Below, in pieces: positions 1 to 64,000 of a DNA stretch of 64,000 nucleotides. The DNA lies in assembly GCA_028753945.1 (NCBI GenBank), contig JAPNXP010000014.1, forward strand, positions 4,526,001-4,590,000, given 5' to 3'. The DNA comes from Hexactinellida sp. DTS-2022 (taxonomy: Eukaryota > Porifera > Hexactinellida). The notes beneath the pieces are model-generated. The model was given only the letters and a program-made list of their open reading frames with translations. It was not told where the DNA came from and ran no database searches. Position numbers and translations under genes: made by a program. Position 1 is the first letter of the stretch. The number at the start of each line of letters is the position of its first letter.

Positions 1-183
1 CAAACATAAAAAATAATCATATTGTATCGTTCTATTCATGGTAGATTCAAAAGAAATGGCATATATTTTGAGTCTCCCGCTTTTCTCCCGTTTTTTCATC
101 TTCGACCTCACGATTTTTTGGTAAACTCCCGCCAAAATTGGCAAAATCTCCCGCTTTTTGGTTTTCAGAGGTTGGCAACCCTG
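1..183 (-). repeat. hAT-type non-autonomous element, one end only
   Basis: On the minus strand the element begins at 183 with CAGGGTTGCCAACC, a typical hAT terminal sequence, and runs leftwards through a stretch with repeated GCGGGAG words. The other end is not visible and may lie outside the window. It interrupts the NHL reading frame that ends at about 184. The short open frame here is a by-product of the insertion. Confidence 0.5.
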
Positions 184-999
184 CTTTAGTTCCAGTTCTG
201 TTGATGAGTTTGGAATCTTTCTTTCGGAACTGGAACAATGCATGGTGCCATATGTCAGTTACGAATATGGACTCATTCTTAACAGCTATTCCCCATGGAT
301 GCCTGAGCTTATCATTCCTGAATTGTGTCACAAGCTCTCCCTTTAACGACACTTATTTGCACACAAGCAGGGTATCATCTAGGCGTGCGACGCGCCTCCA
401 GGCGAGTAATTTTGGAAGGAAATTTCTATAGGCGCGCGAAAATCGAGAGATGCACCCATAGATGTAATACAAATTGTGTATTTTAGGCGCGTGTGAGCGA
501 GCTCAAACTTAATCTAGTCGCGCAGAAAATTTTTCCTGGATGAAAGCCTGCACACGAGTGTTCCAATAATCTGCAATGTACATTAGTTCAGTGGATTCAT
601 CGAGTGCTATTCCTGAGTTTTTCAACTCATTAGCACCTGCACCTAACTTCTCAGTTGTTAGTATCGGTTCTCTCTTGAGAGAATAGTCCGGTATCTCACT
701 CGAGACTATCTCTCTTAACTCGGATATCAGCTGCCGGATTGTGTCCTTATTTTGACACCTGAAGACGGGACATAGGAATGTGGCAGATGGTCCTGCATTT
801 GTTGTTGTAACCTTTTCAGTTCTTCTATGGCAGCGATACGAGTGGCCTCTTTGTTTTTGTGGTCCTCTCGCAGCTGGAGGACCCTCTGGAGGACAGTGTC
901 CCTCCTCGCGATCAGCTGATCGATTAGGCGATCAAATGTTTGGAGGATGAAAGTGGCGACATTGTCGAAATGTGCTATTTTATCGGAATTAGTGGCCAT
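184..999 (-). pseudogene. Broken coiled-coil + NHL-repeat gene
   Basis: Reading the minus strand from 999, an ATG opens a coiled-coil segment (IAHFDNVATFILQTF, then a K/R/E/Q-rich helix). The frame ends near 727. In a neighbouring frame the sequence continues with IRQLISELREIVSSEIPDYS and GIALDESTELMYIADYWNTR, which is an NHL-type blade. After a ~190-bp insertion (357-545) a second NHL segment follows at 352-190 (HPWGIAVKNESIFVTDIWHH). It is then cut off by a hAT-type element. NHL repeats form beta-propellers that bind protein or RNA. With at least one frameshift and two insertions the gene is dead or badly truncated. It belongs to the same broad class as the intact gene at 12409-13674. The frameshift could in part be an unrecognised small intron. 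Confidence 0.6.
357..545. repeat. Short insertion within the NHL pseudogene
   Basis: A GC-richer segment with several GGCGCGCGA / GGCGCGTG words separates two NHL coding pieces. The core AGGCGCGCGAAAATCGAGAG recurs at about 1917-1937, so this is a dispersed repeat. Its exact ends are not resolved. Confidence 0.45.
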
Positions 1000-1475
1000 T
1001 TAGTTTTAGTTACGAATTGAGTTAATCAAATAATATATAAATAGTCTATACAACTGATCGATTTTATACTCGATTAACTTGTTAATACCAAAGTACGTCA
1101 ATGAGTTGCTATGGTGATATTAGGGAATTTTTAATTACCAATGTGTCTACTGTGATTCAATTAAAAATTATCAGGAATCGTTTATCGGTTCAAAGTTGTA
1201 TTCTATAAGTTTTGGATTATTCCCTTTCTGCCACAAACAACAGTTTATTCTTATCCTATAGGCACAATATTTCGTTTGCCAAACTATAGTTTGATTCATG
1301 ATTATAATTATACGATCTAAATTTAATGCAAACAATACTTGTTTTTAGCATTTTATTCATTGTCGAGTTAGGCCTTAGTTAATTGAAAATTGTCCCAGGT
1401 CTACACGAAGGATGCGGGCGGCATCTCATTGTCATTATCTCCGTTATTGATGACGTCATAGCTAAGTATCTGCTT
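1000..1475. other. Intergenic, nothing recognised
   Basis: AT-rich sequence upstream of the NHL pseudogene start. No coding signature, repeat or RNA gene was recognised. Confidence 0.5.
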
Positions 1476-1520
1476 ATAAACAAGGTTTCATCCAGGTGTG
1501 TAAATTTATTTGGAAGCAAT

Positions 1521-1906
1521 CAGACATGGGGTCAAGCCCTTTCAAAAGGGCTTAAGTCCAAGCCCATCCCTTATCAGAAGGGCTTAAGCCCAAGCCCTTT
1601 TTCTAAGCCCTTTTTCAAAAAGGGCTTAAGTCCAAGCTCAAGCCCTTAATATAGGGCTTAAGTCCGGACTTAAGTCTTTTACTCTAATTATTTAGAAATC
1701 CATACCGTATTTTATTGAATAAGTGCCTTGAAAAGAGCTTGAAAAAGGGCTTGAAAAGGGCTTGAAGCTCATCTATAAGGGGCTCAAGTCCAAGTCCGGA
1801 CTTAAGCCCTTTTGTTAAAGGAGGACTTAAGTCAGGATTTAAGCCCTCTCAAAAATGGGCTTAAGTCCAAAGGGCTTAAGCCCTTTGGGGCTTGACCCCA
1901 TGCCTG
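1521..1906. mobile_element. hAT-type MITE made of 'GGGCTTAAG' words
   Basis: The element starts CAGACATGGGGTCAAGCCC and ends with its imperfect inverse (GGGGCTTGACCCCATGCCTG). It is flanked by the 8-bp duplication GAAGCAAT at 1513-1520 and 1907-1914. The interior is almost entirely iterations, in both orientations, of AAGCCC..GGGCTTAAGTCC. It is inserted into another copy of the GGCGCGCGAAAATCGAG repeat, which resumes at 1915. It has no coding capacity. Confidence 0.8.
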
Positions 1907-1967
1907 GAAGCAATTATAGGCGCGCGAAAATCGAGAGTATACTTAATTCATATAGTAGGGCAGCTTA

Positions 1968-2650
1968 AGCCCATATTTTGGATGGATGTGGACATCCCGG
2001 ACCAAAGCACCAAATTTTTTCCACGTACAGACCATTGCTTGGGCACTCGATTTTTGGTAGGATCCACTTCCGCCGGAATCATTATGACCTCCATCATGAA
2101 TTTTCAAAATGGTCACTTTAATATTATTCGGTCAAAAGTCCGCATTCACGAACTCATGTCAAATGACTTCGTATAAGGTTATTATATACATAGTCGTTAT
2201 CAAAACAGTGTGCGCTGTCGAAAGATGGGTCACTCGATAGGGTTGCTATCATTTTTGAGAATGGAATGTTCAACATTCCACCGTTGTCAAGGAAACTTTT
2301 TTAATCTAATAAGGTCATGTGACCCCTCTAATTAACGGAAATTCCATGCTGATTACGAATATCCTATTTCTGGATTGGATTAAATATCACTTAAAAAGTT
2401 ATATTACATTTAGTGGTTAATGATTAGCTACTAAAAGTAATAAAGTGAGAATTGTGTGAAGACTGTAATGGTATACTAAAATTATGGTTCGTACCACATG
2501 TCACTAAAAATATTGCTTCTCACAGTTACAACTACAAAATTATGTGCATTTCCAACGCGCTTTTCTGCACGCGCATCTACCGCCACAGTCACTTCTACTT
2601 TTGAAGCTACATTTTACTAATTCACTGCATGCCGTTGAAGTACCAGCTAT
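1968..2650. mobile_element. Arm of a long-TIR transposon (copy 1)
   Basis: Begins with ATGGATGTGGACATCCCGG and shares a long, slightly diverged sequence with 22476-22960, and with the reverse complement of 24300-24753. It is the terminal inverted repeat plus the start of the body of the transposon described at 22476-24753. It is cut off by the MULE inserted at 2661. Its short open frame (about 1892-2176) is part of the repeat and not a gene. The junction GTCCGCATTCACGAACTCATG is uninterrupted here, which makes it a reference for the rearranged copies. Confidence 0.65.
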
Positions 2651-2660
2651 GACAAAAATA

Positions 2661-4490
2661 GGGATACCGACATTTCGATACGCGACAATTCGATACCGAC
2701 AATTCGATACGCGATTACCCGGTAGGTGGAAGAGAGAATGATTTCCGAAATGAAACCATGTTAATATAGCGATAAATAGATTCCAATTCTATATTAATAG
2801 GTCTTATTAGTTGTCCTCCTATTCACAAAGGGTGACAATTCTAAATATTTACATTTAATACTTTTAAACAGAGCCAATCCGCTCCCTATATAAAAGGGTA
2901 TCTATTCCCTATAGTTAATTAATTAAAACATATTTCGAAATCTGCATACAATATTACGCTTAAATCGATGGCTGAATGCAACAGCAATGTTTCTCGGTTT
3001 CGTTACATCAAATCAGCAGGGGAGGCAATAAACTCGAAGAGAACGGATTTCTTTATGATAAACATAAAACATTGGGAGACGTAACTTATTGGCAATGTGA
3101 GAGAAGAAATGATTGCAAAGCGAGGCTACATACACAAGGTATGCAAATAATAAAACGCTTAAATGATCATCTTCATGGGCCTGATATGCAGAAGATTTCC
3201 TGCTTGGAAACTAAAGCAGGAATCAAAAGAAAACAAATTCAGTTCCCGTACAGCCTGGATGTTTACTAGAACTTGATATCCCACTAGATTACCAGAGAAC
3301 TGCCAAGAATGAATCATTCCTCCTATACGATTCTGGCCCAGAAGAAAGAAGAATTCTAATTTTTGGAACACGAAAAAATGCTGAAATGCTGGAGTTAGCT
3401 CAAATATGGTTAGCGGATGGAACTTTTAAAACTGCCCCAATTCATTTTGAGCAAGTATATACTGTTCATGCATTGAGAGGTGGACCCCAACCATTAGAAG
3501 ATGGACATCTTTTACCTAGTTTCTTTGTACTTCTGCCTAATAAGTCTCAGGATACTTATATGAGAATGTGGGAAGCAATCAAACAACTCTGTCCGAATGC
3601 TTACCCAACCCACATGCTAATTGACTTCGAAGAGGCTGCTGCAAATGCATTTTCAAATTTCTGGCCAGATACTCATATAAAAGGATGTTTCTTCCACTTG
3701 ACACAAAATATATTCAGAAAAATTCAAGCAGAAGGACTGCAGAATGAATACCAGCAAAACGAGAACTTTGCGATACAAATCAAACAATTGCCTGCCCTTG
3801 CTTTTGCACCACCTTCTGATGTCCTAAATCTTTTTGCTCTAGTAGTACAGAAACTACCCATGCCTATGGAAGAAGGTTTAGTCCTTTATTTCGAGCGCAC
3901 ATATGTTGGGCGTATTCTCCCTGGTGGAACTTTCCAACAACCTCTTTTTCCTATTGAGATGTGGAATAGTCATTTCGAAATACTAGCTGGATACCCAAGA
4001 ACAACAAATTCACTCGAGGCCTGGCATCGTTCGTTTAATGCTACAGTTGGTTGTTGTCACCCAACTATCTGGAAATTTATTCAGGCTCTAAAGTTGGAAC
4101 AGGGGATTGTGGAATTCAAACAGACAAAATTTCAAGCAGGAGATAAACCAACAAAAAGGAGAATATGGCAATATCGTGAAGAATCAATTCGAAATTTAGT
4201 TAGGGACTATTTCAATCGTCCACCTATAGATTTCATACGTGGAGCAGCGCATCATATTGGACTCGATTTAGATTAAAATATTTAAATATATTTAAATAAG
4301 TATAATGCATTCATTAAATAATTAATAATCTCATTTACATTAAACATATATGTATAGTAATTCTCTTTATAACTGTGGTCCACCGAAAAATCGCGTCTCG
4401 AAATGTCGCGTATGAAAAAGTAGACATCTCGAATTGTCGGTATCGAATTGTCGCGTATCGAACTGTCGCGTCTCGAAATGTCGGTATCCC
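2661..4490 (+). mobile_element. MULE (Mutator-like) transposon, family 1
   Basis: A 1830-bp element with terminal inverted repeats starting GGGATACCGACATTTCGA and built from iterations of TCGATACGCGACAAT / TCGATACCGACA. Both ends are flanked by the 9-bp duplication ACAAAAATA (2652-2660 and 4491-4499). A 9-bp duplication fits the Mutator superfamily. It carries a FLYWCH + MULE transposase gene on the plus strand. It was inserted into the long-TIR element to its left. Confidence 0.9.
2976..4276 (+). pseudogene. FLYWCH zinc finger + MULE transposase (internally damaged)
   Basis: The N-terminal piece (2976-3269) carries a FLYWCH-type domain: FLYDKHKTLGDVTYWQCERR, then CKARLHT and a closing H-x-H. 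The transposase piece (ATG at 3386, 296 residues) keeps a complete DDE triad: D11 in LADGTFK, D80 in LIDFEEA and E211 in TTNSLEAWHRSF. It also has the CFFHL motif typical of MULEs. Its frame is open upstream to about 3268 (SFLLYDSGPEERR). Compared with the family-2 protein at 7462, about 70 residues between the FLYWCH and catalytic domains are missing and the frame changes near 3210-3268. It is probably inactive unless a small intron bridges the two frames. The C-terminus looks complete. Confidence 0.8.
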
Positions 4491-4510
4491 ACAAAAATAG
4501 TACAACTGTA

Positions 4511-5117
4511 GCATGAGAAATTGACCCCCATGAGAAAATGACCCCCCTCTTCATATGAACCATGGATACCGTTTAGGGGGTCATTTTCTCACGGGGGTCA
4601 TTTCTTTATGCAAGCCCCGTGAGAAAATGACCCCCCCATAAATTTCCGCATTGTCATTGCAATAATGTAAAGACTACTTGAACAAAACAATGATGTAGTG
4701 ACAATTATACAAAATGACCAGACAACATACTTGGAACTATTAATATTGAAGCTCTAACTCTTATTTGTCATTAAAATGGCTAATTTCGAATAATTATGGC
4801 TAAATAAAGTTTACTCAAAAATTACTCTTATTTATCATATTACTAGTACCAACAAATATAAATAGTACATTGCCAGAAGAAGTATTCAGTTAATTAACAT
4901 AGTTGCCAAGTCATTTTGTATAATTGTCACTACATCATTGTTTTGTTCAAGTAGTCTTTACATTATTGCAATGACAATGCGGAAATTTATGGGGGGGTCA
5001 TTTTCTCACGGGGCTTGCATAAAGAAATGACCCCCGTGAGAAAATGACCCCCTAAACGGTATCCATGGTTCATATGAAGAGGGGGGTCATTTTCTCATGG
5101 GGGTCAATTTCTCATGC
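4511..5117. mobile_element. Foldback MITE with ~200-bp inverted arms
   Basis: The left arm (4511 to about 4710) is repeated almost perfectly in reverse at about 4911-5117. The ends are GCATGAGAAATTGACCCCC. The outer ~120 bp of each arm reiterates GGGGGTCATTTTCTCA words. The single-copy centre is about 200 bp of AT-rich DNA. It lies in or beside a mariner-like element that continues at 5120. No coding capacity. Confidence 0.8.
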
Positions 5118-5119
5118 AA

Positions 5120-5965
5120 CAGTACTATATTATGTTTATTATTAAAGTGTATCGTATTCAAAATACCTATATGGGATATTTCAATTTTAATTTCAGATTC
5201 GTATTCTACGTATGCAACATATAAATTGTAGAAGCTTTCAACTCAATTACATATTTATTAGGTTAAATATTATCCTTTTTCCGACTCCGTGCATCTCTTT
5301 TTCCAAATGCCACTATGGTATAGGGTGGGAACAAGTGGAACGTGGTGACATTAGATTATTATTTTCAACCAGTGGTGTATTGTATTCCTATTTAAAAAGT
5401 GGGGGAACGGTGTTATAACCTAGGTAATTCTTATGCTAGGTCATCAACATAAAATTTGAAATTTTTTGATTTTATGGTTGAAAACGATAGAGAATAAAAA
5501 ACCTTGTCTAAATCTTAGATTTTTCGAAATTTGAATAATTTTATCCAACATTTTGACCACGGCCATACTGTGTGGCGTTTGGGCAGTCTACGTCGGATAA
5601 CAATTAAACTTCTAAAATTGAAAAATTTGAATTCCGGACAGAATGTCATTTTTAATTACTTCATCAAAATTAGTGAGCGTGGGTTCACCGAATGATAAAG
5701 TGGGGGAATACGTTGCCCCCGTTCTCCCACCAATACACCACTGTTTTCAACCTAATCAACAGGTAATGAGGTGGAAGTTTCTACAATGGATAATTCGGAT
5801 GCGTATAATACGAATCTGAAATCAAATTTGCAAATACCCTATATAGTATATTTGTAAACAACACAGGTTAATAATAAATACTATAGACTAGTACTAAGTA
5901 TACTATTTCAATGTTGTTATTTTGGAGTACGAATACTTTTGGATGGCAGGGTACATCACAACCAA
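5120..5965. repeat. Diverged copy of the mariner-type MITE seen at 15495-15972
   Basis: The segments CAGATTCGTATTCTAC, GGCGCTTTCAA-like, CCACTATGG and the mirror-image AGAATACGAATCTG match the element at 15495-15972 in order. The right end (GAATACTTTTGGATGGCAGGGTAC) resembles that element's end, GAATACTTTTGTCCGGGTAC. It has been enlarged by the nested MITE at 5370-5743. Confidence 0.55.
5370..5743. mobile_element. hAT-type MITE (CAGTGGTGTATTG ends)
   Basis: 374 bp. It starts CAGTGGTGTATTG and ends CAATACACCACTG. It is flanked by the 8-bp duplication TTTTCAAC at 5362-5369 and 5744-5751. It is nested in the mariner-type repeat. Non-coding. Confidence 0.85.
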
Positions 5966-5969
5966 TTTG

Positions 5970-6690
5970 TTACTCGTTATTATGAACACAGATAAGATTA
6001 GATAAGATAAGATTAGATTACTAATTTACTATACATCTTCTAAACACAAAAGTACATAAGGACAATTAGTATTATGATTTTCGACAAAATTGAGAATAGA
6101 AATAACTGAATTTTTAATAATTTATGAGATTGCCGAGTACCAGATAGGTTGATTGAGATTGAGTTATCGATATAAGTGGGACGGATCCACTGGGGGTGCT
6201 ATGGAGGCCATGGCCACCCTTGAGATTTTTCAACAGATTGAAAGTTCAGATTTTGTTTCATTTCTAGTGGAGAACTATTTGAGTTTGCACAAATCCATAA
6301 AGAGATGTCATTCGATCAATCAAATAATGTGACAATAATTCAATTTCAGAATTACATACTTCCTCCTCAGTTGGCTCCAACAATTTTCCACGAACTAATT
6401 TAACCTCTCTATGAATAAACAATTTATATTTCATACGTATTTTTTCTTTTCCGCTTCTTTCTTTACATTAGTTAACTCATGTTCCATTAGGGTTTTATTA
6501 GTAGCAATAAAATATTTCTGTTTCTCTCAAAAACGCATTCTTATTCTCTTTTGCACATGGCTAAGGCATTCTTCTCGACTAATTAGAATCCCAAATTCGT
6601 CATACATTCCCAATTCCATTAATACATTAACACTCTTGTCATCGCCATCTGTTACAACATTAGAATATAATAATTTCTGGTCTAATGATT
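5970..6690. other. Intergenic, nothing recognised
   Basis: AT-rich sequence with a short AGATTAGATA-type repeat near 5998-6020. No coding signature that can be supported. Confidence 0.45.
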
Positions 6691-7046
6691 TCTAAATACA
6701 CCGGGAGCTAACTTAGACTCTAGCGCTACAGAATTCAAATTGCCAAATTCCTGGGCTTGACATGATTTCTCGTGAGACAGCAACCACTGGCGATAGTCTT
6801 CAACGGAAATTCTATGACTTTTCAGTGCTTCTTGCTTTTCAACACAATATCGGCATCCATTGCACGCAACTTCAAAGCTCATTACTTTACCGGTTTCTAT
6901 GGAAATGGCTGTACGCAGTTGCAACCGTGCGGCGCAACAATTGAGGGAAATGCACGGTAAAATAGGTGACAAATTTTTGAATATAACTGTTTCCTATGAC
7001 GGAGCTTATCAAAAAAGAAGTGGGAAAGGTGGAGGTGGTTTTGCTA
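6690..7046. pseudogene. Remnant of a Mutator-like transposase-domain protein, split in two orientations
   Basis: On the minus strand, 6945-6690 reads AISIETGKVMSFEVACNGC, then RYCVEKQE and HEKSCQAQEFG. On the plus strand, 6963-7046 reads ITVSYDGAYQKRSGKGGGGF. From memory of invertebrate transposon-associated proteins, these two segments are normally contiguous in one protein (SYDGxxQKRG...ISxETGKV). Here they point away from each other, so a local inversion broke the gene near 6945-6965. The plus-strand piece is cut at 7047 by the MULE insertion. Confidence 0.6.
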
Positions 7047-7461
7047 GGAATGGCGGAATATTCGTCGAAGGAGTTTTGGTCGAACGGAATTTTGGTCGAA
7101 AATTTTGGTCGAAAGGATTATTGGTCGACCGGAATATTCGTCGAAGGAAAATTGGTCGAACGGATTATTGGTCGAACGGATAACTGGTCGATTTTATCTA
7201 AGAGTAAACAACTATTGCTTGCTATTGCTCCCACCCCATTGATTATTGTTTAGCACTTATGAAATGTCTTTTCACTTTTATGAAGAATAGTTTTGAGGTT
7301 GTTATACGGTAAATAACAACCTCAAACTATTCTTCATATGTTCACAACTTTATACTGGTCTTCATAATAACACTGCTTCAAAAGCTATAAATACGTAGTA
7401 TAAGTAGAAAGATTTCAAACAAAAACTCAAACATCCTAGACCTAGTTCACTTTTACTCTTT

Positions 7462-8409
7462 ATGGCTACTGCATCCAATCAAATTTCCATAGAAAAGATT
7501 AAGAGCAAACGAAACAAGGAAAAAGCTGTGGTTGAAGGGTTCTTATATAATTTAAATCGCATAAATGGTGAAGTTTACTATTGGGTATGCGAAAAACGTG
7601 GTAAATGTAAAGCCCGAATAAACACACTGAATGATATCGTCATAAAACCAATGCATATCACTCAACTAACAAATGACCACACTCATGCACCATCTCAAGA
7701 ACGCATCGAAATGTTAACAGCTTATTCTAAAATCAAATCAATGGCATCTAACTCTGAACAAAGCACCAGGGCAATACTTTCTACATCCTTAGAAACAATG
7801 CATCCAAGTGTTGTAAATACATTTCCCAAGCTAGAGTCAGTCAAACGCATTATACGAGTATACAAAAGCGCCGGTATAGAAACTTGTGGACACCCTGAAA
7901 GCGCAGCTGGAATTATCATTCCAGAGAAGTATAAAACGACTCTTAAAGGCGATCCATTTTTATTATTTGATTCCGGATTTGGTGATGAACAAAGAATGCT
8001 TATGTACGCCACCCCGAAATTTTTGTCCATTCTTAGCAAGAGTAATAATTGGTTTTGCGATGGGACCTTTAAAGTAGTTCCAGAGCTGTTTTTCCAGTTA
8101 TATTCAATTCACGCAGAATTTGAAGGATTGGTAATACCATGCGTTTACGCATTACTATCCAATAAGGAAGAATCGACCTATGATACAGCATTTCGTAAAT
8201 TACTTGAAATCGAACCAGCACTGAACCCTCAGTCCATAATGGTTGACTTTGAAAAAGCAGCTATAAATGCTTTGGAGAACAACTTTATATCTGTTATTAG
8301 TGCCTGTTTTTTTCATCTATCGCAAAATATTTACCGAAAAATTCAGGCAGAAGGATTAACTACAAATTACCGTCAAGACCGCGATTTCTCATTGAAAATT
8401 AAGATGTAA
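7462..8409 (+). pseudogene. FLYWCH zinc finger + truncated MULE transposase (315 aa)
   Basis: Residues ~20-75 form a FLYWCH-type domain (FLYNLNRINGEVYYWVCEKR, CKARINT, then HTH). The catalytic domain has D200 (CDGTFK) and D262 (VDFEKA) and the CFFHLSQNIYRKIQAEG motif. It ends at a TAA right after KIKM. The frame beyond that stop still reads PSLAFVPEIDVIDLS, which aligns with PALAFAPPSDVLNLF of the family-1 protein. The stop is therefore a point mutation, and the rest of the gene, including the third catalytic residue (E), has been replaced by palindrome-repeat sequence from about 8450. The element is non-autonomous. The FLYWCH part might still bind the TIRs; that is an inference. Confidence 0.85.
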
Positions 8410-8495
8410 CCCAGTCTTGCCTTTGTTCCTGAAATCGACGTAATAGACCTTTCTGTAATAATTTAACACCTTCATAGTGATGATGACTAGGCGAT

Positions 8496-8622
8496 AAAAA
8501 ATCCAAAATTGCAGCTTGTGCCGACAACATGTTCCTTTGGAGGCACTATCAATAAACCACCACCAAAATATAGTGCCACCTAAGGACATGCGTCGGCACA
8601 GGCTGCTATTTTGGATTTTTTC
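8496..8622. repeat. ~125-bp palindrome (hairpin repeat)
   Basis: Arms of ~52 bp: AAATCCAAAATTGCAGC..GTGCCGACA..CTTTGGAGGCACTAT, then a short CACCACCAAAATA loop region, then the inverse arm. It is one of more than ten copies in the window. Here it sits inside the MULE, fused to the broken transposase gene. Confidence 0.85.
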
Positions 8623-8869
8623 TTTTCTTTCAGTATAGCCCTCGGTACAAGTCTGTCTATGTATCTCTTTTAATTAAAAGTATTTAATTGTAGTCACCAT
8701 ATTTATTGATATTGCCAATTATCTGTTCGACCAAAATTCCGTTCGACCAATAATCCGTTCGACCAATTTTCCTTCGACGAATATTCCGGTCGACCAATAA
8801 TCCTTTCGACCAAAATTTTCGACCAAAATTCCGTCGACCAAAAATCCTTCGACGAATATTCCGTTACCC

Positions 8870-9050
8870 GAGTTCGTGAATGCGGACTTTTGTCCGAATA
8901 ATATTAAAGTGGTCATTTTGAAAATTCCTGATGGAGGTCATAATGTATCCGGCGGAAGTGGATCCTACCAAAAATCGAGTACCCAAGCAATGGTCTATAT
9001 GTGGAAAAAATTTGGTGCTTTGGTCCGGGATGTCCACATCCATGGCCTAC
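8870..9050. mobile_element. Displaced outer arm of the long-TIR transposon
   Basis: Matches 24577-24753 closely (GAGTTCGTGAATGCGGACTT ... GGGATGTCCACATCCAT). It begins exactly at the MULE end. In intact copies (2136-2170 and 24566-24600) this sequence is preceded by TTTGACAT, which is found here only at 22476-22495 beside MULE copy 2. Confidence 0.75.
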
Positions 9051-9251
9051 TATATAATACGGCTAGATAAGTCAAGTATTGCCATTATATTTCCAGGCCA
9101 GTGTTTACTTTCTAATTGCTCGTAAAATAAATTACCTATTGTCATGGAATAAACTGAACTTAGGTTTTCAAATACGCTGGAAACATCTAAAATACTTTTG
9201 AGAATGATTTCTCATCGGATTTAACCACAATGACGTAATCATTTTAGTTCA

Positions 9252-10853
9252 GCCAAACGTGTTTGGCGTGTTTATATACGCCATTCGCGTTTCTAACATT
9301 ATTTCTTTTTATTTGTTGTTATTTAATTCAAATGTTGTTCAACAATACAAATAATTTTGAATTATTCGGAATTATATTTCCTCTACGCGAGGTACATATA
9401 GGTCAAGTACATATTGTTCAATTACTTAGTTTGTACATTAATTGTTTTTAATTCAAGATGGTTTTAAATATTTAGTATAAGTCGCAATGATATTATTTTA
9501 GTACACGGATTAAAATTATCAGTAAATATTGTAGAACAGATATTTGAATATTAATTATACGAGCCCTTCGGTCTCGGTCGCTTCGCGACGGATCACTCAC
9601 TCACAAAAGTCGCTTCGCGACTTTTGTTCGTTCGTGTTAGACACTACGCAATACAATTAACGGCCGCTTCGCGGCCTTTCCCTCCCCAAAGCAATAATAT
9701 TAATAATGAGTTAACCTGTGGCTAGTAAATTACACACTTTGACCTAAAATTCATTTTGGGTTGTGATTAGTTACTGTGATTTGTTTGGGAAATCATGTTA
9801 TTTAAGTTATTCTCATTGCTCAATAGTTATTAATTATTATTTAATTTATAGCTCAATAATTCTTAAGGGTAGCTCGTTCAGCTATATTAAAACGTTTGCT
9901 TGTTTAGTCAAATAAATTGAAACCTGTGGTTGGTAAATTATTCGCAATTAATTATTTCAGCAAATTGTATTCAAAGTAATTAATAACTCTGGGTGTAATC
10001 TCTCCATAATAATGGTTTAAAGTTGAGAATAAGACCGCTTCGCGGTCTTATTCTCATCATTAAACCATTATTATGGAGAGGTAGATGCAGGGTTGCAAAA
10101 TATTTGATTTATAAATAGTAATAAAGTTCTACATCTCAATAAACAATTCTTTTTGCAGGAGCTTGGGTTAGTGAATTATTTAATTTAATTGATAGCAATA
10201 ATTAACATAATAAATCTCATCGTTAGGCAGAACCAAAACCTAGATTACTTAACTTAATTCATTTCTAGTAGAAATCCTAAGTCTTTGACTTATTATAGAA
10301 GCCAATATAGGTGTAATAAATAAACAATGCATTAGAGAAATTAACTACTCTAAGCGCATTCTTGTTAACCAAACAAATCAGATCACCCACATAGTGTTAA
10401 AAATAATAGGACACATTTTAACTAATAACTTTCGCAATGTAAGTTCGTAAAAATTGATAATTTTCACAAAGGTGTTCCATTATGTGTTGTCGATTTTCAT
10501 ATAAAATTTATACTAACGGAGTCAAATTTGCAAAAGTTATTAAGGAAAAGGTTACCGTGTCATGTCATGCTCACAATATTTCGCTTAGAAAACCAACAGA
10601 CCCATGTTGCTATGACAAACTACTCCTATATTCCAAATCTCAGCTTTCTAGGTAGTATTGTCTTTTCAATTAATTACGGACAAACATCCCCACACACACA
10701 CACACACACACACAACAATTCCGCTTTTAATATATAGATACTCTGTTTGTGAATAATCTAACTAGCATTAATAATTAATTAAATAAAAACAAATAAAAAG
10801 AAATAATGTTAAAAACGCGAATGGCGTATATAAACACGCCAAACGCGTTTGGC
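9252..10853. mobile_element. ~1.6-kb non-autonomous element with ~80-bp TIRs
   Basis: The ends read GCCAAACGYGTTTGGCGTGT and continue through TATACGCCATTCGCG as inverted repeats at 9252-9330 and about 10775-10853. Inside are GC-rich mini-hairpins (CGGTCGCTTCGCGAC-type at 9580-9680, GACCGCTTCGCGGTC at 10035) and an AC microsatellite (about 10691-10713). No coding gene was recognised. The 3' part (10630-10735) resembles 19900-19980, so a related element lies there. Confidence 0.6.
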
Positions 10854-11029
10854 TTAGAAACGCACTTGGACTGCAACATATACAAACTTAAAATTTATGA
10901 ATCGTTCCTTTGGGTCGTCAATACTTGGTAAATTGGTCTTAGACCTTGAGGCGTTCTTGACATGGCGAAAAATCCAAAATTGCAGCTGTGCCGACAGCAT
11001 TTTCCTTTGGAGGCAGTATCAATTAATTT

Positions 11030-11790
11030 TATTATTGTTGTTTCTATATACCCGTCAAAATACTGAGTATGTAATCTTATTTGTTAATTGGGGTCATTGG
11101 TTACATTCCAATTGACAGTGCGGATCCAGGGAGTGTTTGGGGATCCAACCCAACCTTTTATTTTAAAATGTCGTTTGATAAAAGCCTTTGATCTCCACTA
11201 TACTCTGTCCTAATTAGTATGCTGTTATCTAGATGCTATAATTATGTCAATTTGTGCCCGAACTTATTACTATTTAGTAATATTTTCATTAAATTATTAC
11301 ATACTTATACTTTATATTGCTTGACGTCTAACAATGTATTATGGATCTTTATAGTTATTTGATCTCCGGATTACATATTGCCTTTAATTACTAAATCCCT
11401 CCTCGACCCAAATGGGGGTCTTAAATCGCCCACCAGAACTCTTGCTTCGATTTTGGGCCATCATAAGATACATTGTCCACTCCTTGGGGTCAGTGTGGCA
11501 TATGGTCTCGTAAGTTTACGAAAGGTGCAGAGTAATATACTAAGTATCGCAATTGTTAGGTATTCGAAATTGGGCAAATAGCACTTTATGTATCTGGCTT
11601 TTTTAAATAAAAATTCGAACTAGTGTAGCACATTGAATTATCGTCAACAAAAAATCTAAAATTACAGCTGTGCCAACAGCATTTTCTTTTCGTTGTACTA
11701 TTACCAACCACCAACCACCAAAATATAGTGCTCCAATGTACATCATCCAGTGGACATGCTGTTGGCACAGCTGTAATTTTAGATTTTATT
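11030..11790 (+). repeat. Dispersed repeat ending in the palindrome (copy 1)
   Basis: Shares many segments in the same order with 13740-14935: TTTCTATATACCC, CTATACTCTGTC, CGCCCACCAGAACTCTTGC, CATGGTCTCGT and the closing variant palindrome (AAATCTAAAATTACAGCTGTG ... inverse, 11649-11788). It carries no insertion at the site where copy 2 has a pogo-type MITE, so it serves as the empty-site reference. Confidence 0.65.
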
Positions 11791-12400
11791 TATAGAATTA
11801 CAGCCCCCTTTAACAAATCCTTGAATTGACTAGGTTCCATAGATACTAAACTTTCTCTTCTGAAAAATTAAATTTAGATCGATTGAGTATTCGGGATCAG
11901 AGTCAACTGTGTCTGCTTGATTCAAAAACATTGGAAATCGTTGTAAAGCTATTCTGGTTATTGCCGACATGTGGAAAGAGCTCATTTTGATTTGTCAATG
12001 TGTGTAAACAATTTCCGGATGTCAATTTTTATTTTATTCCATTGCGGGGAAGCACTGTATGTTTTGGGATTCTTCCCATTTGAGATATTGGTATAACACT
12101 CCTTGTATATTCTCGCGAAGAGTCGTATTTAGAAATTGAGAAGAATGACCAAATTTCGTAATGTTGAATATGGAAATATATAGGATGAAAAATAATCCAA
12201 AATATATGTCATCCATACATTGAAACAATAGTTTTGAATATAGACAATATAGACAAAATAGACAGAAAAATTAAAAATAATTAAACTAAATATAGATGGT
12301 AACCCAATCTGCTAGCCGCTAAGCAATATGAGCACAGGCAAAACTCAAACAGTATAACAGTATTCAGTCGAAACTGAGAGCTAACCGAACTAACTAATTT
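11790..12400. promoter_or_regulatory. Upstream region of the NHL gene; no defined promoter elements
   Basis: AT-rich sequence upstream of the start codon at 12409. No repeat or clear core-promoter motif could be assigned with confidence. Confidence 0.3.
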
Positions 12401-12408
12401 CATAAGTA

Positions 12409-13674
12409 TTGTTTGTGTGTGGATTAATGGCGACAAGTGTGTTGGAAGCAGGAGAGCTGCTGGGGGCTGATGGGTTGGAGAGAGAGCTAGCGGCTCTGGT
12501 TAGCCATGTGCAGCGAGAGAAAGAGAGAGTGAGTAGTAACTTCCTACAACTACACTCTCTGCTAGCAGCGAGAGAATTCAGTCTGCTGCAAGAGATGGAT
12601 GGGATAGTTGCACGAGCGAGACACGAGTTAGCAGAGAAGAGAGAGACTCTCAAGGAACTGGACACGGCCAGGGAAGGCCTAGAGAGATATCTGACCAAGA
12701 ACAAACTGAGAGCTGTGCTCGAGAAGAATCTCCGTACACTAGACGAAAAGATCGGAGAGGAGGTTTCAAGGGGTGTGGGGTGGGTAGAATTGGATTGGAA
12801 GAAGGAACAGCTGGAACAGTCAGTGATTGAGGTGTGTACGGTTGTGACTCTGAAGGAGAGACCTTTCAGATCAAAGGACTATTCTCTGAAAATGAGTCCT
12901 GTCTGGTCTCGTGAAGGGACAGGGCCTGGTGAAATTAAAGATCCAATGCAAATAGCAATTGACAACACAACACGTAATATATTTGTGACTGATCAATTTG
13001 CTAACACAGTTCAAGTATTCACAGAAGAAGGTAACTATCTCTACAAGATACCAACAGCTGAATATCCTATTGGCATAGCTCTCACCGAAGAATACATTTT
13101 CGTATCAGCTAAAAACCAGCTAGCGAAGATAAGCAAATCTAGCAATGAATCTGTGAAGTCAGTTCAAATAGAGAAGGATGTCTGGGGAATCGACGCAGAT
13201 GTAAACAATAACATTTACGTATGTGAGTTTTTCCACAAATCAGTTATTGTGTTTAACAATAATCTCGAATTCCTGAAAAGAATTAAACTCAAAACTTCTC
13301 ACCTCAGATTCCGCATGTTCACTACTAGCATCAAACTTTATAAGGACAGAATGTATGTGATGTTTGTTAACTCTTCTTTTCATCTACAGATATTCTCCTT
13401 AAAAGGAGAGCTAAAGAGGTGTTTGGTACCAGAAAGTGAGATTGAAAGTAGTCATTTTTTCTCAATAGACATATTGGGGAATATCATTGTAGCTGACTGG
13501 GGTAAGAATCGAATCCGGTTATTCAGCAACGAAGGAGTACCAATACACACTATCGACAATGATACGCTACCTGGAGATCAGAAGTTCGATTGCCCTTATG
13601 GAGTAGCAATCGACAGGAAGAATAGGATTATTGTAGCACATAGGAACAATAAATGCTGTCTTATTGCTTTTTGA
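12409..13674 (+). CDS. Coiled-coil / NHL-repeat protein (TRIM-NHL-like without RING)
   Basis: A single-exon frame of 421 residues. Residues ~12-150 are strongly helical and charged (EREELAA-type coiled coil, rich in E, R, L). Residues ~160-421 hold several NHL-type blades: GPGEIKDPMQIAIDNTTRNI, then IFVTDQFANTVQVF; YIFVSAKNQLAKIS; IYVCEFFHKSVIVF; NIIVADWGKNRIRLF; and CPYGVAIDRKNRIIVAHR. The blades would fold as a beta-propeller for protein or RNA binding. No RING or B-box cysteines are seen, so this is not a complete TRIM protein. N-terminal zinc domains could lie on an unseen exon. The first Met (12409) is followed closely by a second (12427), so the start is uncertain. Codon use and length suggest a functional gene within a repeat-rich zone. 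Confidence 0.8.
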   Translation: MFVCGLMATSVLEAGELLGADGLERELAALVSHVQREKERVSSNFLQLHSLLAAREFSLLQEMDGIVARARHELAEKRETLKELDTAREGLERYLTKNKLRAVLEKNLRTLDEKIGEEVSRGVGWVELDWKKEQLEQSVIEVCTVVTLKERPFRSKDYSLKMSPVWSREGTGPGEIKDPMQIAIDNTTRNIFVTDQFANTVQVFTEEGNYLYKIPTAEYPIGIALTEEYIFVSAKNQLAKISKSSNESVKSVQIEKDVWGIDADVNNNIYVCEFFHKSVIVFNNNLEFLKRIKLKTSHLRFRMFTTSIKLYKDRMYVMFVNSSFHLQIFSLKGELKRCLVPESEIESSHFFSIDILGNIIVADWGKNRIRLFSNEGVPIHTIDNDTLPGDQKFDCPYGVAIDRKNRIIVAHRNNKCCLIAF

Positions 13675-13739
13675 ATTGATTCGTATCTGTTAGTTCCTAT
13701 TTACTAGTCATTCATTGCTATATACTACCTTGTTTTTAT

Positions 13740-14935
13740 GAATGATTGTTTCTATATACCCATAAAAAAACAGAGTATCTAATAATATTTGTTAACTGGG
13801 GTCAATGGTTATACCCCCCCCCCCACCCACCCCTGGCTACATTTCATTTTAGGGGAGTGTGGACTCGTTTTTGGAGATTACTAGGACCCTTATAGACTGA
13901 AAGTTAGATTGGTAAAGCCATTTTGGCATATTTATGGTAGTTTCTATAGAAAAAGACAAGTCTTACTACCTATTTGCTAAATAAGTCTAACTAAAATGAA
14001 AAAAGGGAACTATTTGGGTGTTTTAAGCGTGCTTTGTCTTAATACTGATCTGATTTTATAGAATTGAGCTCCTGAAAATAATTTCTCCAATGCGGGTTTT
14101 TCGCCATCAATGCGGGTCAGCGGGTTTCGATGCTCAAATTCGGGTCACTTGGGAGCTATGCTTTGATTTCTACTATACTCTGTCTTACTTTGTGCGCAGT
14201 TGTGTAAGGTGCTATAATTAGCTCAATTAGTGACCCCAACCTAATACTATTTGATTATTTTCAAAATTAATAATAACTTAGTTAAACTATTATTTTGACT
14301 ACATAAATTGTTTAGATTCTAACAATTTAGTATGAATCTTTATAGTTATTTGATCTCAAAATTACAAATTGCCTTAAATTCCTAAATCCTTCCTTGACCC
14401 AAATGGATGGTCTTACATCGCCCACCAGAACTCTTGCTGGGGTTTGGTCATTCTAAGAAACAATGTCCACTCCTTGGGTACAGTGTGGCACATGGTCTCG
14501 TGAGTTTTGAAATGTCCAGAGTAATATACTGAGTATCGCACTTGTTAGGCATTGGAAATTAGGCAAATAGCACTATACAGTGAGTGGATGCCGGTTATAA
14601 GCACACATCGGGAACTACACTTAATGTGCTTATAACCAACATAAATTATATAGGGAGGGTATATGGCAACAGTTTTCCAACATTGTGTTCTTATAACCGG
14701 TGTGCTTTTATCCGACATCTACTGTATCGTATCTGGCTTTTTTAATCAAAATCGTATCCAATGTAGCACATTGAATTGTAGTCAACGCATAAATTTGAAA
14801 AATCTAAAGTTACAGCTGTGCCAACAGCATTTTCTTTTCGTAACACTATTAATCAACCAACCACCAAAATATGTGCCTCCAATGGACATCATCCAGTGGA
14901 CATGCTGTCGGCACAGCTGTAATTTTAGATTTTAA
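13740..14935 (+). repeat. Dispersed repeat ending in the palindrome (copy 2)
   Basis: The same repeat as 11030-11790, diverged. It has extra sequence (a poly-C tract near 13815) and a pogo-type MITE at 14578-14724. It ends in the variant palindrome at about 14797-14933. No gene. Confidence 0.6.
14578..14724. mobile_element. Pogo/Tc1-type MITE (CAGTGAGTGGATGCCGG ends)
   Basis: 147 bp flanked by TA on both sides. The ends are CAGTGAGTGGATGCCGGTTA and ...TATCCGACATCTACTG, with internal CTTATAACCGG repeats. The paralogous repeat at about 11575 reads AAATAGCACTTTATG with no insertion, and so shows an empty site. A second member lies at 25897-26069. Confidence 0.75.
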
Positions 14936-14939
14936 TTAT

Positions 14940-15490
14940 TATTATTTTCCTTCCGTATCCCAACCACAGAACAGAGTTTTATTAACTAAGAACCCAAATT
15001 TTCAGGACAGGTGTCTAAAGGGTTACAGATGTGCACCTAGGGTCACGATTTAATATTACATTTTTTGGACACATTTTTGAACCTATTTAATGCCACAACA
15101 TGAACAATAAATAATGCCCGAATATTAAATTTATATACATTCGATAGAAAATATAATTCTACACATTTCACCGTGCACGAATTTTCAAATTGGGTTTAGT
15201 TTGTGCCATAATTGGGGTGCCAATCTCCTGTATTTCCTCACACCTAAGATTCAGTAAACTGTTAAATCTATTTCTATTGTTTCAACTTTTAATATTTATA
15301 TTGATCTAACTTGTTAAATCTTACTCTAGTGTTTCAACTTGCGATACTTATATTGATTTAACTTGTGAATTCGAGCTGCTTCTATTTAATTGTAGTATAT
15401 TACTATACAATGGATTAAATTAAATTAAATAAGGAATTTGTGGACTTAACTCAACTCACCGTGGATAGCATTGCTAAATAATTAACTATA
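14940..15490 (+). repeat. Part of the ~1.2-kb palindrome-bearing repeat
   Basis: Downstream-of-palindrome sequence (CAGAACAGAGTTTTATTAAC, GTGCACCTAGGGTCACGATT, TTTCAACTTG..ATTGATTTAAC) also found at 27640-28060, 61770-62170 and 63100-63640. No gene. Confidence 0.6.
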
Positions 15491-15494
15491 TATA

Positions 15495-15972
15495 CACTAC
15501 CCAGACAAAAGTATTCGACCACCCAACATTTTCCCATTGAAATAGTACTATAGTGGGGTTAACAATGGAAGATGGTGTTTTAAAATTACATGAGATATTG
15601 CTATTTCGATTACATATTCGTATTCTGCACATTCGAATTAACAATTGTAGGCGCTTTCAATTCAATCCCTTTTTGATTTGGGTAAAATTATCTTCCTGTG
15701 CCACTATGCACCACTTTTTGCAAATTGCCACTATGGGAGAGATGGGAACTGGTGGCACATGTTGCCATTTGATGATAATTTTCAACCGAATTAATATGTG
15801 ATCAATTGGAAGCATCTACAATGGGTAATTCGATTGCGTAGAATACGAATCTGAATTCAAAATAACAATATCTCATAAAGTTTTCATACATTGAACATCA
15901 TTATTAGGCCTACTATAGTACTATTTTCAATGGGAAAATGTTGGGTGGTCGAATACTTTTGTCCGGGTACTG
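15495..15972. mobile_element. Mariner-type MITE with ~55-bp TIRs
   Basis: 478 bp flanked by TA. The ends begin CACTACCCAGACAAAAGTAT and CAGTACCCGGACAAAAGTAT, continue TCGACCACCCAACATTTTCC and read to ...CTATAG. The inside has a further mirror-image pair around CGTATTCTGCACATTCG and GCGTAGAATACGAAT. No coding capacity; the frame at 15553-15801 is incidental. A diverged relative is at 5120-5965. Confidence 0.8.
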
Positions 15973-15974
15973 TA

Positions 15975-17560
15975 TATAATCTATTATCAATACATAATTA
16001 ATGAATGTCATTAAACTCAAGATGGTATAAGATAGAAAGAAGCTTGAAATTTATCAATCGTTCCTTTGTCCCGTAATAACTTGATAAATTGGTGTAAACA
16101 CCTTGAGACGTTCATGACATGTCGAAAAAATCCAAAATTACAGCCTGTGCCGATAGTATTTCCCTTTGGAGGCGCTACTAGTTACCCAACCACCAAAAGT
16201 AGTGCCTCCAAAGGGAAATGCGTCGGCACAGGCTGAAATTTTGGATTTTGTTTTGCTCCGTGTCGCCTCCCTAGCCAGGACTGTAAGTGCCAAATGTCTG
16301 AAAATTTCAGGATAGGTGTCTGGTTGTTCATTAATTTGCATCTCGTGGCCCATATTTTAAATTTCAATTTTTGGGACACATTTACACCTTTTATAATTTG
16401 TCTGGGCCATATCTCAAATAATTTTATACTGAACCCCTATTTTTTATTGGATTCACAATAAAATTGGATTCACAATAAAATTCTGCGTCTGATGGGCAAA
16501 TACAAATTTTCATATTGGGCTTCGCTTGTGCCATAATTGAGTTGTTAATTTCCTTTGTTTACTTTACTAACACTTCCGTTCAAAGTGTTAAATCTAATTA
16601 TAGTGTTTCAACTTGTAATAATTTCATTGATTCAACTTGTGAGATCGAGTAGGCTTCTATTTTGCAATTGAAAACTAAGATTGTACATTCGTTAACAACG
16701 ACAGATTATGTGATTATATTCCTTCTACAAGAATACAATTGCACTATTAATATACTGACGTAATTTATTATTATTAATTCAGTCTTTATTTGACTTATAT
16801 AGATGCTTCCAAGTTGTATAATAGGGGTTATCGAGTATGTGGAATTGAAATTCACGGGCGTCGCACGGCTCTAAAAACTCTCCGGTCAAACAGTTAAAGT
16901 GGTCCGGCCAAAACCGGACCCTCCTATATAATATAGTAGAATAAATGAAAAGTGGTCCGGCCATGGCCGGACCTGCCGGACCACGTGCTACGCCTATGAA
17001 ATTTGATAGCCAAATAAATTAATGATAACCTATTTACTATTTATGACAAATAATTATACATAATAAATGTAAGTTGACCCTGAAATTGGTGTTAAATTAT
17101 TGATAATATTATTAATGATTTATACTAATAGCTAAATATTATTAATCTCAGAGATGATACAAGATAGAAACAAACTTCAAATTGATCCTTATGCCACATA
17201 ACACCTCTACAAATGGGTCTTGACTCCTTGAAGTGATGATGACTTCGTCAATAAAATGTGTTTTACAATTTTGTGAATTAGATATTCGAATGGGTTGGTT
17301 GGTGTTGGGTGAATACCCAACACGCACATAAACTATGCTGACTCATCACATATTATATTCTACTGAAACTTGAATATCTCAAAAATGAAGTGAGCTAAAA
17401 GGAAACTTCCACCACTCTAAGGGTCGTTGCCTTCCGAAATAGTTTGACACCTTCATAGTGATGATGACATGGCGAAAAAAATTGCAGCTGTGCTGAAAGC
17501 ATTTTCCTTGGAGGCACTATCAATTACCCAACCAGTAGCCACCAAAAGATAGTGCCTCCT
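15975..17560 (+). repeat. Two diverged palindrome-repeat units
   Basis: Unit starts with TTATCAATCGTTCCTTTG at about 16050 and ATTGATCCTTATGCCA at about 17186. The palindromes are at 16125-16250 and at about 17476-17560; the second is split by a MITE and resumes at 18173. Between them are the shared segments GACACATTT, CTGCGTCTGATGGG and TTTCAACTTGTAATAAT. The stretch 16830-16990 has additional GTGGTCCGGCC words. No gene. Confidence 0.6.
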
Positions 17561-17562
17561 TA

Positions 17563-18172
17563 CATGGGCGTAGAATTTATCTTAAAATCGCAAAAATCTG
17601 GGGGGGGGGGCGAGATAAGATATTTCTAATAACGATTTCCATTAATTTCATATCTAAAAAAAAAAGCTGAGATACGTAGTGTTTATGCAGTACAACCTCG
17701 ATTATCCGAACTCGTTGGGACCGGTTAAAAATGTTCAGATAATATACAATTCACAAAGAACCAGTTAGGTTTTTACCAAAACACCTTCGTTCAAAAGGTT
17801 TCAACTAAATTGGGTAATTTTTAACAAAATACTTGTATGGAGCTGAGTTACTTGTAACTGAAGTGGTTTTTATTTATGTCTAAATTTCATTTCTGAGCTT
17901 ATGGGTCTTTTAGAATTCAAACACTTCCTTATATGGCAGTTCAGTTACCAGTAACTGAGCTCCATATAAGTAATCTGAATTTTTAATGGGTTGGCATCAA
18001 TTACTTTTTTTGATTATTTTAGTTTCCTTCAAATACTGAGGATTCGTGTTGATATTTACTACACATTGGAGAGAAAAGAACCAAATAGTGGGGGGGGGCG
18101 GTAGTATGGACCGCCCCCCAGCTTAAAATCTAGGGGGGCACGCCCCCTTTTCCCCCGAATTATACGCCTATG
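17563..18172. mobile_element. Non-autonomous element inserted in a palindrome
   Basis: Ends are CATGGGCGTAGAATTT and the inverse of CATAGGCGTATAATT. G- and C-homopolymer tracts lie near both ends (17600-17612, 18090-18150). The host palindrome is interrupted at AGTGCCTCC and resumes as TTCCAAAGGGAAATGCGTCG. The target duplication is not clear. The ends resemble those of the MITE at 23904-24190. Confidence 0.6.
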
Positions 18173-18234
18173 CTTCCAAAGGGAAATGCGTCGGCATAGC
18201 TGCAATTTTTTTTTTTCTCTATTAATTAATTGTT

Positions 18235-19990
18235 TTGCGTAGTGTCTAACACGAACGAACAAAAGTCGAGAAGCGACCTTTGTGAGGGAGTGATCCGTCG
18301 CGAAGCGACCGAGGCGAAGGGCTCGTCATATTAATCGCTCATTAAAATTCAACTGCGCCATGAGGATAGCTCGATTCTTTATCATCAATAACAGATAATT
18401 TATCCTATGATTTGACTGGTATCATTTCTTTAAGAGGCATAATGAATCAAATTTCAACAAATTATAAATTTGAATCAAATTCGTGAGGTGGAAAACAGAA
18501 TATAGAAAAGATATGTCTAGTTCAAATAATAATTTATAAATATGAACTCTTATGCATATCTAAACTAAGAGTATTGCTGCCTAATATATGTGATTACTGT
18601 CTAATAGCTACATTAGAATTGAATGGGAAATATAATTCCTTTGTTCCTAGAATGAATAGACATACCTCACACGATGTGTTAATCAAATTTTAGGTTTAAA
18701 TCTATATTATTAAATCTCGATTGTTGTGTGTTTGTTTGTTTGTTTGTGTGTTTGTTTGTGTGTTTGTTTGTCCGGATTGTATTAAAGTGATGGGGGAATA
18801 GAAACCGCAATTAATATTGGGATTTAAATTAACTTTTAAATGTTATAATGGGTAAACAAATGTTATAATAGGTAAACAAGTATGCTGATTTCGAATTTCG
18901 CGTTTATAAATTTCTCATATTAATATTTGTTGTTGTTGTTTACACAAAATAGGTAAACAAATTAATGAAATTCAAATCAACCCAGAAGTTAGCTTTCAAC
19001 GGGTTTTATAGGTAAACAAGTATGCTGAACACGAATTTCGCGTTTATAAATTTCTCATATTAATATTTGTTGTTGTTGTTTACACAAAATAGGTAAACAA
19101 ATTAATGAAAATTCAAAATCAACCTAGAAGTTAGCTTTCAACGGGTATTGTAGGTAAACAAGTATGCTGAACACGAATTTCGCGTTTAAATTTTCTAATA
19201 TGAATATTTGTTGTTGTTGTTGTTGTTGTTGTTTACTCAAAATAGCTAAACAATTTAATGAAAATTCAAAATCAACCTAGAAGTTAGCTTTCAATGGGTA
19301 TTATATGTAAACAAGTGTGCTGAACACGAATTTCGCATTTATAAAATTCTAATATGAGTATTTGTTGTTGTTGTTGTTTACACAAATAGGAAAACAAATT
19401 AATGAAAATCAAAATCATAACGTCCCTTTCTATCATTTCCATGGTAGAAAATTTGAGGAGTAAGGCCGCATAGCGGCCGTTAACTTGAGGTGCGTAGCAC
19501 CGATCTGTCGCAAAGCGACCGAGACCGAAGGGCTCGTTTTTATTAAAAATTAATTATTACCAAACGCAAAATTACAGTGAATAAATATAAAATTGACTTC
19601 AAAAGGTGTAACAACACAGTTAATTCCAGAAAGTGATAAATTTTGGGAACGATTGTGTGAAAACTGTTGTAGTTATTATCTACTTTGTTATTTCGTGACG
19701 TCATGTAACCAGAATGTGTAAACAGGTGTTTCACATTGTATTAACCTGTTCTATGAAATCTAGAGTCAATCTGATCGAAATTCTAGAGTCAACCGATCGA
19801 GGAGGTATGCCTAAAATGCCTATCTTATTACGTCAAAATATCAATTTCGCTTTAAAAACCAATAAATCGTTGTCGCAGTTCAAAATTACACCTTGGATAC
19901 AAGCTTTCTAGGACTCGTAGTCTTTCCAATTAATTTTGGACAAACAAACAAATACACACAACAATTGTGCTTTTATGAGTCTTGTTCTTA
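18235..19990. mobile_element. Mosaic non-autonomous element(s) with GC-rich mini-hairpins
   Basis: 18240-18330 is the inverse of 9565-9660 (ACGAGCCCTTCG.CTCGGTCG core), and 19460-19540 holds another inverse copy. 19900-19980 matches 10640-10735. It is therefore related to the element at 9252-10853. It includes a TTTG/TGTG microsatellite (18722-18770) and the minisatellite described separately. No gene; the short frame at 19714-19911 is unsupported. Confidence 0.45.
18850..19420 (+). repeat. ~140-150-bp minisatellite, four units
   Basis: The segment AGGTAAACAAGTATGCTG recurs about every 140-152 bp (near 18870, 19010, 19151, 19303). Each unit contains AATTTCGCGTTTATAAATTT, then a (TGT)n run of varying length (4-9 repeats), TTTACACAAAATAGGTAAAC, and GAAGTTAGCTTTCAACGGG. 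Confidence 0.8.
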
Positions 19991-19999
19991 GTCGCATAG

Positions 20000-20652
20000 C
20001 AACCGTCGACAGTAGACATTAGGCACAGGACTTAATCCCGTGAATAGTAGTATAGCGTTAGTTATAGCATAATTCGCATACTGTTCAGTATTTCTTCTTG
20101 CCTTACATTATTTATTAAAGTATTAGGTATATTTCCAATCTTAACACAACTAATTTTAGGGATTTCGAGTGACGTATAGAAGTTCATGCTATGTATATGC
20201 CCACTAGATGTCTCTGATATGTTAAACTGGACTAACCTATGGGAATAGCAGACATATAATGAGTTGAAATTGATATTCATGAGAACAGGAGTATCAGCTG
20301 ACTCAAGATGGAAAGAACCAATCGATTCAAGATGCTCAGTTCTGTACCATGAGATTAAATGCCCGCACTTGTCCGCTACGATTACTGTGGAATTAAATAC
20401 AAGGATAGCAGCAGGGGGTGACTAATTGGAATCCGTCATTAGCTCCTCTGTCTGCTCCAGACGCAACAGAGAGATTCCTTTCTACCTTAGGGGAGCTATC
20501 CATATTATAGATTCACCATAGCTAATATCAACAGACGGGATATCTATTCGGTTGTAATATAAGTGGTGTTACTTCCGAGGAGGATTTCTCAATTTCCTTC
20601 AACAATTTATCGTCTTCGTTCTTGGTTTGTTAACACAAGCACTGTATTTTAT
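20000..20652. other. Intergenic, nothing recognised
   Basis: No gene or repeat family recognised. The left flank of MULE copy 2 (ending CACTGTATTTTAT) lies here and does not match the flank of copy 1. Confidence 0.4.
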
Positions 20653-22475
20653 GGGTAACGGAATATTCGTCGAAGGATTTTTGGTCGACGGAATTTTGGT
20701 CGAAAATTTTGGTCGAAAGGATTATTGGTCGACCGGAATATTCGTCGAAGGAAAATTGGTCGAACGGATTATTGGTCGAACGGAATTTTGGTCGAACAGA
20801 TAATTGGCAATATCAATAAATATGGTGACTACAATTAAATACTTTTAATTAAAAGAGATACATAGACAGACTTGTACCGAGGGCTATACTGAAAGAAAAG
20901 AAAAAATCCAAAATAGCAGCCTGTGCCGACGCATGTCCTTAGGTGGCACTATATTTTGGTGGTGGTTTATTGATAGTGCCTCCAAAGGAACATGTTGTCG
21001 GCACAAGCTGCAATTTTGGATTTTTTATCGCCTAGTCATCATCACTATGAAGGTGTTAAATTATTACAGAAAGGTCTATTACGTCGATTTCAGGAACAAA
21101 GGCAAGACTGGGTTACATCTTAATTTTCAATGAGAAATCGCGGTCTTGACGGTAATTTGTAGTTAATCCTTCTGCCTGAATTTTTCGGTAAATATTTTGC
21201 GATAGATGAAAAAAACAGGCACTAATAACAGATATAAAGTTGTTCTCCAAAGCATTTATAGCTGCTTTTTCAAAGTCAACCATTATGGACTGAGGGTTCA
21301 GTGCTGGTTCGATTTCAAGTAATTTACGAAATGCTGTATCATAGGTCGATTCTTCCTTATTGGATAGTAATGCGTAAACGCATGGTATTACCAATCCTTC
21401 AAATTCTGCGTGAATTGAATATAACTGGAAAAACAGCTCTGGAACTACTTTAAAGGTCCCATCGCAAAACCAATTATTACTCTTGCTAAGAATGGACAAA
21501 AATTTCGGGGTGGCGTACATAAGCATTCTTTGTTCATCACCAAATCCGGAATCAAATAATAAAAATGGATCGCCTTTAAGAGTCGTTTTATACTTCTCTG
21601 GAATGATAATTCCAGCTGCGCTTTCAGGGTGTCCACAAGTTTCTATACCGGCGCTTTTGTATACTCGTATAATGCGTTTGACTGACTCTAGCTTGGGAAA
21701 TGTATTTACAACACTTGGATGCATTGTTTCTAAGGATGTAGAAAGTATTGCCCTGGTGCTTTGTTCAGAGTTAGATGCCATTGATTTGATTTTAGAATAA
21801 GCTGTTAACATTTCGATGCGTTCTTGAGATGGTGCATGAGTGTGGTCATTTGTTAGTTGAGTGATATGCATTGGTTTTATGACGATATCATTCAGTGTGT
21901 TTATTCGGGCTTTACATTTACCACGTTTTTCGCATACCCAATAGTAAACTTCACCATTTATGCGATTTAAATTATATAAGAACCCTTCAACCACAGCTTT
22001 TTCCTTGTTTCGTTTGCTCTTAATCTTTTCTATGGAAATTTGATTGGATGCAGTAGCCATAAAGAGTAAAAGTGAACTAGGTCTAGGATGTTTGAGTTTT
22101 TGTTTGAAATCTTTCTACTTATACTACGTATTTATAGCTTTTGAAGCAGTGTTATTATGAAGACCAGTATAAAGTTGTGAACATATGAAGAATAGTTTGA
22201 GGTTGTTATTTACCGTATAACAACCTCAAAACTATTCTTCATAAAAGTGAAAAGACATTTCATAAGTGCTAAACAATAATCAATGGGGTGGGAGCAATAG
22301 CAAGCAATAGTTGTTTACTCTTAGATAAAATCGACCAGTTATCCGTTCGACCAATAATCCGTTCGACCAATTTTCCTTCGACGAATATTCCGGTCGACCA
22401 ATAATCCTTTCGACCAAAATTTTCGACCAAAATTCCGTTCGACCAAAACTCCTTCGACGAATATTCCGCCATTCC
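20653..22475 (-). mobile_element. MULE transposon, family 2, copy 2 (inverted)
   Basis: 1823 bp, the reverse complement of 7047-8869, with the same truncated gene, the same stop codon and the same embedded palindrome (20903-21027). Its right flank, read on the minus strand, is ...TTTGACATGAGTTCGTG, the missing left half of the target site found at copy 1. Its left flank (ATAAAATAC when read outward) shows no matching duplication. Confidence 0.9.
21113..22060 (-). pseudogene. FLYWCH + truncated MULE transposase (second copy)
   Basis: 315 residues with the same translation as the frame at 7462-8409. FLYWCH-type zinc finger, D200 and D262 of the DDE triad are present; the third acidic residue is lost after the shared premature TAA. 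The identity, including the non-coding parts, shows that the duplication is very recent or that the copies have been homogenised by gene conversion. Confidence 0.85.
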
Positions 22476-22859
22476 ACGAACTCATGTCAAATGACTTCGT
22501 ATAAGGTTATTATATGCATAGTTGTAATCAGAAGAGTGTGCGCTGTCGAAAGATGGGTCACTTGGTAGGGTTGCTATAATTTCTGAGAATGGAATGTTTA
22601 ACATTCCACCGTTGTCAAGGAAACTTTTTAATCTGAATATGGTCATGTGACCCTCTAATTAACGGAAATTCCATGCTGATTACGAATATCATATTTCCAG
22701 ATTGGAATAAATATCACTTGAAAGGTTATATTACATTTAGTGCTTAATGATTAATTACTAAATGTAATAAAGTGAGAATTGTGTAAATACTGTAATGGTA
22801 TACTAAAATTATGGTTCGTACCATGTCAGTAAAATATTGCTTCTCACAGTTACAACTAC

Positions 22860-23870
22860 AAAGTTCTGTGCATATCCAACGCGCTTTTCTGCACGCGCAT
22901 CTACCGCCAAAGTCATTTCTACTCTTGAAGCTACATTTTACGAATTCACTGCATGCTTTTGAAGCCACAGGTAAACTGTTCCATACAGGAACCCATGATT
23001 GGGTTTTATCATCAATAGTCCAGCACCGACCTTCTGGAGTAGGTACACGTTGTCCAATTTGCTCACTGGTGCACCATATCCCAGACTGATATGCAACTCG
23101 TTTTGATTGTTGTAGTTGTGCATCCCGGGTAAGCGGTATTCTCTCCATTGTTTTCTCCTGACAAAACATTTCTTTTCTTCCTTCATCCACATACTGCAAA
23201 TTACTTGCTTGCTGAGCATCGAATTCTACTTCTGTATAAGGGTTGAGTGCCATGTAGGTAAAGGCAAATGTCACATCATGATAACAGTTTCAAACCTCCC
23301 ATGCTGACCACTTGCCTCTCCCAAACAATGCAGATGTAGTATCACATCCCGTGAAACAATGGAAAACAGGAAGGGCCAGAGATTTCTCCCTTCCTAGTTC
23401 TTTGTAGATTGCTATGATATGATAGTATGTAAAGTTCTTTCTTGTACCAAAGCTAACCCAAATGTTCACATCTTTGCATATGGTAATCAAGTGGTGTAAC
23501 TTTCCATATCAACTTCGCTCACTATACATTTAGTATAGTTATTGAGAATGGCATCCTGTAAATGGATCAGAAGTCTAGTGTCAGCTTCCCCATGATCACA
23601 TAGCGCCATAGAACGATCACTTCCTCGAAGAATAGCTGTGACACCAGTCGTGATGATTATTTCCTTGCCTTCGGGACAATTTTGTTGGAAAGAAATGCAA
23701 ACAGTTCTTGTTTAATAGTTGGATCACGTAAGAAATCTGTCCAATTTCTTGGAAGCTTATTTCTTACTTGCAACCTTTTTCCGTAACCCTTACCTCTCTT
23801 TTTTCTAGTAGATTCTTTGATGCTCCTGAGGATGTATATCTCCCATACTAATACTATATCAACTCTTTTG
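22860..23870 (-). pseudogene. Transposon-associated protein with cysteine-rich (CXC-like) C-terminus
   Basis: In minus-strand order: RGKGYGKRLQVRNKLPRNWT and DFLRDPTIKQELFAFLS (about 23830-23690); HGEADTRLLIHLQDA (about 23600-23550); LPVFHCFTGCDTTSALFGRG (about 23380-23310); TFAFTYMALNPYTEVEF; CWTIDDKTQSWVPVWNSLP; and a C-terminal C-rich stretch (CSFKSRNDFGGRCACRKARW, then CTELCSCNCEK). The combination GCDTTSxFxGRGK-W plus a CRCxKxxxxCTxLCxC tail is familiar from uncharacterised invertebrate transposon proteins. Frameshifts and stops separate the segments, so it is inactive. No biochemical function is assigned. Confidence 0.6.
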
Positions 23871-23903
23871 GTGTTTGATAGTTGGTTAATGATGTATGGG
23901 ACA

Positions 23904-24190
23904 CATAGGCGTCAAGTTTTGGAAAATATAATCAAAGATGGGGGGCCACTTGGGGGGTCCGGGGGGCCACCGGAGGTTTACTAAATATTTCCAGATTTGT
24001 TTCTTCAGAAACTAAATCTGGATATATTGAGTAAACAAACGTGATTCTCATCCTCTATCATCCCTTGGTCGATCAAAATGACCACTTTCATATAAAATAT
24101 AAATCAGCCGACAGGCCCGATGGTCCCCCCCCCCCGAATTAAAATCATGGGGGGCCGCCCCCCCCCAAAACCCCAAACTTGGCGCCTATG
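23904..24190. mobile_element. hAT-type MITE (CATAGGCGTCAAG ends)
   Basis: 287 bp. Left end CATAGGCGTCAAGTTTTGG, right end CCAAACTTGGCGCCTATG, 8-bp duplication ATGGGACA at 23896-23903 and 24191-24198. C-rich and G-rich tracts adjoin the ends. It is nested in the long-TIR transposon. Confidence 0.85.
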
Positions 24191-24848
24191 ATGGGACAAA
24201 TACTTGATTAGCATAAAGTCCGCTTTATTTTATTTGGGCTACAAAATTGAAACAAAGGGACATGATAGATAAATTTATGGCGTATCCACTTTTCATTCTT
24301 AAGCTAGCTAATCATTAAGCACTAAATGTAATATAACTTTTCAAGTGATATTTATTCCAATCTGGAAATAATATATTCGTAATCAGCATGGAATTTCCGT
24401 TAATCAGAGGGGTCACATGACCATATTCAGATTAAAAAGTTTCCTTGACAACGGTGGAATGTTGAACATTCCATTCTCAAATTATAGCAACCCTACCAAG
24501 TGACCCATCTTTCGACAGCGCACACTGTTCTTGATTACAACTATGCATATAATAACCTTATACGAAGTCATTTGACATGAGTTCGTGAATGCGGACTTTT
24601 GTCCGAATAATATTAAAGTGGTCATTTTGAAAATGCCAGATGGAGGTCATAATGTATCCGGCGGAAGTGGATCCTACCAAAAATCGAGTGCCCAAGCAAT
24701 GGTCTATATGTGGAAGAAATTTGGTGCTTTGGTCCGGGATGTCCACATCCATCAGCTAATCTGCCCTACTAATACAGTATATTTAAAGTAATTTTAAACC
24801 TTCTTGAGTTTAATGCCATTCATTCATTATGTATAGATAATAAATTAT

Positions 24849-24975
24849 AAAATCCAAAATTGCATCCTGTGCCAACGCATATCCCTTTGGAGGCACTACA
24901 TTTGGTGGTTGGGTAACTAGTAGTGCCTCCAAAGGGAAATACTTTCGGCACAGGCTGCAATTTGGGATTTTTTTT
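24849..24975. repeat. ~125-bp palindrome
   Basis: Same hairpin family as 8496-8622: AATCCAAAATTGCATCCTGT ... TTTGGAGGCACTACATTTGG ... inverse arm. The flanks GTAATGCC / TAAACCATTTATC match other palindrome-repeat units in reverse orientation. Confidence 0.8.
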
Positions 24976-25127
24976 CGCCATGTCATGAACGCCTCATGGT
25001 GTTTAGACCCATTTATCAAGTTGTTACGGGACAAAGGAACGATTTATGAGTTTGAAGTTTATTTCTATCTGTAGTAAACTACCAACTATGGGACAACTGT
25101 AGCCTAGTCAGCCGTACTGCTACTAGT

Positions 25128-25177
25128 GGGGTTTCGTTCCATTCCAGGAACTCATCAGGAGGGTGACCCCCGACCCC
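25128..25177 (-). ncRNA. Hammerhead ribozyme A
   Basis: Minus strand: stem III 5' strand GGGGU, cleavage base C, stem I hairpin (GGGGGUCACCCUC, with one G-U pair), the core CUGAUGA, stem II GUUCC-UGGAAU-GGAAC, then the core GAA and ACCCC closing stem III. All invariant core bases are present. Confidence 0.85.
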
Positions 25178-25292
25178 GTGAGTATCCTACAGTTCCCGGC
25201 CAATGCACCAATGTAGTAAACTACCAAACTATGGGACAACTGTAGCCTAGTCAACCAGGATGACTAGTGGGGTTTCGTGACCACCCAGTCAC

Positions 25293-25342
25293 GGGGTCGA
25301 GGGTCACCCTCCTGATGAGTTCCTAGAATGGAACGAAACCCC
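25293..25342 (+). ncRNA. Hammerhead ribozyme B
   Basis: GGGGU-C at 25293-25298 (predicted cleavage after 25298), stem I GAGGG-UCA-CCCUC, the core CUGAUGA, stem II GUUCC-UAGAAU-GGAAC, core GAA, then ACCCC. Stems I and II are capped and stem III is the open one, so the topology is type III. Stem III is only 5 bp. Confidence 0.9.
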
Positions 25343-25635
25343 ACTAGTAGCAGTACGGCTGACTAGGCTACAGTTGTCCCATAGTTGGTAATTTACTACA
25401 TTGGTGCATTGGCCGGGAATTGTAGGATACTGTGGAAGGACTTGCTCTCATCTCTGCCGGGGACAATATCCCTGTGGCGACGGCAGAGGACTCCTAGGCT
25501 ACGAGCCTGCGGTCGTATCGGACCTGAGTCGAGAGGAGTGTAGTATCGGGGCCGGTGCCAAGTGGAGCTAGGTGTATGCCGGCAGGAGCGCACTCGTAGA
25601 GTGTGGCAATAAGGAAGCGTGACCACCTCAGTCAC

Positions 25636-25685
25636 GGGGTCGAGGGTCACCCTCCTGATGAGTTCCTGGAATGGAACGAAGCCCC
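25636..25685 (+). ncRNA. Hammerhead ribozyme C
   Basis: Same layout as B, with predicted cleavage after 25641. The base following GAA is G instead of A, so the closing pair of stem III becomes G-U. This position is normally A, so C may be weaker than B. Confidence 0.85.
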
Positions 25686-25749
25686 ACTAGTCATCCTGGT
25701 TGACTAGGCTACAGTTGTCCCATAGTTGGTAGTTTACTACACTATCTTA

Positions 25750-25896
25750 AACCATATTGAGTTTAATGCACTCAATCATTATCTATCGATAATAAATTCT
25801 ATAAATAGTTAATTATTTTAGCAACGGTGAGTGGAGTTAATTCAACAAATTCATTATTTTATTTTATTTGCTATAATCCATTGTATAGTAGTAATA
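25750..25896. other. Repeat remnant between two insertions
   Basis: Continuation of the host palindrome-repeat unit (ACCATATTGAGTTTAATGCA, TCACCG-like segments) seen also near 15990 and 63670. Confidence 0.45.
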
Positions 25897-26069
25897 CAGT
25901 GGATGCCGGTTATAAGCACTCGTCGGGAACTGCACTTAATGTGCTTATAACCGGCATGTACTTATCACCGACATACATTATACAGGGTATATGGCAACCG
26001 TTTTCCAACATAGTGTGCTTATATCCGATATGTTCTTATAACCGGTGTGCTTCTATCCGACATCTACTG
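25897..26069. mobile_element. Pogo/Tc1-type MITE, second member
   Basis: 173 bp between TA dinucleotides (25895-25896 and 26070-26071). Ends CAGTGGATGCCGGTTATAAG and ...TATCCGACATCTACTG. The uninterrupted counterpart, in inverse orientation near 15395, reads AATTGTAGTATATTAC, which shows an empty site with a single TA. Confidence 0.8.
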
Positions 26070-26867
26070 TACTACAATTAAATAGAAGCCAGCTCGAATT
26101 TCACAGGTTAAATCAATATAATTATCTCAATTTAAACAATAGAGTAAGATTTAACAAGTTTAATCAATATAATTCTTACAAGTTGATACAATATAATTAG
26201 ATTTAACACTTTAAATTTAATAGACGTGTTAGTAAACAAAGGAAATTTACAACTCAATTGTGGCATAAACTAAGCACAATTTGAAAATTCGTGTACTGTG
26301 ACAAGGTGTGGAATTAAATTATCAATCGAATGCATATAAATTGAATATTCGGGAACTATTTATTGTTCCTGTTGTGACATTAAACAGGTGTAAAAATGTG
26401 TCCAAAATAATGTAATAAAAAATCGTGCACCAGGTGCACATCTGTAACCCATGAGACACCTATCATGAAATTTTGGGCTCTTAGTTAAAATCTAAAATTA
26501 CACCTGTTCCGACAGCATGCTCCTTTGAAGGCACTATATTTTGGTGGTTGATGGATTGATAGTGCCTCCAAATGGCATGCTGTCGCCACAGGTGTAATTT
26601 TAGATTATTTTGTCACGTCATCACCACCACGAAAGTGCTAAACCATTTCAGGAAGGTGTTTCGGAAGGCACGACCCTTAGTGAGTTGTTTCAGAGATATT
26701 CAAGTTTCAGAAGAATATAATAGGTGATGAGTCAGCATTTTTTATGTGCGTGTTGGACTGTTGGGTGTTCACCCAACCCCATAGTACCCATTCCAAATAG
26801 ATAATTCACAAAATTGTAAAAACACATTTTTTGACGATGTCATCATCACCTCAAGGTGTCAAGACCC
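26070..26867 (-). repeat. Palindrome-repeat unit in reverse orientation
   Basis: Contains the palindrome at 26487-26607. Read on the minus strand it has the same segment order as the array at 61310 onward (GGGTCTTGACACCTTGAGGT, GTTGGGTGNNCACCCAAC, GCTGAGTCATCACC, palindrome, GTGCACCTGG). It meets a plus-oriented unit head to head around 26868-27600, where the ribozyme-bearing segment is inserted. Confidence 0.65.
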
Positions 26868-27230
26868 AGCTGTAGATAGCTTGGGGTGCACGGCAGTACG
26901 CTGGTAGCCAAGGGACGTACGGGCTAAGGTCTAGGTAGTCGAGGGTTACCCTCCTGATGAGTCCCTGTGATGGGACGAAACCACCACCATCCACGAGTGA
27001 TCCTTGATGGGTGCGAGATCGGCATGACAGGGTACGGCCCGGGTTTCGTAGTCATCCACAGCGATAGAAAACAAACGCTCTACTGGCGCAGATCCCGCTG
27101 GGATGGCGAAGTAAGGATAGCCAAAGTGGTGAGCTCAGGCATGATGTATTGGTTCTGTTTGCAATACTGAAGTGGATCTGAGTCATCTGGGATGTTTGGT
27201 TGAGCAAGGTAATTTTCAATTTGCACTGAG
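26868..27230 (+). other. GC-rich segment led by a hammerhead ribozyme
   Basis: Inserted after TCAAGACCC of the repeat unit. It carries hammerhead D at its 5' part and then about 240 nt of GC-rich sequence (GGGTGCGAGATCGGCATGAC and onward). A 67-codon frame (26967-27170) overlaps it, but no domain is recognised and there is no basis to call it a gene. It may be a single unit of a second, diverged retrozyme family. Confidence 0.5.
26934..26985 (+). ncRNA. Hammerhead ribozyme D (diverged)
   Basis: GGUAGU-C (predicted cleavage after 26940), stem I GAGGG-UUA-CCCUC, the core CUGAUGA, stem II GUCCC-UGUGAU-GGGAC, core GAA, then ACCACC. Relative to A-C, stem II has changed a U-A pair to C-G, a compensatory substitution. 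Stem III has changed on both strands and keeps pairing apart from one A-C mismatch. Confidence 0.85.
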
Positions 27231-27237
27231 GTTAGAG

Positions 27238-27559
27238 CCGTGGTTCCCAACCTTTTCCAAAAAAAGTCAGGATATTACCCCCTATTGCCCCTAAGCTATA
27301 TTTTTGCTAAAATTCCCCCCAGCACTTCAATGTAGAATTTTGGTATGGAAATAACTGAAAAACTAAGTAAAATATAAATAATACTGTCAATGAGAACTGT
27401 CAATATAATCAATGCAAGGTATTATTAATTACTTAGTGATTAAATCATTCAGTGAGACAAAGTAATCCAGAAAATTTCATTAATACAGTATATCTAAGTA
27501 TACCTATGTGGAATTCCTCCCCAAGGATGGCCAAATTCCTCTCAGGTTGGGAACCACTG
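27238..27559. mobile_element. hAT-type MITE (TGGTTCCCAACC ends)
   Basis: 322 bp. Left end CCGTGGTTCCCAACC, right end GGTTGGGAACCACTG. The flanking 8-mers GGTTAGAG and GGCTAGAG differ at one base and are a plausible aged duplication. The ends match the widespread hAT pattern CAGTGGTTCCCAACCT. Non-coding. Confidence 0.8.
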
Positions 27560-28860
27560 GGCTAGAGATATATTGTTACTGTGCCGACTATACTATAGTA
27601 TAGTGGCCCAGTATTGGTCTTAGTGCTTTGGTTAGTTATTATTATTTATCCGTAGCCACTCCACAGAACAGAGTTTTACTAACTAAGAGCCCAAATTTTC
27701 AGGATATGTGTCTCATGGGTTACAGATGTGCACCTGGGGTCACGATTTTTTATAACACTTTTTTGGACACATTTTTACACCTGTTTAATGTTAGAAAAAG
27801 CACAATAAATAGTGCGAGAATATTAAATTTATATGCATTCGATAGAGAATCTAATTCTACACCTTTTCACAGTGCACGAATTTTTAAATTGGGTTCCATT
27901 TGTGCCACAATTGAGTTGCAAGTTTCCTTTGTTTACTAACACTTCAGTTCAATTGAAAGTGTTAAATCTAATACTATTGTTTCAACTTGTAATAATTATA
28001 TTGATTCCACTTGCGAGATCGAGTAGGCTTCTATTTTCTAATTGAAAACTAAGATTATATATTTCATAACAACGACAGATTATGTGATTATATTTATTTC
28101 TGCTTAGAATATTCTTGCACAATGGATACATGACATATTTAATTCTAATTAATTCGCTTTGTGTTTAACTTATAGAGACGGTTCCAATTAGATTATTGGG
28201 GTTATCAAGTGAGCTGAATTCAAATATGATAGTGAAATTTAATTTAAATTAATAATAATTGCAAATAATTGAACTTCATTTATTTTGCTGTACATAATAA
28301 TGGTGTTAAATTACTAATAAATTAATAATTATTTATACTAATTAATTAAATATCAAAAATCTCAGAGATTATACGAGATAGAAACAAACTTCCAATTTAT
28401 CAATTGATCCTTATGCCAAGTAACACCTCTACAAATGGGTCTTGACACCTTAAAGTGATGATGAAATCGTCAAAAAAATGTATTTTTACAATTTTTTGAA
28501 TAAAATAATTCGCATTGGTTAGTTGGAGTTGGGTGTAAACCCAACACCCACTTAAAAAATGCTGAGTCATTACAGATTATATTCTACTGAAACTTGAATA
28601 TCTCTCAAATGAAGTGAGCAAAATGGAAACTTCCACCACTCTAAGGGTCGTTGCCTTCTGAAACACCTTTCTGAAATAAAATAACACCTTCAAAGTGATG
28701 ATGACTTGGCGGAAAAAAATCCAAAATTGCAGCCTGTGCCGACAGCATGTTCCTTTGGAGGCACTATCAATAAAACACCACCAAAATATAGTGCCACCAA
28801 AGGAACATGCTATCGGCACAGGCTGCAATTTTGGATTTTTTTAATATTGTTCTACAGGGG
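27560..28860 (+). repeat. Complete palindrome-repeat unit
   Basis: Begins with CCGACTATACTATAGTATAG (also at about 62975 and 63040). It runs through CCACAGAACAGAGTTTTACT, TTCAACTTGTAATAATTATA, the start block TTATCAATTGATCCTTATGCC (about 28396), GTTGGGTGTAAACCCAAC and ends in the palindrome at 28713-28842. No gene; the short frames are incidental. Confidence 0.7.
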
Positions 28861-28869
28861 TTTCACTCA

Positions 28870-30504
28870 TTAATCTAAAAAGCTTGCATCTTTTCTTTGG
28901 AGGTCATACCGAATTAGGTTATGTGGTAACTTGACTTTCATCTACTTGGACTTGCGTATTTAATTCAGAAACTTTCTTAGATAGCAGCTCTTTTATTTGG
29001 TTGGCCTCACTATTGTAGCACCAGTCAAGTTTCCATCTCGGATATAATGCAGCAGACTGTTGAAAATTATATTTTTATTCTTCATATTTAACCAATCGCC
29101 TATAATAGATGATATTAGTGTAGTAACCATCTTTGACTATATTTTTTGGACAATTCTTTCAGCTCAGCTCTGAGTCCATGGATACAAGGAATCACCAAAC
29201 TGGATGTTACGAACTTCTGAGCTTGACATTGCATAGTAGCTAGCTCAAATGGCGTTAGAACCGCCGTTATCTCACTAATTACTTTCATTTTATATCTTGT
29301 TAACTTAGCTGAATAATTAAGTTGCTCAATTATGGCGGGATCTGCATCCAAAAGTGATTTGAGCATCTTAATCGTACTGTTCCATCTTGTGTAATTTTTT
29401 TCCTGAAGTTTATGACCACCTTCTAAGAGAGAAGTAGCTTGGCAGGAGTTACGAACATAGCTAACAATCTTAGATACTTTGTTGATTATTGACGATACAG
29501 CGCCAATTTGTTTGATTCCATTATGTATACCACTAACTGTAGAGTGTGTATGAAACATGAGATATTATTAGGCAGATAATCCATCACATCTTGTGAATCG
29601 ACAGGCATGTACAGTGTACACATCCCATCTTCATTACCATTTTCATCACTACTACTGTCTCCGCTGTCCGCTTCCACCCCTGGAAACTTGACAAATGTCT
29701 TGAGCATATTAGCAGCATTGTCTGTGATGATATATCCAACCTTACCATCTAAATTGAACTGTTCGATGATGTCCTGATAATTGGATAACACATTCTCTGC
29801 AGTATATAGTCCTATTTGTCCATATACCTACTGTGAGGCAGATTGTTTGGATTTAGAAAGTCGTTTACAGATGTTGATGTGAAGCTTTGAAGTTTTCGCG
29901 GGGAGGATCTTGGTACTCAAATATTTGTGAGAAGGAATATTGTAAGCAGGCTGAGCTTTCTTCATTAGTGCACAAAAATCAGGGTTCTCTACCTCGCAGA
30001 GTGGCTTCAAAGAATTACAGATATATTTAACTAAGTAGTCTGTCATTTCTATTTGGTTGGGATTTGTTGCCTTCCATAAAACTGGTGTTCCACTAACAGT
30101 CATAAAGTTAGTTATAGGCCTTATCTGGATACAGTTGAATTAGTGTTGAGCTATGTTCTATGTGTATTTCTGGATGATGTCGCTAAGAGAAAGAGAGATT
30201 GGGATAACGTTGTATAACCAAAATTCTTAAAGTGTATTTTTCTTAATCTTACCTTCATGTGCGTGTGAAAGTAGAATGTTGCTGCATAGGAACCTGAGAC
30301 TGGTTTCTTACAGTCATTACAATTAATATTGAACTGACCGGAAATATTATCAGCAGGTTCATCGAAGTGTTTGAATATCGGAGGAGTCATTTCACAAGAT
30401 TGAGTAAGTAGATGGCCTAGTACTACTGAATGCTCAATATACACGTATACGTATATACCCTCATGATAACAAAGAGAAGCCATTTGTTCATGTAAAATCA
30501 ACAC
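28870..30504 (-). pseudogene. hAT transposase (BED finger, ZBED-like), decayed
   Basis: Minus strand, in order: a BED-type zinc finger (NCNDCKKPVSGSYAATFYFH, then THMK; about 30340-30260); a linker domain (PNQIEMTDYLVKYICNSLKP, about 30060-30000); the first part of the RNase-H fold (GYIITDNAANMLKTF, about 29740); CFIHTLQLVV (about 29550); the helical region with WNSTIKMLKSLLDADPAIIEQ (about 29370); and remnants of the C-terminal dimerisation domain (AALYPRWKLDW, about 29050-29000). Frameshifts separate the pieces, so it is inactive. No TIRs were located. Confidence 0.75.
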
Positions 30505-30639
30505 CTTACTAGAAGTCTAGCAAAAATGTCAAGCCTAAGCCATAACTGATGTCTAATAAATTAAATAATATTATAAATAACGAACACTAGAAAACGTATA
30601 ATCGACAATTTTTCGGTCTACTTTTAAGAACAAATTATT

Positions 30640-31015
30640 TCAATAAAAATTGTCAATATGGATTCGTGCTTTTCAATTACAATTACAATTATAGGGATTT
30701 GTGTTTTACAATTACAATTATAGGGATTTGTGTTTTTCAATTACAAAACTGTAATTGTAAAACACAAATCCCTATAATTGTAATTGTAATTAATTACATC
30801 AAATTAATCAATGTAATTAATTATGTAATTAATATAATTAATTAATGTAATTAATCAAAATGTAATTAATTACATCAAATTAAAATTGATAACGTTTTCG
30901 ACATTAAAATTAATTACGTTTTCGACATAGTATTTGTAGTTGTAATTTTACAACTAGAATTACTATGTCGAAAACGTAATTAATTTTAATTGAATAATTA
31001 CAATTATAATTGAAC
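30640..31015. repeat. AT-rich inverted repeats
   Basis: Two nested mirror structures: AATTACAATTATAGGGATTT ...GTGTTTTACAATTAC with its inverse at 30745-30790, and ATTACGTTTTCGACATAGTA (about 30910) with its inverse at about 30963-30985. Low-complexity TAATTACA units lie between. Probably a small foldback element. Confidence 0.6.
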
Positions 31016-32700
31016 CCAACCCTGCTGCGCACCAAAATTAATTACAATTTAACGCACGCATCTAACATTTTTCCTTAAAAGCATGCGCCCCTGGGTGCGC
31101 GCCGCGAAGGCCTGCTATGGTCCCAATTTAACAACTTACATAGGGTGTGTATTAAGTTGAGTTTGCTTATTATTAAGTTTCTCTACTATTAACTCAATTT
31201 TGGTCCCTTGATAAAAGTTCCTGACTGTAGTAGATTAGATCAAGAGTTCTTATATTCTGCTTACTTCTCAAATTACATTCATTAAACAAGTAAAACAACA
31301 TTACATGGACACCACAAATGCACGAAATGCACGAGTCTTCTTACAGATTTGCTGTAGAAATTACTGAAAAGTGCTCCCTGAATAATTATGGCATGCTGAC
31401 AATAAATTTATAAGAGTAAGGATGTTTTAATAAATTCGAAAGCTTAAATTTGCTTAAGCATAAAATTTCTTAAAAAATATTATAAATACAGTACTACATA
31501 TATTTATTTTCAATTGTATTAGAATTTAATACTAAATTTTGATATCAGTCATATATAATTCATGACACATTATCAATATTATGTACCCTATTCTGTCTAT
31601 TGACACTATCTGTATTAGTGTATTATGTACGGAGGAGATATAGAGATATAAAGAGTCTCGCAAGAACTGCTTTATAAGGACACTTATAAGAACCATGGCA
31701 AGAATCTCAGGTTAAAGTGTATTATCCATAATTTTGTTATTATCATTCTAATGTTGGAATTTTCCGAAGTATAGGCCTTTAACTCTCGTCAATTCCTCCC
31801 TGGTTCGTGTATCTTTCAAATGAAGGCACAGGCTAGGCATGTTATAAGTCCAATATAATATAGAAAACTTTAAGGAGAAATTATATAACTTCGCCAGTAT
31901 TTTCACTTCACCCGCAACATACTCGTTTGTGCCTGTACTGTGCCTTATTAATGAATTTCTTTTGGTTGGCAGATAGCAAATATGAATACAAATATACTAT
32001 CATTAGATGGACATTGTCATAGTGTTAAGAACGTTTCTGATTCTGTTGAGCAACTGCATTATTATAAATCTCACAAATAATTTTAAAATTGTATAAATAA
32101 TACTTTGCGCATTGTCCATGAAATCTCTCATTATTCTTGACTCTACATACAGTATGTATATTATCCAGAAGATTCTACTTACATCTCAAAAGTAGAGAAA
32201 CAGAAATTCGTCTATTTTACTTCGATAAGAAAGTATATCTCGATAATAAGTTATATACCTCCGTGTCCATTTTAAGATTGCAACCATTTTAAAAGGGATT
32301 GCATTGTTCTCTACACTTTAGAGTTATCTAGTAACTTAGTTGAAATACCGCTGGAGATAATTCCCCTATTAAAACACAGTTTTGCTCCAAAACCCACCTT
32401 CATTGGCTTTGCAACAAATTATTTTTAACCATTCATTTCTTTATTAATAAAATCCTTCATCCAATTAGATATGTTTGCATAACTATGTTTATTTCAACTA
32501 TTTGTATATATCTTTATTGTTGTTGTTTACAAGTCCTACAGTGCATACAGAAGTTAGCAAAATTTAAGATTACATAAAGCCTCTTGTCAAGTGGTATCAT
32601 GATCCATTATATAACATCCGCTATCATCGCTATGCTAATTTGCATAGTTAAGTAAATGTACAGTGTTGTTGGTGTTGATGTTTTAGAAAGTTTTCCTTAA
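31016..32700. other. Intergenic, nothing recognised
   Basis: AT-rich, with no coding or repeat signature that I can support on either strand. Confidence 0.5.
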
Positions 32701-32704
32701 CTAC

Positions 32705-32767
32705 ACTATTCCCCATGGCCTCCTGAGCTTATCATTCCTGAATTGTGTCACAAACTCTCCCTTAAAT
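32705..32767 (-). pseudogene. Short NHL gene fragment
   Basis: About 60 bp closely match 287-346 of the NHL pseudogene (minus strand: KGEFVTQ-RNDKLRRPWG-type reading). The flanking sequence is unrelated. It is a small dispersed piece of the NHL gene family. Confidence 0.6.
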
Positions 32768-32942
32768 AACGCTATTTGGACACGACTGCACGGCTGTCGT
32801 ATAAGGTCCGGCCGGACCAGTTACGGCGTGACATAACTAATCAAAATATGCATAAAGGGGGAATAGATAATGTAAATGCATTAATCAAGTCAAGTATAAC
32901 AATGAAATAGATATACAAATATCATTATTTGTAACGTGTGGA

Positions 32943-34052
32943 TCAATTAGACCAGATATGCTCCCCACTATATCTGTATTGGATAGAAGACTTCCCTCTG
33001 ATCTTCTTATGAGCAAACTTAAGCCAGATAACAATAGTGATAAATACCATTGGGAACAACCAAATAAAAATGCCGATACACCCAACTATCTTCTCAGTCG
33101 TTTCAATGTATCCTAATATTTTAACAATCTCCAAAACATCATGGTCCGTTAGCAGTAGTAATGCTTCATACTCTGAAAAGAAATTAAAAGGAAAATAACA
33201 TTTACCAAAGAACAGCCCTCTATTTATAAATTGCGTCAGAAATCCAACAAAAGCACTGAATGTTATTAAGAAGAACCCAATACAAACACAGTTCATACTG
33301 TAAGAGAAGAACTTGTATTGTCTCATTTCCATTTCATTTGACCCGTGTTGTGCTAAACGTTCTATTGCTATCTGCAAGAGAGCTTGTTTGAATCTCTTAA
33401 CCTCCAACAAGAACATAATGTAGTAAACAACTAAAGCTGAAATAAAGATAACTTGAGTCAAGTTGATATAATAGACAAAAAATGAAAATATAATGATCAG
33501 CACACCTATTGAAGTTAGAATCAGAATGAACCTCCTAAAATTCATACTAATTGTATCTATATTCTTCATTCTCCCAATCAGGTAATTCATCAAACATACT
33601 CCTAATCCAGCTACAAACATATCCGCTACATGCTCTATTGCTACTAGTTTCTGTAATAACGGATTAGTAAATTCATCTAGTGAAAAGTCCTTCAAGATAG
33701 AGATATTAAAATTAGCACATTGCTCCAATTGTACATGACTACTAACGTTTCCGTGAATTAATGTGGATAACACGTAATTACCTAATAATAACTCAATATA
33801 ACTAGTAATACCACCTGTAATTTCCACAATAGTGATTGCAAACAAGAAAAGGTACTTTCCTATCTCAGTTTGATAATGGTAGCATATTTGCTTACAGAGA
33901 TAAACTGATTCTTCATCTGTTAAGTTCCTAGCTGCACTTCTCTTATACTTTCTTGAGTCTTTGATTCTTATAAGGAATATTATGGCCCAATATACGAATA
34001 TTGGGAAAGAGACAACAATGAATATTGAAGGTAATACGACCAAACTCAACAT
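32943..34052 (-). CDS. Multipass membrane protein, ~7 TM, unassigned family
   Basis: Single-exon frame of 369 residues, not recognised. Hydrophobic helices at about residues 1-29 (LVVLPSIFIVVSFPIFVYWA), 66-90 (YLFLFAITIVEITGGI), 130-155 (DMFVAGLGVCLMNYLIG), 168-190 (ILILTSIGVLIIIFSFFVYY), 193-215 (VIFISALVVYYIMFLL), 250-280 (CVCIGFFLITFSAFVGFL) and 325-352 (GIFIWLFPMVFITIVIWL). The loops between helices 5 and 6 (VKRFKQALLQIAIERLAQHG) and after helix 1 are basic. Seven helices with a short C-terminal tail suggest a receptor-like or channel-like protein. No DRY or NPxxY class-A GPCR motif is visible. A short insect-gustatory-receptor-like topology is one possibility. Start chosen as the first ATG directly before helix 1. 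Confidence 0.65.
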   Translation of the reverse strand: MLSLVVLPSIFIVVSFPIFVYWAIIFLIRIKDSRKYKRSAARNLTDEESVYLCKQICYHYQTEIGKYLFLFAITIVEITGGITSYIELLLGNYVLSTLIHGNVSSHVQLEQCANFNISILKDFSLDEFTNPLLQKLVAIEHVADMFVAGLGVCLMNYLIGRMKNIDTISMNFRRFILILTSIGVLIIIFSFFVYYINLTQVIFISALVVYYIMFLLEVKRFKQALLQIAIERLAQHGSNEMEMRQYKFFSYSMNCVCIGFFLITFSAFVGFLTQFINRGLFFGKCYFPFNFFSEYEALLLLTDHDVLEIVKILGYIETTEKIVGCIGIFIWLFPMVFITIVIWLKFAHKKIRGKSSIQYRYSGEHIWSN

Positions 34053-34059
34053 TTAGATT

Positions 34060-35330
34060 AATGTTATTCTTGTTAGATATAGGTGTATTTATTTGTGAAA
34101 GTTCTCAATCCGATTGAATTTAATATTTGCATATTTTGTTCTTTTACTTTCTCAATGAGGTATTCTAATTAAATTTGGCTATTTTTGCTTTGCTGTAAAA
34201 TCAAATTTATCAGAAAAGCCGCTAAATATGGAACACGATGAAGTTGCTGACATATCACTTTTAAAATTAAATTAATCTAGAAATGAGGTCTTCGCTTTCG
34301 ATGAGAAATACAATGTAGTGTGCTTCTATTTCCGCTCTAGACAGCAGCAATCAAGGTACTAACCTGGTGCCATGGCTACCCGGCAATATAATTTATTGTA
34401 TGCATTCAACTGAACAGAGAGTTATTGTAATCTGAGCTGAGAACTAAATTGAAAGCACTGCCTATACTGTATCATAGATTAATACTTCAGAGGTCATGAA
34501 TAGTGGGTCTCAGTCGCACACTTAACATGGCTGTGTTTACAAGCGGTCAGTAATACATACGTATGCAATGAATTTGTAAGCCAATAATGATGTAAATCGA
34601 TATGAGAATACTACTTTTGATATTGTTATTTCATAGTATGAATTAATTAACTAATTTCTACAATTAAGAAGTACGTGACTACTACGTGTAATTCAATTGT
34701 TAATTTAGGTTCAATAAGGATTCACAATTTATTGTTTGGAATTGAAAAGAAATACAATAAATTCTAAGAATAACTTCATAAGTGGAAATATAAAATTGAA
34801 ATGACTGCCTTTGTAGTTGTTATTCTTTTTCCGTATACTCTTCACAGAACAGTTTGATTAACTAAGAGCTGAGATTGTCAGGATAGGTGTCTCGTGGGTT
34901 GATGTGCACATTGTTCCCACTAAGCCAAGTTAGGGGCCACAATCGGCAGGCCACTTGACCGGCTTAATCGACCGATATATTTCCAACAACGGAAATAAGC
35001 CGGCTGGAGAATAAGACACTTTTTATACAACACAAAATTCAATTTCTGTATCATAAAAATACCACTAAAATTCATGCCTATACTAAACTCACTTACTACC
35101 CGAACCATTACTACATTTTACTCGATTTTGATTACTTCAAGTACATTTTTGAATTGATATTTTGAGCGGCTTTAGAGCTGTTTTGACCGGCTTTAGAGCT
35201 GTTTTGACCGGTCACTAGCAGTCCAAATTGGTATAATGACCGGCCGGTGAAAAGGCTTAGATGAAACCCTGGATGTGCACCTGGGGTAAAGAATGTTGAT
35301 TTATTTAATTGGTAAAATAAACATTCAATA
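34060..35330. other. Intergenic with repeat fragments
   Basis: Upstream of the membrane-protein gene. 34840-34920 and 35270-35290 hold pieces of the palindrome-repeat unit (ACAGAACAGTTTGATTAACT, AGGTGTCTCGTGGGTT, GATGTGCACCTGGGG). Between them 34920-35265 holds words like GACCGGCTTTAGAGC repeated and inverted, probably a nested MITE. No gene. Confidence 0.5.
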
Positions 35331-35332
35331 TA

Positions 35333-35732
35333 CCTTATTATAGGAAATTAACGCGCCATGAAATTAACGCGAATTTCTCCAAATCGCGTTAATTTCCTTC
35401 GCGTTAATTTCATGGAGCGTTAATTTCCATGACCTTAATTTCCTGCTACGTATTTAGCAAAAGTATAATGGATGACAAACTTCCGAGCTACAGATTTTCA
35501 GATGTGCAACTAGTTTGAAAGGGTATACCATGTCTATCAAGTTGATTGGAAGCCTATTTGGGCAGAATAATAGTATTCAATCAGGAGATCAATAATCCTG
35601 AAATTTTAAAAAAAAAATTATTCGCGTTAATTTCATGTATTTGAAAATGTTCAGCTCCAATTCGCGTTAATTTCATGGAGCGTTAATTTCCTTCGCGTTA
35701 ATTACATGGCGCGTTAATTTCCTATAATAAGG
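35333..35732. mobile_element. MITE built of GCGTTAATTTC words
   Basis: 400 bp flanked by TA. The ends CCTTATTATAGGAAATTAAC and GCGCCATG are mirrored exactly at the right. The word GCGTTAATTTC / GAAATTAACGC occurs about nine times in both orientations, clustered at the two ends. Mariner-type target site. Confidence 0.8.
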
Positions 35733-35807
35733 TATGTATGTGTATCGATGGAGAATATAATTCGACACCTTTTAGCAGTTCACGAATTTCAATTTGTCCT
35801 TTGTTTC

Positions 35808-36368
35808 CAGGGGCGGCGCCAAGGGGGTGCAAGGGATGCTACGGCACTTTCTGAAACTCTGCTAGCACCCCAGTGGGGGTGCTCAGAGAATTCAAGGTGT
35901 ATTTAGAATCTATTGTATTCAGTTGAATAGCATGCTAGTTCAGGGTTTTTTTAAGGTTGAGACCTTGATGTAACTCAGCGCGGCCTTGGTGTAACTCAAA
36001 ACTGCAGCGGCCGCGGCCGACCCATAATCGTGGTGTGACTCCAAAAAGTCTTGGTGCAAAATTTACACCAAGATCGGCCTTAAAAAACCCTGTGCTAGTT
36101 ATGCTATAGCATAACTAGTCCACTTCAAAATAGGATTAACATGAATGACTATTTAAATTTAGCAAGTGATTTGTATCTATGTTCACCTTAATATGTTGAA
36201 AGTTTCAAATATTAGATTTGAGTAGCAACCTAAAGTCATTGCTACTTTCCATAAAAGGCCACCGTGATAACTGACATAATACTCAATCAAACATTCTGGC
36301 AGGCTTTAACTGAACAAAATGCTTGCACCCCCTGAAATAAAACAGCACCTCCCGTTGCACCCACTGTT
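35808..36368. mobile_element. Probable hAT-type MITE hosting a nested MITE
   Basis: Left end CAGGGGCGGCGCC, right end GTTGCACCCACTG. The flanking 8-mers TTTGTTTC and TTCGTTTC differ at one base. TIR similarity is weak, so the outer element is less certain than the inner one at 35941-36092. Confidence 0.5.
35941..36092. mobile_element. hAT-type MITE, nested
   Basis: 152 bp. Starts CAGGGTTTTTTTAAGG and ends CCTTAAAAAACCCTG, flanked by the perfect 8-bp duplication TGCTAGTT (35933-35940 and 36093-36100). Confidence 0.9.
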
Positions 36369-36369
36369 C

Positions 36370-36890
36370 GTTTCTGCCATATTTGATATAGTATTTATTC
36401 GATTTCCTCAAATTGTTTCAACTAGTTAAATCTGGGGTTGACTAAATGGTGGAATCTAGTTGAATTACTACATTTTAGTGAAATCGACTTGATATATATC
36501 ATGCTATTTATGTTGTTTTTCAATTATGTATTTAAAATTACGATTAATTAAAATGTTGATAACTATTTATTTGATCAAATTATAACATATTCTTCAATGA
36601 TATATATTATATACAAAAGTAAATGAATATTCGGAATCTTAATGCGTACAGGAAATGCATATAGCAGCATTTTCGCAGCAAAGATCAAACCTGGCCCTGG
36701 GTATTCACATAACTGATGCGTTGGTTTAAAGTATTTGTAAAATTTTTAATTTTTAATATTTTACCAGAGTATAATTGAATAAAAATATTCATATGGTAAT
36801 AAAAAGTAAATCTTATTAATACCAAATTATTAATTATATACTACAAAACAACAACACGTTGTTTAAAGGTTGCTGAACATACAATACAAT
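36370..36890. other. 3' flank of the B3GALT6-like gene
   Basis: AT-rich, no features recognised. Confidence 0.4.
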
Positions 36891-36897
36891 ATCATCT

Positions 36898-37860
36898 TTA
36901 ACACAGCACCTTATTAGTACGCCACAGTTCATGCATATACTTCATATGATTAATTTCCATGTTTCCAATTATCAACATGTCATTGCTACATGCTGAAAGT
37001 TCGAATTCTGGTACAACCTTTTTAGAGTCTAAGCGAACTAGTTCAAGAGAAGATAACCATAGCCCCAGCGTGATGTCATCATGTCTGTATATTCGGAAAT
37101 CCTCTGCATTATTGTGTAGAAACTCGACTAAGTCCCAGCTGGTGACGTAACCTTCTCCTCTCGGGAATGGGAGGTATGTGTCTGGACAGACAAACCAGTC
37201 GGGCTCAGACCATCTGCCTTCAGTCTCCACTGGTAAATCCCACAAAAAACTACCCATAACCATCCCAATATTAGGCACGTCCTCATCCTTGAACCAGTCC
37301 AGCAGATTATCAACTGCTACATAGCTATCGTCGCGCAGTTTTACCAGAAATTCAGATTTAACGTTCTCATACGCCCACACGAATGACTTTAGAACCTTAA
37401 TTGTGATTTCCAATTCAACATCTGTATGGTCTTCTAAAAAGATAATATCATGGGAGGTTTCTTCTTCAGTTCTAAGCTGAGAAATTTCTTCTTCACTTAG
37501 CGAATTTAGTCCAATTACAAATGCGTATTCTAATTCCGGGTGGTTAGCTAGTTCGCTGATCCAGCTATTGCGTAACGTATACCTCATATATAGATTGTCG
37601 GGATAAGACATTATAATGAAGAATATTTTGTAGGGACGATGGTTTAAATATCTGCTCTTTTGACCCATCGGTGTCACAGATGTACTGTAAGCTGAACTTA
37701 GTATTTGTAACAAAGAACCCAAAATTGTGACTGAATTAATGTTTTCTGAACATTCCAGTTCATCGTTTCTCACATTGAAATAGTAATGAAACACATACAC
37801 TTGCTCCAATATCAAACTCATAAATAGACCGAATAACAAGATCTTCCTCCACACTGCCAT
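36898..37860 (-). CDS. B3GALT6: Beta-1,3-galactosyltransferase, B3GALT6-like (GT31)
   Basis: 320 residues, single exon, close to the family's ~330. Type II Golgi protein: short cytosolic tail, membrane anchor at residues ~7-25 (ILLFGLFMSLILEQVYVF), then a lumenal domain. GT31 landmarks: RYTLRNSW (93-100), EDHTDVELEITIKVLKSFVW (143-162), the metal-site region KLRDDSYV (174-181), GSFLW...GRWSEPDW (203-222), YLPFPRGEGYVTS (229-241) and HDDITLGLWL (260-269). The W-C-x-x-YLP-x-x-GxGYV and D-D-x-x-LGxWL pattern is that of B3GALT6, which adds the second galactose of the glycosaminoglycan linker tetrasaccharide. Odd: the usual DDD has R in first place (RDDS), so metal binding may be altered. Start is the only Met upstream of the anchor. 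Another GT31 subfamily is possible but less likely. Confidence 0.8.
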   Translation of the reverse strand: MAVWRKILLFGLFMSLILEQVYVFHYYFNVRNDELECSENINSVTILGSLLQILSSAYSTSVTPMGQKSRYLNHRPYKIFFIIMSYPDNLYMRYTLRNSWISELANHPELEYAFVIGLNSLSEEEISQLRTEEETSHDIIFLEDHTDVELEITIKVLKSFVWAYENVKSEFLVKLRDDSYVAVDNLLDWFKDEDVPNIGMVMGSFLWDLPVETEGRWSEPDWFVCPDTYLPFPRGEGYVTSWDLVEFLHNNAEDFRIYRHDDITLGLWLSSLELVRLDSKKVVPEFELSACSNDMLIIGNMEINHMKYMHELWRTNKVLC

Positions 37861-37869
37861 CAGTTAATA

Positions 37870-39465
37870 AAATTGATACACTACTGGTTTAATTTGTCAA
37901 TTATTCCAGTGATAATTCGTTCTTCAAACGATTAATCCAAAGAAAAGATTATATTGAGCAATTCAACTTATTCAATATATAAATACTTGTAATACAATGG
38001 GCAATATGAAATTTAATCACATTATAACTGTTGAATGCATAGTATTCAACCACTCAACTTTTATGGCTTAGTAAGTATCTGAATGGTATACTATCGAATT
38101 CCCGTAATTTTCCAGATTTCATTAAAGGATAACATAATAGCTACTGATACTATAGTACTACGGCTTGTTAATAACCTGCAATATCCATCCAGGCCATTGA
38201 ATTAATAACTACATTACTACATATCAAATTTAAATACAATAACTCCTGCCATACAAAAAGATTATGTTATAAACAAGATATTTGTAACCATGACTTTATA
38301 ATTAAGAGAGTATATTTGAAAAGTGTGGTCCAAGGTTATTATAGTTAGTAACTTAGTTTTTACAGTTTTCGATTTTCAATTTGACCTTAGTTAGTGCAAT
38401 AATTGGGGTGCTAATAACCTTTGTTTACTAACACTCGAGATCCAATAAAACTGTTCAATCTATTTCTATTGTTCCAACTTGTGTTAAGTATATATTGATT
38501 CAAATTGTGAATTAGAGAGGATTTTAATTTTAGTTTTTCTATACAATCGTTTAAAAACAAATTAATTAAACAATGAAATTTGTTTTGACTAGATTACATT
38601 CACAATGGATATAATGTGAATTTATTTATGCATTAGATTATTTACTATTCAGATTTAATTCTTAGCCAGAGTAAACTTCCAATTCGTCTATTGTTCCGAG
38701 TAGCACGTAACACCATTTTATAAGTGGGTCTCAATCCCTTGAAGTGATGATGACAACGTCAAAATACGTACATATATGGGATTCTAATTTTAGGATTCTG
38801 AGAATTCCAGGGTACTTGTTGGTGTTTAGGGATCTCCCAACATTTCCGGAAAAATTATTAACTCATCACAATTATATTAATATTCAAACCCGAAAAACAG
38901 AGAAATAAAGTGGGTCAGAAGGAAGCTTGCAAGTTGCAACACACCCACTTATCAGTAAATCCGAACACCTTTCTGAAAAGTTTTATCACCTTGAAGCAAA
39001 AGCTAATAAACCATTTCAGAAAAAAATCTAAAATCACAGCTGTGCCGACAACATTTTCGTATGAAGGGGCTGTCAATAATCCACCAAAATACAGCTTATT
39101 ATTAAGTCCCTCTATTATGAAGACAATTTTGGTCCCTTGAATGTTCATTATTATTTATTTATGTCAATTAGAAATTCGTCTCATCATAATTCTACAACTA
39201 CTACCAAAGAATCTAAAACTTATACATAACCAATGGTTGGGATCTTGGGATGGGCTTACGATTCACCAACTTTCAGACAAATCGGTTGATGTTGTGAAAA
39301 GGCTGGATTACTTGACATGGAATTCCCGGATGCACACTCAAAACTGCAAAAAAATAATAATAAAGGGTCGTTAATTTTATTTTTCATCGATCGTGGGTAA
39401 AAACAGTCCTACCATTGAATTGCAAAGAAATATATTTAATTTGACACTACGAACTATAAACATAA
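37870..39465. other. Intergenic with a decayed palindrome-repeat unit
   Basis: 38380-39090 follows the unit order (TTCAACTTGTG, GTTCCGAGTAGCACGTAACA, AGTGATGATGACAACGTC, AACACC) and ends in a half palindrome at 39022-39090 (AAAATCTAAAATCACAGCTG...). No gene; the short frames around 38910-39374 come from this repeat. Confidence 0.55.
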
Positions 39466-39470
39466 ACAAT

Positions 39471-41417
39471 CTAAGTAAACAGCTTAATCGTCCCGTCAGC
39501 TCCCGCGGAGAACAACCACGGCTGTGTGGGATGAAACACGCACTGTAGAACCCCCATGTCTCCCGTGACAGTGTGGCCTCTCAACGTTCTAAGTGGCACC
39601 AACAGAGGGTTCCTATCCAGGTCGGGGTACACCATACCGTGACACACAACGGTAGATCCTTCGTCGCCACATGAGGCGAAGAGCGGGTAGGTAGGGTGGT
39701 ATGCCACGGCACGAACCGCGCCCTTGTGGTGTCTGAGGGTTTTGTATGGCTTGGTGGACAGCTCCAGGTCAAACCACATGACTCTACAGTCCTGGCTGCC
39801 TGCTATTATATTCGTACCTCCGCGATGGATAGTTAAACACGACAACCACTGGACAGGGGGTGACAGACGCTTGACAAGTGCCTGAGCAACCAGATTGTAG
39901 ATAAGAATGTTACGCTGTGTGCAGACAAAGAAGGTTGGGTCTGTAGGGTGGAAAGAAACGCATTGGATCTGACCTTTTGATTTTACAAAAGGAGTTTGTG
40001 ATTGATGCTTCGACAGCTGATGTATGTAGACCGACTTGTGACTGCTGTCGCGCTGTACACTAGCAAAGTAATCTCCTCTTTTGTGCCAGACCACCTGAAT
40101 TATTTCTCTACCAATTTCTACTTTTAACCCACTGTACTCATCACTGCCACTCAGCTCACTCCAGACGGGTCCCTTTCTACCCGCCGCGGGCTCACAACTG
40201 GTGTTCATTAGTGAATCTGTGTCGCTGACCAGCTGCGAGTTCCCTAGCCTGTAGTTAATCAGTAACAGCGATTCTCCGCTCGCAACCAGCAACAACATAT
40301 GAGCTGAGGTGGGGAAGAACTCAATACTGCGCACAGTGTCTTGCAGCTGAATTAGCTTCAAGCAGCGTCCAGTTGACACCTCCCACACCCTCGCGCTACT
40401 GTCGTCACCGCCAGACGCTATTAGCCGACCCATTGGGTGAGCAGACAAGCATCGCACACACCCCTTATGCCCGATGTAACTGAATGCAACTTGTGTGGGG
40501 AACGGCTGTAGGTCCTTAGGCTTAGGCAGTTGTGGTAAGATGTCTCTTGGGTCGAGTTTTGGATTTAGTTTAAGCTTTGACTCTCTAGGACATAAGTATA
40601 GGTCGAGACAACGGGAAAATCTCTCTTGATATATCTTTGGATAAAGCGGGATCTCTCTCATGGATCCATACTGGGTGGTTAGGTATTCGCCTACCTTTTT
40701 ATCTGCTCTGCTCCTCGCGTTCCATTTGTCCTCTTCCTCAGGCGTTGGTAGGTACTCAGGGGGCGGGCGGTAGGACTCTCTGTGGCCTGGGAGACGCAAC
40801 TTAGGCGCTGGAATATGGGGTAATATCTTTTTATTAACTTTCTCTTCACTCGGGGTCTCTGACCAAATCTTGTGAAAGTATGGTTTTTCATCCAGCTCAA
40901 AATCCTTTTTAGGCTTTATCCAACCTTGTCTGATGGCGAATACTAACTTCATCACTTTCTGATGTTCCCATTTTGAAGGAACGAATCTCCTCTTGGGTTC
41001 ATCTGCCCCGACTAAAGGCGTGTCAAACTTTATGGACGTATAATATTCTATGGTAGGGGGGTAGGGGTCAAACTGACTATCTGGATAGTCAGCATTTTGA
41101 ATTCGCTGTACCATATCAATCTCTTTGTCAGAGAGCTGTATATTGGTCCCGGGAAGTTGGGGCATTTTAACTGTGGTCCAAAGACCAGAAGGGTCCTCTA
41201 TGCCCTCTAAGAATTGGTCCAGCTGGTCACCAGATGCAGGCTTCAATACTCGCTTACCCTCTAGGTTATAGCCGATATGTGGGAAGTCCCTGTACCATTC
41301 TGTGGGTATGTCTCCTATGGTGTTTAGGATTCCTTCTTCATCCGATTCAGAAGGTGAATCCTCGATTGAGTCATCACCGTTATTGTACGATGATTCAACC
41401 TTAGAGCTACTTTTCAT
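39471..41417 (-). CDS. BOP1: Ribosome biogenesis protein BOP1 (WD40)
   Basis: 648 residues, single exon; human BOP1 is ~746 and differs mostly in the acidic N-terminus. It starts with an acidic stretch (DSIEDSPSESDEEGI). The BOP1 N-terminal domain follows: TIGDIPTEWYRDFPHIGYNL, LDQFLEGIEDPSGLW, RRFVPSKWEHQKVMKLVFAI, and PAPKLRLPGHRESYRPPPEY. WD40 repeats from about residue 310: GHKGCVRCLSAHPMGRLIAS, then GGDDSSARVWEV; QCVSFHPTDPTFFVC; WLSCLTIHRGGTNIIAGS; HHKGAVRAVAYHPTYPLFAS; and a last blade ending GADGTIKLFT. BOP1 works with PES1 and WDR12 in the PeBoW complex in the nucleolus, for 28S/5.8S rRNA maturation and 60S assembly. The GC content is higher than in the flanks, as expected for a conserved gene. 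First Met used. Confidence 0.95.
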   Translation of the reverse strand: MKSSSKVESSYNNGDDSIEDSPSESDEEGILNTIGDIPTEWYRDFPHIGYNLEGKRVLKPASGDQLDQFLEGIEDPSGLWTTVKMPQLPGTNIQLSDKEIDMVQRIQNADYPDSQFDPYPPTIEYYTSIKFDTPLVGADEPKRRFVPSKWEHQKVMKLVFAIRQGWIKPKKDFELDEKPYFHKIWSETPSEEKVNKKILPHIPAPKLRLPGHRESYRPPPEYLPTPEEEDKWNARSRADKKVGEYLTTQYGSMREIPLYPKIYQERFSRCLDLYLCPRESKLKLNPKLDPRDILPQLPKPKDLQPFPTQVAFSYIGHKGCVRCLSAHPMGRLIASGGDDSSARVWEVSTGRCLKLIQLQDTVRSIEFFPTSAHMLLLVASGESLLLINYRLGNSQLVSDTDSLMNTSCEPAAGRKGPVWSELSGSDEYSGLKVEIGREIIQVVWHKRGDYFASVQRDSSHKSVYIHQLSKHQSQTPFVKSKGQIQCVSFHPTDPTFFVCTQRNILIYNLVAQALVKRLSPPVQWLSCLTIHRGGTNIIAGSQDCRVMWFDLELSTKPYKTLRHHKGAVRAVAYHPTYPLFASCGDEGSTVVCHGMVYPDLDRNPLLVPLRTLRGHTVTGDMGVLQCVFHPTQPWLFSAGADGTIKLFT

Positions 41418-41419
41418 TA

Positions 41420-41985
41420 CACTTTTCTATAGGGCTAAACGAATATACCAAATATTTGAATACGTATATGTTTAATACTCTTGGACAACAATAAGAGTTT
41501 TGTAAAGTTTGAGAAATCGTAAATATAAATTCCTAACTTTTTTGTGCGAATTTAGTGTGTAATTCACTTTGTAACGATGATTAAATCATTGTAACATTAA
41601 CAAAAAACTATTTTCCACTGTATTTTGAGTCTTGAGTTTAAAATAAAACTTAATTAATCATCAAAACGAACGAATATTCGAATATTCGTTCGTTTAGAAT
41701 AAGGTTCGTTCGTTACATTTCGAATATTCTTTACAGCCCTAGTTTGTATTCCCCTATATAGCACTTAAATACAATCCTGACAAACAAACACACGAATAAA
41801 ATCGAGTTAAAAAATATAGATCTACCGACTTCGTATATATAATTGCTCGAGACACGCAAACAAAATAATAAAACGTATTAAAAAATGATACACTCAAGGT
41901 AATAAAAACAATATATGTAAAAAATCCGAGTATAAAGAACAAGCTATCAGTCAGCTGTAAAAGAGTAATCGCAATAAATCGACCA
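41420..41985. other. Intergenic between BOP1 and the NACHT gene
   Basis: 570 bp of AT-rich sequence with a CGAATATTCG-rich stretch (41668-41730: ACGAATATTCGAATATTCGT). It contains the BOP1 5' flank and the NACHT gene 3' end; no defined promoter motif could be assigned. Confidence 0.4.
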
Positions 41986-41987
41986 TC

Positions 41988-44900
41988 CTACTTCACCCAC
42001 ACGAATGTTGTGTGAGGATTAACTGGCAGATGTGGTTGAACAATATAATCTGGAAATGTTTTGCGAACTGTCAATTCCTGGAGCTCAGTCTGTCGTTTGA
42101 GTAATCTGTAGAGGCAATCCGGTTCATCCAAGAAAGTGTCTTCAAGATGAAGTCCGCGAATATTTGTTCTATCACCAAATCCATGAATAAGAGGATCCAT
42201 AGAGTATCGAGTTCTAGTGAGATCAAGGAATTGTACTTCATAGACATCACGCTCTTTCATAAAATTAGCAAACACGGGTATTGTCTCCAAAGAAAAGTCA
42301 CAGGCATGCAAACGGAGCCCAATTGTTCTCTCTGGGATCAATCCCATGTAGTCTTTAATAGTTCTCCTATCCAAGAAGTTACCAGATTCGATTTCCATGT
42401 AAAATCCAGCGAATTTGTTTCTCCTACAACTAGACTTTAGTGTTGTCAGGTAATCTCTGTATTTCCCTTGGATACGATAAAAGTCATCTTCATCTAACTT
42501 GTATCCATTGAACTTAATGTGAATAATCTTAACATAAGCTAGTTTCAAGCTTTCAACCATCAGATTGTAGTCTTCCTTATCCATCCTCATTAGATCCACG
42601 CTGATAGCTTCAAGAGGCGTTTCCACCAAATCCGGGGACGCTAGCACTCTGCAGAAAGACGAGAATTCGATGGGATCCATTTTAATGTTGGGAATTATAA
42701 AATAAAACTGAGTGCCTTCTCCCTGTGCTTCTTGCGCTTCTTTAAAAGCCAGCATGTTAATGTATTTCGTCTCGACTATATAGGGTAGCGCGACTAAATG
42801 CGCTTTTGTGTATTTCGCATATTTCTCTCTCCGGTCTACAGTGAGTGTACGGATGCACCCATCATAGGGCAACCATTTCACCTGATCTTCTTGAAATATG
42901 TGACTAATTAGGAACACAGCTTCTTTGCCTAACAGGCCACACATAAATTTGGCGACCATTCGATACACCTTTAGTTTCTCGCCAGTGAAAAACTTCAGTA
43001 AAGCAGGTCGTTTTTCTTCCTTTGTAATGTTCTCATCGTGGTGCAAATATTCAGAGCTCATATGGTACGCAGTTAAATACTCTTGTATGGTCAAATGTGG
43101 GAAACTGTAATCAGCCTTGGTGTCGGTTAGTTTCTTTCTGGAGGAAGACACCAATAAGCCGAGACCGGGAGGGAGTTCTGCTAGTGCATCTTCCGTAGTT
43201 TGAGTTTCGATCGCTTCTTTCGGAGTTTGTGTTTTAGTCTTTGGACGAGTGTCTCTAGATTCGGTAATTTGGTATTCACGGAACATAATTTTACGATTCT
43301 CTATTCCATCAAAAGCCAGTCTACATATGTCCATGTAATGAGCAAATATGTAAAACGGCAATTCTTCTATTCTGTCGAGATATCTGTTTTCTGCAATTTG
43401 GTTTCTCTTCAACTGTCGCCTAATCAGATACATTATAATTTCCTTGTACGCGTCAGTTAGCGTATTAAGTCCTGCACGCAGGAGGTTCTGACTAGCCCCT
43501 GACTCTTCGATTAGAGATATGAGCAACTCAATGGTTACAGGAATGAGAGACAGAGCATCTAGCTCACGTTGATTACGTAGAATAGTTCTCAGGCGTTCCT
43601 CATAAACTGGTGCTTTCTTCCCAAGACGCTTCTTAATGTACAGATCTCTCTGAGCTTTTGAGAAACCCAGTACCTGAAATATTTTCTCCACCTTAACGTC
43701 GAACTGATACTTTTTCATCATTTCATTGAATGCACCTACACGACTAGTTATCAGCAAGCTGCAGTAAGGGAGAATATCTTTCCTTAGAATTTTGTATAAC
43801 AGAGATTGATCGAAAAATTCCATAGGAAATTCATCCAACCCATCTATGATGAGTAATAGATTTTTTCCATTAGTATCCATTATATCTGCTTTTATAGCTT
43901 TCCAGTTTTCATAGCCCTCAATAGCAGCTTCGATAAACTTCTCAAGTCTTGTTTGTAAATCCAAATTACTTTTTGGATGTTCAAGAAGTTGCCATTGAGT
44001 ATTACGACAAGTCATTAAGAGAGCCCAACGGTTAGGAAGTTCTTTATCAATATACATATGAATAATTTTCCTGCAGTAAATAGATTTACCAGTGCCTGGA
44101 TTACCAATCAACACGACACGCTTTGTTTCTCTAAACCGGAGTCTCTCAATTAGCTTTGCTCCTTTGTTCGCATGTTTGGAATCGTATTTCTCGAGGTACG
44201 GTCCACTGCGTTTTACACAGTTTTCTAACTCAAGCTGTCCGCTCTCTTCGTGAGTGGTAATCTTGTCTACGTCATCAGTAATCATTAGTTCCACATATAA
44301 ATCGCGAAATGAAGCACTTGCGCTCTCTGAGGTAAGAATTGGCATGTCTATGTTCTTAGCAAGCAAAAAGTTTTTCAATTCCAAAATTAAGTTTAAAAGT
44401 TCAACATTGATTGATTCAAGATATATGAATAGCTGGTCTTGAAAATCTTGTATGCTTAATTTGCAAATAGTGCTTTGAAATGTTGCCACCACAGCAGACA
44501 GCTCATCCTTATTAATATCTTCTAAAATAGACACTAATTCACTAAGATCTCTGGATAAGTCTTGACTTCTGTACATCTCCTTGATAACTAATTCGAATGT
44601 TAAATCATCTGCGCTTGCGAGTAATTTTGAAAGGTCTATTTCGTTCAAATTTTTCCTTAATGTCATCAATAGATTATTAACTGTTTTTTCCTCAGTGAAG
44701 TCTTTAAGATAATCTACTGTAGTATTTTGTAGGTTCCATCCTAATTCTTCAGCTAAAGCTTCTAATCTTGAGGCTAATTCTGGTGCATTCAACTTTATGC
44801 AATGTTCGGCAAGTTTGAGTGGGTGAATTTTAATGTCCTTAAGAGCCGTCCCCAAAAAGACTGTACCGTTTTTTATTTTCTTAACTATTTCTTGAGGAAA

Positions 44901-45005
44901 TTGACAAGCCTCTATCAATTGAGGAAGTAGAACTTCTTCAATTAGGTCCGCACTTCTTCTGCAAAATCTGTTTATTATTTTTCGATCATTATCATTTATT
45001 TCCAT
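41988..45005 (-). CDS. NACHT-domain NLR-like receptor
   Basis: 1005 residues in one exon. Residues ~1-95 and ~110-190 are helical and may be death-fold modules (CARD/DED-like); this is not certain. NACHT NTPase: Walker A GNPGTGKS at 301-308, Walker B LLLIIDGLDE at 383-392, sensor 1-like LLITSRVGA at about 428-436, then the winged-helix/NHD region with SFPHLTIQEYLTAYHM (~650-665), a motif typical of NLRs. The C-terminal ~300 residues contain weak leucine-rich spacing (RGLHLEDTFLDEPDCLYRLL, TELQELTVRK) and may be a degenerate LRR domain. NLRs sense microbial or danger signals in the cytosol, oligomerise through NACHT and signal through the N-terminal module. Not recognised as an orthologue of any named NLR. 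First ATG used; the divergently placed upstream region shows nothing defined. Confidence 0.85.
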   Translation of the reverse strand: MEINDNDRKIINRFCRRSADLIEEVLLPQLIEACQFPQEIVKKIKNGTVFLGTALKDIKIHPLKLAEHCIKLNAPELASRLEALAEELGWNLQNTTVDYLKDFTEEKTVNNLLMTLRKNLNEIDLSKLLASADDLTFELVIKEMYRSQDLSRDLSELVSILEDINKDELSAVVATFQSTICKLSIQDFQDQLFIYLESINVELLNLILELKNFLLAKNIDMPILTSESASASFRDLYVELMITDDVDKITTHEESGQLELENCVKRSGPYLEKYDSKHANKGAKLIERLRFRETKRVVLIGNPGTGKSIYCRKIIHMYIDKELPNRWALLMTCRNTQWQLLEHPKSNLDLQTRLEKFIEAAIEGYENWKAIKADIMDTNGKNLLLIIDGLDEFPMEFFDQSLLYKILRKDILPYCSLLITSRVGAFNEMMKKYQFDVKVEKIFQVLGFSKAQRDLYIKKRLGKKAPVYEERLRTILRNQRELDALSLIPVTIELLISLIEESGASQNLLRAGLNTLTDAYKEIIMYLIRRQLKRNQIAENRYLDRIEELPFYIFAHYMDICRLAFDGIENRKIMFREYQITESRDTRPKTKTQTPKEAIETQTTEDALAELPPGLGLLVSSSRKKLTDTKADYSFPHLTIQEYLTAYHMSSEYLHHDENITKEEKRPALLKFFTGEKLKVYRMVAKFMCGLLGKEAVFLISHIFQEDQVKWLPYDGCIRTLTVDRREKYAKYTKAHLVALPYIVETKYINMLAFKEAQEAQGEGTQFYFIIPNIKMDPIEFSSFCRVLASPDLVETPLEAISVDLMRMDKEDYNLMVESLKLAYVKIIHIKFNGYKLDEDDFYRIQGKYRDYLTTLKSSCRRNKFAGFYMEIESGNFLDRRTIKDYMGLIPERTIGLRLHACDFSLETIPVFANFMKERDVYEVQFLDLTRTRYSMDPLIHGFGDRTNIRGLHLEDTFLDEPDCLYRLLKRQTELQELTVRKTFPDYIVQPHLPVNPHTTFVWVK

Positions 45006-45009
45006 TGTT

Positions 45010-46350
45010 AGTGCGATCGAATTATAAAGCGAATTAATCTAAATAGCAATTTTAAAATCCAAACGAGCAAACTTGGCTGAAAAAATAGAAATTGTATTAA
45101 TAAATATAGAATATTGTAAACTCTCTTGAGCATAATTTAATGGGATAATATAGTATAATATAATTGGGGTACGTAATATGAAACCAATTTGAGGCTATCA
45201 ATAATTGTGAAGACAATTAGAAATTGTTACAAGTATCTTTATAGATTTGTGATTATGATTATGATTATGATCACATCGATTATTAATGTAAATTCAGACA
45301 TTTTCACAGGTCTTGATTACAGTCTATTACAAGACTATTGATATACTAACCTCGAATAACAGTACATATTGAAGAGATAAAATGAAGATACATTACACGA
45401 AATGATAGCCACCATAATCTATCAATCAGATTAGTAAAAGGAACGCCTCTATTTATGAATTAAGGATGTATCTGCTGCGAGCTCTATTTTTGAGGAGCGC
45501 ACACACTGGAGAATGCGCCAAAATTATTTTTATTATTAGATTTTAAAAGCTAGAGTATTTACTAAAATTAATAAGTTTAAAAATACGAAAACCTAAGTAC
45601 AGTAGGCCGCGCCTCGTTAGTACGAACACGTTTAAATTCTGGTTAACTTAATACGAATACTATTTCAGTCCTTCTATGCTTTTTCCATACAGATTATTTT
45701 GTTTAATACGATTTCCGGATAAGGCCAACGTATTTTGATGGTCCCCTGGTGTTCTTACTACATAACGAGGTTCTACTGTATCAGTCTGTTGTAACTAGGA
45801 AAATTCGGGACTAAATCATCATACAACACCACATAAGTAATTTATGGGAGTTGCTTAACAGATTAATAGTATTTAGCTTATTTCCTCACATAGAAATAAT
45901 AGCTTAACTCAAATAATAAGCTAAAATTTATAAAATATGGTGTGTGTAATCATTTACGAATAATCAAGTTTGATTCAAGATCAAGAAAACGATGTCATGC
46001 TTTGACGCCTTATAATTGTATTATTCCTGTCTTTAGCCAGTTAACGACGGTAGAATACAATGGGGAGCTTTGGTGACATAATCCCCAAATTTTAAAAGGC
46101 TACTTTATATCGGCCAACACCTTTCTAATGTAATTTCAGGCACTGCAAGGTGATTTTTTGACATAAAAATCATCATTTCGAAGCCGGATTTATATATAAA
46201 AAGGGTTTCGGCCTATTTAGAAGTAAGCCCATTCGAAATAATATTCGGAATATTAGATAGTATTTCTTCTTCAGTCCACTTACCCTTGTTCAAAATATAC
46301 ATTGTTAAGTATTATGATAATATGATGTACGAATCAAATAGATATATCAT
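45010..46350. other. Intergenic between NACHT gene and IFT74
   Basis: AT-rich. Contains one pogo-type MITE (45601-45779). No gene recognised. Confidence 0.45.
45601..45779. mobile_element. Pogo-type MITE (CAGTAG..CCTCGTTAGTAC ends)
   Basis: 179 bp between TA dinucleotides. Left end CAGTAGGCCGCGCCTCGTTA, right end ...CATAACGAGGTTCTACTG. Related pieces lie at 49442-49520 and 52795-52945. Confidence 0.75.
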
Positions 46351-46357
46351 AAGGTCA

Positions 46358-49300
46358 CTACTTGCCTAAGCCTGGTATATTCTTAATCAACATAGAGTTA
46401 TACTTCCTCAGATGCAGACACACATTCCTAGCGATAGGCTGGTAGTCAGTCTCTTTAGTCTTGTTCGAGATAAACTCTTCCATAGCGAAATTACTCTGTA
46501 GGTGATGCTGCCATTTCCTTTCTAGATTACAGAGCTGAACATAAGTCTCGTTGTCATTCAACAGGAGCTTAGCGGACTCATACTTCTCAGTGGTTCGGGT
46601 TACCAGACTCTTGAACTGCTCTCGCTGTAGAGTTAGTATTTGTTTCTCTTCGCCTAATCGGATACGCTTTTCAGTCTCTGACTGTTCTAATGCGTTAAAG
46701 TCTGAGTAGACCTGTATCTCAGAGGTGAGCGTGCCTACTTTCTCCTAGAGAACAAAATATTTTTAATTTTCTCGAAAATATGAGTATAACCACCACAAAC
46801 GTGGCGTAGTTAGGGTAAGAATTAAAAAAGTCAACTAAATTTGTGACAGACAAATATTTCAATGTCAGTTTCTGTCAATTCTTCCCACAATTCCCGAAAA
46901 ATAGCCATCCTCAATATTTTATTTTTTATAGTATAAAATAAGTTTCAAAATATCGAAAGTCAGGTGGAGGGGAATGTTCCAAATGAGTCTTCGAATAGTT
47001 GGTTCAAAAGATAGCAACATAGTTTAACAATGTCCAATATTTAACACTGATATATAGAAATATTTAGTTGACACAGGGTATTATACAGGAATAGGATTGA
47101 ACACTCTTACGGCCACTAGAGTAGGAATTTTGTACGCCTAAAAGGTTAGTTTTGTATTACTATATGGGGATTTTCGGTAGTTTTCGTGCTCTTAAAGGAG
47201 AAAATATCCCAATTTTACGCCTCTAGGGGTATGGCGCGCTCTTGGATAAAACTCTGGTTTCCGGACAACAAAACACTTCCTGGGAAAATAACCTACCTTT
47301 AACTCTCCTAGCTCTACCCTCAGCTTATCTTCCAGCTGATTAACCTTATCCAGATCTGACTGTAGCCTAACATTGTCCAGTTCTAGACTTTTAGCAGTAG
47401 CCTCTGATTTATCTTTCTCAAACTTTTTATGCTTCAAGTCTGCTTGTAGCTGTTCGTACTCTTCGAGACTCGGAAGTTGTTTTGATGACGTCATGATACG
47501 ACTTACTTCTTGGAGCAGGTTAACAATGTTTTGTTCGATGTTAGAGCGTTTCTCTGATTCGACTGACCAAGCCTCTTCGAACCCGTCCATGAACTGCTTC
47601 ATGTCTCCTTCCTTCTTCTTCATCTCCTGGTACTTCTGATGCTTCTCACTATTCGCCTTTAATTTTAGGGAATTATACTTCCAATTATAACAATGTTATA
47701 ATTAAGAGTAATTAGTCAGATCATCCTATCATAAAACTAATTAAGAGATTTCAGAGTTCGAAATATTATAATTCCTTTCGATTTCACAATTCAGTTAATT
47801 TGGGCATTGTAACCTTGTAGTAAATTTCACAAGTTTCCATAATTCCACCACTCAAATGGATCCGAATACAGATAGACATATTATTATCGATCTACAAAGA
47901 TATCAACTTCCGTATAAGAAAGTCTGTTACATCCAATTTGAAGTTTGAACTATGCTTTATTGAATTGAAATAGAATTTCGATATAACAATAAATACTCTG
48001 TTGAAAATAAATACTCTGCTCAAAAATACTAAATACACGTAATTAGCTATCCTGATAATATATTAAATTCTTATAAGCATATACAAATCCACGTACGCAT
48101 CCCATTAACCAGGGGATTATCTATGTGCCAGACCTGTAAGTGCCTAATTAGCATCCTAAATAGTCCCGTGTAGGCTAAAAGCGAAAAAATGCCAATTTAA
48201 ACTGTACAGTAGACCCTCACTAATCCGAACAGAGATGTTCTTATTCAAAATTTATTGTTCTGATTAGTAAATTCGTTCTATTAGTGAATAGGTGTCGATA
48301 AAATGAGAACCTCGATACTCGAACCAAACTTATCGAAACCAACTTAATCCGAATTATTAGTTAGAATACTAGTGAGACTTATTTTGTAAACTTCTATTGT
48401 AATAAATCTATACCTATTTAAGAAGTTTTCCCTACTTTTGTTAGAATTATATTTTTGGATCTCCCGTTCGGAATAGCGAGGATGTACTGTACTGGATAAA
48501 TCCCTGACATTAACCCATGTAAGTGTATAACTCAGTGTATTATACAGCCATTTGTTAACACGCTCCTAATCCTGGTCTGATGCAATTTTAAAACGCCTAA
48601 ATCACAAGTTAATGTTGCGGTAAGGAGGAGATTCCAAATTTTCGAACTCCTAATTAAATTTTCCAAAAAATCATACTCCAAAAGGAGAGTCTCGCGCTCC
48701 TGGATAATTATTTATGTAATAACACACCTCCTCCATGTCCTTATCCACCTGATTGATATCAGCCTGCAGAGACTGCGCCTGGTCCTGAGTGCGAGAGAGT
48801 CTCTCCTGCAGCAGAGCTATCTCCTGGTTGTCCTGCTTAACCTGCTGCAGCAGCTGCTCCCGCTCCTCCTCGGGCGAGAGCTTAGATCTCTCCTCGGACT
48901 CCCTCTGCAGATCCGATCTCTTGCGCTCCAGCTCTCGGAGCTGAGTCAGCAGCCGCACTGCCTCCGTCTTAACATCGCTGTTGTAGATCTGTATACAGCA
49001 CAGTGTTAAGCATACGCATAGTAATGTTTCTGTCAAACTACTATACATATATACAAACTATATAAAACTATAGCGATTGCTCTATTTGAAAGTTATTTTC
49101 GGTGTACTACCTGTGCATACATATACAGTATAACACAACATACCTCCTCCTCGTATCTCTGCGCTAGTCTCCTAGCCTTCAGCAGCTCCTCCTCCTGCTG
49201 CTCGATGCTCAGCTGTGTGCTCTCTATTTCCCTGCGAGTCTCTCTGTACTTGTCCTGCTCCGTCTCTTCCAGCTGCTCCACTACGCGCTCCGTGCGCTGT

Positions 49301-50374
49301 CTCTCCTGCAGCAGCTGCTGCTCGCACACCCGCGCCTCCTCCTCCTTCCTCTGTCGCTCCGAGAATACCTGTCACACACTCATGCTAAGTACTACACTCA
49401 TACTAAGTACTACACTCATACTAAGTATAGTCATACTAACTGCTGTAGAACCTCGTTAGTACGAACACCAGGGGAGTGGGGACAGTCAAGATTAGTTCGC
49501 CTTATCAGGAATTCGCATTAATCAATACAAATTTGGAATCCTCTCCAGGGTTTTATACAGGATTTTTGGCTTGGGGGGGGAGAAATCTATTGGTGCATCA
49601 ACGAAGCGAGGAAATGTGAAGGGGTTGGGGGTAATAATATAATTTTCTCAAATTCTTGGGGGGGGAAAACTGAACCTTGGGGGGGGGAAATCCCAGGTTC
49701 CCCCCCTCTGTATGAGACCCTGCTCTCCTATATCCTAACATTAATTTGGGATTTAGGCGTATGGAAATTGCATCAGACCAGGATTAGGAGCGTATTTACA
49801 AATGGCTGTATAATATCCTGGGACTCAGCAGGGTGGTCAGCTGCCCGCCCTTAGCGCCGTCACTGTACAAGATACAACTCACCTGCTCTACGATGAGAGC
49901 CTCTCTCCTATTCTCCATGCGCACCGCCTCGCTCTCCTGCTCCACGTCCTCAGTGCCCGCTCCGGTGCCCACCCTCTCTATGAGCAGGTTGTAGTCATTC
50001 ATGTCTCCTCTCAGTCCGGCTATCTCCGCGGCCAGCTGCTGGGCCCGCTGTTCGTACAGAATGTAGTTGGCGTTATCCTCTTCGTACGCGTCCAGCTCCC
50101 GAGTTATCCTCGCCTTCTCGAGACTCAGCTCCTGGGTCTTCCCCCTCAGCAGCCCCAGGTAGTAGGTTCTGTCCTGCACAGACCGCTCCGGGCCCAGGCC
50201 CTTAGCCGCTGTCTTAAGGCCCGTCAGGCCCTGCTGAGTGACCGGCCGGTCCGGGACTCGGATGTTGGCACGGCTGCCAGGTCGGAGAGGGGGCACACCC
50301 GCACCCGCCCCCGTACCCAGGCGACGCGTAGATGCTGGTCGGGCAGACATTCCATTACTTGCCATTCTTTCCAT
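46358..50374 (-). CDS. IFT74: Intraflagellar transport protein 74 (IFT-B core)
   Basis: Five exons, all GT-AG and all phase 0: 50374-49883, 49368-49144, 48988-48728, 47656-47297 and 46744-46358. Together they encode about 574 residues (human ~600). The N-terminus is basic, rich in G/P/R (RPASTRRLGTGAGAGVPPLR), then RPVTQQGLTGLKTAAKG and YYLGLLRGKTQELSLE, all close to IFT74. The rest is long coiled coil. The last exon reads LCNLERKWQHHLQSNFAMEE and FISNKTKETDYQPI, which is nearly the vertebrate C-terminus. IFT74 pairs with IFT81 and carries tubulin in anterograde ciliary transport; the basic N-terminus helps bind tubulin. The start could be 50374 or the in-frame ATG at 50365 (MASNG, like other IFT74 proteins). 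Introns are 0.5-1.1 kb, and two contain repeats. The 5' exons are GC-rich against an AT-rich background. Confidence 0.93.
48207..48489. mobile_element. Pogo-type MITE in an IFT74 intron
   Basis: 283 bp between TA dinucleotides. Starts CAGTAGACCCTCACTAATCC and ends ...GGAATAGCGAGGATGTACTG. Lies in the intron between exons 3 and 4. Confidence 0.7.
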
Positions 50375-50634
50375 TGTAAATAGACACAATACAGTCAGGT
50401 TGTTTTGTCATGAACATTCAAGGGAAGAAAATTTGTGTATATAATAGAGACCTCATAATAAGCGAACTCAACTTAATACAATCTTATGTAAGTTATTAAA
50501 TTGGGACCATAGGGCTTATTCATAATTAAAATACTTCATATAAAGCATACGAAAATTATTACAATAAGTAGACCTGACTGTACGTGTAAATAAAATTATA
50601 TTGTATTAATTAAAGGTTATACTACAGTAGACCT

Positions 50635-50790
50635 CCAGAATTACGGCCACCCTCGGGATTGATAAAAATGACCGAAATTTAGGGGTAGCCGTAATTGTGA
50701 AATAAATTAATGTTAATATCTATTATATGAATTCAAAAGGGGTTTTAAAGTGGACGCTATTCCGGGGTGACCGTTAAGCGAGTTCCACTG
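50635..50790. mobile_element. Pogo-type MITE upstream of IFT74
   Basis: 156 bp between TA dinucleotides. Starts CAGTAGACCTCCAGAATTAC, with inner ACGGCCACC..GGTGACCG-like mirror words, and ends ...AGCGAGTTCCACTG. Confidence 0.75.
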
Positions 50791-50834
50791 TACGTAAGTA
50801 TATAAAATTAACGGTGTACGTAGTACGTACAGAG

Positions 50835-51565
50835 TGGACCATGGGTCGATGGGTCATGGGCCATGGGTCAGATGGGTCACCTAAATCGATGGGTCAGATG
50901 GGTCATGGGTCACGGCTCCGTGGCCCATGACCCATTTGGAATTTCAATGTATTCTTCAGTTAAAATACGAATCACTCATCATCATCATTATTATTATAAC
51001 ATTGATATGCATTGAAAGACTAAACATATTCGACATTGCAACAAGTAGGTTTGTTGAGGTAATACATACTGTTATTCTGTTAATGTATAGTATATTAGTA
51101 TAGTATATAGATATTTAAAATTGTGTGATGGGTCAATGGGTCAATGGGTCACTCGATGGGTCACCAGGGTTGCCGTGGGTATGGGAATTCCCATGGGGAT
51201 CCCCATACCCATGGGAATGGGATGGGAATGGGAATCAGATTTTCCCCTGTGGGGATCCCCATGGGAATCCTGTGGGAATTCCCATGGGAATTCCCATGGG
51301 ATATTCGAATATGGTTTCATTAGGCCATCCTTAATTAATATAGGCTTTACTACTGATACGAATCTGCTTTAGTAATTAAATTGGTTTTTATGTTTACGTA
51401 TGTATATTATACTCCCCTATGGGATTCCTTATGGGGATTCCCATGGGGATTCCCACAGGATTCCTATGGGAATGGGATGGGAATGGGAACGGAAATTCCA
51501 TTCCCACGGCAACCGTGTGGGTCACTCGATGGGTCATGGGTCAGATGGGTCACCAATGTTGACCC
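50835..51565. repeat. ATGGGTCA-word repeat element
   Basis: Clusters of GATGGGTCA / ATGGGTCAT at 50838-50935, 51124-51164 and 51518-51565, with some inverse copies (TGACCCAT). It looks like the two word-rich ends of one element, with an AT-rich centre. It is interrupted by the MITE at 51165-51517. The open frames in it are repeat-derived. Confidence 0.6.
51165..51517. mobile_element. hAT-type MITE of GGGAATTCCC words, nested
   Basis: 353 bp. Starts CAGGGTTGCCGTGGG and ends CCCACGGCAACCGTG, flanked by the perfect 8-bp duplication TGGGTCAC (51157-51164 and 51518-51525). Both ends are made of CCCATGGGAATTCCC-type words in direct and inverse order around an AT-rich centre. Confidence 0.85.
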
Positions 51566-51942
51566 ATGGTCAACTCTGGTACGTACGCAACTTAATTTTT
51601 CAAGAAACTAACTTTTTATTGCTTCATCTTAAGTTCTTAACTATATATTTGGTGGGTTCCAAATTATTGTTTTTGATAAGTAAACTGGAATTCTAAAAAC
51701 TACATTTATGATTATGTATACTATAATTCATAGGCGTAGGTTCTGGAAGGGTTGGTAGGGGGGTCCTAGCAATAAATTGTCTTCAAAATTATAATTACCA
51801 ATGTACATCAACAATCAACAATTGAATAATAAATGTCAATCCATCAATCCCCTTTCCGAGTTATAATTAAGTTGATATTTTATCAGAATAATGTTTTTAA
51901 AAGCATAGACAAAATCATACCATTCAATAGTAATATCTTAGA

Positions 51943-52731
51943 GCATGGCCTACTTAATATACGGCTAGATATGTCACCGAGAAGGCCATAAAACGAGAAG
52001 GCCAGTTTCTAATTTTCATTTTAGGATAAACTATGCCTCCTATTGTTGTTATTTGGGTTGTATATGGGGTAATCAACTATTGCGAGTCCATTAGAACCAC
52101 TTTTGAGAATCTCAGATTTGTGGTTAAGCTGTTTTGGCGCCATTTAATGATGACGGTAACAATTTATGATAAAATGAAAAAAAATTAAAATATCATAAAT
52201 TTCAGTTTCTTCCTACTTTCTAATAATTTTATGATAGGAATACTAATATAGGGATATATTTCATACCCCAAAGGCTACTAAATCACAAAATGGCGACATT
52301 CTAAAAAAATTAAAAATTATTAAGCAACCACATGCTAAAATACAAGTAGTATCCGAATTAAAACTTACTATTTTCGTACATAAAAGTATATAATTGCTGG
52401 TTTATATATATTCATTCTCATTATATATTCGGAAAATGTATTCTAAGTATATTAGCAAATTATTTTCATTTTCTCGCAGTTCTTTAGACTCGAATTTTAT
52501 ATTTTTGTATATTTGTAGTGTCATCATTAAATGGCGCCAAAACAGCTTAACCACAAATCTGAGATTCTCAAAAGTGGTTCTAATGGACTCGCAATGGTTG
52601 ATTACCCCATATACAACCCAAATAACCACAATAGGAGGCATAGTTTATCCTAAAATGAAAATTAGAAACTGGCCTTCTCGTTTTATGGCCTTCTCGGTGA
52701 CATATCTAGCCGTATATTAAGTAGGCCATGC
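51943..52731. mobile_element. Foldback MITE with ~215-bp arms
   Basis: 789 bp. The left arm (GCATGGCCTACTTAATATAC, GGCTAGATATGTCACCGAGA, ... TTTTGGCGCCATTTAATGAT) is repeated in reverse at about 52515-52731. Flanked by TTAGA on both sides (51938-51942, 52732-52736). The outer end is similar to 9045-9110 (GGCCTACTATATAATACGGC), which suggests a relative there. The open frames in the arms are mirror images, not genes. Confidence 0.85.
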
Positions 52732-52739
52732 TTAGAGAC

Positions 52740-53320
52740 ATCTTAAATATTAGAAACTTTTCAAAACGATAATACCCAGAATAATATTACAGCAGAACCT
52801 CGTTAGTAGGGACACTATTTCAGTCCCCTTCAATTATTTTCAATACAAATGGTATTGGTTAATAACTTAATATGAATTCCTGATACGGCGAATACGTTTT
52901 GACGGTCCCTCGTGTTCGTACTAACGAGTTTCCATATAAAGTAAAGACAGAGCGGATAAAATGTAGTAAGTATAGTGCTTATTGTGAACATTTTTTCGCC
53001 TGCTTAATATGAAAAACTTTTCCATTATGAACAAGCCCTATGGTCCCAAATTAACAACTTACATGTGATTTGAATGAAATTGAGCTCGCTTATTATGAAT
53101 ATTCTCAATTATGAAGACAATTTTGGTCCCTTGGATTCTCATAATAAAAGAACCTGACTGTATTATTTGAAAGAAACTACATTTAAGTAAAGTAGTATAA
53201 GAAACGCGTAAATATAATTATAATATTCTATATACATATATATATACACGACCTGATAAATAAATATACGTATAAAATAAAATTCGCATCGTAGAATATT
53301 TACATAAATATTTAATCCGG
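52740..53320. other. 3' flank of TMEM104 with a MITE remnant
   Basis: 52795-52945 is a diverged pogo-type MITE (CAGCAGAACCTCGTTAGTAG ... TCGTACTAACGAGTTTCCA). The rest is AT-rich with no gene. Confidence 0.5.
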
Positions 53321-53326
53321 TGTCTG

Positions 53327-56300
53327 TTAGCGAGTGTGGTTCGAACGAGGTTCTATGAAATGGAAATAATCATCGAATCTATCAATGGTGACTAGAATAA
53401 GACAAATGACAGACCAGATAACGACACCAATCAGAAACGCCCAATGCGAGAAAGGAGATTTGTGTGGATTATTGTACTCTCCTCTCTCGCGACTAATCAC
53501 ACGTCTGCTAGCAAACACCAACGCAACAGGAATAAGATACTGTACACAGACTCCTGCGTAGGACCCCGTTATGCCCACCAATAGCTCTACATCCATGGTG
53601 AAGAATGCTATTATCAGAGGAGGGCCCATTGCCAGCAATGGGAATACCACTCTATCGATTAACCAGTGGTCTAAGATAGGAAACCTAGCGGACACGGAAG
53701 GAAATATACACTTAATGTAGCGGTATAGGGACTTGAGGTTCTCCCGTAGAGTTATGCCTATGATAGGGAAATTAGTGCTGAGAGTGAATACAGGGAAGAG
53801 AGCGAGGTAGTAAGATACCGGATCTGCTCCGATGTTAAAGAAGTTAAGTGTGTACACATCATCCATTTCTGAAGGACTGAATCTGTTGAAGCCAAATAAA
53901 TACAGTAGACAAGTTAAATTTAAATATCTGAGTCCTTAACTGTACTCCTGCCACGAAGTAACCTGACCCTGAAGTAAAGTGTCCGACAAGGGCAAATTAT
54001 TTCGAAGCTTGTCCCCATCACAACAAATTAATTGTAATTGTAATTTTATAGACTAGGTAGGTGGATACACATTATAGTGCACTAAAATCACCAGCTTTAT
54101 TCCGACACCATACAAAAATTAAAAAGTCCTAGTTTTATTTCCACCATACGAGACATTGAAAATTTCTGGATATATAAACCACTTTTCCTTCTAGTTAAAT
54201 TATCAATTCACAAAGGGGGGGGGCACTTTACCTCGATTAATTATATAATTATATAAGTTATATAAGTTATATAAGTTATATAATTATATAAGTTATCCCC
54301 CGGACACTTTACGTGACAGTCCAATTAATCAAAAATTGCACATTATAAGCAACAAATAAGTTGTAAATACTTATATTGTAATTACTGGTAAGACAGTCTA
54401 CTGTTTGGGCTGATTAGCGAAATACGCACATAGAGGTTCGTAAGTGACAAATGAAAGAATAAATCTTGAATAATAATACACTCGGCCTCGGGGAAAGAAA
54501 TGAAGAAAAAGCAAATAATTAAATAAAGTTCTGAAATTGGTTTGAAAACAACTACACGCTAACCGGGTTATAGCATAGGCTAATTATATTAAATACATCT
54601 ACAGTGGTGTTCGTCTAAGAGTCCCCAAGCGAGCATTTAATGTTAATTATGTTCATCTAATATCAAGTTCGCTTGTTAGCAAGTAATTTCATGCAAATGC
54701 CTTGCTATTACGCGAACAAACTGTACATACAAAACAAAGATAGTTATAAAGCAAACCTGAAAGCAGCAGAGAAGGAGAGAGCTGCGTAGTAGAGCAATAC
54801 ACTGACGTAGTCGAGGAGAATAAGAATGTTAACTCCATTCTTCCTCCTGAGAGGAGTAACCATGCCAGGCAGAGAGTGCTGACACATGAAAGCGTATATT
54901 ATAACTCCAAACAGATTAGGCAGATACGCTATGTTAGCAGCAGCGGCGATGTAATAGTCGCCCTTAGCTATAAACACGAGGGCTATCAATATCATCATTA
55001 TAAAAGCAACGTTACGCATAACAGCTGTGACTAGCTGTAGCCATTTAGATTTGCTTATATTGAAGAATAGGAACGGTCCGAGTAGGAGAATAAACACAAA
55101 CAAATATATCCTAGGAGAGAAAGAGTAAATGATTAATCAATGATACTGTATACCCTAATGGAACAGTACTATACTACAACTGTAGTACAACACATTAGGA
55201 TTAATGAATCAGTAGGTACCAAGGTTGAAATCGCTAGAACCGAATATCAGTATTCATGAATAGTTGCCCTACCGAATACTAATACTGATATTCAGTTGAG
55301 TAACCGAATAACGAATACTGATATTAGGTTGGCAACCAAATATATCAGTTTTCTGTTTCAACCTTGGTAGGTACATATTAGGAGAATGCCAATATTGAAA
55401 ATACTATGAGACATCAAAATGTGATATCTGGCCGTTCGGATTAGCGAGGGTATACTGTATATATTTATGGGAAATTTGTCATTAAACTCCATTATTGGTT
55501 AAATGAATACATATTCTCACGCCAATAAGGCTGCCCGATTGAGGGAGGTGCCCGGATCTCGGAGGTTTCACTGTATACAATAACACATACCTGTATAGCC
55601 AGATTTGAGGTAGGAATCCATAGCAATCCTTGTAAACTTCTGACTGTGTGGAATTGTCTCTGCTCGAGTTGACTAGTGGTATGATGCAGGTTACATTAAG
55701 CAAACTCTTAGGCACGGTAACGAGATATATCGTTATATCTCCGTACAGATAGAGAATAATAGCTACGTAGTATAGCGCAATACCCAGCTTGTTGAAGAAC
55801 AGATTAGCCATGTCTCCCAGCTCGTATCTGTGGTTAATAGCGTAGAGAGAGGCCGGTACCGAGTGCTCTGTCAGTGCAGTCGCTATGAGGGGAGAGGAGA
55901 GCTCCGAGGAGTCTGCTAGCAAGTCCGAGCTAGACAGCAGCTGTCGGGATATCGTCATCTATAACATAAGGAGTATTCAAACGTTAGTAAGGAAAGTTAT
56001 GAGGAAATTAGCCAACCTATGTACCTATGTCCAGAGGCATGGCGAGGCCTGCATGAAGGTGCGGCACTGGTAGATTATGGGTGCGTCATTTCCGCACCAG
56101 TATTATACTAATGGCCATTTTTGTGGGCACATATTTTTGGGTGCGACCTGTGAACCAAGTGTCGCACCCTGGAAACGCCTCTGCCTATGTCATGCATTTT
56201 CGACCAATTAATAATATAAAAAGGATGGAATGTTGCACATTTTCTAACCCCCTCCCCATATAAGCGTTACCTAACGTGCAGGGGCGTCGGAAGCGTGAAA

Positions 56301-57285
56301 TCGGGGAGGGGGCAATCAGAATTTAGAGGGGGCACAGACAAAAAGCTAATTCTTAGTACGTGTAGTAGAAAACCCTTCGTGATTTTATGTCTTTTTTGAT
56401 AGTTTCACATCGGATAAGAGCAGTGGTATCATGACATTTGAACTCATGTGTATCATTGGTGTTGTTATTTCATCTATTTGGACAGGGGAAGGATTTTGGA
56501 CAGGCGAGGGGATGCACAGATGAGGGGGGCACCGAGATTTTTGAGGGGGGCACGTGCCCCCCCTTCTGACGCCCCTGCTAACGTGTGACGGTAACTTTGA
56601 GATAGCTAAAACTTGTTAGAGATATCTCAAAACTCCAAATATAAGTGTTCGCAATACGTATAAGGATATTTGTTGGCAATAACTGACACAAACTTTCCAA
56701 TTTTTGCGTAATGCTGGTTATAAAAATGGGTGGATCAGAATGGCCATCAACGAATTAGATAAAAAATAGTACACAAGTCACATTATGCACGAAATGTGCT
56801 TGCTAACTAGGTGAACTTACTATTAGAGGAACAAAACTTAGATTAAATGCTCGCTTGAGAGTGAAAATTAACTTGAAAATAGAGAGATATTGCTATTAGA
56901 TTATGAACACCAAATAGATAAATACAATACTTACCTTCATTTTCTTTTCTTCAGGCTCCTCTCTACTCTTCCCGTAAGCGTTAGCATTAGCCATAGCCTC
57001 TATGACGTATGTAGCTGTCATGTAGCTCAGCATAGCCAGCACTATCAGCAGAAATAAGCCCAGCAGCCAGCCGGCCATAGCGAATGCTTTAGGCATTGCT
57101 ATTGCTCCCACACCCACTATCAGATTCAAAATGTACACAAATGCGAAGAGTCGCGAGTAGGATGAATCTGGAGGCTTGTCATCTTTTGTTTCAGTCTCTT
57201 CTACAATATTTAAGTTGACTGTCCCAATATTAGGGGAATCGTCATAGGAATAGTCCTGACTTACTATAAGATCTTTCTCTTCCAT
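53327..57285 (-). CDS. TMEM104: TMEM104-like transmembrane protein (amino-acid-transporter fold)
   Basis: Four exons with GT-AG borders: 57285-56935, 55958-55591, 55110-54757 and 53876-53327. They give 540 residues (human ~496). Each joins in frame: ...EEKKMK | MTISRQLLSS..., ...IWLY-R-IYLFVF..., ...SAAF-S-PSEMDDVYTLNF. Family landmarks in order: LNLIVGVGAIAMPKAFAMAG; LSYMTATYVIEAMANANA; YELGDMANLFFNKLGIALYY; LYGDITIYLVTVPKSLL; LLLGPFLFF; NLFGVIIYAFMCQHSLPGMV; FPVFTLSTNFPIIGITLREN; VDRVVFPLL-like; and VGITGSYAGVCVQYLIPVAL. About ten to eleven helices. It resembles the SLC32/36/38 amino-acid transporter fold; the substrate is not established. The exon 4 acceptor was chosen at 53876 because the nearer AG breaks the frame. 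Confidence 0.92.
56279..56577. mobile_element. hAT-type MITE in TMEM104 intron 1
   Basis: 299 bp. Starts CAGGGGCGTCGGAAG and ends CTTCTGACGCCCCTG, flanked by the perfect 8-bp duplication CTAACGTG (56271-56278 and 56578-56585). G-rich next to both ends. Non-coding. Confidence 0.9.
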
Positions 57286-57289
57286 GTGC

Positions 57290-57835
57290 TACTCCTAGTC
57301 ACCATTATAATAGACAGGTTAAAATAAATCTATATATTAAAAGCACTATTGTCAGACACACCTGATTTCCGGAACGGAACGGTATGGAACGGTACATTCC
57401 GGAAAATTTAAATACCAAAATTACGGAACGGGATAGCCACCCAAGGTTTTGGTTATTATAAACTTTAACATGATTTGGTCTTGCAGCCTGATGTACTATT
57501 TTTTATTAAATTATGAAGATAAATTGAAACAAACCGGTGTAAGCGCTTTTAGGGACCCAGGCGCCGAAATTGCTAACCTATTGTGTTCTTGGGGTGCCCT
57601 AAATCACTAGCGATTTAGGGACCCCGCGTTTTGCAAAGAGTGAGTAAATTGTTACAAGTCTAATCAATATTTACTTGAACTATCCTAGCCCATGTACCTA
57701 AATTAACAATACGAGCCCTTCGGTCTACGCGGCCTTACTACCCCATGAGGCATAATTATTTAGAACTTTAAAATCCCTGTGGTGTAGTAAGTAGTAAAAT
57801 CCTGGGTTAGAAATTAAATTATTATATTAAAAGTT
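57290..57835. other. Intergenic with small repeat pieces
   Basis: 57375-57440 has GGAACGG-type words. 57712-57735 is an ACGAGCCCTTCGGTC fragment as in 9562. 57545-57630 has a mirror pair around CTAAATCACTAGCGATTTAG. No gene; this is the likely TMEM104 upstream region. Confidence 0.45.
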
Positions 57836-57837
57836 AT

Positions 57838-58743
57838 TTATGGCGTGTCGGAGGCCAATCGAGGGGCGAATCGTCATGCCAACTTCCAGACTTGGCACCA
57901 GAGCCTTCGTGTGCGCCTACTGCGAGAAGCCATTCGAGTGACAGAAACACAGAAACACTACGAGAAGGGCCTAGCGTATTGCGAGGCTCACTACAACCAG
58001 CTCTACGGGGAAATATGCTTCTACTGCAAGTTGAGTGACGGGGCCGGCAGGGTTGTATCAACTCAATTTGAGTTGGCAGAATCAACTCATTTTCTTGAAT
58101 GAGTTGAATGAGTTGGTAACAGCAAAATGAATGAGTTGAATGAGTTGGTAGACAAAAAATGAGTTGTTTTTGCCAACTCAAAATGAGTTAAAACAACCCT
58201 GCAGGCTTCCTGCCATGGCCAGACCACTTTCACTTTGTCGTAACATTAATGCGTAGGGAGATCCAAATTTGGCCGGACCACTTTTGAAAGCCGACCGACG
58301 CAGCTGTAAATGTAGTAAACTGAAGATTTAAGATATACGTTGGTTACAATTAGTCTAATAAAAAATGAGTTGGCAGAATCAACTCAATTTCTTGAATGAG
58401 TTGGTAATAGCAAAATGAATGAGTTGAATGAGTTGGTGAAGGAAATTTGAATGAGTTGGTAGACAAAAAATGAGTTGTTTTGCCAACTCAAAATGAGTTG
58501 ATACAACCCTGACTTAGTCTGTCTGCAACAACCATGTGATAAAGGATGTGGTCAATGTGCTAAGCAAATCTTGGTGCACTCCCCACTTCCGGTGTACCGC
58601 GTGCGAAGTGCTGCTAGCTTCTAAAGGGAACTCCAAGTTCATATTCTACGACAACAGGCCTCTCTGTCGCAAGTGCTACACAAAGCTCCCAAAAACACGA
58701 GTTCAGACGCAGACTCAAGCGCATGGACGAGCTAAAGAAGTGA
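57838..58743 (+). pseudogene. LIMS1: PINCH/LIMS pseudogene: LIM4-LIM5 remnant
   Basis: ATGGCG then reads [10 protein letters not shown], the start of PINCH LIM4. [11 protein letters not shown] follows in the same frame, while the intervening ANFQTWHQS is in another frame (one base lost before it, about two after it). A TGA follows FE, then an 8-bp duplication (AGAAACAC), then [20 protein letters not shown] and ICFYC, the join to LIM5. After the MITE-filled gap (58048-58512), VIKDVVNVLSKSWCTPHFRC ... NRPLCRKCYTKLP continues LIM5; a last frameshift leads to EFRRRLKRMDELKK and a stop at 58741-58743. LIM1-3 are absent. PINCH is an adaptor with ILK and parvin at integrin adhesions. Multiple lesions in 240 codons make this a clear pseudogene or a broken partial copy. 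Confidence 0.85.
58048..58512. repeat. TGAGTTG-word element(s) inside the PINCH pseudogene
   Basis: Starts CAGGGTTGTATCAACTC and ends ...ATGAGTTGATACAACCCTG. Two word-rich blocks (58048-58202 and 58366-58512) iterate AATGAGTTGAATGAGTTGG, with inverse copies at the tips, and flank a 160-bp spacer (GGCCAGACCAC ... GGCCGGACCAC). The first block is itself bounded by CAGGGTTG...CAACCCTG, so there may be two tandem insertions or one internally expanded element. Confidence 0.65.
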
Positions 58744-59160
58744 TGCTACATCTTATATATCTACCCATCTATCTATTCAGTTCTTAGTTTGTTCCTTCGT
58801 GAGTGTTTCCAATTGAACTATCCATAAGTAATTTATTTTCATATTTGTTATTGTTTGTTACAATTATGTGTGAAAACTTATTTATATTAAAATAAAGTAA
58901 AATTAAAAAAAAAATAGCATACATTGGCTATTTGTAGTAATCAGGCACGTAGCTACGGGGGGTGGGGGGGCGAACCCCCCGCCCCCCAAAAGTACTTCTC
59001 GCTCCCCCCGGCCCCCCCCCCCACCAAAGAGAAGTTTAGGAAGTGTTTCGTTATAGTAAATAGACTCGAATTTACTTCAACTGCATGGTTAAAAAACTAT
59101 GGAATTTGAAACTCCCGTTGCTATGTTCATAGGTTTTAAGCGCTCATTATTAGGAAACTC
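58744..59160. other. Intergenic, MITE end and homopolymer tracts
   Basis: 58943-59030 has CAGGCACGTAGCTACGGGG followed by G and C tracts, probably a hAT-type MITE end. Nothing else is recognised. Confidence 0.4.
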
Positions 59161-59178
59161 GTCGAATTTAATAGGCAT

Positions 59179-59620
59179 TTAATTTCTGCAAAATCTTTCA
59201 ATATAATCACAGTCCGCTTGTTTCTTTCTGACTGCAAATAGATAATAGGTCTGGTGATTCTCGTATACGTCTTTGTTTAAAGAGGATTCAAACTTCTCTT
59301 TTAGTTTGAAAAATGTTTCTTTATCAGAACTTGTGACATCTTTTAACGAAAGCGGGTTCTCAAACAAAACCTTCAAGCTACATTTGTGCGCCAATCTCTT
59401 CAGATTCGCGATAGCTTCAACATCCACGCGAGGAAGATTCTCTCTGGAACTTAGAATCGAGCTCACATGGGGTACATGCCCGGTCTCTGTTCCAAAAGAG
59501 ATCTGTGGCACTTATCGTGTACCCACATGGCTTCCTCGTGCACACTGGCATCTGACAGCACCTGAAGGAGGTCTAGAATCACAGATAGTTTGGAGTTGTC
59601 ACATAGAGGAACTAACCCAT
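59179..59620 (-). pseudogene. Unidentified coding fragment
   Basis: On the minus strand the upstream part reads DLLQVLSDASVHEEAMWVHD and KCHRSLLEQRPGMYP before a stop at about 59470. An overlapping frame then continues through RENLPRVDVEAIANLKRLAH, VLFENPLSLKDVTSS, ETFFKLKEKFESSLNKDVYE and QTYYLFAVRKKQADCDYIER to a stop at 59179. The composition looks genuinely coding and the two frames seem to be parts of one protein with a frameshift. No family recognised; it could be a transposon-derived gene. Confidence 0.4.
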
Positions 59621-59639
59621 GATTTGTAATAAATTGTAG

Positions 59640-59990
59640 ATATACTCTTCATTAATTCATTAATTAAGAATGTAGAATAGATGATTGTAGAATGATTGTA
59701 GAATTGTTTATGATTTTATTTGAGTTTCTAATTTAATGGTATCTTCATTCTAATATGTAAGGCTAGGAGCAATAACGGGGAAAAAACAATTACTAGCTAT
59801 GTTAGGTAAATATGTAAATAATTGTTGGCTTCGAGAGAGTTTAACAAAGATTATCGTGGCACAATTATATAAATTGAGAGGGGTAACAAAAGTTGATAAT
59901 TTAAATAATAGAGACAATAAACAAATACCGTTTTATAGTCACATAGGATAAAAACCCAATTGACTTGAGCACTTGCAAAAAAGCTTGGGA
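59640..59990. other. Intergenic, nothing recognised
   Basis: AT-rich sequence, no feature supported. Confidence 0.4.
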
Positions 59991-59999
59991 AACAGTTGT

Positions 60000-60470
60000 C
60001 CTGTCACGAAAATTTGGTCACATGGGAAAATTGGTTCTAGGGGTCCGAAATTTTAATGGAAATTTGGTCCTACTGTGGAAAACTGGTCCCTCTGAGGTTT
60101 GTATTTATTTTTCTTACCGTAATTACTAGAATAGTAGCCTAGGCGATTTTTCGCCATATTGGGACCAAAATCTTTTATGAATATGCCTGTCACTGGAAAT
60201 TTGGGCCGCGAAAATTGATCCGGGCCAAATTCCATGGAAAACTGGTCCTAGGACCATTTTTCCATGGAATTTTGGTTCGGGGTACCAATATTTTCGGGGG
60301 GAAATTGGTCCTAGACCAAATTCCATGGAATATTGGTCCATACTGAGACCAAAATTTTCAGGCTAGGACTATTTCTCCATGGAATATTGGTACCCCGGAC
60401 CAATTTTACCCGAAAAAATTGGCCCTCGGCACATTTTTTTCGGGGACCAATTTTCCAGTGACAGTCCATG
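60000..60470. repeat. Word-rich element: AAAATTGGTCC / CCATGGAA
   Basis: About a dozen iterations of TTTCCATGGAAAATTGGTCC-like words in both orientations, at irregular 20-35-bp spacing. It resembles the reiterated ends of the MULE families, but no complementary second end or target duplication was found. The short minus-strand frames are repeat-derived. Confidence 0.55.
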
Positions 60471-60615
60471 TTCTCTAATAGTCCACTTTTGGCCATTTGC
60501 CCACTGGTGGGCTATTTGAAAGAACAGAGTACATAATAAATTTACTACACAATAAAATAATTTTTCAAACAATATTTTTTCTAAAAAGGAGGGTTGCGTC
60601 TATCGCAGGGTAGGT

Positions 60616-60683
60616 GCTCACCTAGGGATCGAACCTAGAATTCACGAATGACAATAGTGTGTTTGACCATTAAACTAATAAGC
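60616..60683 (-). tRNA. tRNA-Asp-like sequence (pseudogene or SINE head)
   Basis: Minus strand, 68 nt. Acceptor stem GCUUAUU/GGUGAGC (7 pairs, three of them G-U), a D-arm with GGUC in the loop and UUU/AAA stem, anticodon loop UUGUCAU (GUC, aspartate) on a 5-bp stem with one mismatch, and a perfect T-arm CUAGG-UUCGAUC-CCUAG. U8 is replaced. The tRNA-like part is bracketed by GTCTATCGC and GCGATAGAC. A partial second copy in the opposite orientation lies at about 60944-61005. The weak stems and duplicated flanks suggest a mobile tRNA-derived element, not a working tRNA. Confidence 0.45.
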
Positions 60684-61019
60684 GAAGTAGCGATAGACAA
60701 AGCCTCCTAAATAAATATAATTTCCAAGCTCTTATATACAGCAATGGATTGCTTTCATTTTGAATGTGGTTTGATTTGAAAATCAAATTACTAAGTTACA
60801 AGACTGACTTAGTGTACAGGTTTACTTTTTGGTGTAGAAAATTTACAGAATTTAGCTAAGACGGATTACATTCTAATCAACCCTCAATTAAGATACAAGC
60901 TAACCACTGCTGTAGAATAAGAGCTTAAAAATTATATTCATTTAGGAGGCCTTGTCTATCGCTACTACTACGCTTATTAGTTTAATGGTCAAACAACACA
61001 CTTTAAAAAAAATCTATAA

Positions 61020-61215
61020 TTTCAACATGTTTTAATATCATAGATGCATTATACGATTATACGTTATACGTTCGGGGAGCGTATAATGGACCTTATATAC
61101 GTTAAAATCGTTATACGTTGTATGATGATTATACGTTACGTATGATGGCATTATACGTTCACCTATCGTATAATGGTACCATATATACGTTATACGTTAC
61201 GTATAATGCAACTAT
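61020..61215. repeat. TTATACGTTA-word block
   Basis: Iterations of ATTATACGTTA / CGTATAATGG in both orientations. Likely a small word-rich MITE; ends and duplication not resolved. Confidence 0.5.
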
Positions 61216-61309
61216 GTTTAATATACCACAATGGTTAACTTCCATTTTGGGATCGTGGATTGATTATAATATAATATTTCATAGCAAGAATATTATTTTA
61301 TAATATTCT

Positions 61310-64000
61310 CCACTTTCTATTTATCAATTGGTCCTTATGGCAAGTGCCACCTATACAAGTGGGTCTTGACACCTTGAGGTGATGATGACATCGTTAAAAA
61401 ATGTGTTTTTACAATTTTGTTAATTCGATATTTAAAATGGGCTAGTTGATGTTGGGTGATGACCCAACACTCACATGAAAAATGCTGAGTCATCAGCTAT
61501 TATATTCTACTCATACTTGAATATCTCTAAAATGAAGTGAACTAAATGGAAACTTCCACCGGTCGATGCCTTCTGTAACACCTTTTTGAAATAATTTAAC
61601 ACCTTCATAGTAATGATGACAATGCGAAAAAATAATGCAAAATTGCAGCCTGTGCCGACAGCATGCTCCTTTGGAGGCACTATCAATAAACCACCACCAA
61701 ATATAGTGCCACCAAAGGAACATGCGTCGGCACAGGCTGCAATTTTGGATTTTTATTATTATTATTAGTCCGTATCCTCTAGACACAACAGAGTTTAGTT
61801 AACTAGAAGCCCAAATTTTTAGGATGGGTGTCTCATGGGGTTACAGATGTGCACCTGGGGTTACGATTTTTTATTTATAAATTTTTTATACATTTTTAAC
61901 ACCTTTCAAAATTTGTCTGGTTCTTAACTCAAATAATGTTATATAAAGCCACAATTTTTTTAACTAATGGATTCACGATAAAATTCTGCGTCTGATGGGA
62001 AAAATGCAAATTTTTAAAATTGGTAATTCATGCCATAAATGGGGGTTGAAATTTCTTTGTTTACTGACACTTCAGTTCAACTGAAAGTGTTGAATCTAAT
62101 TCTATTGTTTCAACTTGTGATTATTATATTGATTCAACTTGTGAGATCGAGTAGGCTTCTATTTTCCAATTGAAAACTAAGATTCTACATTCCATAACAA
62201 AGACAGATTATTTGATTATATTTATTTCTGCTTAGAATATTCTTGCACAATGGATACATGACATATTTAATTCTAATTAATTCGCTCTGTGTTTAACTTA
62301 TAGAGACGGTTCCAATTGGATTATTGGGGTTATCGAGTACGTGGAATTCAAATATGATAATGAAATTCAATTTAAATTAATAATCATTGCAAATAATTGA
62401 ACTTAATTTATTTTGATGTAAATAATATTGGTATTAAATTATCTTAGATTAATTAAATATTTATACTAATTATCTAAATTTCATTAATCTCAGAAATGAT
62501 ACAAGATAGAAACAAACTTTAAATTTATCAATTGGTCCTTTTGGCACGTACCACCTATACAAGTGGATCTTGACACCTTAAGGTGATGATGACATCGTCA
62601 AAAAAATGTATTTTTACAATTTTGTGAATTAAATAATTCGCATGGGTTGGTTGGAGTTGGGTTAACACCCAACACGCACTTAGAAAATGCTGAGTCATCA
62701 CAGATTATATTCTACTGAAACTTGAATATCTCTCAAATGAAGTGAGCTAAATGGAAACTTCCAACTCACTAAGGGTTGTTGCCTTTTGAAACACCTTTCT
62801 GAAATAATTAACACCTTCATAGTGATGATGACATGGCAAAAAAATCCAAAATTGCACCTGTGCTGACAGCATGTTCTTTTGGAGGCACTATCAATAAACC
62901 ACCACCAAAATATAGTGCCACCAAAGGAACATGCGTAGGCACAGCTGCAATTTTGGATTTTTTTTTATTACTGTGCCGACTATACTATAGTATGGTAGCC
63001 CAGTATTGATCTTACTGCCTTTATTATTTTTACTGGCCGACTATACTATAGTATAGTGGCCCAGTATTGGAATCACTGCCTTTATTTTTTTCTATATTTT
63101 TTCTCCGTAGACGGTGCCCTGGACAGAGCTTTATAGTTGTTGGGCTGAAACTTGGCATGTAGGGGCGATGGGACCGTCTAATTTGCACCTGCTCTTACAA
63201 TTTTTGATTAACAAATTTTGGACACATTTTTAACACCTTTTAAAGAATCTTTGGTCCATAACTCAAAAAGTGTTATACTAAACCGTCAATTTTTATTTTA
63301 CCATTGGATTCACCATAAAATTCTGCGTCTGATGGGAGAAGAAAACTTTTAATAACACGTTTAATTTCCGCCATAAAAAGGGGTTGAAATTTCTTTGTTT
63401 ACTCACACTCCAATTTCAATAAAACTGTTAATTCCATTGTTTCAACTTGCGATAATTATATTGATTTAACTTGTTAAATCTTTCACTATTGTTCAACTTG
63501 CGATAATTAAATTGATTCAACTTATAAATTCCAGCTGGCTTCTATTTAATTGTAGTGTTACTATACAATGGATTAAATAAAATAAAATAATATATGAAAT
63601 TTGTTGACTTTACTCAACTCACCGTGGATAACATTGCTAAAATAAATAACGAATAATATAATATATTATCAATACATAATGAATGAATGGCTTTAAACAC
63701 AAGATGGTTTATGATAGAAACAAACTTCAAATTTATCTACCGTTCCTTGTGACTTGGACGAATTAACAAATGGTTCTTGACATCTTGAGGCGTTGATGAC
63801 TTTGCGAAAAAAAATCCAAAATTGCAGCTTGTGCCGACAGCATGATCATTCGGAGGCACTATCAATAAACAACCAACAAAATATAGTGTCACCAAAGGAA
63901 CATGCGTCGGCACAGGCTGCAATTTTGGATTTTTTATTTATCCGTAGCCACTCCACAGAACAGAGTTTTATCAACTAAGAGCCCAAATTTTTAGGATGGG
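61310..64000 (+). repeat. Tandem array of ~1.2-kb palindrome-bearing units
   Basis: The unit start (TTATCAATTGGTCCTTWTGG) recurs at about 61323, 62528 and, diverged, 63735, a period of ~1205 bp. Each unit has the same order: GGGTCTTGACACCTTGAGGT; a small hairpin GTTGGGTGATGACCCAAC; GCTGAGTCATCA; AAATGGAAACTTCCA; the ~125-bp palindrome (61628-61755, 62838-62966, 63807-63936); GTGCACCTGGGG; CTGCGTCTGATGGG; GTTTCAACTTGTGA; and a long AT-rich stretch. The last unit runs off the window. There is no gene; the short open frames over the palindromes are mirror-image artefacts. Confidence 0.85.

Follow-up and report, generated by a model that had tools for sequence, protein, structure and literature searches.

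A head-to-head inverted dimer that bears type III hammerhead ribozyme motifs in both of its arms, and that sits between duplicated target sites, occupies 25071–25741 of the window (the whole stretch of sponge DNA that was analysed, 64 kb in length). On balance, we read this element as a non-autonomous, ribozyme-bearing and retrozyme-like retroelement that entered its site by target-primed reverse transcription (TPRT), with an enzyme acting in trans for which a Penelope-like one, or one similar to it, is the likeliest candidate.

An insertion with two inverted arms

The flanks of 25071–25741 belong to a repeat that has many copies in the window, which allowed the occupied site to be compared with empty ones. 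At two paralogous sites (about 16.03 kb and 63.71 kb) the flanks are continuous and the target is present only once, as CTATCT at one site and CTATCA at the other, and we therefore conclude that the element is a true insertion with a duplication of 5–6 bp. In three more copies of the repeat (28.4, 62.5 and 17.1 kb) we found the left flank up to TTTCTATC, with right sides too diverged to inform. By this comparison the element is mobile, a real insertion flanked by a target duplication, as the initial annotation had claimed from the CTATCT copies; a 5-bp duplication, CTATC (left copy 25065–25069), is equally possible, in which case the shared T becomes the first base of the element and its ends, TGTAG...CTACA, are inverted. 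No ORF of at least 100 amino acids overlaps the element, and the 64-kb window contains no second copy of its unit, leaving a single copy known here. The parts of the insertion are as follows.

25065–25070: left target-site duplication, CTATCT (single copy in paralogous empty sites)
25071–25741: whole element, head-to-head inverted dimer, 671 nt, GC 0.537 (from sequence comparison)
25071–25278, minus strand: inverted arm, comprising a variant-1 unit (25071–25211) and the last 67 nt of a variant-2 unit (25212–25278)
25275–25277: inversion junction, with 3-nt microhomology CGT (from the sequences of both arms)
25278–25400, plus strand: direct repeat 1, resembling a pseudo-LTR and made of the 3′ portion of a variant-1 unit, including hammerhead B
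25401–25741, plus strand: full variant-2 unit of 341 nt, starting TTGGTGC, ending TTTACTACA and bearing hammerhead C (unit boundary in both arms)
25742–25747: right target-site duplication, CTATCT (single copy in paralogous empty sites)

The units are 341–343 nt long, with a GC content of 0.557. The plus arm begins at the junction near 25275 and consists of a partial variant-1 unit (its 3′ portion, with B), which extends to 25400, followed by the complete variant-2 unit (with C). Read in its own sense, the inverted arm has the 67-nt variant-2 tail preceding the variant-1 unit that bears hammerhead A, and this unit is without the 200 nt that correspond to 25432–25631. The plus arm thus has the unit order 1-2 and the minus arm 2-1, and the predicted ribozyme cut sites are crossed by both arms, two by the plus arm and one by the minus arm. 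Both arms have TTTACTACA at their outward ends, at the same unit position, and the inner boundary between TTTACTACA and TTGGTGC falls at the same nucleotide in each. The tandem units are not identical, carrying hairpin variant 1 with B and hairpin variant 2 with C; unlike copies differ mainly in this hairpin, both variants of which fold as stems. The direct repeats (25276–25400 versus 25618–25741) are 91% identical over ~125 nt. The match to the inverted partner extends over 112 nt at 97% (the A and B units differ at 3 of 112 positions), and inverted matches lie at the extreme ends (44 nt at 98%) and just inside them (60 nt at 97%). The inverted, internally deleted partner with a ribozyme of its own, which had been noticed initially, is accordingly present.

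Several other features of the window were recorded. An abundant repeat of ~1.2 kb occurs in tandem and inverted arrangement (24791–25069, 26070–26876, 27571–28842, 14798–17559 and 61312–63997), and its long hairpin gave weak microRNA-like Rfam matches below the cut-off. Two inverted copies of a MULE/FLYWCH element, each of 1823 nt and 100% identical (7047–8869 and 20653–22475), carry tandem repeats of 16 nt inside each end; on one outer side, each copy is flanked by sequence matching half of the repeat at 24305–24753, which suggests recent insertions at the same repeat position. Broken ORFs at 29115–30516 (minus strand) look like hAT transposase by eye, with no Pfam family in the four that were scanned. 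Pfam domains found in the window were NACHT, NHL, galactosyltransferase, amino-acid transporter and MULE, and the protein at 39471–41426 (minus strand) is BOP1, with a score of 677.8 bits against the BOP1 entry 8fkp (presumably human) versus 522.5 against the best ERB1 entry (presumably yeast), which marks the window as eukaryotic and most likely animal DNA.

Type III hammerhead motifs and their predicted folds

We ran Rfam on the 64-kb window; the curated cut-off of the type III hammerhead model (RF00008) is 48.5 bits. Five matches reached gathering level, four of them type III hammerheads and the other a tRNA, and none of the 21 Rfam matches at E up to 1 was a further hammerhead of any type. 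The four motifs, together with the sequence that carries the last of them, are listed here.

25126–25179, minus strand: hammerhead A, type III, intact core (RF00008, 56.1 bits, E 1e-9)
25291–25344, plus strand: hammerhead B, type III, intact core (RF00008, 53.5 bits, E 5e-9)
25634–25687, plus strand: hammerhead C, type III (RF00008, 49.9 bits, E 5e-8)
26877–27231, plus strand: a further sequence with a ribozyme, of about 355 nt and with approximate ends (matches to the repeat go no further than 26876)
26933–26986, plus strand: hammerhead D, type III (RF00008, 54.6 bits, E 2e-9)

The GUC cleavage triplet, CUGAUGAG and CGAA are common to A, B, C and D. Stem III is open and stems I and II are capped, stem I having 5 bp and a 3-nt loop; the ribozyme loops may resemble those of viroid hammerheads. 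Cleavage is predicted after the GUC, at 25298 in B and 25641 in C (343 nt apart), after 25172 on the minus strand in A and after 26940 in D. Stem III comprises 5 bp in A and B, whereas in C an A-to-G change beside the core turns U-A into U-G at the base of stem III, one of its 5 bp; the change is private to C, because A, B and the partial copy at 25212–25278 all keep the A. In D, five of the six stem III pairs form, the sixth being A-C. We considered whether variant 2 had a dead ribozyme at its source and dropped the idea, since the other variant-2 copy keeps the normal base. Four type III hammerhead motifs are therefore present, with self-cleavage predicted, and the initial description of two such ribozymes in direct orientation, with an open 5-bp stem III, an intact core in B and one change beside the core in C, agrees with the Rfam matches and the layout of the fold.

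Aligning the four hammerhead sequences gave pairing in 93.8% of cells (9 of 500 shuffles were equally high), and slid versions of the alignment paired at 44–61%. Changes on both sides of a pair occurred in 2 of the 16 pairs, a weak signal that 27 of 500 shuffles matched, and comparing the element copies with D (four sequences only) gave two compensatory pairs, in stems II and III.

The sequence bearing D is wedged between two copies of the same host repeat. The ribozymes of B and D aligned with a score of 61, which none of 500 shuffles reached (maximum 26), whereas outside the ribozyme the scores between the element and this sequence were reached by 273, 299, 176 and 33 of 500 shuffles in four comparisons covering some pairs and strands. 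Two otherwise unlike sequences thus share the ribozyme, and we dropped the assignment of D to the same element family. Exact patterns found no relatives (0 matches) in the scanned viral contigs and genome contigs, and a distant search of phage records with 25275–25741 returned nothing; a looser pattern matched one viral contig, in a stretch that is not a hammerhead (Rfam gave 0 matches there at E up to 0.1). To the right of D, at about 27232–27562, lies a MITE with GTGGTTCCCAACCT inverted ends and GGTTAGAG/GGCTAGAG flanks, which we take to be hAT-like.

In the predicted fold of the complete plus-strand transcript, stem III of B and all helices of C had a probability of 0, and enforcing B or C cost 13.2 or 74.8 kcal/mol, respectively; the fold of the complete minus-strand transcript left A unformed. 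When the inverted arm was absent, transcripts from 25276 that ended at 25344–25375 formed B with a probability of at least 0.93 per helix, which fell as the transcript lengthened, stem III reaching 0.0 at an end of 25687. For the full plus arm on its own, the values were 0.62, 0.71 and 1.0 for stems III, I and II of B and 0.00–0.02 for stems III and I of C, with enforcement of C costing only 2.9 kcal/mol. In isolation, the 54-nt C folded as a hammerhead and A folded with a different stem I (the stem I of A had a probability of 0.05 in the minus arm alone), and D stayed unformed when folded within its sequence of 355 nt (stem III 0.0, stem I 0.03). The inverted arm is thus predicted to keep B and C from forming when transcription reads through the element, which probably makes this copy a poor donor of circles, and co-transcriptional folding would matter for any cutting here. 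D, the two hairpin variants and this predicted blocking are additions to the initial annotation. Of the two consequences drawn initially, the self-complementarity brought by the inverted partner is supported, and these folds speak against efficient release of a 343-nt circle from this locus. The predicted 343-nt circle was 69% paired, and its stability against 100 shuffles had a z of −0.88 (−1.38 for the opposite strand and +0.75 for D), for which reason we dropped the idea that the unit RNA is unusually structured; the accessible text of one report gives above 70% paired for retrozyme unit RNA (PMC4918200).

Template, priming and alternative explanations

The ribozyme motifs, the insertion, its arms, the junctions and the unlike units are direct observations, and they constrain the template. 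A linear monomer cut by the ribozymes was not the template, since both arms extend across predicted cut sites; nor was a monomeric 343-nt circle, since the units of B and C, with their different hairpin variants, are unlike within one arm. Both orders, 1-2 and 2-1, are accounted for by either a multimer left uncut or a circle of two units in the order 1-2, and the unit order fits a single repeating heterodimer.

In the mechanism that we favor, the template RNA would hold at least two units, whether as a multimer that had stayed uncut or as a circle ligated from two unlike units, and a reverse transcriptase acting in trans, Penelope-like or similar, would extend both cut target strands. Priming would occur once per target strand, synthesis would start each time from the same internal point (the end of TTTACTACA, about 100 nt past the cut site), and the two cDNAs would join head to head at the 3-nt microhomology. 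In the usual course, the ribozymes would divide multimeric transcripts into single units, which would then circularize. In the parts of the literature available to us, Penelope-like enzymes are no more than candidate movers of animal retrozymes; a Pfam scan of 20 of the 43 window ORFs of at least 100 amino acids found no reverse transcriptase domain. Counting against this mechanism are the z value of the circle, the unfavorable folds of A and D, the existence of one copy only, a target duplication (5–6 bp) shorter than those quoted for Penelope elements and than the 15 bp given for Nematostella repeats in the accessible portion of PMC4918200, and the inverted TGTAG/CTACA ends, which would also suit an integrase or transposase. 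The inversion may also have arisen by another route, self-priming on an antisense template, which the authors of the rotifer study prefer for head-to-head inverts with palindromes at their junctions, according to the text available (PMC3846280).

Those same ends, along with the inverted 44-nt and 60-nt stretches and the short target duplication, are what one would expect of a terminal-inverted-repeat (MITE-like) or integrase-moved DNA element whose terminal repeats carry the ribozymes as passengers or as trimmers of read-through. We judge this unlikely: the terminal sequence also occurs twice internally, its boundary runs into TTGGTGC in both arms, and the arms are of unequal length and meet at microhomology, evidence that is not strictly decisive. 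Rather improbable, too, is a miniature Penelope element proper, in which the direct repeats would be pseudo-LTRs, the hammerhead would be the pLTR ribozyme, the inner 216 nt would stand in for the ORF and circles would have no role. Direct and inverted repeats with a target duplication do make up the described Penelope layout (PMC3846280, in the part seen), and the accessible portion of a study of a lizard element reports that its enzyme uses mainly unprocessed RNA as template and that no reads end at the ribozyme cut site (PMC11167929); yet the Penelope hammerheads printed in the available pages are minimal type I (PMC7229834, PMC7761336), whereas these are type III, and none of the 20 of 43 window ORFs scanned encodes a Penelope protein.

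The class of the ribozyme is the one printed for viroids in the accessible text of PMC11722881, and this, with a unit of about 343 nt and a GC of 0.557, would suit an RNA replicon of viroid-like or satellite-like type that was captured into the genome as DNA. Such a capture seems very improbable, however, because the unit carries a ribozyme in one sense only (no opposite-sense hammerhead in Rfam at E up to 1), the fold of neither strand exceeds shuffled sequences in stability, and an otherwise unrelated sequence of the window, that bearing D, has the same ribozyme. Head-to-head inversions can also arise as assembly artefacts, and a local inverted duplication could contain hammerheads by chance; against an origin of either kind, which we regard as scarcely credible, stand the target duplication, the two empty sites, the four strong Rfam matches and the private changes among the copies.

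More speculatively, and with doubt outweighing belief, the favored trans-copied retroelement may belong to an animal class of type III retroelements of its own, in which a compact ribozyme shuttles among unrelated elements (this one and the sequence bearing D) and in which Penelope-style two-strand priming from a fixed start on multimeric RNA would yield inverted heterodimers that record their template. If true, an animal retrozyme of type III would make the division between plant and animal retrozymes less sharp and would bear on the origin of type III ribozymes in plant elements and viroids. Because the insertion keeps the unit order, starts and junctions, relatives could test Penelope-like copying and distinguish a circle from an uncut multimer.

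Comparison with known ribozyme-bearing elements

The comparisons below are with published descriptions as given in the accessible portions of each source. The element shows one general trait of retrozymes, namely at least two direct hammerheads (B and C) bounding a non-coding unit. Like the metazoan non-LTR retrozymes (PMC7229834), it is non-coding, with direct-repeat hammerheads, a unit within 170–400 nt, no LTR-type long repeats and a target duplication of more than 4 bp. Those retrozymes, which are without LTRs, have type I ribozymes and low GC (below 45–50%; PMC7229834), unlike the type III motifs, unit GC of 0.557 and head-to-head inversion found here. The premise of the initial annotation that animal retrozymes are mostly type I agrees with these sources (PMC7229834, PMC4918200), and Perreault and colleagues describe the vast majority of eukaryotic hammerheads in repeated regions as type I (PMC3088659).

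With plant LTR retrozymes the element shares type III ribozymes, GC above 55% and a short target duplication (PMC4918200, PMC7229834). It differs from them in its ~125-nt repeats and 5–6-bp duplication, where they have LTRs of 300–400 bp and a 4-bp duplication (PMC4918200), and in the 343 nt between its ribozymes, where they have about 700 nt; the plant elements also carry a PBS and a PPT (PMC4918200, PMC7229834). Type III motifs are printed for animals or their agents as well: HDV-like agents, termites and dipterans have them (PMC7936874, where the work on the dipteran motifs is stated as in preparation), with a long helix I, an extra hairpin and a loop pseudoknot in contrast to the 5-bp stem I and 3-nt loop seen here, and mammals have a discontinuous type III hammerhead (PMC6155905). 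We found no animal type III retrozyme in the portions of the open-access literature available to us.

With Penelope-like elements (PMC3846280, PMC11167929), the element has in common direct and inverted terminal repeats, a head-to-head arrangement, a hammerhead at the repeat and, in our reconstruction, a putative internal start of reverse transcription. It is unlike them in being without an ORF (theirs encodes a reverse transcriptase plus GIY-YIG) and in having type III rather than minimal type I hammerheads, and its target duplication is 5–6 bp versus 8–10 bp (PMC3846280, PMC11167929). The build is thus retrozyme-like, but each retrozyme class, as printed in the pages available, has a defining feature that this element lacks, and the anatomy of the insertion looks more Penelope-type than retrozyme-type. 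The element mixes a plant-like ribozyme and GC content with an animal-like size and a Penelope-like insertion; measured against the accessible literature, its combination of a type III ribozyme, 56% GC and Penelope-like inversion is new, and the kind of element is a known one.
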